Source of the DNA: Rhododendron vialii
Lineage: Eukaryota; Streptophyta; Magnoliopsida; Ericales; Ericaceae
Direction of reading: 5' to 3'
Length of the DNA: 64,000 nt
NCBI RefSeq assembly: GCF_030253575.1
Contig: NC_080559.1
Location: forward strand, 12,021,501-12,085,500
The position numbers and the translations under genes were made by a program. This document shows positions 1 through 64,000 of this stretch, one piece after another. The notes beneath the pieces are model-generated. The model had not been told where the DNA came from. It saw only the letters and a list, made by a program, of their open reading frames with translations, and made no database searches. Position 1 is the first letter of the stretch, and each line of letters begins with the position of its first letter.

Positions 1-124
1 GTTGAATAATTTGCCTCCTTGTCCATGTCATTCCTTTCATATATAATGTGCGCGTGAAATAAACGTGTATTTGTATCACTTCTATAATATGCAACAAATT
101 AATTCTCATTGTTTTCTCATGAAG

Positions 125-3100
125 GATTTTCTGGACCTGGATGATGAGATTCATCCTATTGAAGCTACATCAACACAGTTGTCTCCGGAGGTAGAAAAAC
201 AAGAGAAATTTATGGTGGAGAGCAAGGTTGCTTATACTGAAGCAGTGATGGTGAGCAAAACTTCAAGATTGTCTGAAATCAAGCCACCTGATGGTCCTCT
301 TATAACAAATTCAGCCGATTTAGGAACTTTTGATGCGTCTGTGGCTGGTGAGAAAAACACCTTTACGTTCCTTACTGTGCCTGCTTCCAGCACAACTTTT
401 CAGCCCATTGTGGCTGCTCTTCAATCAACCTCAGCATTTGACTCGATTATTCCACTCAAGGAATCAAATTCAACTCCGGTTTTTATTAGTGCTGACTCCA
501 AAATTGTCGATAAGGTTCCATCGATCTCATTTTCATCATCTGCTGTCAGTGAATCTCTATGCCAAAAGTCTAATGCCCCACTGGAATCAAAGCCAGAATG
601 TTCAAACAGGTTAGTATCATCTTGTTCATAGTTCGTCAGTGCTGACTCTTATCTGCGTTTAACAGTTTTTTTCCCCTTTCTAATTGTAATACCCCTCCTT
701 GACTCCCATGTTCAACTCGTACGCCGTTAATTTTAAGATTAAGTGCAGTCTTAGAGGTCTGTCAATGTGAAATACCTGAACTATAACTTCATAGAACCTT
801 TGATTTGTGGACATCTTAAGGTGTGCATCTCATTTAGTCACTGCAGGGAGGTGGGGGTGGAAAGCAGCAATGGTCCTGCGTGGGCATGGCACAGTAGGAT
901 GTTGTGTATGTGTTCGTATGTACTTTTACTACATGACTAACATCTCTTGTAGATAGTGTCGTATCTTTGCTGCAGTTGCAAAGTACCACATGCGCAGAAT
1001 ATTACGATGCACATCTTGGACATAGCTTTTTGAGGTGCCAGTGTGCTATTTGAGGATGTGGTATATGATGGTGGACACTTGCCGAGACAAGAAACATGTT
1101 GTGTTGCTTCAAACCATAGGAAACACGTAGTAGACATTGTTGAGCTATATAAAAGGGTTAATGAAAACGAACTACTTTTTTTTAATATTATTTAACAGAC
1201 TTGGTTAATCTCCTTCCGATCTGTTGGTTTATCTGGTTACATTTAAGTATATCAATTTATATGGTTTCATTTACTTTAACTCCAGGGCATTATCCCTGAT
1301 CATATTGATGAAAAATAGGTCTGTATCTCCAGTTTCTTGAATAAGCAGAAGAGGAAATCTTAAATTTGAGTACTCACGTGTCAAGTTCAATGGGTGTTGC
1401 ATTCTGTTTAGATGTGAGGAACGTCATGGGTGGGATTCCTGTTTGAATGAACCCATAGTCTGAATTTGATATGGAAGAAAATATGCATTCTATTTTTAGA
1501 CTTGATTTTGAAAATACTTGAGATTATCAGCTCTAAAGTGATGCACTCCCGTTGCTTTTACCGACCTTTTTCTTGTAACATTATTTGATGAATCCAATGT
1601 GGTTGTTAAAGTTTTAAATTGAACATTGCTCCTTCAAACTGAGATTAATTTCGTATGATTTTCCCCCAAATTTTTTTGAGTAACTTCGTGGCCAGAAGAA
1701 CACAGATTCTTCCGGACGCAAGAACTTGGTGTACATCGTCTATTGGATAGCCATGGGGATATGCGAAACACAGCATGGTTTGGAAACTGTTGAATTAGGT
1801 GTCAGTGTTGTCAACTGCAATTCTTTCTTGTCTTTCATTAAGCAAACTAACCAACTAAGATAGATTTCTTTGGTAAGTTAATCCATTAGACTAACAAACC
1901 AAGAAACATGGACCAAGATAATTTTATCCATCCAACTTTGAAGTTTTGATTCCTTATAGTTTCCATTCCATTTGAACTGAATGAGAATGGTTCCTGAAAT
2001 ATTTCCATTTGTGTACATGCAGCTTAGCAAATAGTGCCTCTGGTACAGCTATCGTCGCACCAAAAGTTCCAGAGTCAGACGAAGGTGATTATGATGGCAT
2101 ACAAAAATCCGTAGAAATGACAGTACAATCTGAAATTTCTAGTTCTGCTGCTGTATCCGCAAGCAGCATTTTGTCCTTCGCTGCCCCCGCCTACATTTCA
2201 GGTCTAAATAATGGTTCACTTGCTTCAAGTCCTTCTATATTTTCCTCCCCTGCTCCATTTCCAGTTTCCGTTGATTTCACCAATCAAAAAATTGGAAATA
2301 GTTTTACCAACACTGCCCCTTCCACTAGTGTTACCGTTTCTACCAATGACACCACTACTACCTCTGCTTCCAATGGAATTGTCTCTACCTCTTCTGCAGC
2401 ATCTTCATTTCTGGTAGCCCCTATTTTCAATTTTGGGCCCACCGCTGGAGCTCTATCAAATCCAGTTTCAACGATGTCAACCACTTCCAGCTTAGAAACT
2501 ACAGATTTGAAGGCCAAAACTGATAAGGAATCAACACTTGGCAATGACAACCTAAGTAACGCACCTCTTGGTGGCACATCGTTTGGAACTGCAAGCACAG
2601 GAAGTAACATTTTCGGATTCAGTACTTCTGCTACTTCTTCAGCTGTGTATAATTCATCTGAAGGTGATCTTTTTGGCACCACTAGTGGATCTTTAGCCAT
2701 CACTCAGACGTCTCCTGCTGAAACTGGGGTTGCAACGGTTACACAGAGCATGCCTTTTCAGTTTGGGTCATCTTTCACTTGTAGCAATTCTATATTTGGT
2801 TCCTCAAGCTCAAGCAGTCCACTATTTAGTTCTTCAACTTCTCCCAAGTTGTTCGATTCAACCTTTAGCTTCGGTCTGAGTTCTTCGGCTTCCTCTTCAC
2901 CGATCAACACCATTAGCCCCAGTGGTGCTGCCACTTCAAGCTTATTTGGTACGAACTGGCAGCCGACCACCACCACATCTGTTTCTCCATCAGCCGTTTT
3001 CCCCTTTGTAGCATCCTTCGTTTCTGCTGCTTCTACCAGTAATGCCCCGATGGTATTTAGTAGTGGAATTCCAACGTTCACAGCTCTCTCAGGTAATGGG

Positions 3101-3442
3101 GATCAGATGAGCATGGAAGATAGCATGTCCGAGGACCCTGTACAGGGATCAGCGCCGGCAGTTCCGGTGTTTGGTCAACCATCCATCTCAGCTCCATCAT
3201 CTGGCTTTATGTTTAGCTCAACAGTTTCGTCAGGGGGAATTCCATCGTTTCAATTTGGTAATCAACAGAATCAGAGCACTCCACAAATGCTACCTCCTTT
3301 TCAGTCATCTGGTAGTCTGGAGTTTGGTGCTAAAAATAGCTTCTCATTGGGTTCTGGCGGTGGCGGTGACAAGTCTGGTCGGAAAATAGTTAAACGTCAA
3401 ACACAAAAACCGAAGAAGGCCATAAAACACCATGAAAGGTGA
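125..3442 (+). CDS. NUP1: NUP1/NUP136-like FG nucleoporin, C-terminal part (5' end outside window)
   Basis: This is the 3' end of a nuclear pore complex gene. Two exons are visible, 125-609 and 2023-3442. The first opens after a TTTTCTCATGAAG acceptor and ends at AACAG|GTTAGT; the second opens after GTGTACATGCAG. The junction keeps frame (AG+C = Ser), giving about 634 C-terminal residues. The protein is very rich in Ser, Thr and Ala and has scattered FG-type motifs: FGFSTS, LFGTTSG, FQFGSS, IFGSSS, FSFGLSS, SLFGTNW, VFGQPS, FQFGNQQ, LEFGAKN. It ends in a basic tail (GRKIVKRQTQKPKKAIKHHER). FG repeats plus a basic C-terminus fit the plant NUP1/NUP136 nucleoporin of the nuclear basket, where FG segments bind transport receptors. 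Upstream exons with the N-terminus must lie before base 1. The family call rests on composition and tail, so another Ser-rich FG nucleoporin is possible. Confidence 0.75.
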
Positions 3443-4775
3443 TTGGTTTCATTCACAATCCTAGTTACTGGGGTAAAGAAAAGAGATACAGCTCCCATTT
3501 TGTGGGAGATATGTGCCATGAGTTTGCTGTTATTGCCGGTGTTTCTGAGTTTCTCTGTGTTGGAAATGTAGATCAATTGCCTCGAGTCCGTTGGATTCTG
3601 GTAATTCTGTTGCACGCTTAACAATATTTGCTGTAGTGGCCGAGGTTTTGTTCTTGCTATGGAAGGCATAATGTGTCCCAATTTTGGTTGTCTTTAGTGA
3701 ACGTATGAGCACTTGTACTGTACTTTAGGAGCTGTAGTTCGTAGGGTTTCTGGTCTGGAAATTCTCTATCTAACTACCTTCTTTGTGTACTCTGTTACAT
3801 GTGAAATATAAGGAAAGTTCCTGAGGTAAGTATTTCTGCCTTTATTGTTTCTTCCAAGGGGAACGAGTTGTCGTGTTAGGCATCTTTCCACCTTTCCCGT
3901 GTTGACTTCCTCCCGATGCAAAAGGGTAATGAGAAAGGCTGCACATGGAACCCAAGACCTGCTGCCGACAAGATCAAGATTTGGGCGCCAAGTCCGCCGT
4001 TCGTTGCAGCTGCCTCTGCTGTCGCCAGCGTGCCATTAAGGCCCTTGTATTTTCTTCTTTATTTCCTCTCTAAATGAATGTATCTTTGTTATAGAGTGAT
4101 GTGGCAGGAGTAAAATAGAGGTGAGTTTAACACACACACACACACAGACTTCCTTTGTAAACTCCATTTTTCCTGGTGATAGTGGAAACTTGTTATTTTC
4201 GATGTACCCAGAGCGAGGGATAAACTTGTTATCTTGATGTCTGTGGGTGTGATCCGCAACATCCTGTGCAACATGTTTCAGACGTTTGAGAAATGTGAAG
4301 AGAGTATTAAAAGTCTCATCCGTTTCAGCAACAACAGCGTATCACCCATTGTTCAGTTAGAATTAATGATGGTCTATCTACATTGCCTGTCAAAAGAACT
4401 TGTGAGAAATGGACCTGGGATACATAAATATGGCACATTTACCGGTCACATGGTAATAGACTATGTATGTGCGTCTGCGTCTCTCTCAAACGGGTGAAAT
4501 AAGTTGATATAATATAGAAAACAAAGCACAATACATCCGATATTGTTATCAATTGTAATGGGAGCAAATGCTTCATACACCTACAGGGAAAATGGGGAAG
4601 GTACAAGAAGAAAGATTTCTCATCGGCAAAGAGAAACAAAGGTATTTATAGAGAACATAGTGATGCTTCATAGATAGAACCGGAAAAGAAAATTCTCCAT
4701 TACACATACAAACAAAATTTATGAAATGAAGTCGGTGTCTTGTTGCAACCAGTCATATGGATTTGACCAAGTGCT
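3443..4775. other. Convergent 3' ends of NUP1-like gene and the next gene
   Basis: This stretch separates the stop codon of the nucleoporin from the stop codon of the minus-strand gene. It must contain both 3' untranslated regions. A short (CA)n tract lies at 4132-4146. I see no further coding sequence or transposon ends. Confidence 0.5.
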
Positions 4776-7700
4776 TCAGTGATTGCGGGCACTCGTATTG
4801 TTGTAAACGCGTCCCTCAGGAATTGGAACCCTTGCCTCAGGTACTTGATTTCTACCACCCCCAGCAAATGGTCTTCTCTCTCTAGAAGACTCAAATTGAC
4901 CAGTGGCATAAGCCCGGTGTGCTTCCGCGGCTGCAGCCCCACCATAACCACGAGGATCGATTGGGCCTGTGTTGGTCGGGCCGTAGCCACGGGGATCAAC
5001 TGGGACATGGGGATCAATTGGGCCTCCATTGGTCGGGCCATAGCCATGAGGATCGATCGGGCTTGCAGAGGTTGGGCCATAGCCACGAGGATCGAGTGGA
5101 CCACGCGGATCAATTGAGCTTGCATTGGTAGGGCCATAGCCACGGGAATCAATTGGGCTCACATTTTTCGGGCCATAGCTAAGACGGTCAATTGGACTTG
5201 CACTGGCCGGATAGTGATTCAAAGCAGCTTGCTTATACTGATGTAACCGTGCCTGCGCCTCCTTGAGGAGAAAATCTTCTCTTCTTTTGGCTTGTTGGGC
5301 TCGAAGTGATGATAGCTTCTCCTGGTACTGAGCATTTATCTCTATTATTCTCTGAAACAACATACTAAAACGTTTAAACACAACAGTACAAATAAGAAAC
5401 TCAGCCAATTAACACACCTAGGTCCCATCTTCCTACCTTCTGTTTTTTCACTCTCATGTATCTAGGTCATGGGGAAGAAATGGAAGGCCAAGCACATAGT
5501 CGCTGCTTCAACTAATGAATGTTTCTCACCATTTTCAATGTAGAATGCATTGCTACTTCGAAGTGAAGCCCTACATCATCCTGCACAATGTGCAGTATAT
5601 AAGCACGAGGACACCTCAACTCATTAGCCTAGCCGTTGGGATTTAGTACCATGGGAGGGTATGGTGTGTTTCTCCAACACACGGGACAACATGATGCGTG
5701 GAGGAGAGTGAGAAGCAAAGTCCAACAGGGCGTACCCAAAAGTGATGTGCAGTATAAAAGTGTGAGGGCATCCTCTAACTCAGCAGCCTACTTCTGGGAT
5801 TGAGTTCTATCAAGACTGTGAAGCAAGCAAATTGTTGGGAATGATGTCCTGCCTCTAAATTTTAACTTCAGGCAGCACTGGTTGACTCGCCTCATTTTCA
5901 TCTTTGACCAGTTCAATGAAAGGCAGGCAATACAACGATTTGTCAAGAAAATCAACTTCTTCCAAAACATACAAAATATAGCAAAGTTTCTATTAACAGA
6001 TTAGGAAAAGAAAGGTCAACTTAGAGCATCCACAATGTAATAATCAAAATCAAAAGATTGCTAAAGTTAGCAATGTGTGCTTAAAAAAATGCTCACATTG
6101 TAATAATCAAAGTTAGCAACCTCCTAACCAATAATCAAATTTGGAGATTTGAATAATCAAAAGTAACAATGTGGGACTTCACATTGCTAACTTTAGCAAC
6201 CCTCTAAATGAATAATCAAAAGCTGACGTGGCAAGTTTTGATTATTCACTTTTGATTATTACATTGCGGATGCTCTTAGAATAGGAAATATGATTTTACA
6301 CTACCTTTTTTGTCCTTATCCACGTAAAATTACAAAACTATCCTTCATACATTCATATTTCACACACGAAAAGAGTAATCTTGTCATTTCACATGAACAA
6401 AAGCTAAAAAGGGAGTGCATATGAATAAACGGGGATTGGTAAAACCAACTTGCTCAAAATAGTTATGTATTCACCATTTAACTGCTACATAGACTAACCT
6501 CCCTGTGCCTAGCATTTTCTGCATCCTCAGCATCACACTGCTCCTTTGCCAATTGCATAATTTCATCAAGGAACCTTTGCTCCAGACCTTCAAAACTCGG
6601 CGTTGAAGGTTTGTCCTCATAACCAATTTCCATGTCTTGCTCATGGGCCTGAGGCCTAGGTTCCTTGTTTGTTTGCTTATCTGAATCCACTTTTGGATCA
6701 GCCATCTGTCCCCCATAAGGCGATTGTTCTGGATTGCCTCCTTGACCTACCGAAAGAAGAAAACATTAAACAAATCTGTTATTTACAAAGCTGACTACGC
6801 TAACAAAGTGTCTAGCATGAGCTTCCAGGCTAAAACGATAATCCCAATAAAGATTTCTCAAGAGAACTACATTCAAATAAAAAACATCCCATATAACTAC
6901 CCGACTTTTTAACTCTAAATCCAATGCACTAACTGCGAGTGTCTCCCCATGGAAGAGGATGTTTCATTAGGGAGCGAGCACAACTGAGGCAGCAAGCTGG
7001 AGTAGGATTTTTTTTTTTTTTTTTTTTGTGCTTTTGAGGGGAGACGCAAATTGATGTTTGAACACAGATTACCTTATGAACTTATTCATCTGAAGTCCCA
7101 GCATCACATTTTGACTAAAACCATTTTTCTAAGCACGTTTGACTCATTTGGCGTGTAACACAAACCTTGCCTCAGTCATATTGATAAGTTCTCTCTTGAC
7201 GTTTGATAACAGTGATAGATGGATGGGATTCGAAAGGAGATAGGATTAGGATTGGGATTGGTAATGAGAAGGGATTGTTAATGAGAAGGAATTGATAATG
7301 AGTATGTTTGTTTGGGATGGGATTAGATGATGGGATTATTAATATCATGTTTGTTTAAGATGGGGTTAGATGATGTGATTGGATTGATAGAAGAAATTGG
7401 TAATGAGAAGGGATTAGTAATGAGAATGGGTTGGGATGGGACTACGAATACCAAGTCCCACGGGGTATTGCTAAAACCCCCTAAAGGCCGGATTGGACAT
7501 CCCAACGGACTAATAGTCGGGACCTTTTTTTGTTACCAAACAGAGTATTAATAGTCCCATGGGATTAGTACTCCAATCCCAACCCCAAAACCTGTTATCA
7601 AACGGGGCTCTAGAGAACAATATACATAAGATTGTGTATCCACAAAGTGCAATATTGACCATAAGCTATGAAGTGCCGACACCTCTAGAGGTCGAGGTGT

Positions 7701-10002
7701 CGCTGTGTACGGACATGGGGACACGTGTCTGACACGCCACCAATAATTTAATTTAATTTTTGGAGGGGGACACAGGGTGACACGGGTGGGACACGTATGG
7801 ACACAAATGATGACGCTTAACTTAATACATGACGTTTCTTATCTAATACTTATATCATATAAACTATCACAAATGATGCAAGATGCATCAATCATTAAGA
7901 ATTTAATAATGAATCACTCGATGAGATTGGCTATTTTAAAAAATTGATAAATATAAATATACTCCCTCCGTCCCAATTTGTTTGTCCAATTTTGGGAATC
8001 CAACTTATTTAGGGAGTTTAATGATTACTCCTAAAACTAGTTTACTTTCCAATATTTACCCTTCAACTTTTTGAAAAGTTACTTTATTTTAAAAAAGTAA
8101 GGGCAAAAAAGGAATTTTATCCATTTAAAAGTCAAATGGACAAACAAATTGGGACAATGCAAAGTCAAAAAGTGGACAAACAAATCGGGAAGGAGAGAGT
8201 ATATTATATAAATAAATAAATAATTAAATATACACGTGGCATATCCCACACCGTGTCCGTATCTCCATTTTTTTTAGAATTCCCGTGTCTCCATGTCTGT
8301 GTCCGTGCATCATAGACCATAGACATTGAGTGATTCTTGATTAAATGGTTCAGTACTATTTGAGTAAGAATTCCAGTCCCGGAAAAAAAACAGCAATGTT
8401 GATGTAGTTGTTTGTATAGCATTTGAGAAGGAATTGTTTGTATAGCATTTGAGAAGGAAGACGAGTCTACTTTAGATTGCTTGGAGTCTTTCGGCATTGC
8501 AGGTGATTGTGATGAATTGAATGGGTTTCATCTTCTCAATACAGAGCTTGAGAGCGTGTGTAAGAGGTTGAGGACCACGGCGAAGAGGAGATCCGGGATA
8601 AATTAGGGCAGTGGCAGACAAGTGGATCAGTTTATTGAAGTTGGGATTGTTGAAGGAAAAGGGAAAAGACGTGTCTTTGTTTCCTGGAGGAGGTGCAGGG
8701 AAGAGGGTAGAGTGCTTTGGTTAGGGCTTTGGAGTAGGTGGCCGGCCGTGACCTTGCTTCCACTAGTTTTGTGCTCTAAATCAAATGCTGAAAAGTTACA
8801 ATAATCACGCAGAGTATTCTTGACAATGGCCAACTGGTTCTCTAATTACTGATGCAGAAACAAGGGACAAAACCTACACAGACCCTTCTCGAGTTTTCTT
8901 TTTGCATGCAGTCCGAATGAACCAGATAAGAAGAATACCAAATCAGGAAGATCAAAATCATATCTTGGAACATGAGGAGTCATTCAAGATACCATGAATA
9001 TTTCCCCGAGGACAACAAAAATTAAGTGCAAAAGAAGAGAGGAAACTTAGAAGATGATGTTCCAACTTTGAGGTAGGCGTGTCTAAGGGAAAATTGATGG
9101 CTTATTTAAAAAAGTATGTAGGGTTCTTTAGAGTTTAGAACTCTCTCGATGCTCATTTGTATAACCATCTTTCCTCTTTCTTTTTTCTTAATCTTCATCC
9201 CAGAGCCAGGGAATTGACAATTAGGCATAGTTCTATGCTTCAGGTAAATTCTGCAAGAAGATGGATTCAGTCTCAAGTCTCTACAAAATTTACCAAAAGA
9301 GATAAATTCTGCAAGAAGATAGATTCAGTCTACAAAATTTACCAAAAGCTTTAAAACCAGTCTAGTTCCATCTTTCCTCTCACAATGTGATAGAATTTCT
9401 AGCTTGCCCAATTTCTAATGGAATAGTTCTAAGAAATCCTGGCAGAGTTAACAATTAAAAACTCTAATCAAGCTGGAACTTTTCTTTCCAAGAATTCAGG
9501 GCTTCTTAGCTGCAGTACCCACTGGTAGACATCATAGTAGTACCTATGTAGAATCTTCCTCCAACGCACATACTTCTTTCAATGCTTCCTTCCTTCCTTT
9601 CATCCTCTCTTAGTCTCTTCTCAAATCTCCTCTGAAACGTATTTCTCATTTTCTGTCAGCACCTTCATAAGGATATTCTCTATCAATTAATACACTCCCC
9701 GCAACTTGGCAAAAACATCGAACTGGCAATAGTGTAACAATGTCATAACAGATCAAAGCCTTTCCCTTTGAATGGCAATAGTGTAACAATGTTCTAGTGA
9801 CTAGCGATACAACTTTGCACATTCAGGAAAAATACTTGCCTTCACTGTACGGCTGAGATGAAACTGGATGTGATACTCTTGGTGCATGTTTATCCCATTG
9901 CCACTGACCATTTTGTTGCATTCTCTGCATGGCCATCTGATGCATTTGAGCCAGAGCATATGGATCGATATTCGGACCCGCAAAAGGTGCTTGCCTTTCC
10001 AT
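4776..10002 (-). CDS. Unnamed plant protein: Met/Gln-rich N-terminus, coiled coil, repeat tail
   Basis: Three exons on the minus strand: 10002-9840, 6746-6499 and 5351-4776. Together they give 987 nt, or 328 aa. The start gives MERQAPFAGPNIDPYALAQM, followed by a Met/Gln-rich stretch. Exon 2 adds an acidic segment (FEGLEQRFLDEIMQLAKEQ). Exon 3 opens with a charged, probably coiled-coil segment (INAQYQEKLSSLRAQQAKRR), then about eight imperfect copies of a unit near SPIDPRGYGPTNA, and ends RVYNNTSARNH. Exon joins are phase 1 then phase 0. Exon 1 can end at AAG|GCAAGT (a GC donor) or 6 nt earlier at ACA|GTGAAG. Both stay in frame, and the second gives 326 aa. I do not recognise a named family; disordered, possibly nuclear, is only an impression. 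It converges on the nucleoporin gene. Confidence 0.7.
4925..5195 (-). repeat. In-frame minisatellite coding the SPIDPRGYGPTNA-like tail
   Basis: Short direct repeats of about 30-39 bp lie inside exon 3 of the 326-328 aa gene. They encode variants of I-D-P-R-G-Y-G-P-T-N, with some units shortened (for example DPRGPLDPRGYGP). Unit length is a multiple of three, so expansion or loss would keep frame. Confidence 0.75.
6024..6275. mobile_element. Harbinger/Tourist-type MITE with TTA target duplication
   Basis: A 252-bp element in intron 2 of the 326-328 aa gene. Its ends are near-perfect inverted repeats beginning GAGCATCCACAATGTAATAA at the left and GAGCATCCGCAATGTAATAA on the opposite strand at the right (one mismatch). 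TTA flanks both sides (6021-6023, 6276-6278). The 3-bp TTA duplication and this terminus are typical of PIF/Harbinger MITEs. The interior also pairs with itself (TAATCAAA / TTTGATTA). Confidence 0.85.
7188..7618. mobile_element. MITE with GTTTGATAACAG inverted ends (hAT-like)
   Basis: The ends carry GTTCTCT...GTTTGATAACAG at the left and its inverse, CTGTTATCAAAC...AGAGAAC, at the right. The inside is a minisatellite of GGGATTGGTAATGAGAAG-like units. CCCCGTTTGATAACA-type ends are common in plant hAT MITEs. I could not see a clean 8-bp target duplication, so the class is tentative. Confidence 0.55.
7962..8199. mobile_element. Stowaway MITE
   Basis: A 238-bp element with CTCCCTCCGTCCCAATTTG at the left and CTCTCTCCTTCCCGATTTG on the opposite strand at the right. 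TA flanks both ends (7960-7961, 8200-8201). These are the termini and target duplication of Stowaway (Tc1/mariner-derived) MITEs. It is inserted inside an older GTGTC-rich repeat. Confidence 0.88.
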
Positions 10003-10736
10003 CTTCTATATTGAATTCAAATTAAGTTTAGACCAGCGTAACAGCCAAAACAACAAAATATCATTGAAATTAAAAGGTAAGGACCACCCTTGTATGTTAA
10101 AACAATAGGATTCCACAATTGCATACTCAAAGGTAAATCAACCACATACATATAGTGAAATCAGTGTAAATATAATACGAGAAAGAACACAATTTGTACC
10201 ATCTCATGCCAGGTATGTCAGTACGGGTTTGACAGACCAATAAAGATCAGAAACATTTCGAACATCTTTCATGACATGACGGAATACAAAAAATGGTGGG
10301 CAATAATATGAAGTTAAAGTAGCAAAAAAAAAAAGAAAAAGAAAGAGGATGTGTGAGGGAAAGAAGATAATGCATTCAGGTTACAATGTCAACTATAGCA
10401 TTCAGCCATTCAGGTTTTCAAAAAAAATTTTAAAAAAAAGCCTTGGCATGGATAGTTCAAATATCATTATCCTCATATCCACTCCAGATAGAAACGATTA
10501 CAATGTTAAGTATATGATTAAGAAATATCCACCTCCCTTTTACTTTCAAAGTCAGTCAAATTACCAACTACTGCTGTCGTAAGACTTGAAGATGGCCGTA
10601 GAATTATAGGGATTTTCACTAGAAAAAACAAGAATTCTCCTCCTCCTTAAATTTTCAGGACAATCCAATAACAGGCAGCAAATTGAACAGCAATACCCAG
10701 ATACACACTCTTAATGGACAGATACTAATCAGAAGA

Positions 10737-10855
10737 TGTGGCTCTTAGCCCATCTGGTTTTACCCCTTGGCTTCCAAAGGGGAGGTCTCGGGTTTGAACC
10801 GATGGAAAGACCTCGAACCCCCTTTAGTTGTTAACTTACTAATTCTCCACTAATC
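10737..10855 (+). mobile_element. tRNA-derived SINE fragment
   Basis: A polymerase III A-box-like TAGCCCATCTGG (10746-10757) is followed about 35 bp later by a B-box-like GGGTTTGAACC (10790-10800). This is the arrangement of tRNA-derived SINE heads. No clear tail or target duplication was identified. Confidence 0.45.
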
Positions 10856-11355
10856 CCTTGGACCATGTTCGTTTTGGGACTCTAGACCCAAACTTTTCTT
10901 TCTGCGCACCGTCCCCAATAAATTTTTACTCTAATTTCTCTATCTATCTCTCTCCACTCATTACCCCAAAAAACTACCTCAAAACCCAAAACAACATGGC
11001 CTTGAGAGTATCTCCAGGCTTCACCCATTTTCCCCCCAAATTTGAGTCCAATTTTGGATAAAAACCCATTGTGGGTAGGCACATGTCCAATCATCAAACC
11101 CAAATTTTACCCAAGTATATATATTTTTAATTCTTAATGGCAAAATGGTAAATAGAGCCGGTCAAAACGGATCATGTCTCCACCTTCTTCTTCGTCTGCT
11201 CACAATCAAAACCATCACTCTCTCTTTCTACATCTTCTTCTTCGTCTGAACCTCCAGCAACGATTGGCGCCCAGCTTCATGCAAGACAAAGCTTCAACGA
11301 ACAAAGATCCGGCAGCATAAGTCTCCGACGAACACAACTCCAGCAACGCAAGATC

Positions 11356-11956
11356 CAGGGGCGGACCCACCATAGGGCACGTGGGGTCACGTACGGTCAC
11401 GTGCCTCCATGCCCATTAAAAATAAATAATTTTTTTTTGGTTTTGTATATATATTATTTATGTTGAATGTATAGAAGTACTTGTTGATTGGTGCATTGGT
11501 AGAGTTCTCTCCTTTTAAGCAAGAGGTGGTGGGTTCAAGACTTCCCCCATGCTCTCCCGTAGGTATTTTTTGCCTTTTCCCAAAAGACAATGTGTGTGTG
11601 TGTGTTTTTTTTTCCAAAAGACAATAGAAAAAGGTAATGTGTGTGTGTGTTTTTTTTCTCCCAAAAGGCTGAAAATAGTAGTGCATACCTTGTGTTTTAT
11701 ATTATTCGTGGGTTCGAGTCTACCCCCACATTGCATTTGTATACTTTTTGCCCAAAACTGTAATAGTAGAGTTAGTAATAGAAAAATAGATGATGAACAT
11801 GTGATAATGTTGTTTAATACATATATACTTTAAAATTGTTAATTTATCATGAATGCTAAAATTATTTTGGAGTAAATGTGCTTAACTGTAACTCGTATAT
11901 TACGGTTACAAAAAAATTGGTGCCCCCGCTATGTCAAATTCCTGGGTCCGCCACGG
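11356..11956. mobile_element. hAT-type nonautonomous element with perfect 8-bp target duplication
   Basis: A 601-bp element beginning CAGGGGCGGACCC and ending in the inverse GGGTCCGCCACGG. It is flanked by the perfect direct repeat GCAAGATC (11348-11355 and 11957-11964). The 8-bp duplication and these ends are hAT hallmarks. It carries a tRNA-like SINE head inside and two (TG)n runs. Confidence 0.85.
11484..11760 (+). mobile_element. tRNA-derived SINE nested in the hAT element
   Basis: TGGTGCATTGGTAGAG (A box, from about 11489) and GGGTTCAAGAC (B box, from 11531) have tRNA spacing. A second GGGTTCGAGTCTACCCCC lies at about 11709, so a dimeric or partly duplicated SINE is possible. Confidence 0.45.
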
Positions 11957-12057
11957 GCAAGATCAGACAAGAAATCAATCGAAGAAAGCTTCAACGGTCG
12001 GCAACTCAGCGACTCCGGCAAAGGTCGACCGGCTCCAACGAAATACAGAAGCTCCAG

Positions 12058-12117
<60 letters not shown>
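12058..12117. repeat. Compound (TA)n(TG)n microsatellite
   Basis: About 16 TA units run directly into about 13 TG units. Simple repeat; no function inferred. Confidence 0.95.
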
Positions 12118-12121
<4 letters not shown>

Positions 12122-13513
12122 AACTAGCCGTTGAAAAAAAAAATGGGTCAAGGCAAAAGTTGTCCCAGATTTGGGAGAAAAAATGGGTAAAATCCAAAAT
12201 GGGGAAGGGTTTGGGTAAAGGATTGGAGAGGGATTTTTGTGGTTTTTATTTGGGTCTTAAAAATGGGTCAAGACTGAAGATGCTCTGATGTATAACTTTT
12301 GAAAAAAAGAAGAAGAAGACAGACAATTAAACAAACTGACTCGAATCAAACAAATATTTCTGATCCCATAGGATGAATCAAGCCCAAGCTATGTTACAAC
12401 ACAAACCCTAATCGTGTTAGGGTATTGTCTAATAATGCAAACGTGAATAGAATCAGTATTGAAAAAATGGAAACCCCAAACTAATAGAGCAACCATAAAA
12501 CACCATGTGAGAGGTACAGCAACTGTACCTAGCTTCAGAAGTGCCAGTGATTGGAGAATCTTGACCGTTGGTTCAACGAAGGAATGGGTGCTGATCGTTG
12601 AGATGCTTCGCTTCACTCCACTCGCCGTCGAGCATCAACAAAGAAGCTTTCTTGCCAGTTTCTTGATGCTTCATACTTTCATAGCCTAACCTGTTTTCGT
12701 GTGTGAGTGGGTTAAATTACACTCATTTTTCCTGAGATTTGTACTCATTACAGTGCGCCCCCCGATTAGTGTTTTTTGGTTCCTTCCACACCCCCCCAAA
12801 GGGTGTCTATATTATACACTAGTGGTATTGAATTATGGCTGTTTGGGAGACATTTCATTTGGAGTATTCAAAATTCTTGTGCACGGTCCTCAATAATTTT
12901 TCTCTATCCTCAAAACCCAAACCGAACAGGGTCGAGAATGCATTCCCAAAACTAGACAATAGGGGCACATATTGACAATCAACCATTGAGGGATTTTTGT
13001 ACTCTCATGTTGCATTGTGTTTTTCCCCCTACTAATGAAAAGACCATACTACACCTGATGATGGTTTTCATAACTTTTAAAAATTGTATATGTTTTATTC
13101 GAAATAATGTAAAGAATTTTTTTCTACCCTTCATGATTTTAGTTTTTTTATGTCACATCACTAAACAATATAACTTGTAATTTTTAAGGTAATATTTAAG
13201 ACTTCTTAGATGAAAAAAATGGAGACTTTCAAATATGGACAATTTTTGAAGTGGAATGACCAAACGGTTTTTTAATTCTAATTGATAATATCTAAAAATA
13301 ATTATGAATCTAAAAGGCTTTCTCGTACACATGACATAATACCATAATAAAAACAAAGGCAACATGGTAAAATTTCAGTTCATCATATATTTTGATGATT
13401 ATACTCCCAAAACACTACTCTATTGCAAAATAATTTGTAAAAAACTAGGTTCACAGAGGGGCCCAATTGTTATGGAGAAACTATACTACTATATGCTACC
13501 GACCTTAATTCTT

Positions 13514-13755
13514 AGGGCCCGTTCTGGAAAGGCTCCTTAAAAAATAAGTATTTATTTATAATTTTTAAACTTAAAAATAATAGATTTACTGAAATAAAAA
13601 AATATGCAATATGGATATTGTTTTATAGTTTTCATCGAGATCTATCAAACTTTACAAACAAAATTGAAAAAATATTTTCGTAAGCCCATTATTTCTAAGC
13701 TTAAAAATAGGTTCTTATTTGTTGATTACTTATTTGAGTTTCTGGAACAGGGCCT
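13514..13755. mobile_element. hAT-like MITE upstream of the MAM33-family gene
   Basis: Left AGGGCCCGTTCTGGAAA and right inverse TTCTGGAACAGGGCCTT form imperfect inverted ends around an AT-rich 240-bp body. The interior contains the inverse pair AAACTTAAAAATAA / TTCTAAGCTTAAAAATA. No target duplication was recognised. Confidence 0.5.
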
Positions 13756-14058
13756 TGGTCACAAAAGTTTTTAAAATGTTGTTTCTCTCATTCTTAATTT
13801 TCGTACTAACAAATTTTAATTATTTTGAATATTTTTTGAAGTATTTTCACGTTCGGACTCCCGACCGACCGCCTTTTATTTATTTATTTATGTGACTCAG
13901 CAGACCACAAACGTATTCTTCTAGAGGGCGGGTTTACAACACTCAGAGAGAGTTACCGGACCTGAGAAACACCACCGCCGCCGCCTCTCGGCGACCCGCA
14001 AACCTTTTCTACAACTGCGGCGAAAAGGGCTTCTTAACTCGAGAAAACCAAGCGAAAA

Positions 14059-17000
14059 ATGTGGAGACAAGCCTTGGGGGGCGCTATGCAACCGTGGCGC
14101 ATGGTAGTATCCCGTCGTTCTTCTTCCTCGAGCAGCGTGTCCTCCGCCGTCAACTCTATCTTGCTCCGCTCCCTCAAAGAACACTACCTCGAAATCTCCA
14201 AAATGACTCCTCCCCCCGTATTATAATCTCCCTCCTATACTCGTATATATATTTACATCCATATATACTTCATGTTTATCTTGGCATGCTGCTTGATTTA
14301 TCAAGTGATTTTATAGTTTACCAAATGACTCGATGCTTCGCTTCGTCTGTGTGTGTGTAACAGTTCAGGGGTGTATATTTGTTTAGGGTTTAGTCTCTTA
14401 ATTGATGCTTTTACTGGGTAACTTTTGAATTTTCTCGGTTCGTGGCGATGCTCGCACTGTAGCCTAGATGCATCATTTGGGTTTTTAAGTATGTTTGTCT
14501 ACTTATCAAAAAAAAAAAAAAAAAAAGTATGTCTGGTTCTTTAAAGTTTTTAGAGAAGTTTAATGCTTTTATGTATCTTTAGGGTTTATGGGTTTATATT
14601 TATTTAGGTTTTAGTGTCTAGATTGATACTTCTGCCGGGTAACTTCTGAAGTCTTCGGTTCGTGGGGATGCTTGCAACGTTGCCTAGATGTATTTTATCT
14701 TTACAACCCCTTTTGGATTGAGGGATTTGATAAGGAAAAAACAATAGGAAAGGATTAGAGTTTCTTGTCGAATCACTCATTTGGATTGAGTAATTTGGTT
14801 TGAATGGAGAGAGAAGTACAAAAATGATGTTTTTTGATTGGCTCATTCCCCTTTCTCACCAAAAAGGGCTCCCCTTTCTTATCACACCCTTTCTCATGAT
14901 CCAAATGGGCTGTTGGGGTTTTAGCGGGTTTGTCTAGTTCTTTAAGATTTTAGAGGAGTTTAATGCTTTTATGTGTCTAGAATCTAGATACGTTTCATGT
15001 TAATGATGTTTTGGTCATTGAATTATTAAGTGTGTCGGTTCTAGGGTTTTAGTGGGTTTTAACTATTGAAGTATTCTTTGTATAAATGTAGATACAACCT
15101 ATATTTTGGTTTTCGATGATTTTATCTAAATTTAGTTACAATTTTGTGATTCATAGAAAGTGAACCCTCCCTCGCCCTTCGAAATCGTGAAAGGAGCACT
15201 TGATAGCAGAGGTCCTATTCTGAAACGGGCCTACGGCGACGAGGAGATAAGTCTTCAAGTAATGCGGTTGGCTAACATTATTCGTGGTGGTGGAGATGAG
15301 GATGGTGAGGATGGGATTAACCAGTTGTTCCTTCATGTGGGTATCTCGAAGCCTGGACAAAAGGACTCTTTGCATTTTCTGTGTGGGTTGTACCCTGATG
15401 CATTGGGGATTCACTCTGTTTCATTGAGGCCAAAGGTCGACGCTTCTGGTTTTCTTGTAGCTCCCATCAAATACAATGGCCCTGCTTTCCAGTAAGTCGT
15501 GTCCTGCCGTTTTGTGAGGCTTTTATTTCCTTCGTTGTTTGATTAACTAATGAGTACCAATTGATAGTTTTTAATTCTTAAATATGACAGAAATTGTTCA
15601 TATAATAGATGCATAGGATAACATGAGTGTATGCAGAATTGTTTTTGCAATCCAACTTTAAACAATGTCTGTCATGGAAAACTACAACGAAACTAAGATA
15701 AATTCTATGGGGGTTGAGTTGGTCAAAATATACAACTGAAAATAAAGCATCATAAATTAACTAGTATTAAGAGGATCATTCTATGGATAAGTAACAAGGA
15801 TGCAGAAGCTCTTCAATAGCTTAGACAATAATGAAAGGAGTCAAACAAACAGCAAAAAAAGAAAGAAAAAGGAATAGAAATTTTCTGTAAATTTTGAAAA
15901 GTACTACAAAGATTATCGTGAGACCTCCCTGACTTTCTAATGATGCATGAAGACCACTTAACCCAATTTTCTAACTCAATGCAACAAATTTTGTTGTATA
16001 GATTTCTTTAGAAGCAGTACCGTGAGCCATTGTTATGGACATCGATGCTACTGTATTTAAGTACTAAGTTGTGTGTGTGATTTGCAAAGATCCTCCAGGA
16101 GTAGATACTAAGTTGGTCTCTCTTTTACCCCCTCTGAAACTTTGGCTGTGCTTTATGATGCCTGCATGAGTGAAATCAATAGTTGGGACGACGGGAACAG
16201 TGTGATTATGTTGGTTTCATGCAATAGCATATGTCCCCTTTGAAGGATTTGAGGTATTAATTTCTTGTGCAAATTTGGGTATATTGGCAATTTCATTGCT
16301 CCTTGATTGTTCAAGTTTCTTCAACTTGACTTCTTATTCCTGAGGTCTTCATATAACTTGGAGTTGCTTCCAATCATTTAACATGAAGTTTTGTATCTCG
16401 AACATAGTTGCAGGCACCTCCAATTAGGGTGGCAAATCGCGCTATGCCGCTACCATTGAGAAAGGAATCTACTCCCAACTAGGATAAAACCTTTTCGGCA
16501 TATAAACCCCAAAGAAACAAAAGTACATGATACAGGCAGTAGAAAAATATGAAGTGATACTAGATAATTAATTCAGATTTGCTCAAGTACTTGCATTTGG
16601 TAAATCAATATTTGCAGTTGACATGAACTATGAATTACAGATTATAATTTTGTTGTATTACATATTTAGTTGTATGGGTTAATCCTAACACTCCCTTGAC
16701 GCTCCTAAACGAGGAGCTTCTATGATCCTCTGCTCCCCAACCTTTGCCCTTGATCCCACTCCTGCCCCAGCTTCGTGCAACTAAGTCTTGATACTCCCTC
16801 CGTTCCTAAATGAGAGTCCGCTTTCACTTTTTTCTATTATTTTTATCTTGTTTATATCTTTCAATTTGCAATATTTTTTTATGATTTTAAATTTTTTTTC
16901 TAATAAAACTAATTGAGATCTATCAAACAAGATCCATATTGGATATTTTTAGCATTATAGATTGAAAGATATAAACAATTTTTTGAAATGTCCGAAATAG

Positions 17001-20000
17001 TAACATGGACTCTCATTTAGGAACAAAGGAAGTATTAAGGTGGGAATGCAGTATTGTTTGGTGCTGGCTGTTTGCTACAAATTTATAGATATTGCTTGTG
17101 CGCAAATTGCTTGTGCGTTTGCGCAAGGCAGGTAGTGAGTGGCATTATCATCCCTATACCATGTAACGAGAACTATTAATCTTGTTTAGGCAGCAAAAGG
17201 GCTGATAATCGTCACCGAATTTCATTATCTATTATTTGTTCCGGGTTCAGAGTTGAAGAATTGATTCAATTAAGTCATTGTTTTTGGAGAAGGATGCTTG
17301 TCTAAGGGGTTTTGCCTCAGTAAGATCAAAGTTGCCGGAAGTTGTGTTGATATCCTTAGTTTCACTTTGGCAAGGATGTACCTGTTACTCAAGGAGGGAT
17401 GATTAGCAGGGTGTAACGAAAAGAAGTCATGTGATAAATAAAATACAAAAATTGTAGCAATAATAGTTGTAAATTGTTCCTTTTGACTTTTGGTGTTGTT
17501 ATATTGATGGTTTTGTACATAGGTATAGAGAAGGGTTAAACTGAGGGACGATGATAACTATGGATGGATGTTTTCTCCTTTTGAAGGTTGTAGTTCCAAA
17601 GGAATGCAATTGAAGAAGATGGATGGATGTGATAGACTCAAGTATCTTTTAGCAAGACTTGCTAAGTTGAGTTTGATGGGCAAAAGTGGTTTGTGTAATC
17701 AATTGTCATAGGGCCAATTAAAGAACTAAATTATCTTGGGCCACATTTTCTTAGCCTTATAAGAAGTAGAAAATATTAAGTATATATTTTTGGGATGGAC
17801 AAGGGTTGAGGCTAAGTTCTCCATAGACTTGAGCATAGGAAGAGAAATGAAGGAAACAAAAGTACTCATGGTCCTCATGGATATGAAGGTAATCTATATT
17901 TGGTTATTCATTTTGGCTTGGGGTTGCATCTCTACGTGGGGGCTAAAATTCTTGCACTTAGATTGCATAAAGTTGTTTGGCCCGGTGGTCTTAGACTATC
18001 AACGTGCTTTGGTTGGGATATGAAAAGAGCTTTCTTATTGTTATCGAGTGTGGTGACTTCGGGTTGCTGAGGTGGAGTTCTTGCAGTGATTCGTGAGCTG
18101 GATTTGGGAAAGCATGCCCTTTTTGGAATAAACAAAAGGTCAAAGCAAAAGAGTCAAGGACCATGTTTTTTTTTGATAAGCACACTTCCATTGAAAAGCC
18201 CAAACAAGGATACAAACTACACAGGGACATACCCCTGGCTAAACACAACCAAGCTTCAAAAATAGCTCCAACAACAATCAAACCCTCTCAACCACTATAC
18301 AATTGAAACAAACAAAACAACAGAGAATACAAACTATACAATCTAGAAAGCCATCACCTATTTAGCAAAACTGTGGCAGGAAGGTCCCATTGAAGGCATA
18401 AAGCCTTGTTCTGGACAGATGGAACCACCTGAGATATAGAGCACAAGTAATCTCTAATGGTACCAACAATATTTCTAACCACCAACTGTTTGGGCTTTGC
18501 TTTATGCTGAAAGATCCACCGATTTCTTTCAAGCCAGAGAAAGTATATTGTAGCAGTGACAGTGAGAGAGCATCGCAAAATCAAACTTCTGAGATTATTC
18601 CCCTTAACCTGCTGCAAAAACCACTCCACCACTTCTTGGAGCCTCCACGGTCCATTAAGCACCCCATTTTTGCTTCTAACCGCTTGCCACACATCAAGGA
18701 CCATGTTATCTTGCCTGGAAAGGATGGGTTTTGGGAAGAACTGCTAGTTGTGAATCTTTTTTCGCTTTCTTTCTATTTCAGTTTTGTTCATGAAAACTTT
18801 GAGCGAATGATGCAATGAAAATAAGGTTGCTTTTGGGTTTTTAGGGTGAAAGATCGAGCGTGCTTCCAAGTTAAATTGCACGTCTTTTGTTTTCTGATGA
18901 CACCTTAAACTTATGTGGAGTGATTAAGAATTCCCCTGCATTCTTTCTATGCTGTGAAGCCTTCTCAGCTCTTGAATCCAATGCGGCAAGAGTGAGATTA
19001 CTTAAAGGGAAATTCAGGATATTTAGCTTCTAGCTTCTTGATTGGACTTCATAGCTTGGGCACTTCAATCTTGGTTCTAGGCTATCATTTGGGATCTTCT
19101 GTTAAAGCCGCGACTAGTAAGGATGAATTAGCGACCCAGTGGAGAGATGATTGGGCATGGAAACTGATAAAAAGTGGGAAATCTTCCTTTAATTTGTACT
19201 TTAGTTTGTTTATATGCATATAGATTATGCCCCTCCTTATATTCTAACCTCGGCAGTGAAGAGCAAGCAGAAAGATTGGGTGTTGAAAGGATCAAAGTGG
19301 GAAAACTTGCTCTTATTAACCTTCAGATAGTTTTCTATCCGCATATTTTATGCCCCTCCTTATAGTTCCAACCTCGTTGGTGAAGAGGTCGGAGAAACTT
19401 GAAAGGAAATTTTGGTATTGAGGTCTTAGGAATGAGTTTAGGTCTGGTTTGATGGGTGGACAACGGAGACAATTTGCACCCTTTAGTTAGTCGTCGTGTA
19501 AATGGCTGTAGAGCTATACTACTACAGTTGCCTTTGGCAGAGGTTACTTCATTGCAGTATGGTACATGTGAATAATGTAGAACTTCATTACTTCATTGCC
19601 TTGCATTTTTCGCTAATTTCCATGATCAGGTTCTTATTATCTTTTGTCTATCCACATTCTTGAGTGTCAAATTTCCCCTGTGGACGACTTTATTGCTGTA
19701 CTGTGTCCATAGAGAAGTGAGACTGAATGACAAATGTACGAGGAAACATAGGCATTGGGAATACAGAATCAAATCATCTGAGCACTTGCACTTTCCAGCT
19801 TTAAATTTGTATTTCTGGTGTTTTTTTGTTAATATATACATACATTAATTGTCCAAATGAAGTAACACAATTGTTCATTCATATACAGAGATCTTGATGA
19901 AAAGATGAGAGATGCTCTGCATAGTTACATCGAAGAGCGAGGCATAAGCGAGAGTCTTTTCCCCTTTCTTCAAGCTTGGCTCTATGTGAAGGATCACCGA

Positions 20001-20069
20001 AATCTTTTGCGTTGGTTCAAAACAGTTGGCAATTTAATTAATGAGCGCAAGCAAGTTTCAGATGCTTAA
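14059..20069 (+). CDS. MAM33/p32-family mitochondrial matrix protein
   Basis: Three exons, 14059-14217, 15157-15491 and 19889-20069, join in frame to 675 nt (224 aa). Donors are GTATTA and GTAAGT; acceptors are TTCATAG and ATATACAG. The N-terminus MWRQALGGAMQPWRMVVSRR is Arg-rich without acids, as in a mitochondrial presequence. Exon 2 has PPSPFEIVKGALDSRGP and the acidic/Gly stretch GGGDEDGEDG. Exon 3 has DLDEKMRDALHSYIEERGIS and then ESLFPFLQAWLYVKDHRNLL, the conserved C-terminal helices of the mitochondrial glycoprotein family (yeast Mam33, human p32/C1QBP, plant At2g39795-like). Members form doughnut-shaped acidic trimers in the matrix. Length and exon pattern look intact. Intron 2 is 4.4 kb and full of transposons, and exon 3 has a decayed duplicate downstream. 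Confidence 0.9.
14380..15010 (+). repeat. Tandem duplication inside MAM33 intron 1, split by a MITE
   Basis: The segment around 14380-14580 (GGGTTTAGTCTCTTAATTGA, GGTTCGTGGCGATGCT, GAAGTTTAATGCTTTTATGT) recurs diverged at 14580-15000. An hAT-like MITE (about 14704-14920, CCCCTTTTGGATTGAGG versus the inverse ATCCAAATGGGC) interrupts the second copy. Confidence 0.6.
16794..17032. mobile_element. Stowaway MITE in MAM33 intron 2
   Basis: A 239-bp element. The left end CTCCCTCCGTTCCTAAATGA and the right end GGAACAAAGGAAG form inverted termini, with GAGAGTCC/GGACTCTC just inside. TA flanks both sides (16792-16793, 17033-17034). Confidence 0.85.
18168..18693 (-). pseudogene. 5'-truncated LINE retrotransposon fragment
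   Basis: Inserted in MAM33 intron 2 in antisense orientation. The minus strand codes an open C-terminal fragment (stop at 18354) containing YFLWLERNRWIFQHKAKP, the sequence typical of the region after the zf-RVT finger in plant LINE polyproteins. The A-rich tail lies at 18168-18172 on this strand. A 14-bp direct repeat, TCAAGGACCATGTT, flanks it (18154-18167 and 18694-18707). A poly-A end, 5' truncation and a variable-length target duplication are the marks of target-primed reverse transcription. Confidence 0.85.
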
Positions 20070-20520
20070 TGTTTTTTTAAGGTAATTCTTTGAAACGATT
20101 ATTCATTACTAATACTGGGATAATGTTGCTCCCAGAAAAGTCTTGTATCTGCTTCTTAGACGTTCGTAGTGGTTTTGCTCTGATTATTTGGACTTTGCAA
20201 GGTTATGCTATTTTCCCTTCTTTATATGAGTTCTTTCTTACACATGTTCAGTTTTTCTAGTTTGAGTTTCTATTTTCAAATTTTGGTGTGATACCCCAAA
20301 ACCTCCCTCAAAACCCTAACCAAACACACAGATGTTTTGAACTTTTGAAAACTTTTTTCGCGCAAGAGTGGGAATATGTGAGGATACCACGTGTTCAACA
20401 AGCTTTCATTTTTTTGTGTCAAAGAATCTTCTGAAATTCGAAAAACATCTTTCTTATGTCTATGAAAAAGGGATGCTTTAATTTCTGGAATCTGGATATA
20501 TATACACCATCATCTGAAAA
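19170..20520 (+). repeat. Local tandem duplication, copy 1 (carries MAM33 exon 3)
   Basis: This unit of about 1.35 kb includes a segment with GCCCCTCCTTATA and CAACCTCG (19170-19600), followed by the last MAM33 exon and its downstream DNA. The same two parts recur in order at 20524-20945 and 22968-23935, there separated by about 2.0 kb of extra DNA. Confidence 0.75.
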
Positions 20521-21176
20521 GGACAAAAAGTGGGAAAACTTGTTATTAGAAATTTAGATATTTTCATATGCACATATATTGTGCCCCTCCTTATAATTCT
20601 TATCTCGGCGGTGAAGAGCAAGCGGAAAGAAGATTGGGCGTTAAAAAGGGTAAAAGTGGGAAAACTTGTTCTTATTGGCCTTTTAGAAAGTTTTCTATCC
20701 ACATATTTTATGCCCCTCCTTGTAGTTCCAACCTTGGTGGTGAAGAGGTCAGAGAAAGTTGAAAGGAAATTTTGGTATTGAGGTCCCAGGGATGAGTTTA
20801 GGTCTCATTTGAAGGGTGGCATATGGAGGCACTTTGCATCCTTTAGTTATTCGTCGTGTAAAATGTAAATGACTATAGGGATATATCACAGTTGCCTTTG
20901 GCGGAGGTTACTTAATTGCAAGTATAGTACATATGGATAATGTGGACCTCTAATGGCATCACGGGTTCATATGGGTTTGGATGGTGGAGAAGGACAAGGA
21001 AGAAATGGTCAGGCTTTCTTTCTCCTATTGAATTTGTTATTAGTAATCGTAGAACGGTGAAATTTTGGCATGATGTGTAACGTAGGGATATCCCTTGTTG
21101 GTGACGTTGCTATATCTGTTCACTCATTTGATAAATGATATTTGCCTTGATGTCAATTGTTTCTGACTTAGGTCTG

Positions 21177-21531
21177 TTCTTCCTAAATTTTGTTTCGGTA
21201 TTAGTTTCGCGTTTTCTGGACTTTTTTTAGATTCGGATGAAACTTTGTGGATTGGCCATTGTCTCGACGAGAAGAGTCTAAAATGTAACAACTTACCTCC
21301 AAAAGCAAAAAAAAAGGTCACTAAAGACGAAAATATACCGACCAGCTGTCTTTTTGTCTTTAGTATCATCCTATATGAGCTTTTTTCATCGTCGGTCCAC
21401 ATTTTTATGTTTTTCTGATCCCTCTTGTTGAGACAAATGATTAATCCCTTGTATTGCGACCAAAAGCTAAACAATTAGATGGTAAAAGTAAATAATACCG
21501 AAAAAGTACCAGAGCAAAAATTTAGGAAGAA
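21177..21531. mobile_element. MITE family A, copy 1
   Basis: Inverted termini TTCTTCCTAAATTTT / AAAAATTTAGGAAGAA flank a body with CTCGACGAGAAGAGTCTAAA and CTTTAGTATCATCC. A related sequence occurs at about 48100-48405, so this is a dispersed family. No target duplication was recognised. Confidence 0.55.
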
Positions 21532-22482
21532 TATGCCCTTAATGATAAAGCAGTTGTGTAGGAGTCTGGTTTTGCCTTGGCTGTTCGAGATTGGGAGCTG
21601 GAGACTGTGATTGAGTGTATATAGCTTCTTGTGGAGAGCAGATGTAGGTTCAGGAGGGGATAAGGTGGTATGTAAGGATATTGGCAGGAAATTTTCTGTT
21701 CCACTAAATTTTTTGTTGGTTAAGGGGTAATTCTCCTTTTATATGTATCTGGAAGGTTTGAGTTCGCACAAAGATGTTTGTTTGTGTTTCGTGTCTATCG
21801 AAATGGCTGAAACGTTTCTGTGAGAAACCAAACACAAGTGAAATGTTGAATTCTGATGTTTCTACCAACCAATACCAAAATGCATCTAAACTTCTTGAGA
21901 TTCTACGAAGCATACTGAAACATTGAGTTGTTTCGACACATTAGGAATATCGAACAATGACATTTCCTACTGTTCCTCAAACGTATCCAAAATGTTTCCA
22001 AAATTCTTCATTGGCTTAGCTTAAAAGAAACAACATATCAAAACAAAATTTCCTTGGTGGCCAATGGTTCTAGATTTTTTTGTTGAATTTGAATAATTTG
22101 GAGAAGGGAGAAGGATGAAATGCGCCCTATTCGTTGTTGTTGTTGCATGTTAAATAGGCAAAAGAGGCAGTTGCTCATCTTCTTGTACATTTGATGTGGA
22201 CAAAGAATTGTGGAGCAGTTTACTTTAAATTGGGGCAATTAAGCTTTTGTTACCATTTCTATGAGACCTGGAATGGTAGCTGATCTCAAAAGGGTGAAGG
22301 AATTGTAGAAAAATATGCCGTTGTACAATTTTGAGGGATCAAAACTGGCACAATTTGGAAGGAAGAGAGATTGCGATAAAGAGACATCATACATATTTTT
22401 TTTGGCTTCAAGAGAAATTTTATGAATCTTCTTTAGCTTTCGTTTCTTTTACAGGAGAGTTGTTTTTGAACAGACGTGCTTG

Positions 22483-22607
<125 letters not shown>

Positions 22608-23260
22608 CCGGTGGAAGTTAACGCTCCTTCACCTGCGAATGGCACGGGAAGAAAACCACCTTTGGGTTGTTGGATTGTTGTTTCTTTCCAGGGAACAGAG
22701 GTTGCATCGTTTTATTGGGAGGGAGATTGTGTACCTACCAGGGATAACAAATGCACAAAGTTGAGAATGGATGTTTGCCTGAGGAGGGTATAGGGAAGGA
22801 GCTGAATTTGTGTTAACTTCTGAGGCTAATTAATGTTCTGAAGGACTTTTATGCAAGGCAAGGCGGCATTGAACTACCTCACCCATTGCAAATCGGTTCC
22901 AGATTATTGCGGATGACTTTGTTATGAACTATGGCAACAGTGCCCTAATATAGTTCAGACAAAGTCAGGGCATTGAACTATGCATGTTTCGCTAATTTTC
23001 ATGATTGGGTTCTTAATTATCTTTTGTCTATCCACATTCTTGAGTCTCAAATTTCCCGTGGACGACTTTATTGCTTTACTGTGTGCATTGTAAACTGAGA
23101 TTGAATGACAAGTGTACGAGGAAGCGTAGGCATTGGGAATACAGAATCGAAACATCTGATTCACTTGCACTTTCCAGCTCTAAATTTGTGCTTCTGTTTT
23201 TTCAATAAGATGTGCATTAATTGTCCAAATGAAGTAACACATATGTTCGTTCATATACAG

Positions 23261-23441
23261 AGATCTTGATTAAAAGATGAGAGATGATCTGGATAGTAAC
23301 ATCAAAGAACGAGGCATAAGCGGGAGTCTTTTTCCCTTATATCGAGCTTGGCTCTCTGTGAAGGATCACCCAAATCGTATGTGTTGGTTTAGGATCAGTT
23401 GGCAATTTCATTTTTGAGCGCAAGCAGGCTTCAGATGCTTA
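23261..23441 (+). pseudogene. Decayed duplicate of MAM33 exon 3
   Basis: It starts at the copied acceptor TTCATATACAG and follows exon 3 of the MAM33-family gene base for base for most of its length. The reading frame is broken almost at once: GATCTTGATTAAAAG gives D-L-D-stop where the parent has D-L-D-E-K. Conserved codons are also changed (Phe-Leu-Gln-Ala-Trp region altered; ATTTTTGAGCGC shifts the end). No upstream exon copies exist here, so it cannot make the protein on its own. Confidence 0.85.
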
Positions 23442-24127
23442 ATGTTTTTTAAGGTAATACTTTGAAACGATTATTTGTTACTAATAGTGGGATAATGTTG
23501 CTCCGAGTTTAGTCCTTTATCTGCTTCTACAACGTTCCCAGTGGTTTTGCTCTGATTATTTTGACTTTGCAAGGTTTTATGCTATTTTTCCTTCTTTATA
23601 TGAGTTTTATCTCAACACATGTTCAGCTTTTCTTCCTTTCTAGTTTGCGTTTTTGTATTTGAATTTTGGCGTGATATTCTTTTTGTTGCGCGTACTTTTG
23701 AATTCTCGTTGGACGTGCACTGCTGTAGTTTCTGTATGTCTTGGTAAAACAACGCAAGTCCCAGAAAATTTACAAGATGTTTTAGAGAGCTTTCGAAAAC
23801 TGTTTTCGCGCACAAGTGGGAATATGTGAGAACAACTGAAGTCTATGCTTTCATTCTTTTTGGGGAAACATGTTTTTAGTTTCTGGGTACGTATTACCAT
23901 CATCTGAAGATTTGTTAGCTGTCTCATCTTATCAGTGTGTGCCGACATGGGCTTGAGACTTATGTAAATTAACCGGCTGAGAAAACATTTTGTTTTCTTT
24001 TCATCTACTTGCTAGAAGGGCCGGCAACGAGTGGAGGAGACAAACAGTTGAGAAGGACACGACACGTAAAATTCATGACCAATTGCACCCCCATTGATGG
24101 AGCAGGTTAAAAGCATGTGCGCGCGAG

Positions 24128-24151
24128 GAGAGAGAGAGAGAGAGAGAGAGA
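24128..24151. repeat. (GA)n microsatellite
   Basis: About 12 GA units. Simple repeat. Confidence 0.9.
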
Positions 24152-24244
24152 AGTTTACCACCGAAATGGGACTCGTGGTGGAATCCATAGTGAGCTAAAA
24201 AAATGAGCTTCGTCTTGAACATTCCTGACCTGAAGATGGTCAGA

Positions 24245-24497
24245 GCCCGTTCCGCTGTCTCCAAAAACCTTCTTTTTCAAAAAGAATGTAATTTCAAACT
24301 TTAATATAATGTAAATAATAAATAATTTTTTTATTTTTTTTATACGGTTTAAAAGATCTCAATAAGATCTATTAAACAAGATTCATATTGGTAAGAAAAT
24401 TATGTGTTTAAAATTATTTGCGTAAATACATAATTTTTGAACTTCAAATTACTTTTTTTTTGAAAAAGAAGGTTAACAAAGAAATTGGAACGGCATC
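24245..24497. mobile_element. MITE with AACCTTCTTTTTCAAAAA inverted ends
   Basis: Left GCCCGTTCCGCTGTCTCC then AACCTTCTTTTTCAAAAA; right inverse TTTTTGAAAAAGAAGGTT then GGAACGGCATC. Both ends share about 45 bp with mismatches around an AT-rich centre. hAT-like by its CCGTTCC end, but unproven. Confidence 0.5.
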
Positions 24498-25043
24498 TAA
24501 GGCCCCCTTACAGTTCTTATTTTTAAGTATTTATTTTCGGCTTTACGAGACATGTCATTCTTTCATAATATATCAATTAAGTACTTAAGTACTTATTTTC
24601 CTTCGCGGATCGGGGCCTAAAATCCTAGAAGGATTTGCCTTTTCTACAAATGCAGGTAGTATTTAAATGATTTTTTATTTTTTAATGTGGTAATCTTTTT
24701 TCTAAAGTTAATTCTTAACCAGACTATTCAAGGCTTGCTGTGAAATGAAAATTGGTAAAGGATTTACCATTTTAAACCCTCCCTTTCCTTTCCCCTTTTC
24801 AAATTCATTCCATTAGATTTCAGGCACACGGTGCAGAATCAGAATATACCAAATAGATCAAAAATACCCACTTCAAGAAGCATTTCTCTTACCGAAGAGG
24901 AGAGAGAAATCCCTTTTATTTTAAAGCATACACCAATTTAGTACATATATCAATATGAACTACACCAAATATTTCAAAGAATAGTGATAACAAAAACATC
25001 CTGGAAAAAATATATTAGAACACACAGAAACAGGATGACCAAT

Positions 25044-26228
25044 TTAGCAACAAAGGGGGCATATGATCAACCCATTCTCATTACACTCCGGGCAATCTTC
25101 CGACGACGCGGCTGCCACGTTGGAAACCACCTTATGGCTCCCATTGCAGTTAGAACACACCACAAACTGGAATCCGGCGCACCCGTCGCACGGGCCTTCG
25201 GACCAGTCTACCGGGACGCCCTCGAAGAGCGGCCGGAGCTTCCCTTGCTCATGCAAAGTCAATACCACTTCAGCCCCGCCAATGTACCTCCCTTTGATGA
25301 ACAGCCTTGGTGGGACTATTTTACCCCCCAGAGTCATCCATAGCTCTTCCCTGAAAATAGAGTGCATCGAAATGTCCCTTTCTGAATACAATACCCGAAA
25401 GCTGTCGAGTAAGAATTTGATGCTGTTGCAGTCTTCGAATGTCTTTCGGATCCCTCGGAGCCCTGTCGTGTAGAGTACTACTGAATCGGTTCCGCCCGGA
25501 GGACATCTTTCTTCGAAATCTAACAGGGGATCTCTATTTTCTTCCAATTCCAACAGAGGATCTCTGTTTTCTTGAATATCTAACAGAGGATCTCTGTTTT
25601 CTTCGATTTTACGGGCTTTAAACGGACGATTTTCTTCGTCTTCTTCCTTGATGTTTTCGGGATTAGTTTCCCGCATTCTGGCTCTTCTCTCAGCTTCTTG
25701 GGCCTTAACCTCCATCACTGCCTGCTCAAATGCCGCGAGGAGGTTCGGATCAAAAAGGCTGCATGAATTCAAGTCCGGCCTTCTGAAATTTTCGACATTA
25801 ATTTCCGATAAAGGGATGTTCTTGGAATCCCCATTCCGTAATTCCTCGAATTCCTTTATGGCTTCTAATTTTCTTGACATATCTATCGGAACAACAATTG
25901 GGTTTTTCGCCTCCGTTCCGGGCCTAATGTTCTCTTTGTCGTCGATTTCGTTGTCCATTTCCGTTTCTTCGGATTCAAGATCTCTCATCAGCTCCGAAAC
26001 ATCGATAATCTTGGGTTCTTGCACCGTACCAGTGCTCTGGTTGACAATGTTTGCATCCTCTTCTTTGTGAATCGTGTTGGTTTCGGCTTTCGAATTGGAT
26101 TTCGTGGGAAAGTAATTCTCCAAGAATCCATCTGATGCATAAACTTGAAGAACTCGGTCTGGTTTTAAGTACCCAATCGGCTTAATGGACTTCAATTTCT
26201 TCAGTAGCTTCCCCTTCATTGTCTTCAT
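25044..26228 (-). CDS. Glutaredoxin-like protein with C-terminal Cys-rich domain
   Basis: A single-exon gene of 394 aa starting MKTMKGKLLKKLKSIKPIGY, the basic N-terminus usual in this plant family (At5g39865-like, related to vertebrate GRXCR1). Residues 1-245 are acidic and low-complexity and include three tandem copies of an ENRDPLL unit (about 25490-25600). The glutaredoxin fold spans about residues 249-338: SVVLYTTGLRGIRKTFEDCN, the cis-Pro site GKIVPPRLFIKGRYIGGAE. A C-terminal cluster of CxxC pairs follows: CDGC (347-350), CSNC (358-361), CPEC (379-382), CPLCC (390-394). This looks like a DnaJ-type zinc-finger cluster. The usual CxxC/CxxS redox site at the start of the fold is absent (TTGLRG), so classical disulphide reductase activity is doubtful. 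Length and frame look intact. Confidence 0.92.
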   Translation of the reverse strand: MKTMKGKLLKKLKSIKPIGYLKPDRVLQVYASDGFLENYFPTKSNSKAETNTIHKEEDANIVNQSTGTVQEPKIIDVSELMRDLESEETEMDNEIDDKENIRPGTEAKNPIVVPIDMSRKLEAIKEFEELRNGDSKNIPLSEINVENFRRPDLNSCSLFDPNLLAAFEQAVMEVKAQEAERRARMRETNPENIKEEDEENRPFKARKIEENRDPLLDIQENRDPLLELEENRDPLLDFEERCPPGGTDSVVLYTTGLRGIRKTFEDCNSIKFLLDSFRVLYSERDISMHSIFREELWMTLGGKIVPPRLFIKGRYIGGAEVVLTLHEQGKLRPLFEGVPVDWSEGPCDGCAGFQFVVCSNCNGSHKVVSNVAAASSEDCPECNENGLIICPLCC

Positions 26229-26418
26229 TGTCTTTCTCTCGCTTTTGTTGAAAAAATCTGACGTGGGTATGCGAGGGACTAGGGAGGCTTAGAGAAGGAA
26301 ATCTTGATCCAAAAAAGGGGAAAAAAAAAAAAAACAGAAAACAAAATAGAGAAGGAAAGCTTTGGTTTTGAGTTGGGTTTAAAATTGGATAGGGAAAGAG
26401 GATAGGGAATTGTCCCTC

Positions 26419-26490
<72 letters not shown>

Positions 26491-27364
26491 TTGCTTAACG
26501 GCTAGAAGGTTTTTGTGTGAGTTTAAAATTTGAAGATGATTTGGTGGGAGGCGGTGCATTGAGAGGTGTGGAGCACAATGGGGGAGTTTAAATCTGCTGC
26601 TTTTGAGTCTACGGTAGGATTTATGTTTATTGATCGTGGGCCGTTCGTGGACTGGCATCAGGTCTTTCAAGAATAGACAATGTGAGGAAGGGTGTGTGGA
26701 CTGTGGGCAACGGTCATAATTCGGAATCATTAAAAACAAAAATTTGAAAAGACAAAATAGTGTAGTGAATGAAATTTACAGCTCCTCGTGGACCTCGGCA
26801 TCATGGCATGTCTGGGTCATAATATTGCAAAGATGAAAGATGGGCCTTGGATACATACGAAGGTTACGATACAAATCCTTATTTGGTGTGATACAAAAAA
26901 CTCTGAAAAATTTTAAGTCGGTCCCGCCTTTAGAGTATTATCTCTTGCAGACACTTTTTTTTATTTATAAAACTCTCTATGTTGAATTATTTTTTGCTTT
27001 AGCGAATTTTTTTTACATGGTTTTGGACATAATATTTTTTTTTTTCACTCCTCTTGTTAAAATGAATTAATAATCTAAAAAATTGTCTCAAAACTAACAA
27101 AAGAAAAAAAAAATTAAACAAGAACAAAAAATAATGATAATTTGTGATTTAGGTATGTTGGTAAAAATTTCAATTAGTATCTTCATCTATATATTATACA
27201 ATTATACATTAACTGTATGTGTTTACATGTGTACAAGAGAGGAAAGAAAATAAAAAACTGATATAAGTAGAGTAATATGGTTTTTGTACATTTATGATCA
27301 ACAGATGTATGTATCTAATGGTACAGTACATAAAAAATTACATGGGATCATGTGATAGTTTTTA
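26229..27364. other. Upstream region of the glutaredoxin-like gene and left flank of the MULE
   Basis: 26229-26750 should hold the leader and promoter of the minus-strand gene. From 27136 to 27364 the sequence is the left piece of the first unit of the 1.07-kb tandem array, cut by the MULE. No coding sequence seen. Confidence 0.6.
26424..26486. repeat. (GA)n tract in the leader/promoter of the glutaredoxin-like gene
   Basis: About 31 GA units lie some 200 bp upstream of the minus-strand start codon, reading (TC)n in the sense direction. GA/TC tracts near plant start sites can bind BBR/BPC GAGA factors; here only the tract itself is seen. Confidence 0.85.
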
Positions 27365-27555
27365 GGGAAATTTTCACTTTGACCCCTCATGGTTTGCGAC
27401 GGGTGCGGATACACCCCTCCTCCTTTGAATATCAGCACATAACACCTCTTGGTTTTTGGACTAATGTGCACAGTAACTCTGTTAACAGAAACAATTAAAA
27501 TACCATTTTGCCCTTTCTTATATACTTATACCCCTTTCCCTCCAAATCCCATTTC

Positions 27556-27561
<6 letters not shown>

Positions 27562-27600
<39 letters not shown>
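27562..27600. repeat. (GA)n microsatellite within the MULE
   Basis: About 19 GA units between the left inverted repeat and the transposase leader. Confidence 0.9.
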
Positions 27601-27602
<2 letters not shown>

Positions 27603-28066
27603 AAGAAAGAGACCAACACCCTAGGGTTTCTTTATGGAGTGGCGATTCAATTCACAACGATCGATCGAGGTTGAATGCTTGGTCGCGACAGTGAAGACGT
27701 TGAAGGATCTTCTGCGTGTTCGTCAAAGTAGCCTTTATTTAGCGTATGCAGAGAAGGTATCATTTCAAACCCTTGAACCATAACTGGGTCAAACCAAATT
27801 ATTTCAACTATGACTATTTTTCTGTCGATTTGCTTGATTTTGAACTGTATGTATATTTATATAGCCTTCGAAATGGTAGTTGGGATGTGGTCCCCCCATG
27901 TTTGCTCTATTTTTTAAAATGTGTGCGTAAGAATCGATTTTTTTACTAGTTGTGCACTTTTCCCTTTTATTTAAAGCTAGTGGGTGTTGGTTGTGTGGGT
28001 CGGTGGGGTTTTGGTCAATGAATTAAATAGTGCATTTTTTGTTGCTTTGCTATGCTTTTGACAGAA

Positions 28067-31000
28067 ATGGGGTACCAGTACTTCAACTTTAAAGTACACC
28101 ATAGGGGACAATTTGTTTGGAATCCACAAGTGGCCTATGTGGGTGGTAAGGTAGATTATGTAGGTGAATTTGACCCTACTAGGTTGTCATTATTTGAAAT
28201 TAGGGATGTGTACTACAAGATGTTAGGTGGTACAGGTGCAACTGACCATTACAGGTGGCCTGGGTATACACTTGATATGGGTTTAGCAATGATAAATGGT
28301 GATGGTGATGTGCTAAAGATGTTAGAGATGTACAAGGGTTTGACTATCATTGTAATATATGTGGATAAGTTAATGGACCCCCTCCTAGTTATGTCATCCA
28401 ATGGTGAGATTTTATCCAGTTCTCCAGTAATGCCAAGTCAACTTGTCATTGACCTGTCTGATAATGATGAGGGCACAGGGGTTAAGGACTTTGGGGCTGA
28501 AACTGTAACTGAAACGGAGGTTGAGGACATTGGGGATGAAAATGTAACTGGGGTTGAGGAAGAGGCTAGAATGGAGTGTGATCTTAGTGATGCAGATTCT
28601 GAGGACTTAGATTATGTTGCTAGTGAGGAAGATAATGATGAAGTTAGTGATGATGCTATTTGGATGTATGAGGATTTAGAAGGTCCAGATGATGACATTT
28701 TTAAAGTTAATTCCCATAGGAGGGTAGCTGAACAACCTCAACCACAACCAACCAATGCAGATGTTAATACTGATGAGAAATGGTACTCTAACCTAGAGGA
28801 TGAAGAAAATCTTAGTCTAAAGGGATCATCAGATGAAGATGGGGATGGACACCCAGAATTCAAAGAGAAGATCCACATGGCCAATCCTATATTGGTAGAA
28901 GGAATGAAGTTTACTGGAGTAAGACAATTTAGGGAGTTTCTTAAAGAGTGGAATGTGGTCAATGGGTATGACATAGAGTACAAGAAAAATGAAGCTACTA
29001 GGATAATAGCTGTTTGTAGGTATGGCTGCACTTGGAGGATTCATGCTTCTCCTATAATGAGGACCACAACTTTCCAAATAAAGTCAATAACAGGGGAACA
29101 TGAGTGTGGAAGGCAGTATGATAATAAGTAGGCCAATTCCAGCTACATAGGGAAGAAGTTGTTGGATGAAATCAAGGACAACCCTACCATTAACATAACT
29201 AGTTTGAAGAACAAGATAAGGAGGAAGATTATGGTGGATGCTAGTAGGTATCAAGTTTACAGGGCAAAGAGGAAGGCAACAGAACTGATTGCTGGTGATA
29301 TCAAAGAACAATAGCTAAGAATTTGGGATTATGCTGAGACAGTTAGAAAACACAACCCAGGGAGCCATATCATTATCAAAACTGATCCAGATACAGTTGA
29401 ACCTACCTTACAGAGGATTCTTGGCAGGGTATAGACCTATCATAAGACTTGATGGATGTCACTTGAAAGGTATCTATGGAGGGCAGTTGTTGACTGCTGT
29501 TGGGTGAGATGTGAATGATAACATGTTCCCAATTGCTGTGGCATTGGTGGAGCTTGAATCTAAGGATTCTTGGACGTGGTTTCTACAGGTTTTGCAAGAG
29601 GACATTGGGAGTTATGAAGAGATGAGTTGGACATTTATTTCAGAAAGACAGAAGGGATTGATTGAGACATTTAATGAGCTGTTGCCAGGGTGTGATCACA
29701 TGTATTGTCTTAGGCATATGTATAGCAACTTTAAGGTGAAATTTCCTGGTGCTTTTTTGAAGGATTTATTCTGGAAAGCAGCCTCCACATGCAGTGTAAG
29801 TGGGTTCAATTATTGGATGAAAAAAATTGAAGAAGCTGACCCTAAGTTGAATGAAATGAGGCATACAACTGTAGAGTGGTTAAGGGCTGTTACCCCTTCA
29901 CTGTGGGCAAGGTCTCACTTCAGTACAAAAAGCAAATGTGATGTGGTAGTTAACAACATATTTGAGTCTTTCAATTCTTACATCTTGGAGGCCAGGGAAC
30001 TGCCAATTATCTCAATGTTTAAATGGATTAGGAAGGGAGTGATGCAAAGAATTCAGGTTAAAAAGGCTGGAATGCAGAAATATACTGGTCATTTATGTCC
30101 TAATATACAAGAAAAGATAGATAAGTTAAAGGTAGAGAGCAGGATCTGTGTTGCAGCTTGGTGTGGTGAGTTAGAGTTTGAGGTTGATTACTATGATAGG
30201 ACTTATACATTGGATTTGAGAACCAAAATTTGCAGTTGCTGTAGATGGCAACTAACAGGTATACCATGCTACCATGCTATTGCAGCCATTCAGAAGAACA
30301 AAGAACATGTGGAGACTTATGTCCATCCTTATTTCATCAAGTCAGGGTACCTCGCTGCATATTCCTACATGATCCACCCAGTTCCAGATATGCTTGACTT
30401 TGTAGAAATAGGTTTCCAACCTCTAAACCCACCAAATTCTAAGAGGGAAAGTGGTAGACCTAAGAAACTGAGAAGGAGGACTACAGATGAATCTAGAGAT
30501 CCAAACAAAGTTACAATAAGAGGGTTGAATGTTACATGTGCCAAATGTATGCAAGTTGGGCACAACAAAAGATCATGCAAGAACATGATCCATCCTAAGT
30601 TCAAGTTAGTCAAGGTAAATTTATGTCACTTAGTCATCTCCATATATTGCACTCATGTTTTCATTTTATTTAATGACATGTGTATTTGTTTATGCCAGAA
30701 TGGTCAGACATCCAATGCAACATCTCAACCAATGGGAACACATACTGATGTACCTCCCACAATAGTAATATTCAGAATCATTTCATGTACTAGACAATTT
30801 CATATTGTATTTGACTTGCTACTCTTGCATGACTTTTTAGGGCACAAGAACTAGAGCTGGAAGGGGAGCAAATGGAAGGGGAATGACAACTTCAATTGCA
30901 AGGGGAGCAACTGGAAGGGGTGTCACAACTGTTGGAACTGGAAGGGGAAGGGCAAGGGGGGCTGGATCTTCACAACCTCCAATTGGTTCATCATCACAAC

Positions 31001-31239
31001 CAGTTGGAAGAAGTACCGGAAGAGGTGTGACTGGAAGGGGAAGGGGGGTTGGATCTACACAACCTCCAACTAGTTCATCATCACAACCAATTGGAAGAGG
31101 TACTGGAAGAGCTGTGACTAGAATAGGTGCTGGAAGAGGTGGTAAAGCTTCATCATCAGGACCAGTTGGAGGACCTTCTTTGGCAATAGTGCTTCAGAAC
31201 ATAAGAGCAAAAAAGCAAGCTAGAGTCACTGGGATGTAG
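28067..31239 (+). pseudogene. MULE transposase (mudrA-like), broken
   Basis: A probable 5' leader intron ends TTTTGACAG, just before the start MGYQYFNFKVHHRGQFVWNP. The order is: N-terminal PB1-like domain (28067-28390), acidic linker, MuDR DNA-binding-type domain (about 28860-29130, KFTGVRQFREFLKEWNVVNG), MULE catalytic domain (GYRPIIRLDGCHLKGIYGGQ at about 29430-29490, then MFPIAVALVELESKDSWTWF), SWIM/PMZ finger (CSC...CYH, about 30230-30280), zinc knuckle CAKCMQVGHNKRSC (about 30537-30580), and a Gly/Arg-rich tail from a last exon after CTTTTTAG (30841-31239). Breaks: TAG at 29129, TAG at 29312, a frame shift near 29428, and TGA at about 29505. The second catalytic Asp of the usual FISDRQKG is Glu here (FISERQKG). 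It is not expected to give a working enzyme. Confidence 0.9.
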
Positions 31240-31299
31240 TGGCTTAGGGCTTTACTATGTGTCTGTGTTTTTTTTGGTTTCTGCTACTTATGGTAACTA

Positions 31300-31560
31300 T
31301 TAAGTAATGTTGGTTGCTGCTATGCAATCTTTTTGACGTTGGTGGTGTAGTTGCCAATGGTTAATTATGTTGAAACTGAATTATGTGGCTGCTATGCAGT
31401 CTTTTTGACATTAGGAATGTTTGTGTGCTTGCTAGGTAGGCTGGTACTTCATTAGGAACTGTTTGTGTGGCTACTATGCAGTCTTTTTGGCATTAGAAAC
31501 TATGAACTAATGTTGGCTGTTGCTATGCAGTCTTTTTGGCAATGGAATTCCAGTTATTAT
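31300..31560 (+). repeat. Four degenerate repeats GGCTGCTATGCAGTCTTTTTG
   Basis: Downstream of the transposase stop, a motif near GCTATGCAGTCTTTTTGGCA recurs at about 31318, 31391, 31475 and 31530, with spacing from about 55 to 84 bp. Function unknown; it sits between the two convergent MULE genes. Confidence 0.6.
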
Positions 31561-32123
31561 TGGCAATGGAATGTCTATTTGCAATGGAACTGCTAAGCAT
31601 ATGATTTTATAAGTTAGAACTGTATGTTTGAACTATATTCTATCCAGATTTTTTCATGTTTGAACTGTGAGGTGCAATGTGAGTTTGTATGCTAGAACTG
31701 TAATGCAAAACATTGGAATCACAAGCTGCACTATTACGATTCAATCACATAAGTTCAACACAAAGACTCATTTAGAACATTGGCTTTCAATTTTGCATTA
31801 CACCAAAACACTCCCACTCCAACCACTTCCCTAGCTACTGGAAGAGGAACCCAACAAAAAAAACCCAAAAAAAAAAAAAAAACCCTAATCCCCTTCCAAA
31901 CCGTACTTACTGTCCAGCTTCATTTCATTATCAACAAAATTGTGCAAAGCACACACAATACAGAGGTCCACCAGATCCACTTCATCATCGTCTTAAATGC
32001 TTCCACATTTGCTTCCACCATCACCAGTCTAGCCATCAAATGTGGGTCTTCATGAATCACCCAAGGGCTCTCTTCCACTCATGGCCTCTGTTCCACCATT
32101 GGGCTCTCTTCAACCTTCTCGTC

Positions 32124-32336
32124 TCAACCATTAATGATTCGAACAGGTTTGCACCAAGCCCAGGTATCACAATCCCTTGGTTCAGAATCACAGACGTAAT
32201 AGAGCTTCCCCTTCGATGGCTTCTCGGACTCCACCACCCGAATTGCAGCTCTCTTCCCACATCGACACTTCTTTGGTACGTACCTCACGTCTAGAGCATC
32301 GCAACCCTTAGAGCTTGTTGTGGATGAGGAAGCCAT
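32124..32336 (-). CDS. GRF-type zinc-finger protein carried by the MULE
   Basis: A 70-aa open frame running from the right end of the element inward, starting MASSSTTSSKGCDALDVRYV. The core CRCGKRAAIRVVES, then KGKLYYVC and CDTWAWC, fits the GRF zinc finger (C-x-C, then G-x-x-Y-Y-x-C, then C with aromatic residues). GRF fingers bind single-stranded nucleic acid in proteins such as NEIL3, TOP3A and APE2. It faces the transposase tail-to-tail, as mudrB faces mudrA in maize MuDR, although mudrB is not a GRF protein as far as I know. A further exon towards 31.8 kb cannot be excluded. No stop or frame break is seen in the finger. Confidence 0.65.
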   Translation of the reverse strand: MASSSTTSSKGCDALDVRYVPKKCRCGKRAAIRVVESEKPSKGKLYYVCDSEPRDCDTWAWCKPVRIING

Positions 32337-35300
32337 GGCTGGGTTGCAGAAGATGAACGAAGAAGGAGAAAGGAAAAAGAGAGACGTATGGGAGAAGTAC
32401 CAAAAGGATTGATAGGATTTTGTTCTTATATTTGTTATTTGTTACTAATTAAGGGCATTTTGGTCATCCATAGTAGGAAAAACTTGATCCAATTGTCGAA
32501 GAAGAGCGTGTACACCACGATCTGTTACTGTGGATGGAAATGCTCACTGTGCACATTAGTCCATAAACCAAGAGGTGTTATGTGCTGATATTCAAAGGAG
32601 GAGGGGTGTATCTGCACCCGTCGCAAACCATGAGGGGTCAAAGTGAAAATTTCACTAGTTTTTAATAGACAATGGGTCAATTCGCACCAAGCTCAAACTA
32701 TAGGGGTCAAGTGTATTTTGTCTGGTGGGCTCCGTTAATGAGACCCAACAGAAGTTATCTTTTGTACTTAGTTGGCACGAAATTGAAATTGCAAGATTAA
32801 AATTGAGTCAATTGAAAGAATATGAATCAAAGTGACATAAAGATTAACAACAAAGACCATTTGAATAACTTGCCCTTCAATTGACCGCTACCACTGCTCC
32901 TCTAGAGCTAGAGATAGAATAGGCATTATGATTTTATTTGTCGCTTAAAAATCATCCACCCCTCTATCTCAATTTATTTGTTCCTTTTGGGAGAATCCAA
33001 TTTGTTGGAGCATCCACGGTGTTTGCCATTCTCATTTTTGGCCAATGAATAGTGTCATTTCGTCAAAAAATGGCAAGGGTACCATACCCATGTGTGTCAT
33101 TTTGTCATTCTCATTTTTGTCTCTCTCTCAATTAAAAAATGACCACTTATCCATATATTTTTCTCAAATTTGACAAATAAAATGACATTTACCATATTTG
33201 AGAAACATTTGAGTTTGTGGGTGTGGAGTGGTAGTTGCCATTTCTCTTACTATTTTTTGAGAAATGGCAACAAAAATTATCAAAAAATAACAATTGCGTT
33301 GATAGCTATCAGCAAGTCTCTGCTTTTTCCCATTTCCTCAAAAAGTCTATGCTTTTACACACATAAGCAAATTGACGAAAAAAAGCGTGGTACTCCATCC
33401 GTCTCAAATTTTTGGTCCTCTACGGTTTCACGTGCAATTTTCAATTACATATTTAAAGAATATACATTAAAAGACATATATTACACACACAAGCACAAGC
33501 AAATCGATAATTTGTGATTTAGGAATGTTGGTAAAAATTTCAATTAGTCTCTTCATCTATATAATATACAATTATACATTAATTGTATGTGTTTACATGT
33601 GTACAAAAGAGGAAATAAAATAAAAAATTGATATAAGAAGCGTAATATGGTATTTGTACATTTATGATCAACAGATGTATGTATGTAAAACAGTACAGTA
33701 CATAAAAAATTACATGGGATCATGTGATTGTTTTTAATAGACAATGGGTCAATTCGCACCAAACTCAAACTATAGGAGTCAAGTGTATTTTGTCTAGTGA
33801 GCTCCGTTAATGAGACCAACAGAAGTTATCTTTTGTACTTAGTTGGCACGAAATCGAAACTGCAAGTTTAAAATTGAGTCAATTGAAAGAGTAGGAATCA
33901 AAGTGACTTAAAGATCAAACAACAAAGACCATTTGAATAATTTGCCCTTCAATTGACCACTACCACCGCCCCTCTAGAGCTAGAGATAGAATAGGCATTA
34001 TGATTTTATTTGTCGCTTAAAAATCATCCACCCCTCCATCTCAATTTATTTGTTCCTTTTGGGAGAATCCCATTTGTTGGAGCAGCCACGGTGTTTGCCA
34101 TTCTCATTTTTGGCAAATGAATAGTGTCATTTTGTCAAAAATGGCAAGGACCATACCCATGCATGTCATTTTGTCATTCTCATTTTTGTCCCTCTCTCAA
34201 TTAGAAAATGATCACTTATCCTTATATTTTTCTCAAATTTGACAAATAAAATAGCATTTGCCATATTTGAGAAACATTTGAGTTTGTGGGTGTGGAGTGG
34301 TAGTTGCCATTTCTCTTATTATTTTTTGAGAAATGGCAACAAAAAATATCAAAAATAACAATTGCGTTGATAGCTATCAGCAAGTCTCTCCTTTTTCCCT
34401 TTTTCTCAAAAAGTCTCTGTTTTTACACACATAAACAAATCGACAAACAAAGGCGTGGTACTCCATCCGTCTCAAATTTTTGGTCTTCTACGGTTTTACG
34501 TGCAATTTTCAATTACATATTTAAAGAATATACATTAAAAGAAATATATTACACACACAAGCACAAGCAAATCGATAATTTGTGATTTAGGTATGTTGGT
34601 AAAAATTTCAATTAGTATCTTCATCTATATATTATACAATTATACATTAATTGTATGTGTTTACATGTGTACAAGAGAGGAAAGAAAATAAAAAATTGAT
34701 ATAAGAAGAGTAATATGGTTTTTGTACATTTATGATCAACAGATGTATGTATGTAACGGTACAGTACATAAAAAATTACATGGGATCATGTTATAGTTTT
34801 TAATAGACAATGGGTCAATTCGCACCAAGCTCAAACTATATGGATCAAGTGTATTTTGTCTGGTGGGCTTTGTTAATGAGACCCAACGGAAGTTATCTTT
34901 TGTACTTAGTTGGCATGAAATCGAAACTGCAAGATTAAAATTGAGGCAATTCAAAGAGTAAGAATCAAAGTGACATAAATATCAAACAAAAAAAGACCAT
35001 TGAATAATTTGCCCTTCAATTGACCACTACCACCGCCCCTCTAGAGCTAGAGATAGAATAGGCATTATGATTTTATTTGTCGCTTAAAAATCATCCACTC
35101 CTCCATCTCAATTTATTTGTTCCTTTTGGGAGAATCCCATTTGTTGGAGCATCCACGGTGTTTGCCATTCTCATTTTTGGCCAATGAATAGTGTCATTTC
35201 GTCAAAAAATGGAAAGGGTACCACACCCATGTGTGTCATTTTGTCATTCTCATTTTTGTCCCTCTCTCAATTAAAAAATGACCACTTTTCCATATATTTT

Positions 35301-36532
35301 TCTCAAATTTGACAAATAAAATGGCATTTGCCATATTTGAGAAACTTTTGAGTTTGTGGGTGTGGAGCTGTAGTTGCCATTTCTCTTACAATTTTTTGAG
35401 AAATGGCAACAAAAATTATCAAAATAACAATTGCGTTGATAGCTATCGGCAAGTCTGCTTTTTCTCGTTTCCTCAAAAAGTCTCTGCTTTTACACACACA
35501 AGCAAATCGACGAACAAAAGCGTGGTACTCAATATACATTAAAAGATATATATTACACACATAAGCACAAGCAAATCGATAATTTGTGATTTAGGTATGT
35601 TGGTAAAAATTTCAATTAGTATCTTCATCTATATATTATACGATTATACATTAATTGTATGTGTTTACATGTGTACAAGAGAGGAAAGAAAATAAAAAAT
35701 TGATAGAAGAAGAGTAATATGGTTTTTGTACATTTATGATCAACAGATGTATGTATGTAACGGTACAGTACATAAAAAATTACATGGGATCATGTGATAG
35801 TTTTTAATAGACAATGGGTCAATTCGCACCAAGCTCAAACTATATGGGTCAAGTGTATTTTGTCTGGTGGGCTCTGTTAATGAGACCCAACGGAAGTTAT
35901 CTTTTGTACTTAGTTGGCACGAAATCGAAATTGCAAGATTAAAATTGAGTCAATTGAAAGAGTAAGAATCAAAGTGACATAAAGATCAAACAACTAAGAC
36001 CATTTGAATAATTTGCCCTTCAATTGACCACTACCACCGCCCCTCTAGAGCTATAGATAGAATAGGCATTATGATTTTATTTGTCGCTTAAAAATCATCC
36101 ACCCCTCCATCTCAATTTATTTGTTCCTTTTGGGAGAATCCCATTTGTTGGAGCATCCACGGTGTTTGCCATTCTCATTTTTGGCCAATGAATAGTGTCA
36201 TGTCGTCAAAAAATGGCAAGGGTACCACACCCATGTGTGTCATTTTGTCATTCTCATTTTTGTCCCTCTCTCAATTAAAAAATGACCACTTTTCCATATT
36301 TTTTTCCCAAATTTGACAAATAAAATGATATTTACCATATTTGAGTAACTTTTGAGTTTGTGGGTGTGGAGTGGTAGTTGCCATTTCTCTTACTATTTTT
36401 TGAGAAATGGCAACAAAAATTATCAAAAATAACAATTGCGTTGATAGCTATTAGCAAGTCTGCTTTTTCCCGTTTCCTCAAAAAGTCTCTGCTTTTACAT
36501 ACACAAGCAAATCGACGAACAAAAGCATGGTA

Positions 36533-36675
36533 CTCCCTCCGTCTCAAATTTTTGGTCTTCTACGGTTTTACGTGCAATTTTCAATTACATATTTAAACAA
36601 TATACATTAAAAGATATATGCCATTAAAAATTGCACATAAAACCGTAGAGGATCAAGAATTTGGGACGGAAGGAG
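36533..36675. mobile_element. Stowaway MITE at the end of the tandem array
   Basis: A 143-bp element with CTCCCTCCGTCTCAAATTTT at the left, the inverse ending GGGACGGAAGGAG at the right, and TA on both sides (36531-36532, 36676-36677). Only this last copy is whole; earlier array units keep just its left half (ACTCCATCCGTCTCAAATTT). Confidence 0.88.
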
Positions 36676-36936
36676 TATGTGATAGCTCCAAAGTTCAAAC
36701 GCGAGCTTTAGATTCGAAGGGACGATGGCGACAGGCGAGGGACGGTACGTGGTAGGGGGGGGGGGGATGCCTTCATGCATTGTTCTGACAGAAAGCACCG
36801 ATTGTGTTTTAAACGCAAGATGCACAACAACAATGCTACGTACACTACTACCGATCATTCTCTCGACCACTCCTCTTTCACAAATGTATCGGCCTCACAC
36901 ATTTATGCTTTAACCGGAAAAAGGGCAAAAGCAAAA

Positions 36937-37884
36937 GAAGTGTAGAAAGCACACAAAGTATGACAATCCTTCTTACTTTTTCGCTAGTGGTTGTGCCCAC
37001 GAAATGCGTGTGCAACTCGAATTGAAGGCACAGAGAAACTATTGATTTAAACTCTGGAGGGAAAGAATTCCACCATGGTAGTTTTTAATTGTTGTTGACT
37101 GGGTAGTTCAAACCTGGGATCACACATGCAATTGAGAAACAGGGATTTCATTTGTGGTAGTTATAAATGGTTGGCATGGGAAACTTCCATTGTTCTTCAT
37201 ATCACCAAGAGAGAGAGGGGGCAAACCTTCAATTGTCACAAAAACACACGCTGAGAGAGAGAGGGAATGGCTGCGGAAATAAGGTTTGCACTGACCCGCC
37301 TCTCAAAGCTTATAAAAATATACAAAAGTTACACTAGTTGTGCTCGGCTCAATTATACAAATATGACTCTTAGCCTATATATCTAGTTAAATTTTTTAAC
37401 TTTTAAGGGGAAGGTCTGGAGTTCAATTCATTGGAGAGCTGTAAAAAAAAAAAAAAAAGAGCACTGGCTCAGCTCGTCTAAGACCGGCTCGACTTGAGCT
37501 GCTCGAGTGATGAACAAGTAATCAAATTCTGAACACATATGTTTTTTTATCGTTAAAGACTTTATACTCCTAATATTTGTCCGGTCCGCAAAACGAAGAC
37601 TATAAAATAATGTATTTCTTTCAAGAAAAAATTCAAATTTTTTTCATAAGTTAAAAGAACTCGTCAAGATTTAGTAAATTATTGAATTTTTTTCCAACTT
37701 TTCTTACAAAAATTGTATTATTTTTACGTCTCCGTTTTGCGGACCGGACAAATATTATGGGACGGAGGGAGTAATTAATTCGATAAAAATAACGTACTAA
37801 TTAATTAATCACGTAATTGGAGTTGGGTGTTTAGCTGCCTTTTTCAGTGGTGACAAACTCAACAATCGTGCAAGGTTGATGAAA
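36937..37884 (+). repeat. Second tandem duplication, copy 1
   Basis: Starts near GAAAGCACACAAAGTATGAC and ends near GAAAGTGTATATGTG. It shares the blocks GGTTGTGCCCACGAAATGCG, CCACCATGGTAGTTTTTAAT, CCCGCCTCTCAAA and TTTAGCTGCCTTTTTCAGTG with copy 2. It carries a Stowaway that copy 2 lacks. Confidence 0.85.
37567..37771. mobile_element. Stowaway MITE absent from the paralogous site
   Basis: The right end, inverse CTCCCTCCGTCCCATAATAT, is full. The left end, CTCCTAATATTTGTCCGGTC, has lost a few bases. TA flanks both sides (37565-37566, 37772-37773). The duplicate at about 39842-39862 reads GACTTTATAATTAATTCG with no element, an empty site. Confidence 0.9.
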
Positions 37885-38051
37885 GTGTATATGTGAAAAG
37901 CACACAACGTATGATAACCCTCCCTATTTTTTCGCTAGCGGTTGTGCCCACGAAATGCGTGTGCAACTCGAATTGAAGGCACGAAGAAACTATTGATTTA
38001 AATCCGGAGGGAAAGAATTCCACCATAGTAGTTTTTAATTGTTGTTAACTG

Positions 38052-39394
38052 CAAGGTTATGAATACCAGATTGATAAGTAAACGGTAACGTGACCTACCA
38101 ATACCGTTCCAGTCTCAATACTGGACTTTACTGGTCGGTACCGGCTGATCCGGACAATACCGGTTGAGATGGGCTTACCGGGAATTTCGTCCGGAATTTG
38201 CACGTGTGTTCTGTGACTTCTGTCCGTTCATGAGAGTCTGACATTGGTTACAGTCTTACACGCCTCACCCCCTCACTCATCCCCTCCCCACTTAATCTAT
38301 CTCTCTCTCTTAAAACTTGTCAATCTAAAAATAGTTAAAGTGGAGTAATTGAGATTACCTAGAGTCCTAGATATGACTTGTAAACTTATGAAGTTGATTT
38401 ACGGCATTTCAACATTTGAAAATTGTAGATGAAATTTATTGCTAAAAATTGTGAAATTCAAACAATTATAGAACTCTAATGTCTTCTGTGACTTCTATCC
38501 GTTCATGAGAGTCTGACATTGGTTACAGTCTTACACGCCTCACCCCCTCACTCATCCCCTCCCCACTTAATCTCTCTCTCTCTCTTAAAACTTGTCAATC
38601 TAAAAATAGTTAAAGTGGAGTAATTGAGATTACCTAGAGTCCTAGACATGACCTGTAAACTTATGAAGTTGATTTACGGCATTTCAACATTTGAAAATTG
38701 TAGATGAAATTTATTGCTAAAAATTGTGAAATTCAAACAATTATAGAACTCTAATGTCTTCTGTGACTTCTGTCCGTTCATGAGAGTCTAACATTAGTTA
38801 CAGCCTTACACGCCTCACCCTCCTAGACATGACCTGTAAACTTATGAAGTTGATTTACGGCATTTCAACATTTGAAAATTGTAGATGAAATTTATTGCTA
38901 AAAATTGTGAAATTCAAATAATTATAGAACTCTAATGTCTTCTGTGACTTCTGTCCGTTCACGAGAGTCTGACATTGGTTACAGCCTTACACGCCTCACC
39001 CCCTCCCCACTCTCTCTCTCTCTCTCTCTCTCTTCCAAAACGTGTCAATCTAAGTTAAAGTGGAGTTATTGAGATAACCCAGAGTCCTAGACATGACCTG
39101 TAGACTTATGAAGTTGATTTACGGCATTTCAACATTTGAAAATTGTGAAATTTAAATTGTAGATGAAATTTATTGCTAAAAATTGTCAAATTTAAACAAT
39201 TATAGAACTCTAATGTCTTTGGGTAGTATAATGTTGCATTAGGTATATGCAATTTTAGTGTAGAAGTATATTTCTTAAGAAAAATATATTTTTTACAATA
39301 AATCCGAAACGGTACCCGGTAAAACACCGGTACTGATACGTACTGTTCCACAGACAAAACCGATACCGTATCCAGTATGGTATTCAAAACTTTG
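38052..39394. mobile_element. hAT-like nonautonomous element with internal tandem repeats
   Basis: Ends CAAGGTTATGAATACC and inverse CAAAGTTTTGAATACC match 14/16. Flanks GTTAACTG (38044-38051) and GTTGACTA (39395-39402) look like a mutated 8-bp target duplication. The intact site in copy 1 reads GTTGTTGACTGGGTAG. GGTACCGG-type words recur near both ends. No coding sequence seen. Confidence 0.7.
38209..39220 (+). repeat. About 275-bp tandem repeats inside the hAT-like element
   Basis: The word TTCTGTGACTTCTGTCCG (one copy has TATCCG) starts at 38209, 38484, 38759 and 38940. The first two spacings are exactly 275; the third is 181 because of an internal deletion. A last partial unit ends GAACTCTAATGTC at about 39218. 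Confidence 0.9.
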
Positions 39395-40075
39395 GTTGAC
39401 TAGGTAGTTCAAACCTGGGATCACACGTGGAATTGAGAAACAGGGATCCAAAAACTAATTAAAAAACGCAAAGTTCAAAATGGTTTCGTCGGTTAAGAAA
39501 TATACAAAACTTATAAAACTATAAAAGTTCAAAGTTCAAAGTAGCAGCAGTATTGGTTGACCCGCCTCTCAAAACTTATAAAACTATACAAAAGTTACAC
39601 TAGTTGTACGCTCGGCTCAATTATACAAATATGACTCTTAGCCTATATATCTAGTTGTATTTTTTAACTTTTAAGGAGAAGGTCTGGAGTTCGATTCATT
39701 GGAGAGATGTAAAAAAAAAAAAAAAAGAAAAAAAAAAAGAAAAAAGAGCATAGGCTCAGCTCGTCTAAGACCGGCTCGACTTGAGCCGCTCGAGTGATGA
39801 ACAAATAATCAAATTCTGAACACATTTTTTTTTTATCGTTAAAGACTTTATAATTAATTCGATAAAAATAACGTACTAATTAATTAATCACTTAATTGGA
39901 GTTGCGTGGTTTAGCTGCCTTTTTCAGTGGTGACAAACTCAACAAATCGTGCAAGATTGATGAAAGTGTATATGTGTCGATGAATCATTGCACGCTTTTT
40001 AGGTTTCATCAAATTACACTCCTAGTAGTTTAATTAGGAAAATAATCATGATTGTTTTCTTTTTCTTTTTTCTTT

Positions 40076-40570
40076 GGGTGAATATCACCGACACCCCCAA
40101 CACCAAGGTTTCCCATAACTACAGATTCCCCCTCCAGATTTGAGAAATAATTTTTAATCCCCTGAGATTTATTTGGCAATGCACTTCACTTACACCCAAT
40201 TGTTTGAAATGCTTGCACTGGATTGTGTTGAACCCACATCGAAATCCACACAAATGATCGGAGTTATTTTAATTTGTTTAACACGTGTTTTTAAGGTCCC
40301 CGTGAATTTTAGGGACCAAAATTTTGACGAGTCAATTAAGCATTTATTTTTATTCGACTGAGTCGATTTTTTACAAGGGCCCTTAAAAACAGGTTATATG
40401 CAAAGTTAAATGACTCAGATAATTTGTGTGGGATTTCAAAAATGGGTTCAACACGATTTGATGTAATTGAAATGCATCACCAAGTCTCAAGGGGTTCAAA
40501 ATTATTTTCCAAATCTTGAGGAGGAATTTGTACTTAAGGAGAACCTTAGGGGGGTGAGTGATTTTTACCC
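40076..40570. mobile_element. Nonautonomous element with about 110-bp inverted repeats (MULE-like)
   Basis: The left arm begins GGGTGAATATCACCGACACC. The right arm inverse begins GGGTAAAAATCACTCACCCC. The arms stay alignable for about 110 bp (CAGATTTGAGAAATAATTTT versus AAGATTTGGAAAATAATTTT; TTGAGACTTGG versus CTGAGATTTAT). Long inverted arms suggest a MULE-type MITE. I could not find a matching 9-bp duplication. Confidence 0.6.
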
Positions 40571-41063
40571 TTAAAAATAGAAAAAGAGAAATGTTGGTTG
40601 GAGTACTTTTTAATCATCAGTCATTTCACTTGCGCGTGAGATTAACGTGTGATTTTGAAAAAACTTCTCGAATGTTCTTTTATTCTTTAGCTAGAATTAT
40701 CATTCTGTCAGACCCTGGATTTGTGATAAACAATCGGAGAGAACCATAATTGTGAAGGATTATTGGTTTTATCAATGTAATAAAAAATGGCATAGCTAAA
40801 ACTAAAAAATTTACTGCAACTAGTATTATTTGTTTAAAATATATATGACTTATAAAGGTATAACCAAACTTTGGAATCCCTTAATCAATAATTAAATTCT
40901 GGCCTTTTGATAAGCAAAATTCGCAATTTTTCCTTTTTAGATAACTAAATTATAATGGACCACACAATTTCTCTTTCTTTTATCTCTTTCTCTTTCCTCT
41001 TATTACTGGAGTATAAATGGACTCACCCACTTACTACATTTATTCCACACACACACACACACA

Positions 41064-41106
<43 letters not shown>

Positions 41107-43666
41107 CTAAAAATGACCATTGTGGAACGGTATATTATTAATCTTAGCAACCCCTTAAATGGATAACCGAAAAATAAAGTGACAAGTTTTGATTATTCAA
41201 TTTTGGTTATACCGTTGGAGATACCCAACCATTACAATCCACTCATAGAAGATACGAACTTATTGGGTTGCATTTTTTAAAGAGCTCTAAGTGTTCTATA
41301 CCTCTATTCCTATGCATTTTCAGCCGTTGAATCAAGTTAAAATTTTTATATGCCTTAAAAGTTTTGAATAATTCAATGGCCTAAAACACACTGCAACATG
41401 GCCGGGGTACGCCCAAATTTTTGATATAAAGGATTTGAGGGGTTTTTTGAAAGGGTAAATTACATTAACCTCTCAGGAGGTTTTTGATAAATACAGTGAC
41501 CGACCTTCCCTATGATTTTAGAAATTACTCCATTTCCGTTAAAATAGGACAAATGGAGTTAAATTTGATAAGTAAAAGACCAATACACCCTTGACATGGG
41601 TAGATTGGATTGCATTAACCTCCCATGCTAACACTATTTGACCTATTTTAAGGGAAGAGAGGTGTCTATATATCAGTTTGTAAAGTAAGGGAGACAACAG
41701 TACTTTTACTACATTGGAGGTCAATGAATATTAAGCAATTTTCAATAGGATATTTTTTTAATTTTTGGAAGACGACTGAAATTCCTCCATTTTTACCATG
41801 GAAATCGGATGGTGAAATTTTACGACTGAAATTCCTCCATTTTCTACAAATAAAATGCTTAGGAAATTAACTTTATAAAATTGGACTGTCCAGATAGTGG
41901 AAATAAAACTCGAGGGGCTCCACAGAGAGATGTACTACAGTGCTGTAGTGGATTACACGGATCTGTACTACAGTAATGTACTTACGTAGTTGTAGATTAA
42001 GAAGATTAATATTCATTGATTTATATTGATTGGTTGATTAAAATCTTTCTATATATGTTGGTTGGTTGGGTAAATGGGTATGACCATGTAAACAAAAGTT
42101 AATTAGGTCGCTCTCCTGTGTAACACATGCAGCCTGGTATATATATATTCATGATCAGGTTTCCAGATTTCGAACACTGGACATGAGAGAGTAACATCTT
42201 AACAAGAGATTAAACTATTCTCAATTCAATCGGTTATAAATTAGACTTCACAAGATTAAACTACTAGCTATTCTTCAAACATGTTTTTGAGTTGCTCGAT
42301 CTAGTAATTTTTTATCAATAGATAGAATATTCGTACCAACTTCATAATCTGCACAATATCATTCCCCGATCGGACAGCTCAAGTTTTTTTGAGAGATTGA
42401 CCTAGTGGTTAAGGCTTGCGGTTTCTGAAGTTTTCTCCTCCCTACGTACAATCTTGATTTAAAATCCCTCAAGCGCTATGATCAACTCTCATGAAGCCAG
42501 TTCAGACAGAGCTTTGTTGCAAAATTAAATGAGTCCCGCAATCAATCCACCGCTAATGGATGGTAGAATTCCTTGAGAAAATGTTTAGGATGTGCAACAA
42601 AGCTCGTTTGAAATCGGCTCGTCTCACAAATTTAAGCTAAATTTGAACATATTTTTAAGCTCGAATTGAGATTTTAAACCAAGCTTGATCAACTGGTTGC
42701 TCGGCTCGTTTATCACCCCACTTCTATCATGAAATTAAAAAACGTAAATAGTAGTAATTCAAACCATGTTCTTTTTGAAATTTTGGATTTGAAATTCTCA
42801 TTCTATGCACGATCCCCAATAAAGATTGTACTAGCTTTTCCAAAAAAAAAAAAATTGTAGTACTTGTAGTTCAAAAAAACAAAAAGGGTGAGGTGGTCCA
42901 GGTGGAAATTGAGTAATAATTAATTAAAGTCATCAAATCACAATCAAGCACTTAAAATGGGGCCGAGGTGACAAGACAATACACATCGCTGTTAAACACG
43001 TATGAATATGATGATGGATGCAATTGCCAAATTTTGAGTTTCCTTATCCTCTAATAAATTAAAAATCATTGGCTGCCTTTATTTGTCTTTTCCAAATCCA
43101 ATACTTTTATTTGCAAGTATTTTCAAATTTACACGTAAGCATTGCATAAGACTGATACCATAAAACTAATTTTTTTTAATTTTTTCAGATGTGGCATTGA
43201 CTTTCAAGTTTCAATCAGGGCAGGTTCTCTTTGTTTAATAATCAACCGAAGTTACCGCTAGGAGAAGTAAAAGTGGGAGAGTTCTGACTTTTGAAAGGCC
43301 ACTTAATTAATTACGTGAATCATGCATGGCTAAGATTTTGGCAAATTCATTTTTTTTTTTCATCAGTAAAAGAGGTGAGCTAGATTGAACCAATGTGATG
43401 ATCTCGAGATCAGAGGAGAAACTCCCCCGATTTAGAATGTTCAGCCTTAAGCCATACCTGACCCAACCAGGAAGCAAATATTGATCCGTTACCACTTCGT
43501 GAGCTCCGTCACCAGACCCCACCGAAGTGAGCCCCTCCCCCAACCGATTTTGGCATGTTCATTTCTTTTTATCTTTGTCCTCTTTTTTTGTTTTTCCAGC
43601 TTAACTGTTCCATCCTACATAGTGAAGTATTTATCATATTTTTTTTGCCAATCGGTAGGAGAGATC
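40571..43666. other. Gene-free stretch with simple repeats and SINE remnants
   Basis: Contains a (CA)n(CT)n tract at 41046-41104, a TTACATTAACCTC-type repeat pair near 41458 and 41613, and a SINE head at about 42388. I see no supported protein-coding gene here. Confidence 0.5.
42388..42600 (+). mobile_element. tRNA-derived SINE
   Basis: A box TAGTGGTTAAGG (about 42403) and a degenerate B box GATTTAAAATCCC (about 42457) at tRNA-like spacing, followed by a non-tRNA body. No tail or target duplication recognised. Confidence 0.4.
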
Positions 43667-46612
43667 TGTAGACACCCCAATTTAGACATATTATTTATCC
43701 TTAATTTGTGCCCTTGAGGCTTCCTGATGATAAAACGGAATCAAAATAAGACTCCGCTAAAACTTGAACGACGCCTCTTGGACTTTTACAAACCAAAACT
43801 ATCCTTTTTCGCGACACCCTGAGGGTAAAATGGGCACACATTTCAGTGTATAAAATATATTTGAATGAAACCAACTGGGTTAGAAAGAGGAGTTAACTAG
43901 CTTTTCAACGCTTAGAAAAATACCTAAAATCGAGTTCGGCAGTGTCCGTGACGCCCTTCTGAATTTGGGCAAACACTCCTGAGCGCTTGGGACCACTCCT
44001 GAGCGCTCGGAAGTGCCACTCTTGAGCGCTCAGGAGATCTGATAGGCCAATGCTTGTTGAGCTTGACCATTGATCATGACTTTTTTAGGTTTTCAAATCT
44101 GCAATTCAAACCTGAATGTAGCAGAGGCTTGCTTGAGCCAGAAGGGCATCTCATCATGTCATTTCCACAAACCCCCCCACCCACCCCCCCCCCAAAAATA
44201 AAAAAAAAAATTGTTTTCATTTTTGATTTGATTTTCAAATGAAAATCCTAATTTTGGCTTGCCTATAAATCCCCCCATGTTCTACCTTTCAAGGGGCCAC
44301 GAAATTTCTCTCTAACTCCCCCCCATTTCGCTGTCAAACCTTACTCTTTAAACCCTCTCAAACATTTCCTAAAAGTCTATTATTACTCAAGTATTTTTCC
44401 AAGAAAATCACAAAAACACTTCCAGTCTTAGATACATCTAAAACTATTTTTTTTACTGTTTTCAATCTATTTCCAAGCAAAAGAATCAGTCTAAGAAGCA
44501 AAGTTCAAGTCAAGCAAAGGTATAAAGGCTCATTTTATACTTCGAAATCTACTGTTTTCAAACTTCTGAGGGGGTTCAAGGGCCCATACCAGTTCCTTAA
44601 ACTGGTTGTGAGCTCATTTGATCTTAGTTTAGCAACAAGAACAAGAGGAGCACAAAGAAGGAAAATATTTTTTCTGGGGCACTATGGTCACTCCCGAGCG
44701 CTCGGGAGTACTATTGTCACCAAAATCCTGTTTTGTCACCAAATGTCATTTTTCCTGTATTTCAGTAGATCCTGGGTATGCATTGGTCTTTCCAGAGCCT
44801 AGTTAGTTTTATTTTTTGTTGTAAGGAAGCAAAGCTCAAATGGTTAAGACCAGTTCTTAGCTGTTTAAGCTCTTTGCTGAGCACTAGTGCATATTAGTAG
44901 TTATGTGTTACTGTTTTAAGTATCATATTGCATCTGTTCTAACCAAGGTTTGCACGGTGGCTCAGCAGAGCTCCTGAACGCTCAGGAGTGATTCCAGGGG
45001 CAGTAGTTGACTTTCTGTCATTTTTTTTACTTTGTATCATTTCATTATCATATATTGTATACTGGCACATGCATGCACCCTTTATTCGATATATCCGTGG
45101 ATACTTGTTTCGGCCCCATGACTGATTTTCTTTTATTACAACTTCATTATTATATTAACAATTAGAAAGATAAGAATGTTTTATCATCACACACTGCTGC
45201 CTAGTATATATTGATGTTAGCATAATGTTCATAATAAGAAAATGTTAACTCTAATCTATATAAGTTATTAGAACATTTTAAAAGTAATTTTATAATACAA
45301 CAAATATGAAGAAGAATAAAACCAGTATTTTAGAGTATCAAAGACTCAAATACCTTTAATAAAATTATTGGCTAGTTTTTTTTATAACTATATATAGTGA
45401 TAATACATACCTTTTTTTGTAAATATAGATCATGATTAATTTTTATAGAAAACAAATGTTTGACATAAAAATAGTAACGTGAGTAATATCGAAAATGTTA
45501 ACAAAGGATTTGTACCCTATAGTAAGGACATGTAGATTAATAATTTAAAAAAATTATTAATTTACTTGTTTAAGAAAATTACCGTGCATATAATAAACGT
45601 AAGGGTGTCGGCCCAATCATAATACACTACGTGTTTCACATACTCGCACACTTTTAATTGATATACTTGTTATCTCATTGAAATGAATTATGTTATGAGT
45701 TGAGTTTTATTGATGAATTATGATGAACATGCTAGATTCGACTTAGGGTCATGGGATGGTTTCGAGTAATGAACACATAGACATGGATAAGTAAATGATA
45801 AAATAGTAAAATTGATTTACGATGTTGGGTGCCCGTAAAGGACCCTAGTACTTTAAAATACCTTTAGATGAGTTGGAGAACGGTAAAAGTCTCCAAGTAT
45901 AGTATTTTGGAAAACCGTAAAGGATCCCTGAATATGGTACAATACCCAATGTGTGGATTAGGAGTATGGTAAAGCACCCAGTGTATAGAGTTGGGAGACG
46001 GTAAAAGGGATCTCGGTATGAAGATGATGTGACCTCTAATGCTTGAGATGTCATGATGAGCTATTCTCCTATAATGGTTGTGGACGAATCCGTATTAGTC
46101 AATACATAATTTAGTTGTATTCACTTCGAACCTCGTTGCAGGACAAATAAGAGATGAGTTATTTCATGGGACGGTCAAAATTTTAGTGGATGTTAGAGGA
46201 AGGGTATCTTGTGGAGAAGAATCCAGAATTCACTTGAGTTAACGAATAGTTAAAAAAGAATGATGTGTAATTCTTCTGCAGTACTTTTATATTGAATGAC
46301 TGTTTAACTATAAAGTAAGGGGTTACTAGGGTTAAGATTATCTACTGAGTGTCGTCACTCACGTTACTACGTTACCATGGCATTTCACACCAGGTATAGA
46401 AGACGGAGCTGAAGGATCATATCAACTTGAAGACAGCCTCCAAAAGAATCAAATGTATCAGTAGTAGCTCTATTTAATTTCTCTCAGTTAATTTCAAAGT
46501 ATTGTAATTAAATTAAGCTTCTGTTGTTATTTAAAGAAAATGTCCTTTATTTAAGAAATTATTTTGGAAAATCTTTTAATAACTACGTATCCGAAAATCA
46601 GGATGTTATACA
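43667..46612 (+). mobile_element. LTR-retrotransposon remnants
   Basis: Begins TGTAGACACCCCAATTT, a common plant LTR start. 46340-46400 has the stretch TACTGAGTGTCGTCACTCAC seen in plant Ty3/gypsy-type LTRs. It ends GGATGTTATACA. The bases flanking the two ends do not match, so these may be parts of two elements. No gag or pol reading frame is seen. Repeated GAGCGCTC words lie at 43979-44039, 44690-44713 and 44970-44993. Confidence 0.4.
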
Positions 46613-47068
46613 CAGGCAATCCTAATTCTTTTCTCTAATTAGTACTTTGTCTACTGCTTTGGTCAATTATAACCGCATTTTTACTACCTTCTCTGGGCTT
46701 GCAAAAATGGCTAGCATTTCTGTGAAAAAACAAACGCATTTGTCCAAATAGTATTATGTCCGAAAACATCGCCCAAAGGCCAAGCTGCAAGCACAAACAA
46801 GCCCCCCAAAAAACAAAGAAGCTACAAAAAAATGTCGAAAGCCGAAAAATAACCTGGAAAAAAGCTTTCCAAAATATTGTTACTCCTATTTATGGCTTAT
46901 AGATTTTAGGTTTTTAAAATAAAAAAAAAACTTTTTCGGAATTTCAATTTTCGAATGCATCAAATAGAAGAACCTATACAAAAATGGTGTATTTCTAAAG
47001 TGTGAGCTTATGAATGCAGAGATATAGCAAAGCATCTGTGTAGTTACTAAGAAAACACTTGTTAGAAA

Positions 47069-50000
47069 ATGTGGAAGCTAAAGATTGCTGAAGGCAAGGG
47101 ACCATATTTGTTTAGCACCAACAACTATGTTGGTAGACAAATTTGGGAATTCGACCCTAATGCAGGGACGCCAGAAGAAGGCGAAGCAGTTGAACAAGCT
47201 CGACAGGAGTACAAGGACAACTCTAAAAAAGACCGAACCCGAGCCCCACCTTGTGCTGATCTTCTAATGCGGATCCAGGTAACTACAAACTCCAACTTGT
47301 ATCTGATTTTTTTTTTTTGTCAATATAAGTTGTGTTTGTTTGTCCCCGTAAAAAAGAGACAGAAAAAATAGCTTTTTGGCCTAATCGACCATAAAAAGTA
47401 GTGCAATTTTGTTTACAGCTGAAAAAGGAAAACAAGAATATCGATTTGAGTATTGCACCAGTGAGATTGGGGGAGACAGAAGAAGTGAAGTATGAAGCCG
47501 TGACAACTGCTTTGAGGAAAGCTATTCGATTAAATCGTGCAATCCAGTCAAGTGATGGCCACTGGCCAGCTGAAAATGCTGGTCCCATGTTTTTCACACC
47601 TCCCCTAGTAAGCCCCCCCCCCCTCTCTCTCTCCACGCGCGCGTGCACGCCCACACACACACATATGTAAGTACATCAACAATCGTAGCGGACTGCATAG
47701 TGGTAGCAAGCATATAATATGCAACAGTTGTACATTGACTAAGGAGCAAAAGTGGCAGTGGACTGCATGGTGGTAGCGGTGTAGTAGTAGCGGGAGTATC
47801 AAATGATACGTAGTTAATCGGATTTAGGTGGTCGTAATTTTTTTAAATTATTTTTTGGCGCCGGAGCATCTAAAGCGGTCGTTTAGTGGGCAAAAGATTA
47901 GATACAAAGCAATACGCAGTGGGCACCGGGTGATACGGGTGGGCATTTTGGGTAGCACAGGTATAGCAGTACCGGAGGTCCAAAAAATTGCTACGTAGTG
48001 ATGGGTTTTAACTTTTATGTTATGTGTGTTTTTGTCCGATGGGAAGTGAAATCATGTGGCCATTTGGCAATTCACATCCACTCTCCATTCTTCTTTTGGT
48101 ATTTTTGCGCGTTTTTCTTGAATTTTTGTTAGATTTACTTTATATTTTGGGTTATTCATTCGTCTCAACGAGAGTAGTTTAAAAGGTAAAAAAATTATGA
48201 ATTACTGAGGACGAAAAAAATATCAAACGGCTGGTATTTTTGTTTTTAGTGTCATTTTTATATAAAAAAAATTTCAACTACGGTCTACATTTTTATACTT
48301 TTCTGATTTCTCTCGTCAAGATAAATGATTAATTCCAAAAATTAAGACGAAAGGTAAAAAATACTGAAAAAAACTTCGGATAAAAAATTTAGGGAGAACT
48401 AGTCTTTTCTCCCATTATTGATTGATACCATTTCCAGTAAAAAAACACCACCTCACCCCCCTAGCGTAAGCATGTGAAATAGCTGTGAGAGGGGCTGTAG
48501 GAATTAGTCCAAGGTGCGTGCAAGCTGGCCCTGGATACTCTGCATTGGTAACTAAATATCCTTAGTTGAGTATACTAATCAGATAGTTTTTTCTCCTTTG
48601 ATTTCAAGCCATCTGAGTGTTCCTATTGAACCAATTACGAGTGTTACAATTTTTTTGCAGATAATCATCCTATACATTAGTGGAGCAATCAATACAATTC
48701 TAACAGCAGAACACAAAAAGGAGTTGATTCGCTATTTTTATCTTCATCAGGTAAGTTCTAATCCAATTCCCATGAATCTTTGGCATAGAAAATCCAAACT
48801 AGTCCAATGTGTATCTAAGCTATTGGCGCAATGTTTGCTATGTAGAACGATGATGGGGGATGGGGATTCTATATGGAAGGCCACAGCACCATGATCGGTT
48901 CGGCACTTAGCTATGTTGCCTTGCGATTGCTAGGAGAAGGGCCCGATGATGGAGAAAATGGGGCAATGACCAAAGGCCGGGAGTGGATTCTTGACAATGG
49001 TGGTGCAACTGGAATTCCTTCTTGGGGAAAGGTCTATCTTTCGGTATGATGCAACTTTCTTTCAAACTTCAAGGAAAATTTGTGGAAATAAAATTGATGG
49101 ATTGTTTTGAATCTCTCCTTTTCAGGTGCTAGGTGTGTATGAATGGGCAGGCAGCAATCCTTTGCCTCCAGAGTTCTGGCTTTTTCCTTCATTTTTCCCT
49201 TATCATCCAGGTAGTGAAAAGTTGGTTTACTTACTCTATGTTGAGAGAATCAAATTCATGAGAGTTACGATTTTCTATAGTGTGTCTTTGTACTATTATG
49301 TAGCCTGGTCTGATCAACATCTATTTCTTTAATTAGCGAAAATGTGGTGCTATTGTCGCACGGCTTACATGCCCATGTCGTATTTGTATGCGAAGAAATA
49401 CCATGGGCCGATCACTGATCTAGTCAAGGCATTGAGACAAGAAATTCACACCAAGCCATATGAGGAAATCTGCTGGAACAAAGCGCGACATGACTGTTGT
49501 AAGGTTGGTAAAATCTATTGATGATCATTTCTGTCTTACGATTCATGTATAAGTTAGGAAATTACAATTCCGATATGTTTATCGCTACTGCAGGAGGATC
49601 TCTACTACCGTCATACCTTTGTACAAGACTTACTTTGGGATGGTCTTCATTACTTGAGTGAGCCAATTATAACCCGTTGGCCCTTCAACAAGATTAGAGA
49701 GAGAGCCATGCAAAAAGCGATTAAGTACATGCGTTATGGAGCAGAGAGCAGCAGATACATTGCCATAGGATGTGTAGAAAAGGTAATTAAGTCGCCTAAA
49801 CTAGAGAACTTGATTGTAAATCATATTGAAGTTGTTTCTGTTGCAGAGTTTGCACATGATGTGTTGCTGGGCAGAGGACCCAAATGGTGATGAGTTCAAG
49901 TACCATCTAGCTAGAGTTCCGGATTACTTGTGGCTTGCCGAAGATGGAATGAAAATGCAGGTTAGTTTTTTTTATGACAATCTCAATTCTGGTTTCGTCA

Positions 50001-52205
50001 TTCTTCATTTAGAGATTGTCGCTTATAATGTAAGCTCGATGTTCCATTCAGGCTCAATTGTCAATTAATCCGGTTGTTTCATTGCAGAGTTTTGGTAGTC
50101 AGCTATGGGATTGTGCTTTAGCAACTCAAGCAATTATTGCCAGCAATATGGTAGATGAATATGGCGATTCACTAAAGAAAGCACATTTTTACATCAAAGA
50201 ATCACAGGTTCTTTTCTACCATTTGATATGCTTGTCTGTGTACATACACAAACACAATTACATAAGTATGGTTAAGTTTAGTGAAATTTCATTTAGCTGT
50301 TTATACTGTTAAATTGAAGGTCAAAGAAAATCCAGCTGGGGATTTCAAGAGTATGTATAGGCACTTTACTAAAGGATCGTGGACTTTCTCGGATCAAGAC
50401 CATGGTTGGGGGGTTTCGGATTGCACAGCAGAATCGTTTAAGGTAATCTACATCTGTATTCATCAGCACATATTTGGAGCAATTAAGAAATTAATTGTTC
50501 GCCGTAACCAAATTTTTTTCTTTTGCATGCAGTGTCTACTCTTACTTTCTCAAATGCCTTCTGAAATTGCTGGAGAAAAAGCTGATGTCGAGCGATTGCA
50601 CGATGCTGTGAATGGGTTGCTTTACTTACAGGTACTACATAGATCATATTATTCATTGCTATTTATAAACTTACTTCACAACTTAACTAACTGAATTATC
50701 TAACTTCTCTCTCCACTTAGAGCCCTGAAAGTGGTGGGTTTGCAGTATGGGAGCCCCCAATTCCACAACCATATTTACAGGTAATTTTTTGGTTCTACAA
50801 AGAGTTATTGTCGCACAAGCCTCCTTTTACACTCTTATTAAAGAAGTTCTAAAACAAGCCATGTCTTTTCTTTCTTTGTTCACTTTTAAATAGTGACACA
50901 CCGATGAAACAATGCGATGGTTTGTCAAATCCTTTTTACAACTTTTTAAACTTCTCAGGATTTGAATCCTTCGGAAATATTTGCTGACATTGTGGTCGAG
51001 AAAGAGTAAGAACTTAAACCTTTATTATCTTCGTCATATAGTTTATAAACAATGGCTGGTCCATATAACTAACAATATGATCCTTCTTAGGCATGTTGAG
51101 TGCACTGCTTCGATAATCCAAGCTCTTGTGACATTCAAACGCTTGCACCCAGGCCATAGAGAGAAAGAAATAGAAACCTCAGTGGCGAAAGCAATTCGTT
51201 TTCTAGAAGAGATACAATGGCCTGATGGTTCTTGGTGAGTTTCAACTGCTTTCTTTTGGACTCATTTGTGCAAATCGAGGTACTTTGGGAACAAATAGGA
51301 AAACGACTCAAATGTGTACAACCCTGTTGGCAGGTATGGATACTGGGGAATTTGTTTCATCTACGGCACATTTTTTGCTCTTGGGGGGTTTGCTTCGGTT
51401 GAAAAGACATACAACAATAGTGAAGCAGTCCGTAGAGCTGTTGGATTTTTGCTTTCAACACAAAACGAAGAAGGGGGTTGGGGTGAAAGCCTTGAATCAT
51501 GCCCATCTATGGTAACTCCAACACCTAGGTTAATTATGGATCTGATGATATCCTTGGACTAAAAAATTGAAATTGCTAGCTTAACGAAGAAGGGGGTTGG
51601 GCGACCAATGATATGGTGCACGATTCTTGATAAAATTTTCTTGCTCATGTTTAGCGTTTATGTGATACAGAAGTATCAACCGTTGGAAGGGAATCGAACG
51701 AATCTGGTACAAACATCATGGGCTATGCTGGGACTTCTTTATGGCGGACAAGTTAGTGATCTTAACATCCGAAGTGTTAAATTGCTAACTTATTCACATT
51801 TCATAAGAAAATAAGTTATAGAATGGAGTACTGCAAGTATTTAATTTGTGTCTTCTTTATTAATGTCATCATATATATATTTCCAGGCTCAAAGAGATAC
51901 GACACCGCTGCATAAAGCAGCAAGGATTTTAATAAACGCACAAATGGTCGATGGTGATTTCCCTCAGCAGGTAATTTTCATGTCAAGATAGTTTGTGAAA
52001 CAATACCAAATTAAGTTTGTGTTGTACTACAAAAATTCTTATCTCATCTTCTATTCTCTTTGTTTGTTTGTTTTTGTTCACCATAAAACAGGAAACTACC
52101 GGTTGTGTCATGAAGAACTGCATGTTACATTATGCACAATACAGGAACATATTCCCAACGTGGGCGCTCGGAGAATATCGGAAATGTGTTTGGCCATCTT
52201 CCTAG
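47069..52205 (+). CDS. Oxidosqualene cyclase (pentacyclic triterpene synthase)
   Basis: Eighteen exons join in frame with canonical GT-AG sites to 2292 nt (763 aa): 47069-47278, 47419-47607, 48661-48750, 48846-49043, 49126-49210, 49337-49503, 49594-49782, 49847-49960, 50088-50207, 50320-50442, 50533-50631, 50721-50780, 50959-51005, 51091-51234, 51334-51511, 51671-51751, 51887-51970, 52092-52205. It starts [20 protein letters not shown] and shows QW repeats ([42 protein letters not shown]), the MWCYCR motif (Trp about 261) and the catalytic DCTAE (Asp about 488) that protonates the epoxide. The enzyme cyclises 2,3-oxidosqualene at the ER membrane. MWCYCR, with Trp rather than Leu, points to the beta-amyrin/friedelin group rather than lupeol synthase; cycloartenol synthase is unlikely. 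The product is not certain. No P450 or glycosyltransferase neighbour is seen. Confidence 0.95.
48100..48410. mobile_element. MITE family A, copy 2, in OSC intron 2
   Basis: Shares CGTCTCAACGAGAGTAGTTT, TTTTTAGTGTCAT, CTACATTTTTATACTTTTCT and AAATTTAGGGAGAA with the element at 21177-21531, in the same order. The ends are less clear. Confidence 0.5.
48455..48560 (+). mobile_element. Au-type SINE 3' part in OSC intron 2
   Basis: GCGTAAGCATGTGAAATAGC, GGGGCTGTAGGAATTAGTCC and GTGCGTGCAAGCTGGCCC in order match the body of the plant Au SINE family as I know it. It lies about 100 bp before exon 3 of the cyclase. A homologous copy is at about 58738-58935. Confidence 0.65.
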
Positions 52206-53394
52206 AAAGTATAAACTCAGGCTCGAAGACCGAGGTTCCACGAATGAAAGCACAGTTCATCTTTTACTATGTAACAACAACAAGCCATCAAAAGAGAGAA
52301 TTATTATTTCCTCTTTTATGTTGACAAGAAGATACTATTGATGAACAATAATGCATGGGGTACCTTACTAACACTCATTGCAGCATGATTGCTTTATTTT
52401 TGTATCAAAAATAATTAATAAAACAGAACAATTACTACTACCTAAAAGATAGCGGTAGGTACTCTGAGTATTGTTCTCAGGGATTACGAAGGCTAAGTTG
52501 CGATTGCTTCCATTGATTTCTAAATTAATTTGGAAAGAGATTTGATTGTTTGATTTCTAAAATTTTGAAAACTAAATTATCATAAAGCAATTAAAAAGTA
52601 GAGAGAGTTTATGAGAGAAAAGATCAAGGATTTCGAATCCACTTGACCCGTTGTAACAATATTTATGCGATGACAAAGGTTAATTACTCGAATCAATCCG
52701 AATATCGTTAGGATTCGCGGGTCCACACAATATCGCCTAAATATACTTATGAATCACCGAATAGCATGGGATATCGCTGCCTAGCACGAACCGTCTTACT
52801 AGTACGATCCGTCTCCTCCTTCCCCCTTCCTCTCTTCTCTCCCCATCCTCTTTTTTCTTCTCTTCCCCTTTCCCTAGCCTTTCTACTGCTTTCTTCTCAC
52901 CTTCGTCCTCTTTGTCGTCCTCTCTGTTTGTTGCCCGCCGGTTACCACTCTTGGTGTAACTGGTTGGCTTAACGGCAAGGTGCAATCCGGGCTTTGCTTT
53001 TTTAGGTGTTTTGGGCTTTGGCCCTTAGGTGTTTTTGGATTTTGTCCCAACATGTGTTTTTTTTTTTCCCATCAAACCTTTGGTTGGATTTTCCTCCCCT
53101 CTCCCCCCAACTTGATGTATCATTTATCAAGTTTTCCTTAATAAAACTATTGTCGATAAAAAAAAATGAAAATCGATGGAATTAAAATAATATTCAAGGC
53201 AAGTGTTGCACTCTGTACTTAAAGACAGATTCATCCCTGCTATGGTGTTTATTGTTACATGGACATCTACCTCATCAAAAATAGCACTACATTTGAAGGG
53301 TGTGTCACCAAACTTGTGTGTTGTAGGACTCTCTTAGATAATAAATCTCCGACTCAACAAAAGTATTGAAAAATCAACCTTTTTGAATTGATTA

Positions 53395-53797
53395 AGGCTT
53401 CGTTTGTTTGGACGTAAAATATTTTCCGATAAAATGTTTTACCTATTTTTCGGTGATTGGTTGTGTAAAAAATGATGAAAATATTTAACATGTAAAACAT
53501 TTTCCATTAATTGGATGAAAATGACTTATCCTTAAATCTTCCGTAAGTTATTTTTCGAAAAGAACCCGCTGCCTTCTACTGCAATTTCACTACTCAGTTT
53601 CCTCGACCGTCCGTCCTGATTCACGTTCAATTCCAATATTCTCAGATCTCTCCACCGTTTAAGCCCTACAATATTTTGTCGATTTTTGAAAATATTTTTC
53701 AACTGCCAACCAAATACTGAAAAATAAAAGTTCGAAGTTTGTTTTTTGAAAAAACATTTTACATGTAAAACATTTTACATCGAAACAAACGAAGCCT
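53395..53797. mobile_element. MITE with AGGCTTCGTTTGTTT inverted ends
   Basis: A 403-bp element. Left AGGCTTCGTTTGTTTGGACG, right inverse AGGCTTCGTTTGTTTCGATG, followed on both sides by TAAAAT and TTTTAC words. hAT-like by its termini; no clear target duplication. Confidence 0.7.
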
Positions 53798-54842
53798 AAG
53801 ATTGAATGAGACATGATATTTATAGACCAACCAATGATTATTCGGTATAGTCACCAAAGAGGAAGGGACACATTTGTTCATAAAGGAAGCGCCCGTTTAC
53901 AGTGAACATGTGTCTGAAAGAAGCACCAAAAATACTTCAAGTCAACAAGCTCAAGAAACAGAACAGAACAAAACTTTCTTTTCAAAAACCAACGAAAAAA
54001 CACAACCAAAGTTGTTGTGACTTTTGATCCACTTCAAATCAATGATTGGTGAAGACCGCTTTTTTAGAACTCATGTCCACAAGTATATAGACTCGTATAT
54101 TGAAGATCCTCATATGTGGTGGTGGTTTTTGCGTGTTGGAGCTTACTCTACCCTGTCGTCTGGGTGATTCCGTATGGACTGGTCCCTTAAAAGTTGATAT
54201 CATGTGAGAGAATTCGAATTTAAAATCTTAAAAACAAGTGAATCCCTGAGTCTCATGTCTTAACCACCATGTCAACCCAAAGGATTGAGTAGCCTACTAT
54301 GTCATGGCTATGTTTCAGAGTAGGACTTCTACATTCTCTTCCAAAATACTATTACAACCTGGCTGGGATGCCTTAGCCCCATTCCGTTAAGAAAAAAATT
54401 TATTTTTTGAATTAAAAGTAATATATTAGGAGAGTTATTCTTTTCTATTAGTTATTTTGTCTTTATTACCAAATCAAAGAACCAAACCATACATATACAG
54501 ATATTTAAAACAATGAATTCAGAATAGATTAACCCTAGAAATGATTATTCGGATGTATCATGGAAATTCTTTGAAAGAAAAGAATCAATGCAATTTTTAT
54601 GGGGTGGAACAAAATATCTCTCATTTCTCCTTCGAATCGATTCTGCCTTTTGGTTTCCAAAGGAATGTTGTTATGTTGCCTTAAAGGGTGAATTAATAAT
54701 GACTTGTCTTGTAAAACAAAAAATAAGAACGTTAGCGAAACGGGCAATTCGTAGAGTTCATTTCAAAAAAAATAAAAAAATGCCTTGCACAACTATTTCA
54801 GGGGTAATTGTGTGAATTATATGACCAAGACAAGCTAGAGTG

Positions 54843-54844
<2 letters not shown>

Positions 54845-54915
<71 letters not shown>
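54845..54915. repeat. (TA)n microsatellite
   Basis: About 35 TA units without interruption. Confidence 0.95.
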
Positions 54916-54917
<2 letters not shown>

Positions 54918-55381
54918 AATAGCTCACTTACTATCAAATTGGAGTGGTAAGTGAAGTGCGATTGTTGCTTTCTTTGTACTTCCACGCATTTGGACTGGGT
55001 TGGAGCTCTCCTCCCTTCTTCCTCTCTAGCATCTAATAATACTAACCTGCTGATGATTTGAAAAAAAAAGACTACCATCAGACCCAGTGATCTTCGCATA
55101 ATGAAGTCTTCAACTGTGGTTTTTCAAAATCAATCCTTGAACTACTATTTAATTTGCACTAATCTGGGAAGTGTGTACTTTTTTGAGATGGGGGTTAATT
55201 AAGTACAATTGCTTAAAGGGCCAATCTGGGAATTCTTTTAGCGCCAAGTGACAACTCTTTCCTTTGAATACTGGACAAAGAATTAATTTCTTATGCACCC
55301 ACAAATCTTCCCAAATCTGAGGACCAAATTAACAAGTGAGAATTTTTCATAAGTTCACTATAGCACTTTCTAAATCCATCT

Positions 55382-56149
55382 TGTAACACCCTGTCCCACA
55401 TCGGAAGTCTACGTGGATGATCTTGGGCATATAACAAACCTTGTAGGCTACTACTAGTACCTTGTGCTTAAGCTTTTGGGTCATGTGGTGTGGCTTGTGG
55501 ATCAAAATCAGGGTACTGGGCCAGTGGTCTGCTTGGGGCGTTACAGGTGGTATCAAAGCCATCCATGTACACGATCGTGTGAGCCCTTGGAGTTTGGTTT
55601 GATTTGGTTGTTGGTTTGATTTATAATGGTGATTATAGTGCTCAACCCCTCGCGAGGGCGCGAGGCTATAAAGTTGGGGAGATTGTAACACCCTGTCCCA
55701 CATCGAAAGTCTACATGGATGATCTTGGGCATATAACAAACCTTGTGGGCTACTACTAGTACCTTGTGCTTAAGCTTTTGGGCCATGTGGTGTGGCTTAT
55801 GGATCAAAATCAGGGTACTAGGCCAGTGGTCTGCTTGGGGCGTTATAGGTGGTATCAAAGCCATCCATGTACACGACCGTGTGAGCCCTTGGAGTTTGGT
55901 TTGATTTGGTTGTTGGTTTGATTTATAATGGTGATTATAGTGCTCAACCCCTCGCGAGGGCACGAGGCTATAAAGTTGGGGAGATTGTAACACCCTGTCC
56001 CACATCGAAAGTCTACATGGATGATCTTGGGCATATAACAAACCTTGTGGGCTACTACTAGTACCTTGTGCTTAAGCTTTTGGGCCATGTGGTGTGGCTT
56101 GTGGATCAAAATTAGGGTATTGGGCCAGTGGTCTGCTTGGGGGGTTACA
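55382..56149 (+). mobile_element. TRIM retrotransposon with three LTRs
   Basis: Three 164-bp LTRs (55382-55545, 55684-55847, 55986-56149) start TGTAACACCCTGTCCCACAT. The first ends GGGGCGTTACA; the others end in close variants. Two 138-bp internal domains open with GGTGGTATCAAAGCC, a primer-binding site matching initiator tRNA-Met, and close with the purine tract AAAGTTGGGGAGA. A perfect 5-bp duplication, CATCT, flanks the whole (55377-55381, 56150-56154). It has no coding capacity, as is normal for TRIMs. The LTR-int-LTR-int-LTR form suggests unequal recombination between LTRs. Long antisense frames here are artefacts. Confidence 0.93.
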
Positions 56150-56339
56150 CATCTAGTCCACTTCTAAGTTTCATAATCCACTAAGTCCACTAATAATTTT
56201 AATGATAAAAATACCTCACCTAAGAAACAAGGGCCTTGTTTGGCTAACACGAAAATATATTTTTTCCATTTTTTTCGTTTTTGTTGCAATCAAGCAGCCG
56301 CCACCACTGTCGCCGCTGCCACCACCGCGGCCACCGCCA

Positions 56340-58330
56340 CCTTCGCCACTGCCATCACGCCACATATAACGTTATATGTGTAATAAAAATCCTATTTTTT
56401 TATTTTTCTCGATTTTTTTATTGAACCTGCTACACTTAACATTTAACGTTATATATGTGACAAATTTCTCTTTTTGTTTTTTCCTATTTTTCTTGTATTG
56501 ATTTTTTAACGTTATATGAGTGATAAAAATTTCCTAACATATAACATTATATGTGTGGCAAAAAATTTCTGACATGCAACATTTTTTTTTTGGTTTTTCT
56601 TATTTTTAGTCTTTAACGTTATATGCTGGTCCATACAAAACATATAACATTATATGTGAGTTTTTAAATATCTAAATATCGGAAAAAAAAATAGAACATA
56701 TAACATTATATTTGAGTTTCTGCAACTTTGAATCTCACAAAAAAAATATAACAAAAATATAACATTATATGTGAGCTTCTGTAGTTCTAAATCTCACAAA
56801 AAAATAGAATATATAACATTATATTTGAGCTTCTGTAGCTCTAAGTCTCACAAAACATGGCATATAAAATTATATGTTCTCAAAGCAATATCATATCTTT
56901 CCAACAATATTACATATCTCAAAAAATAACATTATATGTTTACATATCATGCCACCATTATTCTTGTTTTCAATCTTGCTTTGAATCCCAAGTTGAATGT
57001 TGATGAGGCCACAGGGGGTCGAGCTTCATTTTTTCACCGTTTCTTCATCAAAACCTTCATCGAATCCTTCAAAATTTATGATTTTCTGTCTCCGAATAGC
57101 ATTCTCATAACTTCTATATCTACATATATACATATTCAAAATAACATAAACAACATTAATATATCTCAAAAAATGAGATATAATATTATATGTCTAACCC
57201 TACGAAAATCACATATTACACATGACAGAAGTTCACATATAACGTTATATGCTTCGTTGTCCATCACTTATTGAATTGGTCCGCGCAGCGGCCTCTTCGA
57301 CTTGCTTCTGATAATATATGGATATATCTATATGTGCTTTTGAGAGGCCGCTGGGCTGACCTATTCAATAAAAGAATATATAACGTTATTAGTTTCTCTT
57401 TTTTTTTTTGAGTTTTACAGGACAAAATCTCATCTACAACGTTATATGTTCTCTATGCGAATTGAAATATTTTTTTTATGTCAATACAAGCTCATATATA
57501 TAACGTTATATATATATATATATATGTACATATGGTCACAAATATTTTCATATAACCATATATAATCATATATGGATATATCCATATGTATTTTTGAGAG
57601 GCCACTGCGCGGACCAATTCAATAAAAGAATATATAATGTTATTAGTTCTTTTGTTTTGAAGTTTTACAGGACAAAATTAGGTACCAAAGGCAAATTGTC
57701 ACATATAACATTTATGTCTCAGTAAAGAATGTCATCTATAACCAAACCACATCGCTAACCGAGCTTCAAATCACATATTTTCACCTATAAGTCGGAGAGG
57801 CCGCTACATGGACCAATTCAATGAGTGATCGACAACGGAGTATATACCGTTATATATGACAGAAGCTCATATATAACGTTACGCGGTACAAAATGTCATA
57901 TATAACTTTATATGTTCTCTTTATTAAATAGCATAGAATATTTCTAATCTAAAATGTTATATATAACAATATAACGTTATATATTATTATATCTCTCTCT
58001 ACCTAAGAATGTTTTAAAAAAATGACATTAAATAACAACAAAAACACACAAAAATATATTTTGTGTGCCACGAAAAACACACATAACCTTATATATTTTT
58101 TCAAAAAACACAACCTGTTACAACCTTATATGTCTAGCCCTAGAAAAAACACACATATAACCTTATATATTTATTCAAAAAACTTAAAATATATGAGAAG
58201 CAAGTCGGAGAGACCGCTGCGCGGACCAAATCAATAAGTGATTGATGAAAAGCACAAATATAACCTTATATATTTATTAAAAAAACTTTAGATTTCTAAC
58301 CCTAGGAAAAGCACACATATAACCTTATGT
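56340..58330. repeat. Field of short palindromes centred on TATAACGTTATA
   Basis: Dozens of close variants of ACATATAACGTTATATGT (often AACATTATA or AACCTTATA) are scattered in both orientations. A second motif, GAGAGGCCGCTGCGCGGACC plus AATTCAATAA, recurs at 57340, 57597, 57797 and 58206, and inverted at about 57273. No open frame spans the field. Subterminal motif arrays are known from DNA transposons, but this one fills the middle of the element. Confidence 0.8.
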
Positions 58331-58737
58331 ATTTATTCAAAAACCACAAAATCTGATGATAACCAGACACGGGACAAACAAAAGACCGGATCAACCTTCT
58401 TATAATACTATATTTTTTATTTTTACAACTCCAGATTTCTCTCCAATAAAACAAATAAAAGACCAGATTAACCTTCTTAATATGATAGACAAACCAACCA
58501 TTGAAGCAGACCTGAATTAATTTGACTCAAATCGAAATTGTGCTCCATATGAAGTTAACTAGTTAAGCTTTTTACAAAATTTGAGGGGATTGGATTCGCC
58601 TAACATAATCATCCAATTCTTAACTTACCTACAATCTCAATTACCAAACACGAAAATACAAAAAAGAAAAAAATCTAATCTTAACACAAGATAAAAATAA
58701 AAATAAAAACTACAACAAACAAATGAAAATAATCTAA

Positions 58738-58935
58738 CCCCAAGGGGTTGGCCGAGTGGCTTGGCTTGGGATTCAGGGTTTGCCCCATCCTAGTGTCTCA
58801 AGTTCAATTCCTCTTGCAAATAATTGTTAGGGTCACATCATCCCACGCGTAAGCATGTGAAACGATGGTGGGAAGACTGTAGAGATTAGTCCGAGGTTCG
58901 CAAACTGGTGTAGGCATTACCAATAAAAAATAATA
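58738..58935 (+). mobile_element. Au-like tRNA-derived SINE
   Basis: A tRNA-like head (GGGGTTGGCCGAGTGGCTTG, B box AGTTCAATTCC) is followed by GCGTAAGCATGTGAAACGAT, GAAGACTGTAGAGATTAGTC and GAGGTTCGCAAACTGG, the body also seen at 48455. It sits in the intron just after the DnaJ first exon. Confidence 0.75.
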
Positions 58936-58973
58936 ATCCTCCAATAAGGAACAACAAAAGAAAGAGAAAATAC

Positions 58974-59186
58974 CCTAAGAGCAAGCAATCTGAAAGCCTT
59001 CTTGACCTCAGATTTCGAAGCCCCTGGCTTAACCATGAGGGTCTTGTACGGGTTTCTCGTCGTGGTAGAAGAAGAAACGCAAGAAACCCGGCAAACCATG
59101 TCACTACCCCTCACCGCTTTGTTCTTCGATCGAATCCAAGAGGACCCATAAGCACCGCCGCTAACAAACCCAACCGCAGTCGCCAT
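58974..59186 (-). CDS. First exon of a plastid-type DnaJ (J8-like) protein, isolated
   Basis: A 213-nt open exon (71 aa) from ATG at 59186 to the donor AGG|GTATTT. Residues 1-43 (MATAVGFVSGGAYGSSWIRS, then Ser/Thr-rich, few acids) look like a chloroplast transit peptide. Residues 44-71 (NPYKTLMVKPGASKSEVKKA, then FRLLALR) are helix I and the start of helix II of a J domain. The HPD motif that activates Hsp70 would be in the next exon. I found no continuation (no tyr-his-pro-asp codons) on the minus strand below it. It lies between the arms of a Mutator-like structure, so it is probably a captured 5' piece rather than a whole gene; a very long intron is the alternative. Confidence 0.65.
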
Positions 59187-59734
59187 TCTTTAGGATCAAG
59201 AGATGTCTTTTACGTGTTGTGTATATGAATATATGAACCAAAGGGATTGAAAGAGAGAAACGAGAACCCAATTTGGGAATGGCGTGGATAATGGATAAGG
59301 AATTGAGTGTTACAAAAGAAGGCTCGCCCTTATTCTTTTCCCAGGCAGACAGTTCACCATTCACCAAGGGAGGGGAGGAGAGAGAGAGGGGGAGAGGGGA
59401 GGCTCACATCTGTTTTGTGATCTAGGGTTTCTCTCTCTATATGTTATATAGGAGGGTTTTTTGGTCTTGAAAAATATCTCTTTTTAAGTAAATTGGAGTT
59501 ATTAGGTTATATAACTATATTAGTGGACTAGATGGGTTATGAAATTTAGAAGTGGACTTAGTAAGTTACAAACGTGCTATAGTGGACCTCGCACCAATTT
59601 TTTAAATTAACAAACTAAAGAATTTTGTTTTTAATGGAGTGTGGCCGGCCTAATCTCCAGAAACTACAATAATTAAGGTCAATTCGGCAAATGTTGATTA
59701 TCTGCATGCTTGTTTTTTGGGTTTATAAAGTTTA

Positions 59735-60200
59735 ATTGTGATGGAGCATTTTCCTCCTCTAGCAGCTTAGCTGCTTTCGGCGTTATTGCCAGGGATAGTG
59801 GTGGAGTAGCTCGGTTGTGAAGGGTTGGTAAAGCTGTAAGGGTCTCTTCTGTCATTTTAATTGAAGCTTGGGCGTTGAGAATCGCGTATGGGGTTGCGGT
59901 GGATATGGGATGGGCTATTGATAATGCCATTTTTGAAACAAATTGCCAAGTGATAATTAACTGCTTTAATGGACTTAATTCCGTTTGTTCGTGAGAGATA
60001 AGGGTTATGGATAGAAGACATCAAGGTTTGGGTGTCTACGAGGAGCTGGTCTTTCTCTTGGTGCTGCCGCGAGAAGAACAAGGCAGCCCATTGGCTTGCC
60101 TCTAATAGTCTGAATAAGAGTTTTCTTTGTTGACACTCAGATTGTATTCCGTCTGGTTTAGATGCTCTCATTGCTAGAGATTTGTCATCTTAGTTCTCAA
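59735..60200 (+). pseudogene. Decayed LINE RNase H-like domain
   Basis: Plus-strand reading gives FNCDGAFSSSSSLAAFGVIA, RDSGGVARL, then LIEAWALRIAYGVAVDMGWA and, after frame changes, KNKAAHWLASNSLNKS and IPSGLDALIARDLSS. The order (NCDGAF ... EAWALR ... AHWLA) is that of the reverse-transcriptase-like RNase H domain found at the C-terminus of plant LINEs. In-frame stops and shifts show it is dead. Confidence 0.75.
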
Positions 60201-60913
60201 ACTTGTATCACTTGACCATTTCAAAAATAATAATAAGAATAAGAATTGTACGAATTTTTTAATTATATTTATTCATGTGAATTTATGCATAAGAGTAATG
60301 TAATGATTTCACACAGAATATGCTAATGTTATGACCTGAATCAACACCGGAAAAAAATGTGACGATAAGATAGAGAGTGGGAAAATTAAATTACTGCACC
60401 TTATATGTACAAACCAATAAAAATATTCATATACAAAGTACTACTAAATGAGAAACAATTTTGGCAATCCTTTTTCATGTATATATTAATCCTTATCTTG
60501 TTCTTGAAGGGAAAATTAGTCATAAGGACAGTAAAATAGTTTTTATTTAAAAGAAGGACACTAGCAAAATTATTTTCAGTGGAGGTCTTTCAATTTTTTG
60601 AGTTTTTTTTAGTCATAAGGTCAAAATATGTTTAGGCACTTTCATGGAGTTTTATGATGCATTTTTTTATTATAGAATTTTAGTGATTTTTACGTACTTT
60701 CATAGATTATTCTAAGATTTTAAGCACTTTCATAGGATACCTAGAATTTTGGATAGATTACCAAAATCTGTTTCGTAACAATTATGCAAAAAAGAGAGAG
60801 GTGAAGGTGACATGAGATAAATCTTCAAAAAAAAAGCAAAACAGTAAAAAGGGTGGGATGAGCTGTGTACAACTCAACAGTGTGGTCCGTACACTGCTTT
60901 TTCCCTGCTCCAC

Positions 60914-61355
60914 TAAGGGTCATCATTTGGCCCAAAGGCCCATGGCCCGCCCTAAGCCCATCCGGCCCATCGGGCTTTTCCCAGCCCATAGTTTGTAATG
61001 GGCGGGCTCGGGCCTATAAATTTTTACTCGGCCCGCCCATAGGCCCGGTCCGTGAGCCTGTCCGGTAGCCCGCCTGTGGTACCCGTCCAAAAGCCCGCCC
61101 ACGGGCATGCCCATTAGCCCCAAATCCCACAAAATCCTTTCTTTTTTCCCTTGCCCAAGGAAATTTAAGCCCGCCCGGTTTTTGGTCCGCTAGCCCGTCA
61201 ATTGGGCTAGCCCATGGGCCGGGCTTGGGCTTCAATTTATAGTAGGTAGCCCGGCCCCCCCGGCCCGCAAAAAAAAAAGAAGCTCGATCGGCCCTGCCTG
61301 TGGGCGGGCTTGGGTAGTGCCTTGGCGGGCCAGCCCGGCCCGATGATGACCCTTA
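60914..61355. mobile_element. GC-rich hAT MITE
   Basis: A 442-bp element. Ends TAAGGGTCATCATTTGGCCC and inverse TAAGGGTCATCATCGGGCC; flanks TGCTCCAC (60906-60913) and TGCTTCAC (61356-61363) form an 8-bp target duplication with one change. The body is packed with GCCCGCC/GGCGGGC words, in contrast to the AT-rich surroundings. Confidence 0.88.
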
Positions 61356-61363
61356 TGCTTCAC

Positions 61364-63479
61364 CCGTCACTCCCCCCACCAACGGGGTCCGATCCCTTCT
61401 GTGCCAAAAACTCTAGACCCTTCGTTTTGGTATTTGGATTTTGAATTTTAGGTAATAAGTGGAGAGAGATAGAAAGAGAAATAAGAGTATTGATTAAGAA
61501 AAAATTTATTGGGGACCGTTCACAGTAAGAAAATCCAAAATCTAAAATCCCCAAACGAACATGGTCCCAGTGCCTCTAGGCCGAGTGGGCATCACGTGGA
61601 GCCCGCGTAGTGCATCCGGGCAGTTTATTTTGGTTTTGGACGGCTCAAATTTGAAGAGAAAAAAGAGAGAGAAAGAGGAGAGAGAGTGATGGGGTAAGAG
61701 GAGAGAGATGGTTTCAATCTGGACCGTCTAACACTCTTTTAGATGGCCCGGATGTGTTGCTCGAACACCATGCGGGTACGGTCACGTAATACCCACCCAG
61801 TACCCAAAAATTACTCGTGCCAAAGTGTTTTTTGGTCATTTAATTAAATTAATTGTGTAGTTTTGTTTTGCTACTTCTATATTTAAAATCCAACGCCTGG
61901 AAAATATCTCCATATTGTTTTGGGCACAGAGCACCTGCCTCCCAATGGAGTGTGTCTGTCGATAGTGTACAAACAAATTCCCAAAGAGTAGAGTTGAAAG
62001 GAGCCTCCACAATATATCTTGTGCAGTATATGAAGCATTGAGTTGAGCCCCATTCTTTCATCTTCTTCTCTCTCTATCTGTTGCAGAAGAAAAAATAAAA
62101 GAGAAACCAGTAGGTAAAGCCAAGTTCCTCAACAAATTCGAGAGTAAAAATCGAAACCCATGTTTTGTATTACTCCAACTTACGAGGGTTATTCTCTATA
62201 TTTGTTTTTGTTTTGGTAACAGAGGCGGCTCTAGAACCATGGTTGCATAAGCATTCATAACCAGTCCTCTAGCATAGTAGGAGCAGTTACTCCGAAAATA
62301 TAAAACCATGGGCCTGATGATTCAATAGTGATTTTTGCAGTATATTTTTTTATTGATGGTGCTTCAATTTTAACGTAAGGTTACTAGTAACTTTATGAAC
62401 AAAGTAGAGCGCCATCAGTGAAAAGTGGAGCGCGAATATCAACTTCCTTCAATAGTGTGTTAAATCAATAAAAAATTTCAGTGTCGGGTGAGTACGATGT
62501 GGTGCCCGCTTGGTGCATCCGAACAATCCATTGCATTTTTGGACGGTTCGAATTTGAAGAGAGAAGAATGAGAGAAAAAGTGGGTGAGATGAGAGAAAGA
62601 GTTTCAATCCAAGCCGTGCAAAAGTGTATTGGACAGTTCAGATGTGTGAGCGGGTACAAAAAAGTCTTCAACTATAGTTTCTGAAAATCGAAAAAAATTA
62701 CTGTACCCCTCCCTTTCAGTTCTCAAATCAGCACCAACTGGCCACCCTCTCTCACCACCTCCAAATGTTGCACCCCACTCCTCCCTCGCTACTACAAATA
62801 CACCCCTCTCTCCAATCCGAAAAACACAACCCACAAACATCACCACCACCACTGCATTCAGAGAGGAGAAGATAGAGAAAGCTTGGAACTCCAACAATGA
62901 TGGTCTAGAGAGACAAAACGAAGTAGGTTTTGGTTCCGCACTCATCCAAACACAAATCCGAGACACACCAACTCTAGCACGACCCCGAGCACCTCCGAAC
63001 CAATCTCCAATCACCCAAAGTCAGCTCGGGCGTTCTGTTGCTCCGCCATCTTCTCCGATTTTTTCAAAACCATTTTTTACTTTCTCGGATAGATTCAAGG
63101 TAGAATAATCGCTTTACTACTTTCTCCTACATATTTTAGGTGATTGCGTATTGATTTTTAGGGGGTGTTTCCGGTAGTAAAAAATTTATAGATTTTTATT
63201 TGTGTTCAGGGATGGAACCAAGGAGGGGCTAGTATTGGCAGTCGTCCCTGCAAGAAGAGAAAGAAACACTACTATTTTATGTAAAAAAAAAAATTCTATG
63301 AAAATATATAGGCTCACCCTTGTATAGAATTTTGAAAAAAAAATATAATAGTAAACTTTGAAATACGAGGATACTAACATTAATTACTAAAGGCTAATGG
63401 TTAAAACATAAAAAAAAATAGAACTATAGGGTTAATATTGTGAATATTCAAATAATAAACTTTCACCTTTCATTAGATG
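61364..63479. other. Gene-free stretch
   Basis: 61400-61570 is a repeat related, in inverse, to 10857-10930 (GGACCATGTTCGTTT ... CCCCAATAAA). 61580-61800 and 62490-62660 resemble each other (GTGCATCCG..CA, GGACGG, TTTGAAGAGA, GGTTTCAATC). No protein with recognisable features. Confidence 0.45.
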
Positions 63480-64000
63480 TGTAACGCCCCGAATTTTGGG
63501 TGCGTTAAAGGGACAATTTTATTGAAACTTCAAAATAGAGTCTGACTCTTTATTACATCATAACTCTCACAAGGGTGTTCTTAATCAACAACAGGAGAGG
63601 TAAACTAGGGTTCCTATCTACAACTCCACCTGCTCCTCCATCCTAGCCAGCTCCTCAGCTCCAAAAGCCTCCAAGGTGTACTGTTCATTTTGATAATCTA
63701 CAAGGTCTGACACATTATACCAGCGTCGCCACCGATATAATATGTCAGGGTCACCAAAGGTAACACCGTGAGCTTACGAAAGCTCAATAGAATATCCAAA
63801 CCCACTAACCCTTAACTTACAAACAATAGGTCATAAAATCAACAGAGTACAAGCAGGTTTAACAAAAACGATTAACGATAGCACATCCATATTCACTATT
63901 CAAGTATCGTTGGTGTCCATATTTTTCTGAGTTTCTCCTACGCGACTCATCGTAGACCGTGTCTCCATTTTCACTTTTCATAACCAAATCAACATTTTAA
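63480..64000. mobile_element. Probable LTR-retrotransposon end (cut by window edge)
   Basis: Starts TGTAACGCCCCGAATTTTGG, a typical plant LTR start, after AT-rich DNA, and runs off the window. Only the start motif and the change of composition support this. Confidence 0.35.

Follow-up and report, generated by a model that had tools for sequence, protein, structure and literature searches.

The first exon of a chloroplast-type DnaJ gene carried by a non-autonomous Mutator-like element in Rhododendron

The data presented here support the view that a non-autonomous Mutator-like transposon copied the first exon from a chaperone gene of the chloroplast type on another chromosome. We assign a probability of about 0.93 to the element, which lies on contig 3 in the window (the whole 64-kb stretch of DNA analysed), being a non-autonomous Mutator-like element that carries a gene fragment, i.e. 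a Pack-MULE. The family it belongs to is a new one of this already known kind, and no literature on Pack-MULEs together with Rhododendron was found. Features are listed in Table 1.

Table 1. Features of the element and its surroundings (positions in the window).
Feature	Position	Strand	Remarks
Left target-site duplication AATTAACAA	55327..55335	.	identical decamer 55326-55335
Whole Pack-MULE element	55336..59604	.	4269 bp; about 3.5 kb once the retrotransposon-like insert is subtracted
Left arm, outer part	55336..55381	+	91% over 47 bp to the left end of the contig-4 copy
TRIM-like insert, later than the element	55382..56149	+	three 164-bp TG...CA repeats and two internal pieces
Left arm, inner part	56155..56240	+	inverted pairing with 59518-59558; 88% to the contig-4 left end
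Family body	56196..58498	.	AT-rich; many ATATAACGTTATAT-like palindromes; common to most of 18 copies
Captured DnaJ segment (leader, exon 1, part of intron 1)	58499..59326	-	BLAST bounds 58493-59326
SINE-like repeat in captured intron	58743..58930	-	alignment to parent; bounds approximate
Captured DnaJ exon 1	58974..59186	-	ATG, presequence-like start, half J domain; AGG then GTATTT
Syntaxin capture remnant	59323..59344	-	22 bp, 21/22 letters; overlaps the DnaJ piece by 4 bp
Purine/pyrimidine-rich tract, right edge of pocket	59364..59404	-	letters; variants across the family
TATA-like CTATATAACATATAG facing the captured exon	59437..59451	-	variants in the family alignment
Right end of element including right arm	59440..59604	.	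40 scored matches at 92-100%, itself included
Right target-site duplication AATTAACAA	59605..59613	.	identical decamer 59604-59613

The preliminary description had placed the element at 55335-59603, between copies of a perfect 9-bp direct repeat. Comparison with 17 further family copies fixed the ends at 55336 and 59604; both the element and the repeat stand, the family ends giving AATTAACAA, and only their exact placement had to be shifted by one base. In the letters themselves the identity extends to 10 bp (AAATTAACAA), and on the + strand of the 64-kb window AAATTAACA was found only at 55326 and 59604, and reversed once, at 11837. The inverted arms noticed on both sides were confirmed: the 41-bp stretch 56155-56195 has an inverted counterpart at 59518-59558 with 88% agreement and, with the insert removed, the alignment extends in gapped form over about 80 bp, so that the long inverted arms typical of MULEs are present (about 70-80 bp paired at about 80-88%). 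The mismatch of the outermost arm bases, previously attributed to divergence of this copy, is not due to its decay: throughout the family, one end does not match the other over roughly the outer 17 bases.

The right end was located at 138 places in the genome with up to 3 mismatches, versus 0 for the control, and 9-bp duplications accompany part of the copies that were read; the arms are thus ends of elements elsewhere too. Both ends could be read in a set of 18 copies, after dropping L039 and L048, which have no left end, and L046, with a partial one. A perfect 9-bp duplication was present in 7 of the 18, the contig-3 element included, a length within the 9-11 bp given for MULEs in passages of PMC3310237. 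Mean agreement over the 18 copies was 6.83/9 at the chosen register versus 3.7 with shuffled partners; the duplication of the contig-4 copy agrees in only 6/9 positions, and agreement is 7/9 or lower in 7 of the 18. The presence of TATATAAC in the right ends of all 18 copies was left out of the evidence, because the arm itself contains such letters. As initially noted, the element holds no transposase (6 open reading frames of at least 90 aa, none with a Pfam transposase match), and a Mutator-type transposase from another locus would mobilise it in trans. MuDR-like transposase genes at 28-31 kb were considered as the autonomous partner and rejected, since they are not located between such arms. 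The arms had no other match in the rest of the 64-kb window, tRNA and Rfam scans of the window returned nothing, and no transposase-like frame was seen by eye in 1500 bases of L063, from a homogeneous sister subfamily considered as a candidate autonomous source. An autonomous element bearing these arms was thus not found.

The captured exon reads from 59186 to 58974 on the minus strand and encodes 71 aa before a GT, in agreement with the intact presequence-like and half-J-domain exon, with ATG and splice donor, that had been described. It matches positions 1-26 of PF00226 with an E value of 1.7e-4, below the curated cut-off; with 26 of the 63 profile positions and no HPD, it falls short of a functional J-domain protein. 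A Pfam scan of the region read on the + strand gave no match, the exon being on the minus strand. Exon 1 has three matches in the genome (532.6 Mb), namely the contig-3 element, a second copy on contig 4 (94% identity) and the parent on contig 12 (97%). The full parent gene expected elsewhere was found in the latter, with exon 1 at C12:31669636-31669848 and the HPD exon at C12:31670590-31670670, and the captured segment as a whole is 93.4% identical to C12:31669496-31670317 over 837 aligned positions. When the second half of the DnaJ gene was searched, the best genome match (70%) adjoined exon 1 on contig 12, while the other ten corresponded to contig 12 exon 1 itself (one) and to other J-domain loci at 33-47% (nine). 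The repeat in the captured intron, which we take to be a SINE, is also present in the parent intron, and was therefore captured along with it. Two changes with respect to the parent, at codons 23 and 55, are common to the contig-3 and contig-4 copies. Family ends, the 9-bp duplication and a gene fragment whose parent lies elsewhere, complete with its HPD exon, support the proposed capture by a Mutator-like element.

Just inside the right end, a weakly shared "pocket" was identified in 18/18 copies, and it is at this one spot that different members of the family have acquired different gene fragments. Besides the DnaJ exon, the search took in nine pockets (not among them, as such, those of L040/L043/L049, L044 and L045/L053); several turned out to be patchworks of pieces whose sources lie at other loci, syntaxin and SecE among them, and that of L047 had matches at family places only. 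The donor of the syntaxin remnant is C4:10140197-10140374, and its outer join is the same in the longer remnants of L052 (35 bp) and L042 (178 bp). At the DnaJ/syntaxin join, CGAG is kept in today's copies and GACGAG is common to both source loci, and the join between syntaxin and contig 6 sequence in L042 shows CCTC microhomology; no exact microhomology was seen in today's letters at the intron-side DnaJ join, where ACCAA is shared one base away. The short microhomologies at some joins would fit template switching; microhomology is given for 67.6% of animal Pack-TIRs in passages of PMC8277862. Gaps inside the element, behind the right end, may have been repaired by copying other loci, with switches at short matches: the syntaxin tail would have been copied into the pocket first, most of it being later replaced by the DnaJ stretch, from just below the parent's TATA-like box to intron 1, and the chimera, or its pocket, would then have come to occupy two sites or more (on contigs 3 and 4). 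The chances seem to us evenly balanced that there is a break-prone capture site beside the CT-rich tract, behind the promoter-like right end, repeatedly overwritten by microhomology-guided template switching, partly from other family copies, each copy thus being a layered record of capture order and source.

A different explanation for the DnaJ pocket being at two loci, which we consider rather unlikely, is element-to-element copying (gene conversion during the repair of gaps), in place of a single chimeric element having moved. The bodies of the contig-3 and contig-4 copies are 92.3% alike (168/2195 positions differ) and the shared pocket 95.8% (17/406 differ). This could mean that the pocket was handed on from one separate copy to another, or else that mutation is faster in the body. 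Nor are the carriers firmly joined in trees, since they appear apart in the concatenated and right-end trees and together in the left-end tree with a support of 0.11; however, these trees are short and weakly supported, the right ends of both copies are 93.5% alike and the syntaxin remnant is common to them. In the contig-4 carrier, the match stops no more than 7 bases into the flanks.

Regarding the capture itself, fusion of two neighbouring family insertions on either side of the 5' end of DnaJ, a mechanism put forward for Pack-TYPE elements in PMC8903248, seems quite unlikely, even though about 4 kb downstream of the parent exon 1 there is a family member in matching relative orientation, the expected number per 20 kb being 0.005 to 0.02 for 138 or 581 copies, and its right end groups with those of the contig-4 copy, L052 and L053 in the right-end tree. 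The DnaJ piece is separated from the right end by syntaxin letters, and this nearby member is the most diverged of the 18 over both ends (81-84%). The trees make it less likely that the element arose from this neighbour of the parent gene.

The preliminary description also suggested that the exon could still give a plastid-targeted short peptide or a chimeric transcript. An expressed new gene, in which the TATA-like box, a putative promoter, would drive a chimeric transcript leading to such a peptide or to an RNA regulating the parent, is in our opinion very unlikely. This box and the CT-rich leader do face the exon, promoters are present in the arms of MULEs from other plants (PMC3310237), and the DnaJ capture begins just below the parent's TATA-like box, so that the parental core promoter was left out and that of the element could replace it. 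Against this, most changes with respect to the parent alter the amino acid in both copies (3 changed and 2 silent codons in the contig-3 copy, 8 and 2 in the contig-4 copy, small numbers to be set against 160 to 53 sites), the TATA-like box is separated from the DnaJ ATG by a stretch with two upstream ATGs, one of which opens a 16-codon frame, and HPD is missing. An exon trap, by which the family would selectively take first exons in sense orientation behind its own promoter, appears highly improbable: the DnaJ piece is in sense and has a splice donor, and L042 holds an exon-like piece in the same sense ending in GTAAGT, but the syntaxin tail (the 3' end of a gene) and the SecE piece proved to be antisense, upon which the idea was dropped, and no clear exon was apparent by eye in other pockets. 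Since the exon changes look neutral and these pieces are antisense, neither a working peptide nor an exon trap is likely, and the DnaJ exon is most likely an unconstrained passenger now. Finally, a genuine DnaJ gene with its first intron invaded by repeats and exon 2 further off has a negligible likelihood, in spite of an open exon 1 with ATG and splice donor, given that the exon sits within an element delimited by family ends and flanked by a 9-bp duplication, that none of the genome matches to the second half, the best of which adjoins the contig 12 exon, falls in the 64-kb window, and that six-frame translation of this window yielded two HPD strings, neither in J-domain context. An HPD exon at the same locus and spliced to this exon had been put forward at the outset as the finding that would contradict capture; no HPD exon was found in the window.

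According to passages of PMC3310237 and PMC4858842, the Pack-MULEs of rice, maize, tomato and Arabidopsis resemble the element in the 9-bp duplication, inverted arms and no transposase found, and also in having a gene fragment whose parent lies elsewhere, more than one copy and chimeras of several parents. Unlike in them, the two arms are dissimilar at their outer ends here, and the captured pieces examined share one right-end pocket and partly overwrite each other. The target-site duplications of Pack-TYPE PIF/Mariner families have other lengths. In these families, as passages of PMC8903248 describe, pieces from different genes are also added stepwise within one family, but arms are short (15 nt in the examples shown) and acquisition is explained by fusion of neighbours. 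A third comparison is with multicopy Pack-TIRs such as Ssk-FB4 of Drosophila (FoSTeST model), for which passages of PMC8277862 describe a template-switch chimera on other chromosomes and an uncaptured relative on the parent's chromosome; unlike Ssk-FB4, only part of the gene was taken here, and captures from several loci are layered.

Uptake of host DNA by Pack-MULEs is called not understood in a passage of PMC3310237, and capture of host DNA perplexing in one of PMC8277862. A family that kept overwriting a single pocket, with donors that can be traced and joins that can be read, would make it possible to count the order of captures, the microhomology at joins and the distance to the donor within one plant genome. 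In the DnaJ case, a capture beginning just below the parent's TATA-like box has placed a presequence-like exon behind another promoter-like stretch.

The left arm of the contig-3 copy is interrupted by an insert, presumably a TRIM, that would have landed there after the chimera formed. Its three 164-bp repeats are about 96% alike, it has its own 5-bp duplication, CATCT, at 55377-55381 and 56150-56154, and it contains GGTATCAAAGCC, which we take to be a tRNA-Met primer site.

The inverted arms, the direct repeat and the DnaJ exon reported in the preliminary description are all present in the window. The identical run of the repeat is 10 bp, and the element has been re-set to 55336-59604, bounds that rest on the agreement of flanking bases at the ends of family members. 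On the plus strand, AAATTAACA was found only at the two ends of the element when the 64-kb window was scanned. A genome search with the right 164 bases of the element gave 581 candidates at first look, of which 40, the element itself included, were scored and showed 92-100% identity. Elements with these arms do occur elsewhere: a 30-base right-end pattern, with up to three mismatches allowed, was located at 138 genome places, versus none for the reversed control. Both ends were compared in 18 copies, namely those on contigs C3 (the window element), C4 and C12, L021 and 14 lower-ranked loci of the 40; most start with GGGAGAATTTTT or a near variant and finish with CCAATTTTTTA. The flanking nine bases are identical in C3, L040, L045, L047, L049, L052 and L021s, and agree at 8/9 in L042, L043, the C12 element and, with a one-base shift, L041; agreement is 7/9 or less in seven copies (L044, L050, L051, L053, L054, L055 and C4, the last with 6/9). 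Mean agreement over the 18 copies was 6.83/9 at the chosen register versus 3.7 with partners shuffled.

The full DnaJ parent was found on C12, with an exon 1 97% identical to the captured one, followed after about 740 bp by the HPD exon; joined, the two exons gave a DnaJ family match above the family cut-off. Genome-wide, exon 1 had three matches: itself, C12 (97%) and C4 (94%), the last being part of a second carrier with the same DnaJ capture. The captured stretch aligns to C12 from just below TATAAAT into intron 1, and a SINE-like repeat within the captured intron also sits in the parent intron. The 3' end of the parent (G000:C12:31671600-31671960) apparently reads in two frames; an intron there, a misassembly or a genuine frameshift could account for this.

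The DnaJ capture lies in a pocket just inside the right end that is a feature of the family. Every one of the 18 copies has a segment, 80 bp or longer and common to three other copies at most, whose end lies 235-401 bp away from the right end, and the body outside it is common to most of them. An additional weakly shared stretch elsewhere in the body was seen in 4/18 (L044, L047, L051, L055), and in C3 the extra stretch is a TRIM-like insert. Nine pockets were searched in addition to the DnaJ exon; the matches are listed in the table, and the L047 pocket gave family places only. The syntaxin piece of L042 is joined at CCTC to one exon-like piece and intron-like pieces of C6:42.36 Mb, and the SecE piece of L050 adjoins pieces matching C4:3.18 Mb at 77-93%. 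Since outside sequence was read for L042, L050 and L041 only, the remaining donors are matches rather than checked genes. Some layers of the pockets are widespread beyond the 18 copies compared: for part of the L054 pocket, about 20 more genome places were counted.

Features of the window and genome matches of the pockets of family copies
Feature	Location	Orientation	Identity	Remarks
Window	G000:C3:12021501-12085500			Genome searched: 532.6 Mb in 13 contigs
MuDR-like transposase gene pieces	window 28031-31239			Domains DBD_Tnp_Mut, MULE, SWIM
TRIM-like element, tandem form	window 55382-56149			Three terminal repeats, two internal pieces
L042 pocket	C4:10140197-10140374	antisense	95%	Syntaxin gene piece, 178 bp
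L050 pocket	C4:39.01 Mb	antisense	96%	SecE gene piece, 55 bp
L041 pocket	C9:9.37 Mb		80%
L054 pocket	C8:29.47 Mb		92%
L055 pocket, pieces	C4:16.31 Mb		78-91%
L051 pocket	three places on C1		75-79%
C12 element pocket	other genome places
L052 pocket	family places			Plus 35 bp of syntaxin gene, nothing else

The pocket also appears to have been overwritten. A 22-bp remnant of the syntaxin piece (21/22 letters) survives in the DnaJ element, located between the DnaJ leader and the right end, and its outer join is identical to that of L042 and L052; the 22-base match alone is weak and the shared join carries the argument, according to which syntaxin was captured first and later overwritten by DnaJ. 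At the DnaJ/syntaxin join, GACGAG is common to both source loci and CGAG is retained in the present copies; under a simple model, a random join would share at least 4 bp with a probability of about 0.016, and at least 6 bp with about 0.001. The intron-side join shows no exact match at the join itself in the present letters, and a shared ACCAA lies one base off. The best supported mechanism would be that gaps within the element are repaired with copies of other loci, with switches guided by microhomology, as modelled for animal Pack-TIRs in passages of PMC8277862. Breakage or stalling could plausibly occur at the CT-rich tract that borders the pocket. In the portions of the literature consulted, no MULE family was described as having a fixed pocket that is overwritten, which is no proof that such a case is unpublished. 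A family member lies 4 kb from the parent exon, where 0.005 to 0.02 would be expected in 20 kb, and this is suggestive as to the origin of the capture. Comparison of both ends makes this C12 element the most divergent among the 18 copies, but its right end groups with C4, L052 and L053 in the right-end tree.

Later spread may have involved transposition or the copying of sequence from one element to another. There are hints that the DnaJ pocket was copied between separate family elements: the pockets of the two carriers (window 58916-59322 and C4:18145452-18145857) are 95.8% alike (17/406 differ), above the 92.3% of the bodies (168/2195 differ). Right ends are 93.5% alike (13/199 differ), flanks match for no more than 7 bases, and the C4 carrier is without the stretch equivalent to 58411-58915. 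The carriers are unpaired in the concatenated and right-end trees, and the left-end tree pairs them with a support of only 0.11. Alternatively, one chimera could have moved to both places, its body mutating faster than the pocket; likeness of the pocket to the parent is 96.6% in C3 and 95.8% in C4. The Pack-MULE reading does not depend on which of the two took place.

The captured exon is faced by a TATA-like box and by a leader that is CT-rich, and its transcription is possible on these grounds; arm promoters are known for MULEs, according to sections of PMC3310237. The proposal of a useful product is not supported, with the missing HPD motif, neutral-looking changes and upstream ATGs speaking against it. 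Relative to the parent, three codons are changed and two are silent in the C3 exon, and eight and two in that of C4, with two changes common to both; set against a changed to silent site ratio of 160 to 53, these small numbers give no sign of purifying selection.

Other repeats deserve mention. The arms of this Pack-MULE were not found around the MuDR-like gene pieces (28031-31239), and the TRIM-like element is nested in the left arm with a CATCT duplication. Many of the two-mismatch places among the matches listed (first 100 of 138) belong to a homogeneous, genome-wide sister subfamily with the end TAAAAAATTGTTGGGAAGTCCACTATAGCA, e.g. L063 (G000:C1:8108374); many ends are identical among these matches, and the subfamily has perhaps been recently active. 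Both the family body (window 56361-58370) and L063 are packed with ATATAACGTTATAT-like palindromes, and GGCCGCTGCGCGGACCAATTCAATAA-like blocks are repeated in both orientations in the two.
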